Shown: positions 1 through 64,000 of the stretch, piece after piece
Layout of the letters: every line of letters begins with the position of its first letter
Position numbering within the stretch: the stretch's first letter is position 1
Assembly: GCA_964019135.1 (NCBI GenBank)
Contig: OZ025260.1
Span: forward strand, 23,368,254-23,432,253
DNA length: 64,000 nucleotides
Direction of reading: 5' to 3'
From: Arenicola marina
Lineage: Eukaryota > Annelida > Polychaeta > Arenicolidae
Notes under the pieces: generated by a model
What the model was told of the DNA's origin: nothing
Seen by the model: only the letters and a program-made list of their open reading frames with translations
Database searches by the model: none
Position numbers and translations under genes: made by a program

Positions 1-805
1 TGTATCATGAACGTAAAAAAATGCACAGAACAGGAATAAATATGGCGCATCTTGCTTAAGGTAGGCGTTTTGTACCACTCCGCTCCTGGTTACCCCCCAC
101 CCCCCGTTCGGTCGTTCAAACTTTTCAGCAAAATATCAGTGTTTCATGTCATGTTTTCATGTCTTTCCTGTCCGCTCTATTGAGGTATCTGTTTAATCAC
201 GGGGGGCGGAGGGGTGGGGGGATCAGGGACCCGTGCCCCACCAGATTGGTTTAATGGTCCCCCCCCCCTCAGGGGGTAGTGGTAGTCTGTCACAGAGACT
301 CAGAGTCAGTTAGCAACTTGTCGTTGTCAAGCCCGTCAAACCGGTACATTGTTAATTAAACCGAAACTGACCGAAACCGACCGGCATATATCATTGTGCA
401 ATACGACAGCGACAAATTGAATTTACGAATTTTCGTATAAAGTCACATTCGGCAACAAAGTCATATTGATATTAAATATTCATACGACAATTTTTACAGT
501 TAACAACAGTCAGGTGACAGCCGACGATAAGGCCACAACCTAGGTGGTTGCCTTCCCCCCCGGGGGGGGGGGAGGGGGGGGGCGGGGGTACTTAATACAT
601 TGCTGGCTTTGGCGGGATTCCGCGGTAAAGGGCCCCCTTTTTCATCGCCAAAGTCCGCTCGGTCGGGGCGTTTTACCGCCAACATCCGTTTGGAAGGGGT
701 ATTTTTTGCCCGTTGACCCGCTCTGTCCAAGCAGTTCCATGCAAACCCTAGCTCGGTTTACTCTTTTTTCCCGGCAAACCCGCTCTATGAACGCATTTTC
801 CTCGT

Positions 806-900
806 TGTAACATGCCTAATTCTTCATTTACCACGTGCACGAAGCATTACGCTGTAACATGCCTAATTATTCAGTTACCACGTGAACCGAACCATGTTGC
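806..900. repeat. 47-bp E-box-bearing repeat, two copies, unit 1
   Basis: Two tandem copies starting TGTAACATGCCTAATT and containing TTACCACGTG, 47 bases apart. A diverged group of the same repeat lies in the sulfotransferase 3' region (8668-8820). Confidence 0.75.
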
Positions 901-1769
901 CTAGCCTCCTTCATTTTCCGGCAAAGTTACTGCAAAATTGAAGCTGTAGATAAAAAGTTGTTATAATTATGGAGCCTTAATATATTTGAATTATTTTGCG
1001 TAATATCAATTTACACATCTTGTAAGTATCTTTCGCTCATGTACACATGTCTTGCACTGTTTCGCAGGGAAGCCAAGTATTTCCAGTATATTAATTGATC
1101 ATATGTCGATATAAGGCTTAGTTTGCTAGTACTCAAATCTGTACCATTAAAGTGAATATCATGACCAACAAAATTAACAGGTCCAGATCTGTCTCAGGCA
1201 TTCTTTACTTTCTTTAGTTACATAGTGTTATTTCGTTACAGTCATGGTAGCAACGGGGCCAGGAGTGCAGGGGGGGGGGGGGCTGAGCTAATATATACCC
1301 TTGCCCCTTTCCCACCATTTTTATTTCATTGTTTTTCCTTGTAGTTTTTGTGAGGTGGGGTGGAGACATGGGTCGTAACGCAAGGCGATATACGACATAA
1401 ATTGTTTCATTTAACTAAAGCGCTAAGCAAGTATGGGAGTACAAAATAGGTGGCAAATTGAATCATTTACCCCTTTGCCCATTCCCGAATCACACACACA
1501 CTTAACAACATATGGAAAACTCCGATTAACAGGATGTGAGAGACGATTCCATATATCCCGATGACACGATGCGGCCGCCAAACCGCGTCCAAGCGTCACG
1601 TCCAGTCCGGAGATGGTTTGGTAGTAGGGCCAAAACGCTAATCCCCACCAGTTCAACACGGCTGATGCCAGAGACCCAATCAATGGGAGGGGGGGGGGGG
1701 GGCAATCAATTCATTCTGATCGTGATCTCGTGGAGTAAAGATGGTTTTTAAAGGCTTAGAATTCTAACG

Positions 1770-2300
1770 CCAACCATTGCCGACATGACTTGAAACCGCT
1801 GAACGTTCGTGATGTGGCAAGAATGCAGCCACTTCAAACAGGAAAAGGAGAGTGGCGAGAAGCAACTGTCACCAAACAACTGAAAAGCCGTACATTTGAA
1901 ATGCAAGGAGATGCAGGGACGGTCTACAGGAGAAACAAAGAGTAATTGCGATATGTCTCAAAGTCTGATCACCATCTGTCAGACGATGACTGTACTGCGT
2001 TAGTGACAGTCCGCACACCGACGAGGACCATCGCCACACCGCCAGAACCACCGCGTCCAGCATTTCCGGATCATGTACGTCATGTCCAGATCATGTTCGT
2101 CATGTCCGGATCCTGTACGGCATGTGTGGATCATGTACATCATGTCAGGATCATTACGTCATGTCCGGATCATGTACGTCATGTCTGGATCATGTAAGTC
2201 ATGTCCGGATCATGAACAGGCAGAACAAGCCACCGAGATTTATCGAACAAGATCCGGGAGAAGTGTAAAGAAAGTTGGGACGCTATATCTGCAAAGATTT
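1770..2300 (+). mobile_element. Ty3/gypsy-type pol tail fossil, unit 1
   Basis: A short, broken remnant resembling the C-terminal end of a Ty3/gypsy polyprotein downstream of integrase (motif types KPLNVRDVARMQP, GTVYRRNKE and TRSGRSVKK). No protease, reverse transcriptase or core integrase is seen, so it is a fragment. It contains a 20-bp minisatellite. It was present before the tandem duplication. Old; family assignment is from motif pattern only. Confidence 0.6.
2066..2215. repeat. 20-bp minisatellite, unit 1
   Basis: About eight degenerate copies of CCGGATCATGTACGTCATGT. Also at 19189-19338 and 39058-39210. Confidence 0.88.
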
Positions 2301-2399
2301 TTGTCATAACAATTTAGAAAATTAATGTTGCAGCTTCAGAATTAATTATGGCTCTTTTGTGGGTTGATGGATAACGTATCTATACGCAATTTTCTTTAA

Positions 2400-2640
2400 A
2401 AGAAACATCTTACTTGATGTCAGTAGATGGCGCCACTTTATCACATATCAAGCCCCTAGATGGCGCCACCTATAAATTTGCAAATGAGCTGGTTGCGAGA
2501 GGGGCAGTTATCTGTCACTCTGCCGTTGGTCGTTGCCTATAGTACCTTGCTGACCTGCATGTAAGAATGAACTTATAATATACTGTCATATTCTATGTCC
2601 ATCTTGCTTGTGAATAACAACAACACCGAGAGAGGGACGT
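2400..2640 (+). mobile_element. Possible LTR remnant following the Ty3/gypsy fossil, unit 1
   Basis: A stretch with two AGATGGCGCCAC motifs, a TATAAA box and a following CACTCTGCC-type region resembles a short Ty3/gypsy LTR and lies directly 3' of the pol remnant. No partner LTR is found within the window apart from the unit 2 duplicate (19523-19763). Fossil. Confidence 0.35.
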
Positions 2641-2956
2641 GCCGACAAGCTCGGCCTTGGCCAACCTGATACCAACGTTCTCCCACCCTCGGCCGAAGGA
2701 AGCTTCACGGAGGTGTGTAACCTACAATACTATGCCGCAACATCGTTCAACATATAGCAAAAGCCTACCCGCTCTCTTTATTAATTCACATTTTGATCAA
2801 CAATCATTGAAAAAAATGGACGATACTGTATGCTTTAAACGTTACGCGTGTTTTTCGTATCAAAACGCTACACAACGGGACAATAATTATAAAGTAACAG
2901 AAAGAAAGAATGAAATAAAGTTTACAATCAACATCCATTGATTTCGATATCCTAGC

Positions 2957-3240
2957 CAGTGGCGGATCTAGGGGGGGGGGGGTTACGGGGGTTGCAACCG
3001 CCCCCTCCCCCCTTGGGAACCAGAACATACAACATACATATTAACATACATGTTAAAATCCCAAGTTTTCAGAGAGCACCCCCCCCCCCTTGGGAAACTG
3101 AACATACACTGTTTAAGTCGGGTTTTCCAAGCCCTCCCCCCGTCGCAAGTTTTTCAGAGAGCACACCCCTCGGTCGGAAGTTTTCAGAGAGCAACCCCCC
3201 CCCCCCCCCCTTGACAAATTCCTAGGTCCCCCCCCTGCTA
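2957..3240. mobile_element. Small G/C-rich nonautonomous element, unit 1
   Basis: Starts AGTGGCGGATCTAGGGGG, a sequence type common at the ends of short invertebrate interspersed elements. It continues with poly-G, TTGGGAACC and three copies of AGTTTTCAGAGAGCA each followed by a C-run. A reverse-oriented relative of the start (TCTGGACCCGCCACTGAATG) lies at about 15960. Class (SINE or MITE) unresolved. Unit 2 copy 20080-20362; the unit 3 copy (39290-39560) has lost the first bases. Confidence 0.5.
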
Positions 3241-3575
3241 GCTACTAGGTTTACATGGAGAGTTCTGCCAGCCTTTAAGCATGAACTTGATATATGGTTT
3301 ATTCATCAGCTCCTCGCTGTATTCAGTTGCACCTTGGATCCATTAAATGTAGATAAACGGTAGATAGACGGTACTCGTTCCTAGTTTCCGTACACAGGGC
3401 GTCATATTACAAGGTCGTTCAAGGGCCCACTTGTTCGGCCCTCACAGAACTGTAAGCCCCAGGCATAGGCTCAAGGCCCAATCGTCCTGTAGTTGCAGGC
3501 AGTAGTGATATGATCGGGCTATGTGTTTTATGTATTGTATAGCGTACTGCTCATATAGACTTGGACACATGTGCA

Positions 3576-3639
3576 TTTGGGATGGGAAAAAGTATAATTG
3601 TCGTAGGCCAAAGACAACTATACTTTTTCCCATCCCAAA
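3576..3639. repeat. Near-perfect 27-bp inverted repeat (hairpin), unit 1
   Basis: The left arm 3576-3602 begins TTTGGGATGGGAAAAAGTAT. The right arm 3613-3639 is its reverse complement with one mismatch. The loop is 10 bases. It lies just beyond the 3' end of the LINE. Confidence 0.9.
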
Positions 3640-3649
3640 TGAAATTTCT

Positions 3650-6065
3650 AATCATATTTTCTAGTATAATAATTTGCTTCTTCTTTGGGTTTGGAAGGAC
3701 CGACATATATGTACCATTTTAGGTAACGCTACTGTTTTGAGGATTGTAACTTTCCCAATGAGTGATAGCGTGCCCTTGCCATATCTGCGTAGCAGTTTGT
3801 CCGCTTCTACTGTTTTGAGGTCCTAGTTCTCTTCAATAATGCTATCCGCCTCATTATCAAATTTGATTCCTAGTAGGGTGAATTTCTGGAACGAATTTAC
3901 TTGGAGGTTGGGATATATAAGTCTTTTAAATTGAGCTTTTTGTCCCAGCCGCACAGCCTGTGTTTTTTCGACATTTACTCTTAAACCAGAACATTTATAA
4001 AATCTAATTAGTACGCCGAATAATTCCCGCAGCCAGATTTCTGTTCCATCCCAAAGTACGAAAGTGTCGTCAGCGAACAGCCCCAATTTATGCACAAATT
4101 CCCTGATCTGAATGCCTTTAATGTTAGGGTTATATTCTTCACCGCCATTGCCATAGGTTCAATTGCAAGGAGGAAAAGATATGGGGATAGGGGGTCACTC
4201 TGTCGGCCACCTCGACCTAGTCTAAAGAAATCAGAGAATATTCCATTCTTGATGACACAACTATGCGCATTCTTACACGTGATATGACCCTAATTTTTTA
4301 ATGATTCCCCAAAGTTATATGCGTTTAATACCTCTGTTAAATATTTCCATTCTATCGAATCGAAAGCTTTTTCAAAATCAATCATTAAAAGTGATCCTGT
4401 CCGATTTTGTTCCCTTAGGTATTGCATGATATCATACACTAATCTAGTGTTTTCCCCAATAAAGCGCCCCTTAAGGAAATCCATTTGATCTGAACTTAGT
4501 ATCTCATTTAATACTCTTTTCATCCTTAACGCTAAAACTCCAGCCAAAATGTTATAGTCTGTATTCAGAAGAGATATGGGTCGCCAATTTTTGAGATACT
4601 CCTTTGGTTTATTTCCTTTGGGTAGAACGGTAATAACTCCCTGTCGTTGAGTTATTGATAGTGCGCTTTGGGGTGAGCAGTTGAGACTGTCCATCACAAT
4701 TTCACCAATATCCCTCCACCTTCTAAAATTCCACTGACAGCCCGTCGGTGCCTGGTGACTTGTTGTGTTTCATTGTTTTAACAACCTCCCTCAGCTCCTC
4801 TAGAGTGATGCCCCCTCGCATGACAGTTTCTGTTCTTCGTTTAGTTGGCAAATATTTTCTTTAGTTAAGAAGTGTTTAACATTCCCCTGAAGGTCGGCGT
4901 TTGAAAGCTTTTCATCATACAAGTTTTGAAAATACTGTTTTGGGTAGGCTAATATCTCTACCGGATCTCTAACTTCATTCCCATTGCATTGGAGCATCTT
5001 TATTTGCTTCGAAACAAAATTCTTTCTCTTGAGGCCTAAGAAGTATTTAGTTGGTTTTTCCCCTTCTACGTAAGCTTGTACTCTGGCCCTTACCAGAATA
5101 CCTTCTGTTTTATTTTTTCTGATGTCTTCCAACCCCTGTTTTGTCTCATCATAGCAACACTCTATTTCTCTCGTTAACTTATCGACATTTTCCGTCAGTT
5201 GCATTAACTACAAGATATACTTTCACCCCTAACGTTCATTTTAACCATCTCAAACAACATTTGTGGGTTAGTTTCTTCACCACCACATGATTTGGGATAT
5301 CTTATACTCTCTGTGATACATTGACGTATTTTTTCAACATATGTTACATCGTGCAGCAGCGAAGAGTTTAATTTCCAAAAACCAAGACCCCTGTAGTATT
5401 ATTTTTGAGATCAACCCTAAACGTTACGTTAGAGTGATTTGTCATGAAACCATGGCTTATATTAATTGCTACCGTCAGATTCTGAACATCGAAGCTTACG
5501 AGGAAGAAGTCCAGGCGAGCTCGTTGGCTCTTCCTTTGTGGATTCGTCCAGGTATATTGTCTAATTTTAGGATGCGGATGTCGCCACGTTTCATGTAAAT
5601 CCCTGGCATCTGACAATTCATATTCCATCACAAGGTTCCAATCGCCACAGACTATTGTTGAAGCTTTATTATGTACCGCAATTTTATTGTAGAGGATTTC
5701 GTAGAGTATTGGTTGGTCCTGATTTGGACCATAAACTGTGACCAGTGTCTATAATCCCATAGTTGCCCCTTTATCCAAATCAAACTCATGGATTTCATAG
5801 TCAATTGACTCTCGAAGCAACACTGCGACCCCTCTGTTCTCACTATTGTTTGAGCAAAAAATACCTCCACCGCCCCTGTCTGCCTTAAATTTTGCTTCAG
5901 ATACTTCATCACTGTGTGTATCTTGTAGGCAATACACGCCATATCTCTTGTCCTTTATCCAGTTAAATATTTCTTTTCTCTTTCTATTCGTTGCCAAACC
6001 ACAAACATTCATGCTAAAAAAGCTAGTTCCCGCCCTAAATGGTACCTTACACAAAGAGGCTTAAC
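3650..6065 (-). mobile_element. L1/Tx1-like LINE, broken, unit 1
   Basis: Minus-strand non-LTR retrotransposon ORF2. In order: APE-type endonuclease (SMNVCGLATNRKRKEIF, CLQDTHSDE, near 6050-5880), a GDWN-type catalytic motif near 5640, reverse transcriptase with NWRPISLLNTDYNI (near 4590), LLMIDFEKAFDSIEWKYL (near 4390), GRGGRQSDPLSPYLFLL (near 4200) and FADDTFVLWDG (near 4070). The C-terminus after the thumb is missing, and several frameshifts and stops separate the blocks; unit 1 has one extra single-base deletion near 4810 compared with units 2 and 3. It is dead. The NWRPISLLNTDY and DPLSPYLF motifs point to the L1/Tx1 group rather than CR1/Jockey. Confidence 0.9.
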
Positions 6066-6169
6066 CACTTGGCCATTGTCCTTGTCTGTTTAGACGCTAG
6101 GACGCTATTTTCTTTTGCCCCTGACTTTAGGTTTGGCCAATTATCCCTTGACACAATTCGTTTTCTGCC

Positions 6170-6840
6170 TTGAACCCGTCATGCGTAACGCTATCAACTT
6201 GGTATAGGTTCAAAATGGCTATTCCTGCCGATCCGCGTGTGTTTGTTTTTTAAATTGTAGATAATTATACACATGATAATCGTTATGAACGGCTATCCTG
6301 TCTCGTATGCTGCAAAGCGATAGACTACTCCCCCCCCCCCTCCCCGTCTCCCGAAAGACGAGTCACCATATTAGGCTTAGCAGAGATCTTCGGAACTTGT
6401 ATGGTACTAGTGCGTTTAAACTTCACACCCAGCACGAGCCGCTGTTGAGAGTAACATGATTTCAATGCCTAGAACTGAATCATCGATATTGGCCAATCGG
6501 TCTACGTAAGAACTTCAGCAGTACTCCCAAATGGATATCTTGTGTTGTCAGGAGACCAGCTGTAATACTAAAGATAATTAAACTTGTGGTAACGGTCATT
6601 TTCATTTAACAGATTTCGCTCGCGTGATGAACATAAAATAGGCGGATATCAGTCTATGCATCTTTCCCTAAATGCGGTATTTCTGCTTACACTTGTTACT
6701 GTTCTCGTGTTATATACCTCATCTATATCATATTTAGAGGAATTACGACCACCCGGAATGAAGAACACCCACATCAGGTGGCTTGGAATCTTTATTGTGC
6801 AATGTGTTTAAAATTACTATTTCAACAAATTTTGCGGCGG
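6170..6840. other. Spacer between LINE and sulfotransferase promoter, unit 1
   Basis: No gene or element recognised. One C-rich run at about 6330. The equivalent stretches are 23293-23963 and 42495-43165. Confidence 0.5.
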
Positions 6841-7060
6841 GGGTGTTCCGTCAGATCACGTGAGGCGCCGCGGCTGTTCGAACAGCTGTAAACACTGTAT
6901 AACACTCTGCCTCAAGGAGGCGCTGCCAGTCGCGAATCCTGGCCAATAACGAAAGTTAGTCGTTGGCGCTCGCCCTGGCGGAGATTACTTCATGCGTGTT
7001 ACGTCACCAGCACATCAACGTCACTGTACACACGTTTTTTCTCCGCCAGATTTGGATCAC
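6840..7060 (+). promoter_or_regulatory. Candidate promoter of sulfotransferase copy 1
   Basis: A GC-richer stretch in otherwise AT-rich spacer holds an E-box CACGTG (6857-6862), an inverted palindrome TTCGAACAGCTG, a CCAAT box (6943-6947) and ACGTCA CRE half-sites (7001-7006 and again near 7018). It lies 240-460 bases before the ATG and upstream of the presumed 5'-UTR intron whose acceptor ends at 7268. No clear TATA box. The same block occurs at about 23963-24183 and 43165-43386. The assignment is inference from motif density and position. Confidence 0.4.
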
Positions 7061-7298
7061 AATGAATGTTTACTTTTTGTTGTAATAGTAACTTTAAATT
7101 AAGAGTCATAAAGAGTTATAAAGTCGAGATTTATTACATAAGACCTCCATGTGACGGAAAATGTATGATTTACCGGGTGGACTCCAGTTAACTTTTTGTT
7201 AATTAGAACATTCAACAGTTCAACGTTTGGTGGAATTATTATTTGTCAATCTGAATCTGTGCTTTCAGAAATTCACCTTCACTCGACCCAACTACAAC

Positions 7299-8621
7299 AT
7301 GGAGCGGAAACTGAGGATGTTCTGTAATCTGTCAAGGTACCAGTTGTTTGTCTTGTTCAACGGCTTCGTGACCGTCCTGCGCGCCATCTACTGGTGGCTG
7401 ACGGGACGAGCGGCGGAGATTAAAGCTCACCAGGCCGTCTACGCAACATCCGCCCATAAAATGGGATTCGCCTACAAGTTTCGGTTGGATTTGGTGTGTA
7501 GTCCGGGACGGCATAACTTTGGACTCTACCACGAGGAGTTTGTCCATCCGGAGTACGTTCTTCGTGACGAGGTCAGCCTCATGCAGATCACGACGACGGA
7601 AGCCATCTTCATAGAGAGCAAGAAGGACGCCTTGCCGGCCTACAAAGCCTGCCACAACTTCCTGTTCAACGGACAGTGGGCAACTGCCCACAAAGTCATC
7701 ACCATGCCGCTGAAGTCGATGCTGCGACTGGCTCAGGATATAGAAGAAGAGGGAACCAAGGTAATCTTCATCTATAACCAGGGTAGGGTCGGGTCCACTC
7801 TGATGACTGGTATCTTTGAACACACCAACCGCTGCATCACATTCTCCGAGCCTCACCCCCTGAATGCCGCATGCAAACTGGTCTTAATCGACAAGATGTT
7901 TGACAAGAGAGAGGGATTGGCTTTCATCCGGAACACGCTGCGTGTGCTCTGCAAGCCCTGCAGGAGCCTTCCGGACAAGATCCTGGCCTACGTCATCAAG
8001 CCCAAGGCGTCAACTATTGCTGCCGCCGATCTGATAGAGGAGGCGATGCCAGAATCCATTCCTCTCTTCATGTATCGGGATCCAGTGGCAGTGGGACAGT
8101 CCTTCCGTCGACTCGCCGAAGCCGTTCCTTCCTTGAAGATGATGTGCTATTTGATCGAGCTACAGATTCCTAACCTAATCTACAGGTATGTATCGGTCAC
8201 TGGTCAGGTGGCGGTCGTGTTCAAGGGATTCACGCCAAGAGCCGGCACCGGGCTGGAGTGCGGCTATTACCTGTCTATGGCCATGCCGCACTACATGGAT
8301 CTGATGCGAAAGAAAGGACTCCATATTCCCGCCATTCGCTACGAGGACCTCCGCGACCACCCCAAGGCGATGGTGCATAAGATCGTTAAGTTGTGCGGTC
8401 TTCCGGATTCCCTGGTGGATCCCGCTCTGGAGGCCATGGACAAGGACTCACAGGGTTCCACGGACTTCAGTCAGAAGCTACTCCGCCAGCTGATGCCGGT
8501 GTTGCCCAAGCCGACGCCAGAGTTCTTTGATGAGATGAGGGTGGAGGCCAAGAGGCTGGGGGTCCCGGAGCCTGAGGTCTGGACCAGGGACTACCACGTT
8601 GAGAACAGTATTGTGCCGTAA
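7299..8621 (+). CDS. Sulfotransferase-like type II membrane protein (copy 1)
   Basis: A 440-residue PAPS-dependent sulfotransferase-like protein, inferred to sulfate a glycan or similar acceptor in the Golgi. What is seen: residues about 14-34 form one hydrophobic N-terminal segment (signal anchor). NQGRVGSTL near residue 160 fits the 5'-phosphosulfate-binding loop. YRDPVAVGQSFRR near 260 fits the 3'-phosphate-binding strand/helix. The length suits Golgi sulfotransferases. The frame is open further upstream to 7227, but I start at the ATG at 7299 because a splice acceptor (CTTTCAG, ending 7268) lies just before it, which suggests a noncoding first exon near 7000. No intron is needed within the coding part. 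It faces the formin tail-to-tail. Acceptor substrate and exact subfamily are not recognised. Confidence 0.85.
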   Translation: MERKLRMFCNLSRYQLFVLFNGFVTVLRAIYWWLTGRAAEIKAHQAVYATSAHKMGFAYKFRLDLVCSPGRHNFGLYHEEFVHPEYVLRDEVSLMQITTTEAIFIESKKDALPAYKACHNFLFNGQWATAHKVITMPLKSMLRLAQDIEEEGTKVIFIYNQGRVGSTLMTGIFEHTNRCITFSEPHPLNAACKLVLIDKMFDKREGLAFIRNTLRVLCKPCRSLPDKILAYVIKPKASTIAAADLIEEAMPESIPLFMYRDPVAVGQSFRRLAEAVPSLKMMCYLIELQIPNLIYRYVSVTGQVAVVFKGFTPRAGTGLECGYYLSMAMPHYMDLMRKKGLHIPAIRYEDLRDHPKAMVHKIVKLCGLPDSLVDPALEAMDKDSQGSTDFSQKLLRQLMPVLPKPTPEFFDEMRVEAKRLGVPEPEVWTRDYHVENSIVP

Positions 8622-8667
8622 GGTTCTAATCTCTGTCTAGTGTCTAGCGCAGGGGGAGAACCATTAG

Positions 8668-8820
8668 GCTGTCACATGCTTGATTCTTCAGTTACCACGT
8701 GAACCGAAGCATTATTATACTGCAGCATGCTTCAGTATTCCGTTCTTATATGGACCGAAGCATTATGCCTTAACATGGTTAATTGAACTGAAGAATGCTA
8801 CCTTGCCTCGTTAATTGTCA
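8668..8820. repeat. 47-50-bp E-box-bearing repeat, sulfotransferase 3' region, unit 1
   Basis: Three degenerate copies (CTGTCACATGCTTGATTC..., TGCAGCATGCTTCAGT..., TTAACATGGTTAATT...). The first keeps CAGTTACCACGTGAACCGAA exactly as at 806-900. It probably lies in the 3' UTR of the sulfotransferase. Equivalents at 25791-25943 and 44994-45130. Confidence 0.7.
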
Positions 8821-9111
8821 TGCATGGTTGTTTGCAGTTGCAATTCCATGTTTAACATTGCTCTTTTACGACATTATGTTTCTGTAATGCAGTTTGTAAG
8901 TTGCATATGGACTTTACTATGGATTTTACGCAAGTTAACGTACTTAAAAGACATTACCGAATAACAATGGGTTAAGTCCTCTTTTATTATGCGGTCACGT
9001 AGTGTTCTTTAGACATTCTCTTATACGTAGCACCCCTTAATCTGTGTTTACTTGTGCCGTTCGTTTGATACATAACTTGAGGTGGTCATTCACGTGTTGT
9101 CTATAACATAG

Positions 9112-9160
9112 CAAATAAATCAAGCGTATACAAAAAACATTTTTATATGTGCTTTATTAT
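9112..9160. terminator. Overlapping convergent polyadenylation signals, unit 1
   Basis: On the plus strand AATAAA (about 9113-9118) ends the sulfotransferase transcript. On the minus strand AATAAA (reverse complement of TTTATT, about 9153-9158) ends the formin transcript about 25 bases after its stop codon. Cleavage sites 15-30 bases downstream of each would make the two 3' ends overlap by a few tens of bases. The same block is at about 26236-26283 and 45427-45476. Confidence 0.6.
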
Positions 9161-10814
9161 TATTAATATTATTATTATTTTTACACAAGATCATTAATAT
9201 CAAAGACTTTTCTTTTCTTCTTTCTGCCTTTATTTTCGTCTCGCCGCTTCTGAGCTCTCTTTGTTCGAATCTTCTCCTCCTCTAGCTCCTTTAATCATAG
9301 GATTAACACAGGTTACATTGAGCTACATTAATAACAAACACCAGTTAGTATGAATACTATGTATATCTAACCGCCCGGCGGCGCCACCGTCGGTCGTGCT
9401 TACCGAAGTTTATAATCTTCAAGACTAGATCATTGTAGATCTATCTACATGCATAGAAGATGTATTTATATTATCGAATAGATGTAAAGTTACGCATTGT
9501 TTTATGTCTAAAAATATCCCTAGCGTGGTAACATAAAACAAGTCTGCGACTTAAATTGTTCTCGTTCATGTCCCCCCACATACCATATACCACTCACCCT
9601 CTGACACTGCTGTATGTGCACACACCATGTCTTTGTCCACCCGAAACAGTCTTCTAGGCTGAATTTTTGGGGATCTTCCCCGTAACGTCTGGCCAGGCGC
9701 ACAGAGAGCGTGTCTATGTCAGTGAGGCCTCGTGCCAGCTCGTCCAACTGCCCCATCGCTTTCTGTCGTTCATAAGCGGGGAAAAGGGCAACGAGTGAGT
9801 CTTACCCTCTGACACATTGGTGAGGGGGAGTATGTGGGTGGGAGGTGGAGGGGGGGAGGGAGCTTCTGTGGCAAGTACCTAATAAAGCTACCAACTGACG
9901 GGTGTTACGACCGTGAGCGGAGGGGGGTGGGGGTGGGGGGCGGGTGCTTGTGCAGCACAATTATTTTGAGTTGTTCAGATGGCGTACAATTGGCGTACCA
10001 ATGAAGCAGAGCATTCTCGCCAAAATTGTTTGTGGTGGAGGGAGGGGGGGGGGGGGGGTCAGACCCATCCCCATGCCTCTGGATTTATTTATTTATTTAT
10101 TTTTAAGCCTTAAATGACTGAATATATGATTAATTAGGATGGTGGGGGGGGGGGGGGTCATGTTCCCAGTTCCTCATGTTTATTCACGAAGAATAAATTT
10201 CTGTATACCCAGATCACGATGAATTAAAGGAAGAACTCCCCGAATACAATGGAAAGGCGGATATATGATACTAAATTGACGATTTCCCACTTCACGGTTA
10301 TTTAATATGTAAATTCCCAGTTCACGAATAATGAAAATCCTTGATCACGGCGGTCGGCTAATACCCCATTCCCAGTTCACGAAGAATTATTTTCCTCATT
10401 CCCAGTTCACGGTGAATTGAAAAGCCCATTTCCGAGGACGCGAGGAACCTTGCGCCCCCCCCCCACCCCACCCCCCTAGGATATATGAGTACCGTGGATA
10501 TTACAATGTAAAACACGGTGAACTAATAGCTTTCTATTCCGGGTCGGAGACGAAAGGATACCTCGACAAATAGCTTAAACTGATTCCGAATTTTTTCATC
10601 ACAGTTGTCTACGTAGGATGCCAACTTCTGGACGCCGGTTTGGGTGGCCTTGATATCTGACTTGATGACGTCAACGCTCAGCCTACAAGAGATTTAAGTA
10701 AAATCAGCAAGGGCATCAGAGGACATGAGGTCGTCGAAGGTCAGCTATATGGAGTGTCACAAAATCCGCAATATTGAACAATATTGAACACTATTGGGTC
10801 CCAGCAGCTCGCCC

Positions 10815-11192
10815 ACAGTGTTAACCTGGCTGGCGGCCTGGGTATGTGTGTGTGTTCTAGGCAGAGTATTCAATCAGTGTTAACCTGACTGGCGGCCTGT
10901 GTGTGTGTGTGTGTGTGTTCTAGGCTGAGTATCCACTCAGTGTTAACCTGGCTGGCGGCCTGTGTGTGTGTGTTCTAGGCTGAGTATCCACTCAGTGTTA
11001 ACCTGACTGGCGGCCTGTGTGTGTGTGTGTGTGTGTTCTAGGCTGAGTATCCACTCAGTGTTAACCTGGTTGGCGGCCTGGGTATGTGTGTGTTCTAGGC
11101 AGAGTATCCACTCAGTGTTAACCTGGCTGGCGGCCTGGGTATGTGTGTGTGTTCTAGGCTGAGTATCCACTCAGTGTTAACCTGACTGGCGG

Positions 11193-11223
<31 letters not shown>

Positions 11224-11718
11224 TCTAGGCTGAGTATCCACTCAGTGTTAACCTGGTTGGCGGCCTGGGTATGTGTGTGTTCTAGGCAGAGTATCCACTC
11301 AGTGTTAACCTGGCTGGCGGCCTGGGTATGTGTGTGTGTTCTAGGCTGAGTATCCACTCAGTGTTAATCTGGCTGGCGGCCTGTGTGTGTGTATGTTCCA
11401 GGCTGATTATCCAATCAGTGTTAACCTGGCTGACGGCCTGTGTGTGTGTGTGTGTTCTAGGCAGAGTATCCACTCAGTGTTAACCTGGCTGGCGGCCTGT
11501 GTGTGTGTGTGTGTTCTAGGCAGAGTATCCACTCAGTGTTAACCTGGCTGGCGGCCTGTGTATGTGTGTGGGTTCTAGGCTGAGTATCCACTCAGTGTTA
11601 ACCTGGCTGGCGGCCTGTGTTTGTCTGTGTTTTAGGCAGAGTATCCACTCAGTGTTAACCTGGCTGGCGGCCTGTGTGTGTGTGTGTGTTCTAGGCTGAG
11701 TATCCACTCAGTGTTTAC
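10815..11718. repeat. GT-rich minisatellite derived from the E7 splice donor, unit 1
   Basis: About 15 monomers of 57-69 bp, variable through a (GT)n part. On the minus strand each monomer contains GCCAG/GTTAACACTGAGTGG, which matches the E7 exon/intron junction GCCAG/GTAAACACTGAGTGG. The array begins directly at the E7 donor and fills most of intron 7 of the formin. Apparent histidine/threonine-rich open frames in it are repeat artefacts. Confidence 0.9.
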
Positions 11719-13139
11719 CTGGCAGCCTCTGTTTGTGTTCTCAGCAGCTCGTCCACAAAGCCCATCAAATCCTTGTCCGCTCGCTGAGCCATCTGCACGA
11801 TGACGTGTATCAAGTTGGTCCGAGGCTTATTGGACTTCACTCCTGCCAGCAGCGGCAGAGACTCCAGTGTAAGCCCCAGGGCGCCGCCAGAGTAGCAACC
11901 CTGCGAGAGACAGAACGGAGGTCTTCGGTGAAACGTCCAACATGCTGAGCGATTGTATTGCATTGTAAAAAGTGAACGCAACTCAAGAAGTAAAACACCA
12001 AATTATTCATTAGTTGACGAGTACTCACGTGGTTAATATAGTTGCCAATCCGCACAGTGAGCCACAGGAAGTGTGTCAGGCTTGAAGGTCTCAAAAGGGC
12101 TTCGCAGGCTGTGATGATGACCCGGATCTGACCTTTAATGACGTCATAGTTTACGTCAAACTCGGCCCTGAGGGTGAGTCCATCCAGTCTGCGCTCGTAG
12201 GCAGGAAGTGACGTCAGCTGGAGATAAAACTTCTCCGCGTCTCCCAACTGACTCGGGTCACCGGAAAATGACTTCAGTAGCGCCACCTGGTGAGAGGAGA
12301 AATAAACACAATCGTCAATTCCCAGCTTACAAGTTAGTCTTAAACAAGACCAAACCTATTGGTTTTATCTGAACATTAGTGGCCGTAGACATGTTTGTCC
12401 AGCAGGTGGCGCCACAAGAACAATCTACCCACCTCATCTGCTGTGGGGAGGAGCTTCTTCAAGGCCACCAGCCTGGCCACGCCCACCTCGGTCACGTGAC
12501 CGGTCTTGATGCAGTCCACGATCTTCTCAGAGGGAGACTTAAACTGCCTCAGGAAGATGTTCACGTTCATACTTCGCTTGCCATCCAAAAGTAAGATCTG
12601 AAGAAAATAACAAGGCAATAATTTACAATTGATGCATACACCTTGGCCCTCCATGACACAGCTCGAGGGCTGCCACTTTGGCGATACTTTTGGCTCGACA
12701 ATCAATTGTTTATGGGATGCGATTCCTGTTATAAATACCCTGGGAGGACATAAAGAATTTAGAATTATATATTTATATTATATAATATATAACTACATAT
12801 TTCATATTTCCACAGGTGGCCTGTGGTGTCTCCAGTCACCAACTCCAATAAGAGATGTACACCCGGACAAGATGTAGCGTGTGAAGGGGAGTCTGTGGGC
12901 GTTAACTCACACCTTAGAGGACTTTTTGGTGTTGATCATTTGGTCGGTGGCGCCCCCAGCGGTGGGAACCACGCGGCAGAAGAGATCCTCGATCGCCTGG
13001 AAGTCGATAGGGACCGTATCCTTTAGGGACCAGACCTCGCGCCAGATACTCGTGACATCTGGAGCGAGACGAGACCTTTGGTTTATACACTGGATGAGGG
13101 TGTGACGTCACGACCACGAAGGGATGGAAGGAAGGAAAG

Positions 13140-13276
13140 GGAAATGTCTGACCCTTTGACCGGCCATGTACTATGTGTCTGACTCTTTGACCTGCAATGG
13201 GCTACGTGTCTGACCCTTTGACCTGCCATATACTATGTGTCTGACCCTTTGACCTGCCATATATTATGTGTCTCAC
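13140..13276. repeat. 31-bp minisatellite at the E3 splice donor, unit 1
   Basis: About four copies of a monomer containing CTGACCCTTTGACCTGCCAT fill intron 3. The copy nearest E3 runs into the donor (minus strand ACG/GTGAGACACAT). Confidence 0.85.
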
Positions 13277-13374
13277 CGTTGAAGGCCTCTTCGGGAACTT
13301 TGTTCCAGTTGATGGTCCTCATTCGGACTTTGGGGGTCGGCGTCCTCAGGGCGATCACGTGACCTGTAGCCAGT

Positions 13375-13495
13375 CGGGGTGGTGGGCGAGGGCCTTCCAT
13401 ACCTGGTAGTGGCGGTGGTGGGGGAGGGGCTCCCATACCTGGTAGAGCCGGTGGTGGGGGAGGGCCTCCCATACCTGGTAGTGGCGGTGGTGTTT
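13375..13495 (-). repeat. FH1 proline repeat, unit 1 (about 3 copies)
   Basis: 36-bp coding repeat (12 residues, [12 protein letters not shown] type), cut off abruptly at about 13490 by the deletion joint. Confidence 0.85.
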
Positions 13496-13593
13496 TATTT
13501 TATTTTCGTTAAATTTTTGTATATATCATGTAAGAAATGTTCTTGTACCATGTTGCTCCTACAGTACTGAAATAAACTTCATTCATTCATTCA
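13490..13593 (+). mobile_element. 3' tail of TE-like insertion, unit 1
   Basis: The last ~100 bases of the element at 32640-33445, fused directly to the truncated FH1 exon. AATAAA and the (ATTC) tail are intact. It differs from unit 2 at more positions than the flanking DNA does. Confidence 0.5.
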
Positions 13594-15584
13594 ACACGGA
13601 TATTAAAGTGAATCGACTTTCAAACATGAATCCACATATATTGCCATATATTGATTATCATTATGCGCCCGTTGTCATAAGACGCCCATGCAATGTGTAT
13701 GGTAATCACCGAGAACTAGAACGAGGCTGTCTATAGAATTGACAGGCAGAATGGCGGATTAAACTATGGAACTTTATCTATGTCCATATTGTGCATCTGC
13801 AAACTAAATTGCGAACTAATATCCCGCCATCATTCTGCAGCAAGATTACTAATCTTTGCCGTTATGGCTTGACTTCGCAATATCATCTTGGAAAAACCAA
13901 GACTGGCGCAGAGTTCTGGGAAATATTTTAGTGTTATCTTACATTTCTCTACGAAAATAAACAGAATACTTTCAGGATAATGGCATAAAATGTATGATCT
14001 TTAAAGGAATTAGCAAGATTAGTCCTTTCAATTTACCCAAGCTTTTATTTGCTATCCATTTCCATGCCAGAGGAAAAATGGCGCGGGGCTTGTATTTACG
14101 GCGGACACGATTGCTAATATTTCTTTGAACCCTTTGTTCTCTAAGACGTGTCGTGTTTTGTAAGTTTGCTTTTAGCACCAAAACATTACCAAAGTTACAC
14201 GATTATATTAACCTTTCACTGGCGTATATGACTGTGTCTAAATTGCATCCAAAAGATATAAATCTGCCATTGCATAGATGATAACATCGTATGCTTAATT
14301 GTTTGCAGAAAATGTTGTCACGCAAAACGCCATCTTGACATCTTGCAAAGACAGAAATAATACCCAGAATGCATTGCACATACAGCGGCGCCTCACAGTG
14401 AAATAACCTAAACAATGATTTGCAAAGTTGTCAACACGATGCGGTGCAAAATTTCAAGAAATATTCAGAATTGATCATTTAACGTTTCGTGATTTCTTGT
14501 ATAAGCTGGTTCGCTGCACACAAGACACAATATTTCTTAAAAACCCCGGTACTTAAACATCGCAGGGTTAAATTGTATGCCACACATAATAAATTCATCG
14601 CATTGATTACGTGCTTTTTACCTCTTTTCTCAAAAGTTAAAAGTGATTTAACCATTTAGAAAAATCGTCGCTGTTCACAATATGCAGAATTAATAACTAA
14701 TTACATCCAGGTTAGTTGGCGCGAAAATTACGACTTGGACCGTTCAGAGTTATTGCCAGAGTATACACAGACATCTTAATATTTTCTGGTGACTTAAATT
14801 TGCTGCACGTACCAAAATGTGAGCCATGTTACCTAGCCACGCAAATTGCTTCAATGTTAATTTATTCCTCAATGGGTAAATTAAATTATTTTATGGAATA
14901 ATTACAGAATTTACGAGCTGGACTTCTACAGTTCAGTAAAATTGTTCTTACCTGAGTTCGGCTGTCGGTTCGATGTCTTGAAGCGTCTTGAGGATGCTCA
15001 GCAGAGAGGCGACATTAGGGATCTCTGGTGGCTGAGACAGTGAATAAACAACACCAAATAACGCACGCTATCGAACGGCGCACAGGTTAACCACATTGGT
15101 TAAAATAAATGTGAACGTATATCTATTATGAATATATATATATTTCTGTTCAATGAAAGCTCGTTACTTTACTTACACATAACGTTTTTGATACTATTAA
15201 TATTATTTGAGCCACAGCATTATGGTTACATGTCATCATGTCGTAATAAATCTAAATGAAAAGTAAACAAGGCCAGAGAATCTGTTTTCCTTTCAATCAC
15301 TGTTGATCACTTTCCTCGTTTAAACATCTTAGACATCTAAATAAAAAGTTAAAAAGGGCAGGGAATCTTTTTCAATCAATAGCGATATAACTCATATTGA
15401 TCGCTATCATACATACCTGCTGAAACGCCTTTTTACAAAGGGCATGAAAAGCAAGGGCTGTCACAGTGAAAATCATCTTATATCGATCAAGATGGAGAGA
15501 AAAATCAATCCAAGCAGCAAAAATCACTCGATCAACTACGGGGTATTTACGCATGTTTCCCTTCAACATTGTATCGGTTGCCAT

Positions 15585-15730
15585 GACGGTTATTGTGACG
15601 TCACTCGTCATTGTGTGGCGCGAACTAAAATAGATAGGCCGAATTACGTCGCTTTTAACATCGCACAAAAAGGTGTTTTCACTGCTCTGCTTTCGCCCTG
15701 CACTGGCTTTCGCGTTAGTCATATTTGTTT
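15585..15730 (-). promoter_or_regulatory. Candidate formin promoter/5' UTR, unit 1
   Basis: Just upstream of the E1 start codon lies a perfect CRE, TGACGTCA (15596-15603), and GCGCGAA (E2F-like) near 15620. The frame stays open upstream in units 1 and 2, but unit 3 has an in-frame stop there, so I treat this as 5' UTR/promoter. No TATA box is visible at a suitable distance. Confidence 0.4.
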
Positions 15731-16020
15731 GGCATAATGCGCGGCACTGGACATAATTATGTCTTTAATGTATAGTTATTCCGCTCGTATACGTGCTGAA
15801 ACGTCGTTTCACGAAGGACATTTACAGCAAGGGTCGTCGCAGCGAAAACGATCGTAGTGCGTACTTTAGCAGTCAGAAACTCAGCTCTATTTTAGCTGTG
15901 AGCAGAGATCGTATAGTACCTTACAAAGTCTCTGCTACCAGGCCTCCCCACCCCTTAAAGTCTGGACCCGCCACTGAATGCAGAAACGAGACGGGTTAAT
16001 CCGTCCATTGCCTAAAGGGG

Positions 16021-16330
16021 TGGGGGGGGGGGGGGAGGGAATTGCGACCGAGGGCTGCACCAAATTGACGACCGAAGGATAGGTCCACGCATCAGAGCGA
16101 CAAAATGAGGCATTGAAAAACGGCGTTCTTCCTGAAAAAAGGGGGAGAGGGGCGGGGGGGGGGGGGGCATGCCTGAGACGGGCTAAATTTAGCATTGTTA
16201 CAATGTTGCACAATGTTACTTTGAATTCAAATTATATGTGACATTTACTTTAATGTCCAGTGCGTACCTCGTTTGTACGCTGGTGGGAAAACATGCTGTA
16301 GGCTTTTGGTTTGGGGGGGGGGGGGGGGGG
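16021..16330. repeat. Cluster of long poly-G tracts, unit 1 spacer
   Basis: Runs of more than ten G at about 16021, 16155 and 16315, interrupted by short unique DNA. Equivalents at about 35877, 36008 and 36166 in unit 2. Their lengths differ between units, as expected of slippage or sequencing error. The TGGGGCAAGACGCCCAGGCT motif at about 16474 may be the end of a further DNA transposon. No gene between 15730 and 17136. Confidence 0.6.
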
Positions 16331-17930
16331 GGGTGGGGGTAATAAAATGCTATTTTCACCTTTAAAATCTACTCGGAAAGATTTGCAATTGATTTGTTAT
16401 CTATGTCGCCGTTCCCTACAGTCTCGCTTGATTTATGTTCTTTTCCGGCAAACCCGCTCTATGTAGGGTAGGGTGGGGCAAGACGCCCAGGCTGGGTAAT
16501 ACGCCTATGCCCAAAATAGTTCAGGCGCGCATGTTCCGGAAGACTGAGTGAGGCACACGTGTCACGTGATCATAGCCGAACGTCTGCTGCAGGCGTGGGG
16601 TCGAGTTATGCGAAAATAAGTATAACATTGACAATTTCCTATTATGATCTCCTTTGTTGTAAAATTGTTCGAGAATTATTGGCTCACAATAGCCGACATC
16701 ATGAATCAGGTCTGATTTCCAGGTGGTCAGTCACAATAACCATATTATAAGCTGTAACGATGTGTCTGCGATTGTTACATCAAGGCGGACTAGGCTAAAA
16801 ACACATTACTGTTGTCCAATGGGTGGGGGGGGGGGGGGGCAAAATACCTACTTTATTTTAGTGCAAACCACCTACCAGATTATTCTGTCAATTCTGTTAT
16901 TAAAAATATATTTCTTGTTTAACACATAAAACGAAAATTCGCCTACTTTATTAATGTTTATCATAATAGAACATAATAGAATTGCTTAAAGCTGCTCATA
17001 TATATATTATTCATCTATATCATGACTTTTTTTATAAACCGGACGTTTTGCTACCGATGTGGTGCCAAACCCCCCAAAATAAAATTTTACCTTTTTGTTT
17101 TCCACGCCTTACGATTAATATTTACAAAGAAATTGATGTATCATGAACGTAAAAAAATGCACAGAACAGGAATAAATATGGCGCATCTTGCTTAAGGTAG
17201 GCGTTTTGTACCACTCCGCTCCTGGTTACCCCCCACCCCCCGTTCGGTCGTTCAAACTTTTCAGCAAAATATCAGTGTTTCATGTCATGTTTTCATGTCT
17301 TTCCTGTCCGCTCTATTGAGGTATCTGTTTAATCACGGGGGGCGGAGGGGTGGGGGGATCAGGGACCCGTGCCCCACCAGATTGGTTTAATGGTCCCCCC
17401 CCCCTCAGGGGGTAGTGGTAGTCTGTCACAGAGACTCAGAGTCAGTTAGCAACTTGTCGTTGTCAAGCCCGTCAAACCGGTACATTGTTAATTAAACCGA
17501 AACTGACCGAAACCGACCGGCATATATCATTGTGCAATACGACAGCGACAAATTGAATTTACGAATTTTCGTATAAAGTCACATTCGGCAACAAAGTCAT
17601 ATTGATATTAAATATTCATACGACAATTTTTACAGTTAACAACAGTCAGGTGACAGCCGACGATAAGGCCACAACCTAGGTGGTTGCCTTCCCCCCCGGG
17701 GGGGGGGCGGGGGTACTTAATACATTGCTGGCTTTGGCGGGATTCCGCGGTAAAGGGCCCCCTTTTTCATCGCCAAAGTCCGCTCGGTCGGGGCGTTTTA
17801 CCGCCAACATCCGTTTGGAAGGGGTATTTTTTGCCCGTTGACCCGCTCTGTCCAAGCAGTTCCATGCAAACCCTAGCTCGGTTTACTCTTTTTTCCCGGC
17901 AAACCCGCTCTATGAACGCATTTTCCTCGT

Positions 17931-18025
17931 TGTAACATGCCTAATTCTTCATTTACCACGTGCACGAAGCATTACGCTGTAACATGCCTAATTATTCAGT
18001 TACCACGTGAACCGAACCATGTTGC
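17931..18025. repeat. 47-bp E-box-bearing repeat, unit 2
   Basis: The duplicate of 806-900. The unit 3 equivalent is at about 37795-37890. Confidence 0.72.
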
Positions 18026-18892
18026 CTAGCCTCCTTCATTTTCCGGCAAAGTTACTGCAAAATTGAAGCTGTAGATAAAAAGTTGTTATAATTATGGAGC
18101 CTTAATATATTTGAATTATTTTGCGTAATATCAATTTACACATCTTGTAAGTATCTTTCGCTCATGTACACATGTCTTGCACTGTTTCGCAGGGAAGCCA
18201 AGTATTTCCAGTATATTAATTGATCATATGTCGATATAAGGCTTAGTTTGCTAGTACTCAAATCTGTACCATTAAAGTGAATATCATGACCAACAAAATT
18301 AACAGGTCCAGATCTGTCTCAGGCATTCTTTACTTTCTTTAGTTACATAGTGTTATTTCGTTACAGTCATGGTAGCAACGGGGCCAGGAGTGCAGGGGGG
18401 GGGGGGCTGAGCTAATATATACCCTTGCCCCTTTCCCACCATTTTTATTTCATTGTTTTTCCTTGTAGTTTTTGTGAGGTGGGGTGGAGACATGGGTCGT
18501 AACGCAAGGCGATATACGACATAAATTGTTTCATTTAACTAAAGCGCTAAGCAAGTATGGGAGTACAAAATAGGTGGCAAATTGAATCATTTACCCCTTT
18601 GCCCATTCCCGAATCACACACACACTTAACAACATATGGAAAACTCCGATTAACAGGATGTGAGAGACGATTCCATATATCCCGATGACACGATGCGGCC
18701 GCCAAACCGCGTCCAAGCGTCACGTCCAGTCCGGAGATGGTTTGGTAGTAGGGCCAAAACGCTAATCCCCACCAGTTCAACACGGCTGATGCCAGAGACC
18801 CAATCAATGGGAGGGGGGGGGGGGGCAATCAATTCATTCTGATCGTGATCTCGTGGAGTAAAGATGGTTTTTAAAGGCTTAGAATTCTAACG

Positions 18893-19425
18893 CCAACCAT
18901 TGCCGACATGACTTGAAACCGCTGAACGTTCGTGATGTGGCAAGAATGCAGCCACTTCAAACAGGAAAAGGAGAGTGGCGAGAAGCAACTGTCACCAAAC
19001 AACTGAAAAGCCGTACATTTGAAATGCAAGGAGATGCAGGGACGGTCTACAGGAGAAACAAAGAGTAATTGCGATATGTCTCAAAGTCTGATCACCATCT
19101 GTCAGACGATGACTGTACTGCGTTAGTGACAGTCCGCACACCGACGAGGACCATCGCCACACCGCCAGAACCACCGCGTCCAGCATTTCCGGATCATGTA
19201 CGTCATGTCCAGATCATGTTCGTCATGTCCGGATCCTGTACGGCATGTGTGGATCATGTACATCATGTCAGGATCATTACGTCATGTCCGGATCATGTAC
19301 GTCATGTCTGGATCATGTAAGTCATGTCCGGATCATGAACAGGCAGAACAAGCCACCGAGATTTATCGAACAAGATCCGGGAGAAGTGTAAAGAAAGTTG
19401 GGACGCTATATCTGCAAAGATTTTT
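18893..19425 (+). mobile_element. Ty3/gypsy-type pol tail fossil, unit 2
   Basis: The duplicate of the unit 1 fossil, equally fragmentary and broken. Confidence 0.6.
19189..19338. repeat. 20-bp minisatellite, unit 2
   Basis: As in unit 1, same copy number. Confidence 0.88.
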
Positions 19426-19522
19426 GTCATAACAATTTAGAAAATTAATGTTGCAGCTTCAGAATTAATTATGGCTCTTTTGTGGGTTGATGGATAACGT
19501 ATCTATACGCAATTTTCTTTAA

Positions 19523-19763
19523 AAGAAACATCTTACTTGATGTCAGTAGATGGCGCCACTTTATCACATATCAAGCCCCTAGATGGCGCCACCTATAAAT
19601 TTGCAAATGAGCTGGTTGCGAGAGGGGCAGTTATCTGTCACTCTGCCGTTGGTCGTTGCCTATAGTACCTTGCTGACCTGCATGTAAGAATGAACTTATA
19701 ATATACTGTCATATTCTATGTCCATCTTGCTTGTGAATAACAACAACACCGAGAGAGGGACGT
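19523..19763 (+). mobile_element. Possible LTR remnant, unit 2
   Basis: The duplicate of 2400-2640, absent from unit 3. Confidence 0.35.
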
Positions 19764-20079
19764 GCCGACAAGCTCGGCCTTGGCCAACCTGATACCAACG
19801 TTCTCCCACCCTCGGCCGAAGGAAGCTTCACGGAGGTGTGTAACCTACAATACTATGCCGCAACATCGTTCAACATATAGCAAAAGCCTACCCGCTCTCT
19901 TTATTAATTCACATTTTGATCAACAATCATTGAAAAAAATGGACGATACTGTATGCTTTAAACGTTACGCGTGTTTTTCGTATCAAAACGCTACACAACG
20001 GGACAATAATTATAAAGTAACAGAAAGAAAGAATGAAATAAAGTTTACAATCAACATCCATTGATTTCGATATCCTAGC

Positions 20080-20362
20080 CAGTGGCGGATCTAGGGGGGG
20101 GGGGGTTACGGGGGTTGCAACCGCCCCCTCCCCCCTTGGGAACCAGAACATACAACATACATATTAACATACATGTTAAAATCCCAAGTTTTCAGAGAGC
20201 ACCCCCCCCCCCTTGGGAAACTGAACATACACTGTTTAAGTCGGGTTTTCCAAGCCCTCCCCCCGTCGCAAGTTTTTCAGAGAGCACACCCCTCGGTCGG
20301 AAGTTTTCAGAGAGCAACCCCCCCCCCCCCCCTTGACAAATTCCTAGGTCCCCCCCCTGCTA
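20080..20362. mobile_element. Small G/C-rich nonautonomous element, unit 2
   Basis: The duplicate of 2957-3240, differing only in homopolymer lengths. Confidence 0.5.
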
Positions 20363-20697
20363 GCTACTAGGTTTACATGGAGAGTTCTGCCAGCCTTTAA
20401 GCATGAACTTGATATATGGTTTATTCATCAGCTCCTCGCTGTATTCAGTTGCACCTTGGATCCATTAAATGTAGATAAACGGTAGATAGACGGTACTCGT
20501 TCCTAGTTTCCGTACACAGGGCGTCATATTACAAGGTCGTTCAAGGGCCCACTTGTTCGGCCCTCACAGAACTGTAAGCCCCAGGCATAGGCTCAAGGCC
20601 CAATCGTCCTGTAGTTGCAGGCAGTAGTGATATGATCGGGCTATGTGTTTTATGTATTGTATAGCGTACTGCTCATATAGACTTGGACACATGTGCA

Positions 20698-20761
20698 TTT
20701 GGGATGGGAAAAAGTATAATTGTCGTAGGCCAAAGACAACTATACTTTTTCCCATCCCAAA
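20698..20761. repeat. 27-bp inverted repeat (hairpin), unit 2
   Basis: Identical to the unit 1 hairpin. Confidence 0.9.
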
Positions 20762-20771
20762 TGAAATTTCT

Positions 20772-23188
20772 AATCATATTTTCTAGTATAATAATTTGCT
20801 TCTTCTTTGGGTTTGGAAGGACCGACATATATGTACCATTTTAGGTAACGCTACTGTTTTGAGGATTGTAACTTTCCCAATGAGTGATAGCGTGCCCTTG
20901 CCATATCTGCGTAGCAGTTTGTCCGCTTCTACTGTTTTGAGGTCCTAGTTCTCTTCAATAATGCTATCCGCCTCATTATCAAATTTGATTCCTAGTAGGG
21001 TGAATTTCTGGAACGAATTTACTTGGAGGTTGGGATATATAAGTCTTTTAAATTGAGCTTTTTGTCCCAGCCGCACAGCCTGTGTTTTTTCGACATTTAC
21101 TCTTAAACCAGAACATTTATAAAATCTAATTAGTACGCCGAATAATTCCCGCAGCCAGATTTCTGTTCCATCCCAAAGTACGAAAGTGTCGTCAGCGAAC
21201 AGCCCCAATTTATGCACAAATTCCCTGATCTGAATGCCTTTAATGTTAGGGTTATATTCTTCACCGCCATTGCCATAGGTTCAATTGCAAGGAGGAAAAG
21301 ATATGGGGATAGGGGGTCACTCTGTCGGCCACCTCGACCTAGTCTAAAGAAATCAGAGAATATTCCATTCTTGATGACACAACTATGCGCATTCTTACAC
21401 GTGATATGACCCTAATTTTTTAATGATTCCCCAAAGTTATATGCGTTTAATACCTCTGTTAAATATTTCCATTCTATCGAATCGAAAGCTTTTTCAAAAT
21501 CAATCATTAAAAGTGATCCTGTCCGATTTTGTTCCCTTAGGTATTGCATGATATCATACACTAATCTAGTGTTTTCCCCAATAAAGCGCCCCTTAAGGAA
21601 ATCCATTTGATCTGAACTTAGTATCTCATTTAATACTCTTTTCATCCTTAACGCTAAAACTCCAGCCAAAATGTTATAGTCTGTATTCAGAAGAGATATG
21701 GGTCGCCAATTTTTGAGATACTCCTTTGGTTTATTTCCTTTGGGTAGAACGGTAATAACTCCCTGTCGTTGAGTTATTGATAGTGCGCTTTGGGGTGAGC
21801 AGTTGAGACTGTCCATCACAATTTCACCAATATCCCTCCACCTTCTAAAATTCCACTGACAGCCCGCCGGTGCCTGGTGACTTGTTGTGTTTCATTGTTT
21901 TAACAACCTCCCTCAGCTCCTCTAGAGTGATGCCCCCCTCGCATGACAGTTTCTGTTCTTCGTTTAGTTGGCAAATATTTTCTTTAGTTAAGAAGTGTTT
22001 AACATTCCCCTGAAGGTCGGCGTTTGAAAGCTTTTCATCATACAAGTTTTGAAAATACTGTTTTGGGTAGGCTAATATCTCTACCGGATCTCTAACTTCA
22101 TTCCCATTGCATTGGAGCATCTTTATTTGCTTCGAAACAAAATTCTTTCTCTTGAGGCCTAAGAAGTATTTAGTTGGTTTTTCCCCTTCTACGTAAGCTT
22201 GTACTCTGGCCCTTACCAGAATACCTTCTGTTTTATTTTTTCTGATGTCTTCCAACCCCTGTTTTGTCTCATCATAGCAACACTCTATTTCTCTCGTTAA
22301 CTTATCGACATTTTCCGTCAGTTGCATTAACTACAAGATATACTTTCACCCCTAACGTTCATTTTAACCATCTCAAACAACATTTGTGGGTTAGTTTCTT
22401 CACCACCACATGATTTGGGATATCTTATACTCTCTGTGATACATTGACGTATTTTTTCAACATATGTTACATCGTGCAGCAGCGAAGAGTTTAATTTCCA
22501 AAAACCAAGACCCCTGTAGTATTATTTTTGAGATCAACCCTAAACGTTACGTTAGAGTGATTTGTCATGAAACCATGGCTTATATTAATTGCTACCGTCA
22601 GATTCTGAACATCGAAGCTTACGAGGAAGAAGTCCAGGCGAGCTCGTTGGCTCTTCCTTTGTGGATTCGTCCAGGTATATTGTCTAATTTTAGGATGCGG
22701 ATGTCGCCACGTTTCATGTAAATCCCTGGCATCTGACAATTCATATTCCATCACAAGGTTCCAATCGCCACAGACTATTGTTGAAGCTTTATTATGTACC
22801 GCAATTTTATTGTAGAGGATTTCGTAGAGTATTGGTTGGTCCTGATTTGGACCATAAACTGTGACCAGTGTCTATAATCCCATAGTTGCCCCTTTATCCA
22901 AATCAAACTCATGGATTTCATAGTCAATTGACTCTCGAAGCAACACTGCGACCCCTCTGTTCTCACTATTGTTTGAGCAAAAAATACCTCCACCGCCCCT
23001 GTCTGCCTTAAATTTTGCTTCAGATATTTCATCACTGTGTGTATCTTGTAGGCAATACACGCCATATCTCTTGTCCTTTATCCAGTTAAATATTTCTTTT
23101 CTCTTTCTATTCGTTGCCAAACCACAAACATTCATGCTAAAAAAGCTAGTTCCCGTCCTAAATGGTACCTTACACAAAGAGGCTTAAC
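20772..23188 (-). mobile_element. L1/Tx1-like LINE, broken, unit 2
   Basis: The duplicate of the unit 1 LINE with the same breaks, except that the frame near 21935 is intact and the stretch running into NKSPGTGGLSVEF is open. Insertion therefore predates the duplication. Confidence 0.9.
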
Positions 23189-23962
23189 CACTTGGCCATT
23201 GTCCTTGTCTGTTTAGACGCTAGGACGCTATTTTCTTTTGCCCCTGACTTTAGGTTTGGCCAATTATCCCTTGACACAATTCGTTTTCTGCCTTGAACCC
23301 GTCATGCGTAACGCTATCAACTTGGTATAGGTTCAAAATGGCTATTCCTGCCGATCCGCGTGTGTTTGTTTTTTAAATTGTAGATAATTATACACATGAT
23401 AATCGTTATGAACGGCTATCCTGTCTCGTATGCTGCAAAGCGATAGACTACTCCCCCCCCCCCTCCCCGTCTCCCGAAAGACGAGTCACCATATTAGGCT
23501 TAGCAGAGATCTTCGGAACTTGTATGGTACTAGTGCGTTTAAACTTCACACCCAGCACGAGCCGCTGTTGAGAGTAACATGATTTCAATGCCTAGAACTG
23601 AATCATCGATATTGGCCAATCGGTCTACGTAAGAACTTCAGCAGTACTCCCAAATGGATATCTTGTGTTGTCAGGAGACCAGCTGTAATACTAAAGATAA
23701 TTAAACTTGTGGTAACGGTCATTTTCATTTAACAGATTTCGCTCGCGTGATGAACATAAAATAGGCGGATATCAGTCTATGCATCTTTCCCTAAATGCGG
23801 TATTTCTGCTTACACTTGTTACTGTTCTCGTGTTATATACCTCATCTATATCATATTTAGAGGAATTACGACCACCCGGAATGAAGAACACCCACATCAG
23901 GTGGCTTGGAATCTTTATTGTGCAATGTGTTTAAAATTACTATTTCAACAAATTTTGCGGCG

Positions 23963-24183
23963 GGGGTGTTCCGTCAGATCACGTGAGGCGCCGCGGCTGT
24001 TCGAACAGCTGTAAACACTGTATAACACTCTGCCTCAAGGAGGCGCTGCCAGTCGCGAATCCTGGCCAATAACGAAAGTTAGTCGTTGGCGCTCGCCCTG
24101 GCGGAGATTACTTCATGCGTGTTACGTCACCAGCACATCAACGTCACTGTACACACGTTTTTTCTCCGCCAGATTTGGATCAC
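23963..24183 (+). promoter_or_regulatory. Candidate promoter of sulfotransferase copy 2
   Basis: The duplicate of the CCAAT/E-box/CRE-like block upstream of copy 2, with the same spacing to the gene as in unit 1. Confidence 0.38.
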
Positions 24184-24421
24184 AATGAATGTTTACTTTT
24201 TGTTGTAATAGTAACTTTAAATTAAGAGTCATAAAGAGTTATAAAGTCGAGATTTATTACATAAGACCTCCATGTGACGGAAAATGTATGATTTACCGGG
24301 TGGACTCCAGTTAACTTTTTGTTAATTAGAACATTCAACAGTTCAACGTTTGGTGGAATTATTATTTGTCAATCTGAATCTGTGCTTTCAGAAATTCACC
24401 TTCACTCGACCCAACTACAAC

Positions 24422-25744
24422 ATGGAGCGGAAACTGAGGATGTTCTGTAATCTGTCAAGGTACCAGTTGTTTGTCTTGTTCAACGGCTTCGTGACCGTCC
24501 TGCGCGCCATCTACTGGTGGCTGACGGGACGAGCGGCGGAGATTAAAGCTCACCAGGCCGTCTACGCAACATCCGCCCATAAAATGGGATTCGCCTACAA
24601 GTTTCGGTTGGATTTGGTGTGTAGTCCGGGACGGCATAACTTTGGACTCTACCACGAGGAGTTTGTCCATCCGGAGTACGTTCTTCGTGACGAGGTCAGC
24701 CTCATGCAGATCACGACGACGGAAGCCATCTTCATAGAGAGCAAGAAGGACGCCTTGCCGGCCTACAAAGCCTGCCACAACTTCCTGTTCAACGGACAGT
24801 GGGCAACTGCCCACAAAGTCATCACCATGCCGCTGAAGTCGATGCTGCGACTGGCTCAGGATATAGAAGAAGAGGGAACCAAGGTAATCTTCATCTATAA
24901 CCAGGGTAGGGTCGGGTCCACTCTGATGACTGGTATCTTTGAACACACCAACCGCTGCATCACATTCTCCGAGCCTCACCCCCTGAATGCCGCATGCAAA
25001 CTGGTCTTAATCGACAAGATGTTTGACAAGAGAGAGGGATTGGCTTTCATCCGGAACACGCTGCGTGTGCTCTGCAAGCCCTGCAGGAGCCTTCCGGACA
25101 AGATCCTGGCCTACGTCATCAAGCCCAAGGCGTCAACTATTGCTGCCGCCGATCTGATAGAGGAGGCGATGCCAGAATCCATTCCTCTCTTCATGTATCG
25201 GGATCCAGTGGCAGTGGGACAGTCCTTCCGTCGACTCGCCGAAGCCGTTCCTTCCTTGAAGATGATGTGCTATTTGATCGAGCTACAGATTCCTAACCTA
25301 ATCTACAGGTATGTATCGGTCACTGGTCAGGTGGCGGTCGTGTTCAAGGGATTCACGCCAAGAGCCGGCACCGGGCTGGAGTGCGGCTATTACCTGTCTA
25401 TGGCCATGCCGCACTACATGGATCTGATGCGAAAGAAAGGACTCCATATTCCCGCCATTCGCTACGAGGACCTCCGCGACCACCCCAAGGCGATGGTGCA
25501 TAAGATCGTTAAGTTGTGCGGTCTTCCGGATTCCCTGGTGGATCCCGCTCTGGAGGCCATGGACAAGGACTCACAGGGTTCCACGGACTTCAGTCAGAAG
25601 CTACTCCGCCAGCTGATGCCGGTGTTGCCCAAGCCGACGCCAGAGTTCTTTGATGAGATGAGGGTGGAGGCCAAGAGGCTGGGGGTCCCGGAGCCTGAGG
25701 TCTGGACCAGGGACTACCACGTTGAGAACAGTATTGTGCCGTAA
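24422..25744 (+). CDS. Sulfotransferase-like type II membrane protein (copy 2)
   Basis: The second copy of the 440-aa sulfotransferase-like gene, with a protein identical to the unit 1 copy. The same signal-anchor helix, GRVGST loop and RDPVAVGQS motif are present. The start ATG lies 30 bases after the same TTTCAG acceptor. Promoter-proximal sequence and 3' end are also duplicated, so this copy should be expressed like copy 1 if the duplication is real. Identity at protein level, and apparently at nucleotide level, points to very recent duplication, gene conversion or a duplicated haplotype in the assembly. Confidence 0.85.
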   Translation: MERKLRMFCNLSRYQLFVLFNGFVTVLRAIYWWLTGRAAEIKAHQAVYATSAHKMGFAYKFRLDLVCSPGRHNFGLYHEEFVHPEYVLRDEVSLMQITTTEAIFIESKKDALPAYKACHNFLFNGQWATAHKVITMPLKSMLRLAQDIEEEGTKVIFIYNQGRVGSTLMTGIFEHTNRCITFSEPHPLNAACKLVLIDKMFDKREGLAFIRNTLRVLCKPCRSLPDKILAYVIKPKASTIAAADLIEEAMPESIPLFMYRDPVAVGQSFRRLAEAVPSLKMMCYLIELQIPNLIYRYVSVTGQVAVVFKGFTPRAGTGLECGYYLSMAMPHYMDLMRKKGLHIPAIRYEDLRDHPKAMVHKIVKLCGLPDSLVDPALEAMDKDSQGSTDFSQKLLRQLMPVLPKPTPEFFDEMRVEAKRLGVPEPEVWTRDYHVENSIVP

Positions 25745-25790
25745 GGTTCTAATCTCTGTCTAGTGTCTAGCGCAGGGGGAGAACCATTAG

Positions 25791-25943
25791 GCTGTCACAT
25801 GCTTGATTCTTCAGTTACCACGTGAACCGAAGCATTATTATACTGCAGCATGCTTCAGTATTCCGTTCTTATATGGACCGAAGCATTATGCCTTAACATG
25901 GTTAATTGAACTGAAGAATGCTACCTTGCCTCGTTAATTGTCA
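25791..25943. repeat. 47-50-bp E-box-bearing repeat, sulfotransferase 3' region, unit 2
   Basis: The duplicate of 8668-8820. Confidence 0.68.
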
Positions 25944-26234
25944 TGCATGGTTGTTTGCAGTTGCAATTCCATGTTTAACATTGCTCTTTTACGACATTAT
26001 GTTTCTGTAATGCAGTTTGTAAGTTGCATATGGACTTTACTATGGATTTTACGCAAGTTAACGTACTTAAAAGACATTACCGAATAACAATGGGTTAAGT
26101 CCTCTTTTATTATGCGGTCACGTAGTGTTCTTTAGACATTCTCTTATACGTAGCACCCCTTAATCTGTGTTTACTTGTGCCGTTCGTTTGATACATAACT
26201 TGAGGTGGTCATTCACGTGTTGTCTATAACATAG

Positions 26235-26283
26235 CAAATAAATCAAGCGTATACAAAAAACATTTTTATATGTGCTTTATTAT
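26235..26283. terminator. Overlapping convergent polyadenylation signals, unit 2
   Basis: Identical block between sulfotransferase copy 2 and the formin stop at 26304. Confidence 0.6.
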
Positions 26284-26303
26284 TATTAATATTATTATTA
26301 TTT

Positions 26304-35432
<9,129 letters not shown>

Positions 35433-35580
35433 GACGGTTATTGTGACGTCACTCGTCATTGTGTGGCGCGAACTAAAATAGATAGGCCGAATTACGTTGC
35501 TTTTAACATCGCACAAAAAGGTGTTTTCACTGCTCTGCTTTCGCCCTGCACTGGCTTTCGCGTTAGTCATATTTGTTTGG
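35433..35580 (-). promoter_or_regulatory. Candidate formin promoter/5' UTR, unit 2
   Basis: The same arrangement as in unit 1: CRE TGACGTCA at 35444-35451 and GCGCGAA further up, immediately 5' of the MATDTL start. Confidence 0.4.
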
Positions 35581-38500
35581 CATAATGCGCGGCACTGGAC
35601 ATAATTATGTCTTTAATGTATAGTTATTCCGCTCGTATACGTGCTGAAACGTCGTTTCACAAAGGACATTTACAGCAAGGGTCGTCGCAGCGAAAACGAT
35701 CGTAGTGCGTAGTGCGTACTTTAGCAGTCAGAAACTCAGCTCTATTTTAGCTGTGAGCAGAGATCGTATAGTACCTTACAAAGTCTCTGCTACCAGGCCT
35801 CCCCACCCCTTAAAGTCTGGACCCGGCAATGAATGCAGAAACGAGACGGGTTAATCCGTCCATTGCCTAAAGGGGTGGGGGGGGGGGGGAGGGAATTGCG
35901 ACCGAGGGCTGCACCAAATTGACGACCGGAGGATAGGTCCACGCATCAGAGCGACAAAATGAGGCATTGAAAAACGGCGTTCTTCCTGAAAAAAGGGCGA
36001 GAGGGGCGGGGGGGGGGGGGGCATGCCTGAGACGGGCTAAATTTAGCATTGTTACAATGTTGCGCAATGTTACTTTGAATTCAAATTATATGTGACATTT
36101 ACTTTAATGTCCAGTGCGTACCTCGTTTGTACGCTGGTGGGAAAACATGCTGTAGGCTTTTGGTTTGGGGGGGGGGGGGGGGGGGGGTGGGGGTAATAAA
36201 ATGCTATTTTCACCTTTAAAATCTACTCGGAAAGATTTGCAATTGATTTGTTATCTATGTCGCCGTTCCCTACAGTCTCGCTTGATTTATGTTCTTTTCC
36301 GGCAAACCCGCTCTATGTAGGGTAGGGTGGGGCAAGACGCCCAGGCTGGGTAATACGCCTATGCCCAAAATAGTTCAGGCGCGCATGTTCCGGAAGACTG
36401 AGTGAGGCACACGTGTCACGTGATCATAGCCGAACGTCTGCTGCAGGCGTGGGGTCGAGTTATGCGAAAATAAGTATAACATTGACAATTTCCTATTATG
36501 ATCTCCTTTGTTGTAAAATTGTTCGAGAATTATTGGCTCACAATAGCCGACATCATGAATCAGGTCTGATTTCCAGGTGGTCAGTCACAATAACCTTTTT
36601 TATAAGCTGTAACGATGTGTCTGCGATTGTTACATAAAGGCGGACTAGGCTAAAAACACATTACTGTTGTCCAATGGGGGGGGGGGGGGGGCAAAATACC
36701 TACTTCATTTTAGTGCAAACCACCTACCAGATTATTCTGTCAATTCTGTTATTCAAAATATATTTCTTGTTTAACACATAAAACGAAAATTCGCCTACTT
36801 TATTAATGTTTATCATAATAGAATATAATAGAATTGCTTAAAGCTGCTCATATATATATTATTCATCTATATCATGACTTTTTTTATAAACCGGACGTTT
36901 TGCTACCGATGTGGTGCCAAACCCCCCAAAATAAAATTTTACCTTTTTGTTTTCCACGCCTTACGATTAATATTTACAAAGAAATTGATGTATCATGAAC
37001 GTACAAAAATGCACAGAACAGGAATAAATATGGCGCATCTTGCTTAAGGTAGGCGTTTTGTACCACTCCGCCCCTGGTTACCCCCCACCCCCCGTTCGGT
37101 CGTTCAAACTTTTCAGCAAAATATCAGTGTTTCATGTCATGTTTTCATGTCTTTCCTGTCCGCTCTATTGAGGTATCTGTTTAATCACGGGGGGCGGGGG
37201 GGTGGGGGGATCAGGGACCCGTGCCCCACCAGATTGGTTTAATGGTCCCCCCCCCTCAGGGGGTAGTGGTAGTCTGTCACAGAGACTCAGAGTCAGTTAG
37301 CAACTTGTCGTTGTCAAGCCCGTCAAACCGGTACATTGTTAATTAAACCGAAACTGACCGAAACCGACCGGCATATATCATTGTGCAATACGACAGCGAC
37401 AAATTGAATTTACGAATTTTCGTATAAAGTCACATTCGGCAACAAAGTCATATTGATATTAAATATTCATACGACAATTTTTACAGTTAACAACAGTCAG
37501 GTGACAGCCGACGATAAGGCCACAACCTAGGTGGTTGCCTTCCCCCCCCCCGGGGGGGGGGAGGGGGGGCGGGGGTACTTAATACATTGCTGGCTTTGGC
37601 GGGATTCGGCGGTAAAGGGCCCCCTTTTTCATCGCCAAAGTCCGCTCGGTCGGGGCGTTTTATCGCCAACATCCGTTTGGAAGGGGTATTTTTTGCCCGT
37701 TGACCCGCTCTACGTCCAAGCAGTTCCATGCAAACCCCAGCTCGGTTTACTCTTTTTTCCCGGCAAACCCGCTCTATGAACGCATTTTCCTCGTTGTAAC
37801 ATGCCTAATTCTTCATTTACCACGTGCACGAAGCATTACGCTGTAACATGCCTAATTATTCAGTTACCACGTGAACCGAACCATGTTGCCTAGCCTCCTT
37901 CATTTTCCGGCAAAGTTACTGCAAAATTGAAGCTGTAGATAAAAAGTTGTTATAATTATGGAGCCTTAATATATTTGAATTATTTTGCGTAATATCAATT
38001 TACACATCTTGTAAGTATCTTTCGCTCATGTACACATGTCTTGCACTGTTTCGCAGGGAAGCCAAGTATTTCCAGTATATTAATTGATCATATGTCGATA
38101 TAAGGCTTAGTTTGCTAGTACTCAAATCTGTACCATTAAAGTGAATATCATGACCAACAAAATTAACAGGTCCAATCTGTCTCAGGCATTCTTTACTTTC
38201 TTTAGTTACACAGTGTTATTTCGTTACAGTCATGGTAGCAACGGGGCCAGGAGTGCAGGGGGGGGGGGGGGAGCTAATATATACCCTTGCCCCTTTCCCA
38301 CCATTTTTATTTCATTGTTTTTCCTTGTAATTTTTGTGAGGTGGGGTGGAGACATGGGTCGTAACGCAAGGCGATATACGACATAAATTGTTTCATTTAA
38401 CTAAAGCGCTAAGCAAGTATGGGAGTACAAAATAGGTGGCAAATTGAATCATTTATCCCTTTGCCCATTCCCGAATCACACACACACTTAACAACATATG

Positions 38501-38759
38501 GGAAACTCCGATTAACAGGATGTGAGAGACGATTCCATATATCCCGATGACACGTTGCAGCCGCCAAACCGCGTCCAAGCATCACGTCCAGTCCGGAGAC
38601 GGTTTGGTAGTAGGGCCAAAACGCTAATCCCCACCAGTTCAACACGGCTGATGCCAGAGACCCAATCAATGGGAGGGGGGGGGGGGGGTGGGGGGGCAAT
38701 CAATTCATTCTGATCGTGATCTCGTGGAGTAAAGATGGTTTTTAAAGGCTTAGAATTCT

Positions 38760-39290
38760 AACGCCAACCATGGCCGACATGACTTGAAACCGCTGAACGT
38801 TCGTGATGTGGCAAGAATGCAGCCACTTCAAACAGGAAAAGGAGAGTGGCGAGAAGCAACTGTCACCAAACAACTGAAAAGCCGTACATTTGAAATGCAA
38901 GGAGATGCAGGGACGGTCTACAGGAGAAACAAAGAGTATTTGCGATATGTCTCAAAGTCTGATCACCATCTGTCAGACGATGACTGTACTGCGTTAGTGG
39001 CAGTCCGCATACCGACGAGGACCATCGCCACACCGCCAGAACCACCGCGTCCAGCAGTTCCGGATCATGTACGTCATGTCCAGATCATGTTCGTCATGTC
39101 CGGATCCTGTACGGCATGTGTGGATCATGTACATCATGTCAGGATCATTACGTTATGTCCGGATCATGTACGTCATGTCTGGATCATGTAAGTCATGTCC
39201 GGATCATGTACAGGCAGAACAAGCCACCGAGATTTATCGAACAAGATCCGGGAGAAGTGTAAAGAAAGTTGGGACGCTATATCTGCAAAG
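38760..39290 (+). mobile_element. Ty3/gypsy-type pol tail fossil, unit 3
   Basis: The third copy of the same fragment. The following ~665 bases present in units 1 and 2, including the LTR-like stretch, are deleted here. Confidence 0.6.
39058..39210. repeat. 20-bp minisatellite, unit 3
   Basis: As in unit 1, with a few substitutions. Confidence 0.88.
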
Positions 39291-39560
39291 AAGGGGGGGA
39301 GGGTTACGGGGGTTGCAACCGCCCCCTCCCCCCTTGGGAACCAGAACATACAACATACATATTAACATACATGTTAAAATCCCAAGTTTTCAGAGAGCAC
39401 CCCCCCCCCCCCCCCTTGGGAAACTGAACATACACTGTTTAAGTCGGGTTTTCCAAGCCCTCCCCCCGTCGCAAGTTTTTCAGAGAGCACACCCCTCGGT
39501 CGGAAGTTTTCAGAGAGCAACCCCCCCCCCCCCCTTGACAAATTCCTAGGTCCCCCCCCT
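39290..39560. mobile_element. Small G/C-rich nonautonomous element, unit 3, 5' truncated
   Basis: The same element lacking its GTGGCGGATC start, which shows that unit 3 suffered a deletion whose right end falls inside it. Confidence 0.5.
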
Positions 39561-39899
39561 GCTAGCTACTAGGTTTACATGGAGAGTTCTGCCAGCCTTT
39601 AAGCATGAACTTGATATATGGTTTATTCATCAGCTCCTCGCTGTATTCAGTTGCACCTTGAATCCATTAAATGTAGATAAACGGTAGATAGACGGTACTC
39701 GTTCCTAGTTTCCGTACACAGGGCGTCATATTACAAGGTCGTTCAAGGGCCCACTTGTTCGGCCCTCACAGAACTGTAAGCCCCAGGCATAGGCTCAAGG
39801 CCCAATCGTCCTGTAGTTGCAAGCAGTAGTGATATGATCGGGCTATGTGTTTTATGTATTGTATAGCGTACTGCTCATATAGACTTGCACACATGTGCA

Positions 39900-39963
39900 T
39901 TTGGGATGGGAAAAATTATAATTGTCGTAGGCCAAAGACAACTATACTTTTTCCCATCCCAAA
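39900..39963. repeat. 27-bp inverted repeat (hairpin), unit 3
   Basis: The same hairpin with one additional mismatch in the left arm (AAAAATTAT for AAAAAGTAT). Confidence 0.88.
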
Positions 39964-39973
39964 TGAAATTTCT

Positions 39974-42390
39974 AATCATATTTTCTAGTATAATAATTTG
40001 CTTCTTCTTTGGGTTTGGAAGGACCGACATATATGTACCATTTTAGGTAACGCTACTGTTTTGAGGATTGTAACTTTCCCAATGAGTGATAGCGTGCCCT
40101 TGCCATATCTGCGTAGCAGTTTGTCCGCTTCTACTGTTTTGAGGTCCTAGTTCTCTTCAATAATGCTATCCGCCTCATTATCAAATTTGATTCCTAGTAG
40201 GGTGAATTTCTGGAACGAATTTACTTGGAGGTTGGGACATATAAGTCTTTTAAATTGAGCTTTTTGTCCCAGCCGCACAGCCTGTGTTTTTTCGACATTT
40301 ACTCTTAAACCAGAACATTTATAAAATCTAATTAGTACGCCGAATAATTCCCGCAGCCAGATTTCTGTTCCATCCCAAAGTACGAAAGTGTCGTCAGCGA
40401 ACAGCCCCAATTTATGCACAAATTCCCTGATCTGAATGCCTTTAATGTTAGGGTTATATTCTTCACCGCCATTGCCATAGGTTCAATTGCAAGGAGGAAA
40501 AGATATGGGGATAGGGGGTCACTCTGTCGGCCACCTCGACCTAGTCTAAAGAAATCAGAGAATATTCCATTCTTGATGACACAACTATGCGCATTCTTAC
40601 ACGTGATATGACCCTAATTTTTTAATGATTCCCCAAAGTTATATGCGTTTAATACCTCTGTTAAATATTTCCATTCTATCGAATCGAAAGCTTTTTCAAA
40701 ATCAATCATTAAAAGTGATCCTGTCCGATTTTGTTCCCTTAGGTATTGCATGATATCATACACTAATCTAGTGTTTTCCCCAATAAAGCGCCCCTTAAGG
40801 AAATCCATTTGATCTGAACTTAGTATCTCATTTAATACTCTTTTCATCCTTAACGCTAAAACTCCAGCCAAAATGTTATAGTCTGTATTCAGAAGAGATA
40901 TGGGTCGCCAATTTTTGAGATACTCCTTTGGTTTATTTCCTTTGGGTAGAACGGTAATAACTCCCTGTCGTTGAGTTATTGATAGTGCGCTTTGGGGTGA
41001 GCAGTTGAGACTGTCCATCACAATTTCACCAATATCCCTCCACCTTCTAAAATTCCACTGACAGCCCGTCGGTGCCTGGTGACTTGTTGTGTTTCATTGT
41101 TTTAACAACCTCCCTCAGCTCCTCTAGAGTGATGCCCCCCTCGCATGACAGTTTCTGTTCTTCGTTTAGTTGGCAAATATTTTCTTTAGTTAAGAAGTGT
41201 TTAACATTCCCCTGAAGGTCGGCGTTTGAAAGCTTTTCATCATACAAGTTTTGAAAATACTGTTTTGGGTAGGGTAATATCTCTACCGGATCTCTAACTT
41301 CATTCCCATTGCATTGGAGCATCTTTATTTGCTTCGAAACAAAATTCTTTCTCTTGAGGCCTAAGAAGTATTTAGTTGGTTTTTCCCCTTCTACGTAAGC
41401 TTGTACTCTGGCCCTTACCAGAATACCTTCTGTTTTATTTTTTCTGATGTCTTCCAACCCCTGTTTTGTCTCATCATAGCAACACTCTATTTCTCTCGTT
41501 AACTTATCGACATTTTCCGTCAGTTGCATTAACTACAAGATATACTTTCACCCCTAACGTTCATTTTAACCATCTCAAACAACATTTGTGGGTTAGTTTC
41601 TTCACCACCACATGATTTGGGATATCTTATACTCTCTGTGATACATTGACGTATTTTTTCAACATATGTTACATCGTGCAGCAGCGAAGAGTTTAATTTC
41701 CAAAAACCAAGACCCCTGTAGTATTATTTTTGAGATCAACCCTAAACGTTACGTTAGAGTGATTTGTCATGAAACCATGGCTTATATTAATTGCTACCGT
41801 CAGATTCTGAACATCGAAGCTTACGAGGAAGAAGTCCAGGCGAGCTCGTTGGCTCTTCCTTTGTGGATTCGTCCAGGTATATTGTCTAATTTTAGGATGC
41901 GGATGTCGCCACGTTTCATGTAAATCCCTGGCATCTGACAATTCATATTCCATCACAAGGTTCCAATCGCCACAGACTATTGTTGAAGCTTTATTATGTA
42001 CCGCAATTTTATTGTAGAGGATTTCGTAGAGTATTGGTTGGTCCTGATTTGGACCATAAACTGTGACCAGTGTCTATAATCCCATAGTTGCCCCTTTATC
42101 CAAATCAAACTCATGGATTTCATAGTCAATTGACTCTCGAAGCAACACTGCGACCCCTCTGTTCTCACTATTGTTTGAGCAAAAAATACCTCCACCGCCC
42201 CTGTCTGCCTTAAATTTTGCTTCAGATACTTCATCACTGTGTGTATCTTGTAGGCAATACACGCCATATCTCTTGTCCTTTATCCAGTTAAATATTTCTT
42301 TTCTCTTTCTATTCGTTGCCAAACCACAAACATTCATGCTAAAAAAGGTAGTTCCCGCCCTAATGGTACCTTACACAAAGAGGCTTAACC
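39974..42390 (-). mobile_element. L1/Tx1-like LINE, broken, unit 3
   Basis: The same LINE at the same place in unit 3. It has NKSPGTDGLSVEF where unit 2 has TGG, and one base lost near 42360. The three copies share all the major breaks. Confidence 0.9.
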
Positions 42391-43164
42391 ACTTGGCCAT
42401 TGTCCTTGTCTGTTTAGACGCTAGGACGCTATTTTCTTTTGCCCCTGACTTTAGGTTTGGCCAATTATCCCATGACACAATTCGTTTTCTGCCTTGAACC
42501 CGTCATGCGTAACGCTATCAACTTGGTATAGGTTCAAAATGGCTATTCCTGCCGATCCGCGTGTGTTTGTTTTTTAAATTGTAGATAATTATACACATGA
42601 TAATCGTTATGAACGGCTATCCTGTCTCGTATGCTGCAAAGCGATAGACTACCCCCCCCCCCTCCCCCCCGTCTCCCGAAAGACGAGTCACCATATTAGG
42701 CTTAGCAGTGATCTTCGGAACTTGTATGGTACTAGTGCGTTTAAACTTCACACCCAGCACGAGCCGCTGTTGAGAGTAACATGATTTTAATGCCTAGAAC
42801 TGAATCATCGATATTGGCCAATCGGTCTACGTAAGAACTTCAGCAGTACTCCCAAATGGATATCTTGTGTTGTCAGGAGACCAGCTGTAATACTAAAGAT
42901 AATTGAACTTGTAGTAACGGTCATTTTCATTTAACAGATTTCGCTCGCGTGATGAACATAAAATAGGCGGATATATGTCTATGCATCTTTCCCTAAATGC
43001 GGTATTTCTGCTTACACTTGTTACTGTTCTCGTGTTATATACCTCATCTATATCATATTTAGAGGAATTACGACCACCCGGAATGAAGAACACCCACATC
43101 AGGTGGCTTGGAATCTTTATTGTGCAATGTGTTTAAAGTTACTATTTCAACAAATTTTGCGGCG

Positions 43165-43386
43165 GGGGTGTTCCGTCAGGATCACGTGAGGCGCCGCGGC
43201 TGTTCGAACAGCTGTAAACACTGTATAACACTCTGCCTCAAGGAGGCGCTGCCAGTCGCGAATCCTGGCCAATAACGAAAGTTAGTCGTTGGCGCTCGCC
43301 CTGGCGGAGATTACTTCATGCGTGTTACGTCACCAGCACATCAACGTCACTGTACACACGTTTTTTCTCCGCCAGATTTGGATCAC
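43165..43386 (+). promoter_or_regulatory. Candidate promoter of sulfotransferase copy 3
   Basis: The same block in unit 3. It has one extra base before the E-box (GTCAGGATCACGTGA), otherwise as in units 1 and 2. Confidence 0.38.
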
Positions 43387-43624
43387 AATGAATGTTTACT
43401 TTTTGTTGTAATAGTAACTTTAAATTAAGAGTCATAAAGAGTTATAAAGTCGAGATTTATTACATAAGACCTCCATGTGACGGAAAATGTATGATTTACC
43501 GGGTGGACTCCAGTTAACTTTTTGTTAATTAGAACATTCAACAGTTCAACGTTTGGTGGAATTATTATTTGTCAATCTGAATCTGTGCTTTCAGAAATTC
43601 ACCTTCACTCGACCCAACTACAAC

Positions 43625-44947
43625 ATGGAGCGGAAACTGAGGATGTTCTGTAATCTGTCAAGGTACCAGTTGTTTGTCTTGTTCAACGGCTTCGTGACCG
43701 TCCTGCGCGCCATCTACTGGTGGCTGACGGGACGAGCGGCGGAGATTAAAGCTCACCAGGCCGTCTACGCAACATCCGCCCATAAAATGGGATTCGCCTA
43801 CAAGTTTCGGTTGGATTTGGTGTGTAGTCCGGGACGGCATAACTTTGGACTCTACCACGAGGAGTTTGTCCATCCGGAGTACGTTCTTCGTGACGAGGTC
43901 AGCCTCATGCAGATCACGACGACGGAAGCCATCTTCATAGAGAGCAAGAAGGACGCCTTGCCGGCCTACAAAGCCTGCCACAACTTCCTGTTCAACGGAC
44001 AGTGGGCAACTGCCCACAAAGTCATCACCATGCCGCTGAAGTCGATGCTGCGACTGGCTCAGGATATAGAAGAAGAGGGAACCAAGGTCATCTTCATCTA
44101 TAACCAGGGTAGGGTCGGGTCCACTCTGATGACTGGTATCTTTGAACACACCAACCGCTGCATCACATTCTCCGAGCCTCACCCCCTGAATGCCGCATGC
44201 AAACTGGTCTTAATCGACAAGATGTTTGACAAGAGAGAGGGATTGGCTTTCATCCGGAACACGCTGCGTGTGCTCTGCAAGCCCTGCAGGAGCCTTCCGG
44301 ACAAGATCCTGGCCTACGTCATCAAGCCCAAGGCGTCAACTATTGCTGCCGCCGATCTGATAGAGGAGGCGATGCCAGAATCCATTCCTCTCTTCATGTA
44401 TCGGGATCCAGTGGCAGTGGGACAGTCCTTCCGTCGACTCGCCGAAGCCGTTCCTTCCTTGAAGATGATGTGCTATTTGATCGAGCTACAGATTCCTAAC
44501 CTAATCTACAGGTATGTATCGGTCACTGGTCAGGTGGCGGTCGTGTTCAAGGGATTCACGCCAAGAGCCGGCACCGGGTTGGAGTGCGGCTATTACCTGT
44601 CTATGGCCATGCTGCACTACATGGATCTGATGCGAAAGAAGGGACTCCATATTCCCGCCATTCGCTACGAGGACCTCCGCGACCACCCCAAGGCGATGGT
44701 GCATAAGATCTTTAAGTTGTGCTGTCTTCCGGATTCCCTGGTGGATCCCGCTCTGGAGGCCATGGACAAGGACTCACAGGGTGCCACGGACTTCAGTCAG
44801 AAGCTACTCCGCCAGCTGATGCCGGTGTTGCCCAAGCCGACGCCAGAGTTCTTTGATGAGATGAGGGTGGAGGCCAAGAGGCTGGGGGTCCCGGAGCCTG
44901 AGGTCTGGACCAGGGACTACCACGTTGAGAACAGTATTGTGCCGTAA
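43625..44947 (+). CDS. Sulfotransferase-like type II membrane protein (copy 3, diverging)
   Basis: The third copy, also intact at 440 aa. The N-terminal two thirds equal copies 1 and 2. Four substitutions cluster within about 60 residues of the C-terminal third: AMPHY to AMLHY, KIVKLC to KIFKLC, CGLP to CCLP and GSTDF to GATDF. Both PAPS-binding motifs are unchanged. The changes begin just before the point (about 45640) where the rest of unit 3 becomes clearly diverged, so they may mark the edge of the older sequence rather than selection. No frame break is seen. Confidence 0.85.
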   Translation: MERKLRMFCNLSRYQLFVLFNGFVTVLRAIYWWLTGRAAEIKAHQAVYATSAHKMGFAYKFRLDLVCSPGRHNFGLYHEEFVHPEYVLRDEVSLMQITTTEAIFIESKKDALPAYKACHNFLFNGQWATAHKVITMPLKSMLRLAQDIEEEGTKVIFIYNQGRVGSTLMTGIFEHTNRCITFSEPHPLNAACKLVLIDKMFDKREGLAFIRNTLRVLCKPCRSLPDKILAYVIKPKASTIAAADLIEEAMPESIPLFMYRDPVAVGQSFRRLAEAVPSLKMMCYLIELQIPNLIYRYVSVTGQVAVVFKGFTPRAGTGLECGYYLSMAMLHYMDLMRKKGLHIPAIRYEDLRDHPKAMVHKIFKLCCLPDSLVDPALEAMDKDSQGATDFSQKLLRQLMPVLPKPTPEFFDEMRVEAKRLGVPEPEVWTRDYHVENSIVP

Positions 44948-44993
44948 GGTTCTAATCTCTGTCTAGTGTCTAGCGCAGGGGGAGAACCATTAT

Positions 44994-45130
44994 GCTGTCA
45001 CATGCTTGATTTTTCAGTTACCACGTGAACCGAAGCATTATTATACTGCAGCATGCTTCAGTATTCCGTTCTTATATGGACCGAAGCATTATGCCTTAAC
45101 ATGCTAAATTGAACTGAAGAATGCTACCTT
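44994..45130. repeat. 47-50-bp E-box-bearing repeat, sulfotransferase 3' region, unit 3
   Basis: The duplicate of 8668-8820 with a few changes (ATGCTAAATTG for ATGGTTAATTG). Confidence 0.66.
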
Positions 45131-45426
45131 GCCTCGTTAATTGTCATGCATGGTTGTTTGCAGTTGCAATTCCATGTTTAACATTGACATTATGTTTCTG
45201 TAATGCAGTTTGTAAGTTGCATATGGACTTTACTATGGATTTTACGCAAGTTAACGTACTTAAAAGACATTACCGAATAACAATGGGTTAAGTCCTCTTT
45301 TATTATGCGGTCACGTAGTGTTCTTTAGACATTCTCTTATACGTAGCACCCCTTAATCTGTGTTTACTTGTGCCGTTCGTTCGATACATAACTTGAGGTG
45401 GTCATTCACGTGTTGTCTATAACATA

Positions 45427-45476
45427 GCAAATAAATCAAGCGTATACAAAAAACATTTTTATATGTGCTTTATTAT
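45427..45476. terminator. Overlapping convergent polyadenylation signals, unit 3
   Basis: The same block between sulfotransferase copy 3 and the formin stop at 45497, unchanged although the flanks begin to diverge about 150 bases further right. Confidence 0.58.
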
Positions 45477-45496
45477 TATTAATATTATTATTATTT

Positions 45497-48400
45497 TTAC
45501 ACAAGATCATTAATATCAAAGACTTTTCTTTTCTTCTTTCTGCCTTTATTTTCGTCTCGCCGCTTCTGGGCTCTCTTTGTTCGAATCTTCTCCTCCTCTA
45601 GCTCCTTTAATCATAGGATTAACACAGGTTACATTGAGCTACATTTATCACAAACACCAGTTAGTATGATTACTATGTATATATAACCGCCCGGCGGCAC
45701 CACCGTCGGTCGTGCTTACCGCAGTTTATAATCTTCAAGACCAGATCATTGTAGATCTATTTGCATGCATAGAAGAATGTAGTCATAGTATAAAAGAGAT
45801 GAAAAGTTACGCACTGTTTTATGTCTAAACGTCTCCCTAGCATGATAGAAAAAAAAAGGTCTGCGACTTAAATTGTTTTCGCTCATGTCCCCCCACACCA
45901 TATACCACTCACCCTCTGACACTGCTGTATGTGCACACACCATGTCTTTGTCCACCCGATACAGCCTTCTAGGCTGAATTTTTGGGGATCTTCCCCGTAA
46001 CGTCTGGCCAGGCGCACAGAGAGCGTGTCTATGTCGGCGAGGCCTCCTGCCAGCTCGTCCAGCTGCCCCATCGCTTTCTGTCGTTCATAAGCGGGGAATA
46101 GGGCAACGAGTGAGTCTTACCCTCTGACACATTGGTGTGGGGAGTATGTGGGTGGGAAGTAAGGGGGGGGGGGGAGCTTATGTGGCAAGTACCTAATGAA
46201 GCTACCAACTGACGGGTTTTACGACCGTGAGCGGAAGGGGGTGGGGGTGGAGGGGGGGGGGAGGTGCTTGTGCAGGGCAACACAATAATTTTGAGTTCAG
46301 ACCGTACCGTTACCAATGAAGCAGAGCATTCTCGCCAAAATTGTTTGTGGTGGAGGTGGGGGGGGGGGGGCTCAGACCCATCCCCATGCCTCTGGATTAT
46401 CGCCTGCGATTGGTGGGTGTATATGTATCCGTCAGTTTACGTATGAAAATGTAGACTATTTATTTATTTTCAAGCCTTAAATTACTGAATATATGACTAA
46501 TTAGGATGGGGGGGAGGGGGGGGGGGGTCATGTTCCCAGATCACGAAGAATTAATTTCTGTATACCCAGATCACGATGAATTAAAAGAATAACTCCCCGC
46601 ATAAAATGGAAGGGCGGATACATGATAATAAATTGACGATTTCCCACTTCACGGTTTTTTAATATGTAAATTTCCAGCTCACGAATAATGAAAATCCTTG
46701 ATCACGGCGGTCGGCTAACACCTTATTCCCAGTTCACGAAGAATTATTTTCCTTATTCCCGATTCACGGTGAATTGAAAAGCCCATTCCCGAGGACGCGA
46801 GGAACCTTGCGCCCCCCCCCCACCCCCCTAGGATATGAGTACCGTGGATATTACAATGTAAAACACGGTGAACTAATTGCTTTCTATTCGGGATCGGAGA
46901 CGGAAGGATACCTGAACAAATGGCTTAAACTGATCCCGAATATTTTCATCACAATTGTCTAGGTAGGATGTTAACTTCTGGACGCCGGTTTGGGTGGCCT
47001 TGACATCTGCCTTGATGACGTCAACGCTCAGCCTACAAGATATTTGAGTAAAATCAGCAAGAGCATTAGAGGACATGAGGTCGTCGAAGGTCAGCTATAT
47101 GGAGTGTCACAAGATCCAGAATATTGAACAATATTGGACACTATTGGATCCCAGCAGCTCGCCCACGGTGTTAACCTGGCTGCCGGCCTGTGTATGTGTG
47201 TGTTCTAGGCTGAGTATCCACTCAGTGTTAACCTGGCTGGCGGCCTGTGTGTTTGTATGTGTTCTAGGCAGAGTATCCACTCAGTGTTAACCTGGCTGGC
47301 GGCCTGTGTATGTGTTCTAGGCAGAGTATCCACTCAGTGTTAACCTGGCTGGCGGCCTGTGTATGTGTGTGTGTTCTAGGCAGAGTATCCACTCAGTGTT
47401 TACCTGGCTGGCGGCCTGTGTGTTTGTGTGTGTTCTAGGCTAAGTATCCACTCAGTGTTAAACTGGCTGGCGGCCTGTGTGTGTGTGTGTGTGTGTGTGT
47501 TCTAGGCTGAGTATCCACTCAGTGTTAACCTGGCTGGCGGCCTGTGTGTGTGTGTTCTAGGCTGAGTATCCACTCAGTGTTTACCTGGCTGGCGGCCTGT
47601 GTGTGTGTGTGTTCTAGGCTGAGTATCCACTCAGTGTTAACCTGGCTGGCGGCCGGGGTATGTGTGTGTGTTCTAGGCTGAGTATCCACTCAGTGTTAAC
47701 CTGGCTGGCGGCCTGTGTATGTGTGTGTGTTCTAGGCTGAGTACCCACTCAGTGTTTACCTGGCTGGCGGCCTGGGTATGTGTGTGTGTTCTAGGCAGAG
47801 TATCCACTCAGTGTTAACCTGGCTGGCGGCCTGTGTGTGTGTGTGTGTTCTAGGCTGAGTATCCACTCGGTGTTAACCTGGCTGGCGACCTGTATATGTG
47901 TGTGTTCTAGGCAGAGTATCCACTCAGTGTTAACCTGGCTGGCGACCTGTATATGTGTGTGTGTTCTAGGCTGAGTATCCACTCAGTGTTAACCTGGCCG
48001 GTGGCCTGTGTATGTGTGTGTGTTCTAGGCTGAGTATCCACTCAGTGTTAACCTGGCTGGCGGCCTGTGTGTGTGTGTGTTCTAGGCTGAGTATCCACTC
48101 AGTGTTTACCTGGCTGGCGGCCTGTGTGTGTGTGTGTTCTAGGCTGAGTATCCACTCAGTGTTAACCTGGCTGGCGGCCTGTGTGTGTGTGTGTTCTAGG
48201 CTGAGTATCCACTCAGTGTTAACCTGGCCGGTGGCCTGTGTATGTGTGTGTGTTCTAGGCTGAGTATCCACTCAGTGTTAACCTGGCTGGCGGCCTGTGT
48301 GTGTGTGTTCTAGGCTGAGTATCCACTCAGTGTTAACCTGGCTGGCGGCCTGTGTGTGTGTGTGTTCTAGGCTGAGTATCCACTCAGTGTTAACCTGGCT

Positions 48401-51400
48401 GGCGGCCTGTGTATGTGTGTGTGTTCTAGGCTGAGTATCCACTCAGTGTTAACCTGGCTGGCGGCCTGTGTGTGTGTGTTCTAGGCTGAGTATCCACTCA
48501 ATGTTAACCTGGCTGGCGGCCTGTGTGTGTGTGTGTGTTCTAGGTAGGTTATCCACTCAGTGTTAACCTGGCTGGCGGCCTGTGTATGTGTGTGTGTTCT
48601 AGGCAGAGTATCAACCCAGTGTTTACCTGGCCGCCTCTGTTTGTGTTCTCAGCAGCTCATCCACAAAGCCCATCAAATCCTTGTCCGCTCGCTGAGCCAT
48701 CTGCACGATGACGTGTATGAAGTTGGTTCGAGGCTTATTGGACTTCACTCCTGCCAGCAGCGTCAGAGACTCCAGTGTAAGCCCCAGGGCGCCGCCAGAG
48801 TAGCAACCCTACGAGAGACAGAACGAAGGTCTTCATCGAGAGACACCCAGCGGTGAAACGTCCAACATGCTGAGCGATTGTATTGCATTGTAAAAAGTGA
48901 ACGCAACTCAAGAAGTAAAACACCAAATTATTCATTAGTTGACGATTACTCACGTGGTTAATATAGTTGCCAATCCGCACAGTGAGCCACAGGAAGTGTG
49001 TCAGGCTTGAAGGTCTCAAAAGGGCTTCGCAGGCTGTGATGATGACCCGGATCTGACCTTTAATGACGTCATAGTTTACGTCAAACTCGGCCCTGAGGGT
49101 GAGTCCATCCAGTCTGCGCTCGTAGGCAGGAAGTGACGTCAGCTGGAGATAAAACTTCTCCGCGTCTCCCAACTGACTCGGGTCACCGGAAAAGGACTTC
49201 AGTAGCGCCACCTGGCGAGAGGAGAAATAAACACAATCGTCAATTCCCAGCTAACAAGTTAGTCTTAAACAAGACCAAACCTATTGGTTTTATCTGACCA
49301 TTAGTGGCCGTAGACTTGTCCGGCAGGTGGCACCACAAGGACAATCTACCCACCTCATCTGCTGTGGGGAGGAGCTTCTTCAAGGCCACCAGCCTGGCCA
49401 CGCCCACCTCGGTCACGTGACCAGTCTTGATGCAGTCCACGATCTTCTCAGACGGAGACTTAAACTGCCTCAGGAAGATGTTCACGTTCATACTTCGCTT
49501 GCCATCCAAAAGTAAGATCTGAAGGAAATAACAAGGCGATAATTTACAAATTGATGCATACACCTTGACCCTCCATGACACAGCTCGAGGGCTGCCACTT
49601 TGGCGATACTTTTGGCTCGACAATCAATTGTTTATGGGATGCGATTCCTGTTATAAATACCCTGGGAGGACATAAAGAATTTAGAATTATATATTATATA
49701 TTATATAATATATAACTATATATTTCTTATTTCCACAGGTGGCCTGTGGTGTCTCCAGCAACCAACTCCAATGAGAGATGTACACCCGGACAAGATGTAG
49801 CGTGTGAAGGGGAGTCTGTGGGCGTTAACTCTCACCTTAGAGGACTTTTTGGTGTTGTTCATTTGGTCGGTGGCGCCCCCAGCGGTGGGAACCACGCGGC
49901 AGAAGAGATCCTCGATCGCCTGGAAGTCGATAGGGACCGGATCCTTGAGGGACCAGACCTCGCGCCAGATACTCGTGACATCTGGAGCGAGACGAGACCT
50001 TTGGTTTATACACTGGATGGGGTGTGACGTCACGACCACGAAGGGACGGAAGGAAGGAAAGGGAAATGTCTGACCCTTTGACCTGCCATGGGCTACGTGT
50101 CTGACCCTTTGACCTGCCATATACTATTTGTCTGAACCTTTGACCTGCTATGTATTATGTGCCATACCCTTTGACCTGTCATGGCCTTCTTGCCTGAATC
50201 TTTGACCTGTCAAGGGCTAGGATTTTGATCCTTTGACCTGCCATATACTATGTGTCTGACCCTTTGACCTGCCATATACTATGTGTCTGACCCTTTGACC
50301 TGCCATATACTATGTGTCTGAACCTTTGACCTGCTACGCATTATGTGCCAGACCCTTTGACCTGCCATGGCCTTCTTGCCTGAATTTTTGACCTGTCAAG
50401 GGCTAGGATTTTAATCCTTCGACCTGCCATAGGTTACATGACTTACCAGAACATCAGCGGGACAGCCCGTAGCGGGCTTGTTGGCATTATCCTCATCATA
50501 AGTAAGTTGATGGCATCTGCAACATTACGATATAAGTATCTTGTCTAACATTCTTTACACAATAATCCAGCAGCTCACCGTTGAAGGCCTCTTCGGGAAC
50601 TTTGCTCCAGTTGATGGTCCTCATTCGGACTTTGGGAGTCGGCATCCTCAGGGCGATCACGTGGCCTGTAGCCAGGCCGGCCGCAGGGTGGCCTAGTCCC
50701 AGTCGGGGTGGTGGGGGAGGGCCTCCCATACCTGGTAGTGGCGGTGGTGGGGGAGGGGCTCCCATACCTGGTAGTGCCGGTGGTGGGGGAGGGCCTCCCA
50801 TACCTGGTAGTGGCGGTGGTGGGGGAGGGGCTCTCATACCTGGTAGTGGCGGTGGTGGGGGAGGGGCTCCCATACCTGGTAGTGGCGGTGGTGGGAGAGG
50901 GGCTCCCATACCTGGTAGTGGCGGTGGTGGGGGAGGGGCCCCCATACCTGGTAGTGCCGGTGGTGGGGGAGGGCCTCCCATACCTGGTAGTGGCGGTGGT
51001 GGGGGAGGGGCTCCCATACCTGGTAGTGGCGGTGGTGGGAGAGGGGCTCCCATACCTGGTAGTGGCGGTGGTGGGGGAGGGGCCCCCATACCTGGTAGTG
51101 GCGGTGGTGGGGGAGGGGCTCCCATACCTGCCATAGGAGGTGGTGGGGGAGAGGCTTCTATGCCTGGCAAAGGCGGAGCTGGGGGAGGCGTGGTACTGTC
51201 TACTTGACTTGGCTGTAGAGATAACTCAATACCCGTAGCTGGGTCAGAATTTTCTGGAGTCCGACTGACATCCTTTGAAATATCAGTATCATCTTCTAGA
51301 TTATCAAGGTCATATCCTGGATTGTCAAGGTTATTTCCTGCATTGTCAAGGTTATTTCCTGCATTGTCAAGGTCATTTCCTGGATTGTCAAGGTCGTCTC

Positions 51401-54400
51401 CAGGTTTACCAAGGTCCCTGGCCTTGGCGATAGCATCCTTGGCCTGCCGCTGCCGCTGACTGGGCATCTGCTCTACGTGGGTCTGGATAGCTGTCCATAC
51501 CACGTCTCTGTAACCAACACATACCACGTCTCTGTAGCCAACATATACCACGTCTCTGTAACCAACATATACCACGTCTCTGTAACCAACATATACCACG
51601 TCTCTGTAACAACAACATATACCACGTCTCTGTAACCAATATATACCACGTCTCTGTAACCAACACATACCACGTCTCTGTAACCAACATATACCACGTC
51701 TCTATAACCAACATATACCACGTCTCTGTAACCAACATATAGCACGTCGCTGTAACCAACATATACCACGTCTCCATAACCAACATATACCACGTCTCTG
51801 TAACCAACACATACCGCGTCTCTAACCAACATATAGCACGTCTCTGTAACCAACATATACCACGTCTCTGTAACCAACATATACCACGTCTCTAACCAAC
51901 ATATACCACGTCTGTGTAACCAACATATACCCCGTCTCTGTAACCAACATATACCACGTCTTTGTAACCAATATATACCACGTCTCTGTACCCAACATAT
52001 AGCACGTCTCTGTAACCAACATATACCACGTCTCCATAACCAACATATACCACGTCTCTAACCAACATATACCACATCTCTGTAACCAACATATACCACG
52101 TCTCTGTAACCAACATATACCACGTCTCTGTAACCAACATATAGCACGTCTCTGTAACCAACATATACCACGTCTCCATAACCAACATATACCACGTCTC
52201 TGTAACCAACCCATACCGCGTCTCTAACCAACATATAGCACGTCTCTGTAACCAACATATACCACGTCTCTGTAACCAACATATACCACGTCTCTAACCA
52301 ACATATACCACGTCTGTGTAACCAACATATACCACGTCTCTGTAACCAACATATACCACGTCTTTGTAACCAATATATACCACGTCTCTGTACCCAACAT
52401 ATAGCACGTCTCTGTAACCAACATATACCACGTCTCCATAACCAACATATACCACGTCTCTAACCAACATATACCACATCTCTGTAACCAACATATACCA
52501 CGTCTCTGTAACCAACATATACCACGTCTCTGTAACCAACATATACCACGTCTCTGTAACCAACATATACCACGTCTTTGTAACCAATATATACCTCGTC
52601 TCTGTAACCAACATATACCACGTCTCTGTAACCAACATATATTACGCCTCTAGAACAAGAGATTATAAAGGGTGTGTGAGGGGGTTGGTCTGAGAGTTGG
52701 TGTTTGAGAAAGTCCGTCTGAGGTTTGGTGTTTGACGGGGTTCGGCTGAGAGGGCATTTTACAGTTGACCACAAACTCTCTCAATAAAGAGACATGTATT
52801 AAAGTTAAGCGAATTTCAAACATGTATTAAAGTCAAGCGACTTTCAGACATGTATTAAAGTCAAGCGACTTTCAGACATTAATCGACATTGTCCAAGTCC
52901 AGGGTTCATTTATTTTCCTAAAGGTGCAGGTATTGAAACATTAATGGTGGATGAAATATTTTTTAACATAGGACGCACAACCGGTAAGACTATATGTGTG
53001 TATTTTATCAATAACATTAGATGGCTCAGTATTAACTAGTTTGCTGATGCTATATTTCATACCTGTGGTTGCAAAGTCGTGATAGTGTCTGTTGGTGTGT
53101 AGCATTTGCTTGTTTCTGGTATTGTATGTGTGAACATCTTCAGTACGATAGAATATTATTTTCGAATAGTAAGACGGAAGCCCATCGTTTTCAAGTTTGT
53201 GATAGAATTTTAACATGGGTTACCTGTGACTATCGGGAAGCTTCAACAACCGAAGACGTATAAATACGGAGTCTGTATGCGCATTATAGCTACTTCTCGT
53301 TAGTAAACGTATAGCTTTTTTGTGTAGTTTATGCGGCCTTTCCCATTGATGAGAGAGGGGGGGTGGGGGGATAGGAGGGATACGCCCTCTGAATCGCGAA
53401 TCCCCAAGAATTACGGAGAGTAATATCGAATCTCCAAGATTGAGACATTTTAAAGCTGGGCGCGAAAGAAAACGCCTTAATGGTGATATCGCAAATATCG
53501 AGGAATTCGTAGACTGCTATAACGGATCGCGGTAAATAAGGAGTGGGTCTTCGCGTTGCACCAGGAATTGTAAGCAAAAATTGCCAACAGCAAATGGCGA
53601 ATCTCCAAGAATTCCTGGATGCCAATCGCGGAGATCGGAAAAGATATTCCCCCCCTACTCATTAATATCTCAACGCCAGAATGCTGTAGTTAAGGTGTAG
53701 GACTAGTAATGACTAGTAGATAAGTTGTAAAGCCTCTGGTGGCAGAATGAAGTTTAGGGTCCTTAAAATACCAACATTTTTTTATATGTTCCCAGTTACT
53801 CCATCAACATGTGATTGGCGATTCAAGCTTGGAGTTATTGTGAGGCCGAGTAGATTATTCTTATAGGTTCGTCTACACGTTTTAATCGCGTGGTAGCTAT
53901 AATTAGGTTTAGGACTGTTACATGTTTTGTGGCGTATGAAATACCATATATTTGCATTTACATTAAATTTATTTGTTCTAAACCAGGTAGAAATATTTAC
54001 CAATTCATTATTTAACAAGTCCGTTTGGTCCTTGGTCGAGCCAACATAACCGCTTTGGCATAACATACTAAAGTGTCATCGGCATAAATAATGAATCTGT
54101 AAACCTTACTAGAAGCTGTAACGTCATTGATATAGATGATGACTATCAGAGTTCCAAGTATAGGAGCCTTGTAGAACCCCTGCTACCGCTACAGATGAGA
54201 GTTCTGAATTGACGTTCTTTAGTTGGGTATATATATGCTTTCGAGTTTCCAAATAGTTTACTATCAATAATAATGCTTCATCTTGAACACCGTAGTGCTT
54301 GAGTTTACGAGACAAAATGCTGTGGTCTATAGTGTGAGATCTAGGTATTTATGGATTGGTACGTCTCTTTTGTCCATGCTATCTATTGTTCTATCGATTA

Positions 54401-57400
54401 GCCCCAGAACAGCTAATTTAGTTTTTTGAGAAACCCATATTGACTTTCATTTAGCAAATTGTTATCGACTGAATGATCGTACATCTGGCCAGCAACAATA
54501 TTTTTGAGATAGCAGGTAGTATCGCAATTGGCCTGTAGTTACCTTACTGGTATTCGTCGCCTTCTTTATAAATGGGCATAAATTTAGCCATTTTGAGTTG
54601 ATCTGGAAACAAACTGGTGAGAAGAGTTTTAGTTATTATGATTACGAGGGGCCCACTTACTTTCTGTTTTAAGCTCTTTAATAGTTTGACAGCTTATTTT
54701 AGGTCTTAGGTTATCAATCACTCCTTCAACGGTAGTTCTGCTGACTTCACTGAAACGGAGTGTATTGGTACAAGGATTATGCAAATATTTTTGATTATAT
54801 TTTCCTGTTCGTCTTGTTGGTGGTTTTTAGACAAGTTTTCGCATATATTTACAAAGTATTCTTTAAGATGATTTGCGACAATGTTGCGATACATTGTTCC
54901 CATGGATCATAGAGTAATACGGAAATTGCTTCTTATTTTTGAAGGATATAATATTTTCCTCATGGTATTCCACGTGTTGTTAACATCGCTTTTGTATTTG
55001 TTGAATGTAGAGTAATAATAAGTCTGTTTGGCTGTCTGTATGCGGTGTTCAATATCTTATTATATATCTGAAGATTTGGTTTCAATCCATCATAATTCGG
55101 ATCATCTGAGGCTGTTTCATGTAAACGTTTATATAATTTATCTCGATAAGATAATGATTTGAGAATGCCTGCGGTAATCCATTTAGTCTTTTTTAGTGTA
55201 AGCAGCCGGTCCTCAAAAAGAACATAATTCTCCCTTGGGTCCGCGTCTTCACTTATGTGATACAGTTGGTGAAAATCGTAAGAAGAGAGGGCTTCTTTTA
55301 ATTTATTTGGCCACTCTGCATCATGTTTTTAAATTCTGATATGTCTGGGAGATGTGCAGCGTTGTCGGGTGGTGTTGAATGAGAAGAAATAAGGTATGTG
55401 ATCCGATATGGCACCATTGTTGTATTACACCAACATTAACATGCATCATGTTCGATATGAGTTTACAGAAGAAATGGTATATCAACGTTGCGTATTGATA
55501 GGCAAGTGGGTAACGTTATCTTTAGACAAAGAGCTGTGGCCCGTAATGGAATCAAAGAATTATGTTGCAACCGCCTTTTCAACAATCTTCAAAAGGTCAA
55601 TATTTGTATCACCTGAAATTACAATATCTTTGTTATGTATCTCAAAGTAGCCCGAGGCTTGGTTCATTTCCTCAATAAGTGTTCGATCATTTTGATTTAG
55701 ATCCCGAGGTAGTCTACAAGTTACCGATTAAATTATTCTTCTGCAGATTTCGGACTGATACTTCAATAAATAGGCCTTCCCAAACGGACATTTATGCAAC
55801 CAATGTTGCAATTTTGTAGCACAAGTCTTCGCTTAAGTACACTATAAAGCCACCATGTTCACTACGGAACTTACCCTGAGAAATAATATTATAACCATTA
55901 CCATGAATCCACATATGGTGTTATATATTGATCATTATGCGCCCGTTGTCATAACAAACCCATGCATATGTGTATGGCAACAACCGAGAACGAGATATGA
56001 ATATGAAATTGACAGGCGGAAAGCCGGAATAAACTATTGAACTTTATATCTTTATTTCCAACTTGTGCATCTGCGAACTAAACACACCACATATTCAGCC
56101 ATCAAAATAATAAAGAAGTTTATGCTGCAGCAATATTGCAAAACTTTGCCGCTATCCACAATTTTGGAAAACCTCGACTGGTGCAAAGAGTCCTGTGAAA
56201 TGATTTGGTGTTATCTTACAGTTATCTCACAATACTTCCAGGATAATGGCATAGAATGTATAACATTTAATTATTTTGTCTGAATTGCGTCCGGAAGAGT
56301 TAACTTACAAGATTATATGGACGATAACACGTATCTGCTTAGTTGTGTGCAGAAAATGTTGTCATGGGGCACGCCATCTTGACAGCTCGCAAAAACCGGA
56401 CTAATACCCAGAATGCATTGCACATGCAGTGGCGCCTCACAGTAGAATAATCTAAACTATGCTTTGCGAAGTCGTCTATATGATGTGGGGGAAAAGCCCA
56501 AGACATAGTCAGAATCGATCATTCAATAGGTCGTTCTCAAAAAATAATCGATCACTATTCACAATATGCATGATCAACAAATAAAGCCGAACTTACATCT
56601 AGGTTAGTTGGCGCGAAAATTACAGCCTCGACAGTTCGGTGTTGATGCCAGTGCTTGAACAGATATCTTAATGTTTTCAGGTGGTTTAATTTGCTGCACG
56701 TACCAAAATGTGAGCCATTTTACACAGTCACGGAAACTGCTTCAATATTTACTCCTCAATGTATGAATTTTCTTATTTTTACGGATTAATTCACCCAGGA
56801 GCTGGCCTTTATACGGGTATAAGAAAACGTTCTCACCTGAGTTCTGCTGTCGGTTCGATGTCTTGGAGCGTCTTGAGGATGCTCAGCAAAGAGGCGACGT
56901 TAGGGATCTCTGGTGGCTGAGACAGTGAATAAACAACAGCAAATGACGCACGTTATCGTTTGGTGCACATGTTAATCAAATTATAATTAAAAATAAATGT
57001 CAGTGCACATTTATTACGAATATATATATTTCTGTTAATAACAACTTTGTTTAAAAAAACTTACTTAATTGTCAATAGCTTTTTGATAATAATAATACTA
57101 TTTGTGCCACAGTATTATGGTTACATGTCACCACGCAAAAAACGGGCTTTGTTCAATGCCGTAAAACTTCTAGATAAAAAGTTAAAAAGAGCAGGGGATC
57201 TTTATTTGTTTATCTCAATAAATAGTTATATACCTCTTATTTATCGTATTCGTTGAAAAAAGGACGTCATACATACCTGCTGAAAGGCATTTTTACAAAG
57301 GGCATGAAAAGCAAGGGCGGTCACAGTAAAAATCATCTTATATCGATGAAAATGGAGAGAAAAATCAATCCAAGCAGCTAATCGCGCGAAAATCACTCGA

Positions 57401-57453
57401 TCAACTACGGGGTGTTTACGTATATTTCCCTTGAACATTGTATCGGTTGCCAT
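45497..57453 (-). CDS. FHDC1/INF-like formin, unit 3 (776 aa model)
   Basis: The longest copy. Exons: E1 57453-57277, E2 56916-56837, E3 51507-50579, E4 49981-49836, E5 49518-49354, E6 49211-48954, E7 48808-48627, E8 47032-46912, E9 46077-45913, E10 45604-45497. The sum is 2331 nt with no in-frame stop. The start ATG in E1 is supported because an in-frame stop lies shortly upstream here, whereas units 1 and 2 stay open. E3 has about 13 FH1 repeats. Intron 2 is enlarged by a LINE and the 24-bp acceptor-like array. E7 uses TAG instead of CAG as acceptor. FH2 exons differ from units 1-2 by scattered, mostly conservative changes, which suggests the coding sequence has been under constraint. Confidence 0.8.
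47165..48626. repeat. GT-rich minisatellite derived from the E7 splice donor, unit 3
   Basis: About 24 monomers. At least four (near 47400, 47582, 47755 and 48107) carry GTAAAC exactly as in the real E7 donor, rather than the GTTAAC of the other monomers. Confidence 0.9.
50065..50440. repeat. 31-bp minisatellite in intron 3, unit 3
   Basis: About 12 monomers, partly as a higher-order block. Here the array is separated from the E3 donor by about 130 bases of unique DNA (donor ACG/GTGAGCTGC), so units 1 and 2 seem to have lost that spacer. Confidence 0.85.
50700..51180 (-). repeat. FH1 proline repeat, unit 3 (about 13 copies)
   Basis: 36-bp in-frame repeat. Variants [23 protein letters not shown] and [11 protein letters not shown] recur in the same order, which indicates multi-monomer block duplication. 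Confidence 0.88.
51298..51405 (-). repeat. 21-bp acidic coding repeat in E3, unit 3
   Basis: Four to five in-frame [14 protein letters not shown] repeats, the same element as in unit 2. Confidence 0.75.
51508..52650. repeat. 24-bp minisatellite derived from the E3 splice acceptor, unit 3
   Basis: About 48 copies of the same monomer, including 22-bp short and 26-bp long variants. A 402-bp higher-order period is visible: the variant GCGTCTCTAACC at about 51816 recurs at 52218, and the variant with TGTGTAACC at about 51911 recurs at 52313. Confidence 0.88.
52890..55895 (-). mobile_element. CR1/Jockey-type LINE, 5' truncated and decayed, unit 3 only
   Basis: Minus-strand non-LTR retrotransposon in formin intron 2. 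From its 5' side: endonuclease with a GDTNIDLL motif near 55610; [11 protein letters not shown] linker near 54840; RT blocks with [26 protein letters not shown] near 54310-54240 and VLQGS near 54170; thumb with [14 protein letters not shown] near 53970; LLVLHLNYS near 53700; C-terminal [17 protein letters not shown] near 53300 and [11 protein letters not shown] near 53120. Many frameshifts and stops. A ~320-bp insertion interrupts it. Units 1 and 2 lack it: their sequence AAACATGAATCC spans the empty site. Confidence 0.85.
53345..53666. mobile_element. Putative MITE nested in the LINE
   Basis: A block between conserved LINE parts, with imperfect terminal inverted repeats: left ATTGATGAGAGAGGGGGGG, right (reverse complement) ATTAATGAGTAGGGGGGG. 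The interior has degenerate repeats of CGAATCTCCAAGAATT. About 322 bp and noncoding. A clear target-site duplication was not seen. Confidence 0.55.
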
Positions 57454-57520
57454 GACGCGATATTATGGTCATTGTGACGTCACTCGTTATTGTATGGCGC
57501 GAACTAAAGTTGTGACTTAG
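57454..57520 (-). promoter_or_regulatory. Candidate formin promoter/5' UTR, unit 3
   Basis: CRE TGACGTCA at 57475-57482 is conserved despite strong divergence of the surrounding spacer, as is the GGCGCGAAC motif near 57495. Conservation of these two motifs across the diverged copy is the best argument that they matter. Confidence 0.45.
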
Positions 57521-57784
57521 TTTCACAAATGGCATTTTAAGCAAGGTTTGTCGCAGTAAAAACGTATTTCGATCCCCGTACACATTATAAAATCATAGAC
57601 ATAAATGAAATACATTTATGTCTTTGATAAAATCGAGCGAGTAGCTGGCGGTAAGTGCGTACTTTAGTAGTAAGGCACTTCAGGGCGACAGTCTCGGGCG
57701 TTCTCGTTGCGACATTTCAAGGGAGTCGACAGATATGTAATACATACATGTAGACATGGGAATAAAATAATATAGTATTATTAG

Positions 57785-57850
57785 GGGCGGATCCATGGGG
57801 GGGGGGGGGGGGGCGACATGCATGTCGCCCCCCCCCCACCCCCATTTTAG
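57785..57850. repeat. Poly-G element with 34-bp perfect palindrome
   Basis: GGGCGGATCCATGG leads into a 17-G run. Positions 57804-57837 form a perfect palindrome with arms of ten G plus CGACATG and no loop. It is probably a variant of the same GGCGGATC element family as at 2957. Confidence 0.85.
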
Positions 57851-59516
57851 GGCCAAAATCTATACCATTTAACATGCGAAAACTAAAAAACTAGGCCATT
57901 ACTCGAAATATATATTTATAATGGCTTTACCGGACCAAACAATATTCCACCTGCATTGCTTGAATTTGTCCTTGAAGCCAAATGCTGTTTCCTGCCTGCC
58001 AACACATGTCTTTATTCCTTTACCCCTTGAATCTCTTAGCGTCAATCAATATTCGGGGTCAGAATTTCGGGCCCAAAGGCAAAAGCGATTTTCATAACGT
58101 AACCATTGAGTTTTAACGCATGTTACATGCAATTAAACTGCAGTCTTCGCCAATTTATCCGTAACTAACTGTGTATTTTATCTCTCGTACCTTGGTACTT
58201 GCCTTATGGGTCACCCTAATGATCCAGTGCTGTAGGTGTATCCCGAACAGGCTTCGTGAGACCAGCTATCACGGTGATGGAGTTCGCTGGTTCCATTGCG
58301 TAACCCCCCCTCCCCCCTTCCCCCCCTCCCCCGCACGGCCCACACACGCACACTTTCTCTACGCATCCCCAACCATTTACTACGCCACCACCACCCTCCA
58401 AGGTCATTGACGCATATAGACGATGCACCGATGTCGATCACCCAGAGCCCCCCCCCTCTCCCCCACCTCCCCCTCCACCCCCATCCATTCCTTTCCACAC
58501 CCCCCCCCCCGTCCCCCATCACCCCCAATCTTACCTCACCTCATAACCCATATTGTCTTTGCACTTTTATTTTCCTGATTTGTCATGCAGGTAAACAGAC
58601 CGTCCACGGAGGCATTATGATGCCGACGATTTTCTTGCTCGCACCCCACACTATTTCAACTCAAGTCGCATGAAGTTGCCGAAATGTCAGAAATTAGGTG
58701 TACGCATTAGGGACAAAGTATACAAGCCGACGTATTAGTGCGAGGAAATGTGTGGTCATGATAAACTTCTTTGCTTTCTTATGACATATTTTATTTTCAA
58801 TAGACGATATAATCGACGTACGTATTCATATGGCGTTGATTATTAATTTAAGCTTTAAGTATGCAGTGCCTCTCATGACATTTTTTTTAAAAATAAATTA
58901 TTAATTATCAGTATATATTTGTTTGTGTAAACAATATTTATTGACTATTGGCAAGCAGTACATAATACCATGTTTATGCCTCTGGTCAGTATATATGGTA
59001 GGTAGTTTATTTGGCAAAAAGGCCTTCAGGCCCATGGTATATATGCATACATATGAAGACACAAACCACCGAAATCACTCCTCAGACCAGTTTCCACGGC
59101 TAAGAACATTTTGGTCTAGTGTTACACTGCTCCAAATTTTGTAAGAAACGATCATATTCGCACAGAAATAAAGGATGATATATAATATATACATCGTTAC
59201 GATGTGGACACCGTTTAGTCTTTTATCTTCATTGCCTTAAGGTTGCAGTTACATGACAAGATGTTGGGCAAAACGTCATCGTTAAACTAGGAAAGTTTCG
59301 CATTTTGAATATCGGTTAGACCTACCTTCCTCTTGAAAGCAAAGCCACAACAGGTATGGAGTAATTAATGGTAGGGTTGTGTTAACTGTCATAGAGGGTC
59401 TAAACGATTTCCTAAATACTGCAATTTGTCGCATTTTCTCTCTCTTATCTCTTATCCGTTGTACAAGTCCATCTCATCGACCAGACCGTTTGTAAATTGA
59501 AGATCATATACATAAA
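57851..59516. other. Gene-poor spacer right of the duplication
   Basis: No supported gene. Contains a C-rich low-complexity tract (about 58303-58545) and AT-rich DNA. At 59003-59040 the minus strand reads GGGCCTGAAGGCCTTTTTGCCAAATAAAC, split here as GGGCCTGAAGGCC and TTTTTGCCAAATAAAC, resembling the 3' tail of a CR1/Jockey-like LINE or SINE. No coding part was found next to it. Confidence 0.5.
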
Positions 59517-59617
59517 TTAATATTATGCTTAGCTTTAAATTAATATTATGCATAGTTTTAAATTAATATTATGTTTAGCTTTAAATTACTATTACGTTTA
59601 GTTTTAAATTAATATTA
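59517..59617. repeat. 23-bp AT-rich tandem repeat
   Basis: About 4.4 copies of TTAATATTATGCTTAGCTTT followed by AAA. Confidence 0.85.
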
Positions 59618-59629
59618 GTTTAACATCGC

Positions 59630-60290
59630 ATCTGTTGTTACAATTCCAGATTCAAATGTAATCCAGCTACTTTCCTGAAGTCATTCAGTTCACCAAGCAG
59701 CGTTCTTAGCTGTCCTGATGATGTACATATTACATATCATCCTTTATTTCATGTCCTGTATAACGAAGAAACATTGTCATATTTAGCATATTGTGATATG
59801 CTATACTCTCGTTTCCACCTACTGATAGCAAATCCCAAAGCCTTTTAACCTGTTTTGTTTCTTAATCTGATCGCAGCTCAACGGACATAATGAACAACAT
59901 TGCAGAAAGTGGACTGACACCCCGGTTTTATCTCCATAGATACATGGAAGGGTTTTATTTTCCACACGCACAGAAGAATAATTATTTAATAAACGCACCT
60001 ATTGAATGAAAGACTGGCCAAATTAAGTTTCTGCAAAGATCACTGTAGACAGCCCCAGCCTAAGCTTTCGAAGGCTTTCTCTGAGTCCAGAAAGAGTAGT
60101 ATGCCATTGTTATGATTTGGATTTAGCATAATCTGCTATATCCTGCACAAGACGCATATTGTTGCCTATGCAACGATTAGGTATATACACCGACTAAGCC
60201 GAGCGCATAATGGTCCTAATAAACTTCTTTAGTCTCTTTGTAAGCACCATCTTGCAATCGACATCAGAAAGACTTATTGACTGGTGAGTC
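59630..60290 (-). mobile_element. Decayed L1/Tx1-like LINE reverse-transcriptase fragment
   Basis: Reading the minus strand in shifting frames gives RT-like blocks in the right order: PNRCIGNNMRLVQDIADYAK (near 60170), LLFLDSEKAFESLGWG (near 60080), GVSPLSAMLFIMSVEL (near 59900) and LRTLLGELNDFRKVAGLHLN (near 59690). Several stops and frameshifts; dead. It is a different element from the LINE in the tandem units. Its upstream part is cut off by the minisatellite at 60290. Confidence 0.65.
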
Positions 60291-61171
60291 CAGAGAGGAT
60301 GAGGCCAGAGAGGGCCAGGCCAGAGAGGATGAGGCCAGAGAGGGCCAGGCAGAGAGGATGAGGCCCGAGAGGATGAGGCCCGAGAGGATGAGACTAGAGA
60401 GTATGAGGCCAGAGAGGTTGAGGCAAGAGAGGATGATACCCGAGAGGATGAGACCAGAGAAGATGAGGCAAAAGAGGATGCGGCCCGAGAGAGGATGCGA
60501 CCCGAGAGAGGATGAGGCCAGAGAGGATGAGGCCCGAGAGAATGAGACCAGAGAGGATGAGGCCCGAGAGGATGAGACCAGAGAGGGCCAGGCCAGAGAG
60601 GATGAGGCCCGAGAGGATGAGGCCGGAGAGGATGAGACCAGAGAGGATGAGGCCAGAGAGGATGAGGCCAGAAAGGATGAGGCCAGAAAGGATGATGCCA
60701 GAGAGGATGAGGCCAGAAAGGATGAGGCCATAGAGGATGAGGCCAGAGAGGATGAGGCCAGAAAGGATGAGGCCAGAGAGGATGAGGCCAGAGAGGATGA
60801 GGTCGGAGAGGATGAGACCAGAAAGGATGAGGCCCGAGAGGATGAGGCCAGAGAGGATGAGGCCAGAGAGGATGAGGTCAGGGAGGATGAGGTCAGGGAG
60901 GATGAGGCCAGAGAGGATGAGACCCGAGAAAGGATGAGGCCAGAGAGGATGAGTTTAGAGAGGATGAGGCCCGAGAAAGGATGAGACCAGAGAGGATGAG
61001 GCCAGGGAGGATGAGGCCAGGGAGGATGAGGCCAGAGAGGAGAAGACCAGAGAGTAAGCTGAGGTGAGAGAGGATGAGGCCAGAGAGGATGAGGCCAGAG
61101 AGGATGACGCCAGGGAGGATGAGGCGAGAGAGGAAGCTGAGGCGAGAGAGGATGAGGCCAAATCAGTTACG
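60290..61171. repeat. 15-bp purine-rich minisatellite
   Basis: Dozens of copies of GAGGATGAGGCCAGA with point variants and occasional 10-bp or 16-bp units. Strong strand asymmetry (purines on plus). Because the period is divisible by three and lacks stops, all frames look open (EDEAR, RMRPE, and on the minus strand SSLAS); I do not regard these as proteins. The last bases before the gap are AATCAGTTACG, so the array may already have ended. Confidence 0.92.
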
Positions 61172-61371
61172 NNNNNNNNNNNNNNNNNNNNNNNNNNNNN
61201 NNNNNNNNNNNNNNNNNNNNNNNNNNNNNNNNNNNNNNNNNNNNNNNNNNNNNNNNNNNNNNNNNNNNNNNNNNNNNNNNNNNNNNNNNNNNNNNNNNNN
61301 NNNNNNNNNNNNNNNNNNNNNNNNNNNNNNNNNNNNNNNNNNNNNNNNNNNNNNNNNNNNNNNNNNNNNNN
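61172..61371. other. Assembly gap (200 N)
   Basis: Exactly 200 N, probably a conventional or estimated gap size. Gap placement just after a purine-rich array suggests a sequencing or assembly failure in the repeat. Confidence 0.98.
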
Positions 61372-63575
61372 GAGACAGAGTAACATCAGGTTGACTTGCA
61401 CTGCGCACACACCTCTGTCAGGCCTGATGAAAAGACCATCGCGTCGACCCGTCTCACCCCGCGCCTGTCGACGTGGGTGGCCCAGCGCTTAACTCCTCAC
61501 GCCCCCTCCCCCTCCCTTCACCCCAGGGGGGGGCGTAGGGGGGAGGGGGGGGGGGTCGGTCTGTCGCTTCTCACACCAGAGGCCACCCGCTTCACCCTCG
61601 AGTAGCGAGCAGCACGCACACACACACACACACATACACACACACATATATATATATATATATGCTTCGCTTCTTACTACCCAGATTGCTCCAGTCAAAG
61701 AAGTGGAGAGAGAGAACGCTTGGCGGCAGTTCAATACACGTGCAGCAGCAGCAGCAGCAGCCAAAAACAGCCCTCACCAGGTAAAAACAGCCGTGAGAAG
61801 GGTGAAAACAAAGCTCAACGGCCGAACGTGAACATAAGCCCATTACCGCTTAGGCATAAAGATATATAGATCGCTATCGAAGAAACATAATGAATACATT
61901 AGTCCGTGAGGTGATTTGGCCAGGCAAACAAGGGTACGGGTAAGGGGTTTTGGGGAGGGGAAGGCGGGGTGGAGAGGGGGGGGGGGTGGGAGGGGGTTAT
62001 ACCTATGGCTACATTACGCCGCCACCCACCGCCCTCCCTACCTAGTGAGCAAGAGGGGGAGTGGGGTACGGCGGGGGAGGGGGGCCGGGTGGGAAGCCGG
62101 GCACCAAACGGATCACTTCATCACTGGTTATCACTCCATCACATTTACATCACAAAAACCTTGAGCAGTAGTAATGAGCGCGCTATGCCGGCTGTTTTAC
62201 CTGCGTCCTGAACCCGCGGGCGACCGCCGGGGTGAACGCCGCTCGTCTCTATACGTCTTGTTTTACATAACGATGATCGCGCACTTTTGTGTGTGTGTAA
62301 CACGCTGGCGCCTTCTTTACGTAGCCCCCCCCCCTCGCCCCCTCCCCACAAACACACACTCACTGGCAGGAGGCGAAACGTGGAGTAAAAGCCGACAGTG
62401 TTAACCCCTACAAGCCATTATAATTACCCATAACCCCGCGCGTTTTAGTCCCGCTTGCTCAGTACAGAGTTTACGCACGCCGCTGGGAAGGCCAGTATTT
62501 ATATCACTTACCACTAGGAGTTGACCATACGCAGGTAACTGGAAAATGGCGTAGTTATTGCCCAATTAATAAAGAAAAGTGCGCTTGTAATCAATTGGCG
62601 GATAAAATAAGTTTTTGGCCCGATTCATTGCCAAAATTCCCAGTCGGGAGTAGAATGCGCCGTTATACTTACTACGAACATTTAGCGCGCAGGCATAAAA
62701 TAGACCGTCAGCCCGGGTACACAAACATCGCCGAAGTTGTCCCCAGGAATAGCGGCGAACACTCGAAATAGACTGGTCGTCTTTGCCTCCCCCTCACCCC
62801 CCCCCCCCCCCTTCCGCCTATTTCGCCAAGATCTTCCAGGGCGTCCCCTCACCCTTTACCATCTATCCGGGTCTCCACCTCCTCCTCCTCCTCCTCCTCA
62901 TCCTCCTCCTCCTCGCCACCATCCCCCACCCCACATTGGAGCTGTAAATGGGTCATACAAATACACCAGAAGGAAAAAGCTTTACAACTTCACAGCTTTC
63001 GTAGTATCACTGCAGTAGATGTAGCGAACAAAAACAAAAGAAACTGGTGGTTTATCTGGGCTTGGGGGGACCATCCTGACCGTGAGGCGGGCAACCACTT
63101 AGGAATTGGACACGGGAAACGGGCGGAACAATTCACTGTGACTGGATTCTGGTGGTCCATTATGTCATACAAAAGCTGTTACTTTACGCCCAATGTGTCG
63201 ATTCAGAATTACACTCGATGTCGCTCGTTGATCAAGTACAGTAAAACAGTATGTAACATGAGGATCTAGTCAAAATAACATATATATGTTTGGGAGAACC
63301 GCATTAAGACATGTGCTGTCGCTTTCACGGGGGCCACATCTGTGTCAGTAAAGATAAATGAATCCTTTACGATAGGCTGGCTACCATATGAATTATAGGC
63401 TACATATTATACAACTGATTGGAACAAATACAACAAATGATGAACATAAAAACATGAAGAAGAACAAATATAAGAAATTTGAAGGTTCATCATGGAACAT
63501 TTTACGAAAGGACTACATTCGTGTTATCTATGATCATTTTGAGATGATTAGGACTAAATATCAAATTAAAGCATG
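61372..63575. other. Gene-poor, simple-repeat-rich spacer
   Basis: No supported gene. Contains (CA)n then (TA)n at 61615-61662, (CAG)n at 61742-61762, several poly-G and poly-C tracts, and (CCT)n at about 62878-62916. Short open frames here are C- or G-rich low-complexity translations. A GC-richer patch at 62160-62260 might be promoter-like, but nothing decides it. Confidence 0.6.
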
Positions 63576-63579
63576 GAGG

Positions 63580-64000
63580 TCACGATCTACGGCGGCTACA
63601 GTTCAACGGTGGAGTTACAGTTCTGCCGTTTAATGAAAACAATTACCGTTCAGCCGTTGTTTTTATGTTCTGTTCTGTTCAGTGGCTACAGTTCATAGGC
63701 TGCTCTTAACGACTGCCGTTCTACGACTATCGTTCAACGACTACCGTTCAATTACTACCGTTCAATAACAACCTTTCAATAACTACCGTTCTATGGCCGA
63801 CGTTCGATGACTACCGTTCAACGAATACCTTTCTATGGCTAACATTCAATGAATATCGTTCATCGACCTCCGTTCTATGACTACCGTTCCATGGCTAACG
63901 TTTACCGACTACCGTTCGATTGCTACAGTTCAAAGACTTACACTTCTATGACTACCGTTCAAAGACGACCGTTCAATGACTGCCTTTAAATTCCTACCTT
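63580..64000. repeat. Degenerate 14-bp minisatellite running off the window
   Basis: Many diverged copies of GACTACCGTTCAAT, clearest at 63720-63830. The array continues past 64000. Confidence 0.8.

Follow-up and report, generated by a model that had tools for sequence, protein, structure and literature searches.

Minisatellites whose repeat unit crosses an intron/exon boundary have been described in amphioxus as 'mirage' minisatellites, with regular splicing kept (PMC3087553, PMC3902484). In those accounts, which concern Adh3, the globins BflGb6 and BflGb9, troponin C and PGBD5, the tandem repeats lie across 3' or 5' exon edges, their length is unstable, and many, not all, of the units carry AG/GT signals. 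Further parallels are human segmental duplicates, where minisatellite expansions (units averaging 30 bp) sit at the edges of recently duplicated genes (PMC2812944), the human polyubiquitin gene UBC, where splice signals with dual-specific sites recur once per tandem unit (PMC10809524), and earthworm metallothionein, an annelid case of tandemly arranged genes with intronic minisatellite arrays (PMC12783039).

The array described here, at the start of a formin exon in the polychaete Arenicola marina, differs from the amphioxus mirages in belonging to another phylum, in its 48 units, where the BflGb6 haplotypes have 6 and 3, and in having a unit that is a multiple of 3, keeps an open frame and is common to five gene copies. 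It is known from genomic sequence, the changes in human segmental duplicates from RNA support as well; its 24-bp unit offers an acceptor only, unlike the UBC units, which are coding repeats with AGGT serving as donor or acceptor; and the earthworm arrays are placed within intron 1, the excerpted text not stating whether they span a splice site. The architecture, put forward in the initial annotation as apparently new for a formin, is thus that of the described mirages. No annelid case appeared among the literature matches listed, in a search that left most subscription papers outside its coverage, so that novelty is not proven; what seems new to us is a mirage in a protostome, its recurrence across formin genes, and frame-neutral units that vary in number among five INF2 copies.

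The 24-bp array and the start of exon E3

The window, by which we mean the whole 64,000-nucleotide stretch of DNA analysed, contains a formin copy (L001) in which the array lies upstream of E3 and runs across the E3 acceptor (Table 1); the unit number reported by TRF agrees with the initial estimate of about 48. On the minus strand the consensus unit is TTGGTTACAG/AGACGTGGTATATG and the final unit is TTGGTTACAG/AGACGTGGTATGG, where the slash marks the exon edge and 51507 is the first base of E3. The intron end and the exon start therefore lie inside one unit (TTGGTTACAG/AGACGTGG...), as in a mirage, and the repeated segment consists of the intron 3' end and the first 13 bases of E3. Over positions -12 to +12, the E3 acceptor has 41 extra copies.

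Table 1. Features of the window and of related loci; positions are those of the window unless a contig or locus is named
Feature	Position	Strand	Description
Window	C13:23368254-23432253		part of 867-Mb assembly
Exon E2	56916-56837	-	phase 2 end, AG/GTGAGA; kept in other copies
24-bp minisatellite array	51497..52641	-	48.1 units, 91% matches (TRF)
In-frame open ACAG acceptors, L001	51603, 51579, 51555, 51531, 51507	-	8 residues per step
Exon E3 (DID end, linker, FH1)	50579..51507	-	donor AACG/GTGAGC at 50579
36-bp coding repeat	50707..51188	-	encodes FH1 proline tracts
Exon E4	49836..49981	-	edges by sequence reading
Exon E5 (FH2)	49354..49518	-	PF02181 33.5 bits, slightly below cut-off 34.8
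Exon E6 (FH2)	48954..49211	-	PF02181 58.8 bits
Exon E7 (FH2 continuation)	48627..48808	-	by sequence only
59-bp minisatellite	47168..48631	-	25.2 units, most with GCCAG/GTTAACACTG; begins at E7 donor GCGGCCAG/GTAAACACTG
Exon E8 (FH2 continuation)	46912..47032	-	by sequence only
Sulfotransferase-like open frame	43529-44947		472 aa
Second formin copy, L003	31986..32328	-	14-unit version of acceptor array
31-bp array, L003-type copies	31122-31254		flush with E3 donor (AACG/GTGAGACACATA)
Truncated formin copy	13378..13492	-	carries E2 (donor 14952) and an FH1 stub; lacks array and E3 start
31-bp array, truncated copy	13145-13277		flush with E3 donor
24-bp-family array, L020/L021	C9:35151937-35152618		away from formin matches; 2/24 differences
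24-bp-family array, L022	C4:5527317-5527661		away from formin matches; 3/24 differences
54-bp array, L033	L033:2367-2773		nearly fills intron
54-bp array, L027	L027:4636-5060		nearly fills intron
FH2 match on a separate contig	G000:C504:13887-14966		near full length

It had been claimed that every full monomer repeats the acceptor. This does not hold, and conservation of the repeated acceptors finds no support, in L001, where 38 of 47 scored units retain the AG (the script counted one 50-bp double unit as a single unit) and the other nine read ACAA, ACAC or ATGG; six units are 22 bp long and carry TTAG. Mismatches in L001 are commonest at a single exonic-half G (6/40) and in the CAG columns (5, 4 and 5 of 40), but when each distinct 24-bp unit of the five copies is taken once, nothing sets the AG columns apart (1 and 2 of 26). 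TRF also reports a 166-bp period in the L001 array, so its units are not independent, and we conclude only that nothing points to protection of the repeated acceptors there.

E2 ends in phase 2, its two spare bases AG standing ahead of GTGAGA, as first read. Phase had further been held to demand the acceptor at 51507, which proved too strong: five AGs downstream (51459, 51417, 51264, 51207 and 51195) and several upstream share the right phase and read openly, so phase alone cannot fix the site. The protein match adds to this. Joined at 51507, E2 and E3 align without a gap to INF2 residues 286-320 (4.8 bits for that stretch), and the unit-derived exon bases encode DVVW where INF2 has QLLW. The post-junction INF2 score of 22 is the best among 327 AGs after the E2 donor (runner-up 11) and was reached by a fraction of 0.00015 of 200,000 shuffles; against human INF2, 13 of 36 residues of E2 and E3 are identical. 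The match is short and by itself weak, and hence supports 51507 without proving it. E2 and the E3 start alone returned nothing useful in Pfam and PDB searches, and the INF2 match surfaced only with the FH2 exons in the query. As an acceptor 51507 is weak, with 10 pyrimidines in 20 and a score of 0.4, which 8.3% of 3687 minus-strand AGs reach, on a hand-made matrix of metazoan frequencies; the other exons score 5.0 (E2), 1.3 (E4), 6.3 (E5), 9.2 (E6), 6.9 (E7) and 2.9 (E8). We regard 51507, in the last monomer as originally proposed, as the best-supported candidate for the E3 acceptor.

The FH1 region of E3 matches Pfam PF06346 with 41.1 bits (cut-off 40). For the FH2 exons tested, the best PDB match was inverted formin-2 (E 4.9e-25), to which all four top-ranked entries among 13 PDB sequences belong. 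On the DID side only the end of the domain (E2 and the E3 start) matched INF2 286-320, weakly. No convincing further DID exon was found within 30 kb beyond the window, with human INF2 as the query, and profile searches gave no match to Drf_GBD or Drf_FH3 near the formin cluster, hence no N-terminal exons were found. Taken on these matches, the host gene appears to be INF2-like.

Formin copies and their surroundings

Tandem units of about 17-20 kb recur through the window, and five formin copies bear the array: L001 and L003, both in the window, L004 and L005, to its left, and L007, which is inverted and 370 kb away. All five are identical over 57 bases from the TTGG of the last unit onward, that is, across the E3 junction. 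Their arrays, five paralogous copies in one assembly, measure about 48, 14, 14, 12 and 6 units, so that unit number varies among paralogues as expected of an unstable mirage. L003-L005, whose sequences ahead of the array agree at about 97-99%, have an intact AG in 37 of 37 scored units; in L007 the second-last unit is without it.

At the other end of E3, the L003-type copies carry a 31-bp array flush with the donor, as does the truncated copy, and the donor flank of L001 and L007 is unlike that of the L003-type copies. The 17-20 kb repeat also includes a sulfotransferase-like open frame, whose match to Pfam Sulfotransfer_3 (E 1.2e-4) does not reach the cut-off. Elsewhere in the assembly, a near full-length FH2 match on a separate contig (E 1.7e-50) runs across 5 TAG and 7 TAA codons. 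TAA and TAG are read as glutamine in the genetic code of many ciliates, and this contig may be a contaminant from an associated ciliate.

The mitochondrial contig reads, on one strand and for the genes sought, cox1, cox2, nad6, cob, atp6, nad5, nad4L, nad4, an rRNA-sized gap, nad1, nad3 and nad2, an order in which nad6, cob, atp6 and nad5 were called by eye and nad2 by position. This fits the annelid ground pattern, in which the excerpted source places nad3 next to nad1 and has atp6 flanked by cob and nad5 (PMC2639372), and thus indicates an annelid host. An amphioxus host was rejected on this order, and also because a search for the GFP family gave no match, although the controls of that search gave no signal either. 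The interval between atp6 and nad5 has 1.1 kb without frames of at least 150 aa on the gene strand; the same excerpt gives a major non-coding region adjoining atp6/trnR for Clitellata, Maldanidae and Terebellidae (PMC2639372).

Similar arrays in other formin genes and the origin of the array

Of 25 FH2-exon acceptors at nine further formin loci, 5 have extra upstream copies over -12/+12; these count as four independent cases, since L027 and L033 are close paralogues, and with the INF2 exons included the figure is 6 of 32. The 25 were drawn from 44 FH2 matches, leaving out 15 that belong to the INF2 cluster and 4 beyond the sampled stretches, and their splice sites were picked by script, not annotated. 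The units are of 64 bp in L032 (21 extra copies), 54 bp in L033 (5) and its paralogue L027 (6) and 75 bp in L036 (3), while L035 has one single extra copy by script count. The 54-bp array nearly fills the intron between two FH2 matches, starting about 20 bases past the upstream one.

Controls place these counts in context. Mid-exon positions had copies in 1 of 32 cases (E3, where the FH1 repeat occupies the exon middle), and shuffled edges in 0 of 640 at two stricter thresholds and 2 of 640 at the loosest. The shuffled controls used a robustness script that takes edges by first text match, starts in an array copy wherever array copies are exact, and itself finds 5 of 32, losing L036; the acceptor counts given above are those of the main scan. 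Positions drawn at random 200-1500 bases away from exon edges, by comparison, had a copy in 150 of 618 (24%); random surroundings are hit about as often as acceptors, so splice edges are simply not spared. No donor of 32 had copies at the strict -12/+12 threshold, and 1 of 18 tested did when it was relaxed. By eye, donor-side arrays were noticed at E7 (59 bp) and at the E3 donor of the L003-type copies (31 bp); the former, as a candidate, fails the strict copy test, its exonic half being different. Most 59-bp units hold CACAG, a 12-base stretch and CCAG/GTTAAC, in principle usable as donor or acceptor. In this minisatellite-rich genome, the INF2 array is most likely a neutral mirage.

We infer that a short segment, the intron 3' end with the first 13 bases of E3, would have been tandemly duplicated on the intron side, and that the array would then have grown and shrunk by slippage or unequal exchange. 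Splicing would take place mainly at the exon-proximal acceptor, 51507, and the other units, being intron if that is so, would be free to drift. On the sequence evidence, this account of a mirage-type minisatellite with one mainly used acceptor and otherwise near-neutral intronic units is probably correct.

The opposite direction of events, in which a dispersed 24-bp minisatellite was inserted into the intron and the unit at its edge came to serve as acceptor and opening bases of E3, is unlikely, even though C9 and C4 bear arrays, remote from formin matches, with units only 2 and 3 of 24 positions off the INF2 unit, and the two other arrays searched (64 bp and 59 bp) turned up only at their own genes in best-candidate searches. 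The gap-free placing of DVVW at INF2 QLLW favours an ancestral coding origin for the exonic half, and in three other formin arrays (L032, L033/L027 and L036) the exonic half lies within the FH2 profile match, so that seeding from the exon looks like a local rule. Because near-identical arrays sit on C9 and C4 without a formin, birth from the E3 edge is not proven; these arrays may be either escapes from INF2 or members of a dispersed repeat from which the acceptor was later recruited. About 2 kb from the C9 array there is also a frame resembling a sulfotransferase (Pfam E 0.002, under the cut-off).

The in-frame acceptor ladder

A ladder of in-frame acceptors, as proposed at the outset, does exist on paper with steps of eight residues, but in L001 it comprises five ACAG sites rather than 48, spanning +0 to +32 residues, the outermost (51603) sitting in a 26-bp unit. 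AGs two bases lower in the units, from 51627 to 51699, also read openly in frame but have scores of only -5.9 to -6.5; above E3, an in-frame stop is first met at 51704.

If the spliceosome picked among these acceptors, isoforms longer by 0, 8, 16 and further residues (GYRDVVYV type) would arise between the DID end and FH1. The number of in-frame open sites (5 in L001, 11 in L003 and L004, 9 in L005, 5 in L007) and the acceptor score of the 26-bp unit, the highest of the ladder (1.9), would suit such use, and work on human genes reports stochastic use of the repeat-borne splice sites of UBC (PMC10809524) and a capacity of exon-intron boundary repeats to change splicing (PMC2812944). Against it, the upstream choices score -2 to 4 against INF2 where 51507 scores 22, nine scored units of L001 and the second-last of L007 are without the AG, and the amphioxus mirages are reported to splice normally (PMC3087553, PMC3902484). 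We consider a used ladder quite improbable, and judge it very unlikely that all five INF2 copies make graded isoforms, with a DID-FH1 spacer growing by 8 residues per step up to a maximum set by the nearest frame-shifting unit. That the array is itself an exonic, coding repeat is rejected as scarcely credible, its 65 open codons above the E3 start notwithstanding, given the stop at 51704 in L001 and the frame shifts of one 26-bp and six 22-bp units.

Acceptor choice is directly testable here, since the five INF2 copies differ in their number of in-frame acceptors. Were the ladder used, changes in minisatellite copy number would tune formin isoform length with the coding exon proper unchanged. 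If boundary-spanning arrays are as common genome-wide as in the sampled formin genes, the genome would hold many natural experiments on how the spliceosome chooses among near-identical 3' splice sites, and also on how tandem duplication makes introns grow or creates new ones.
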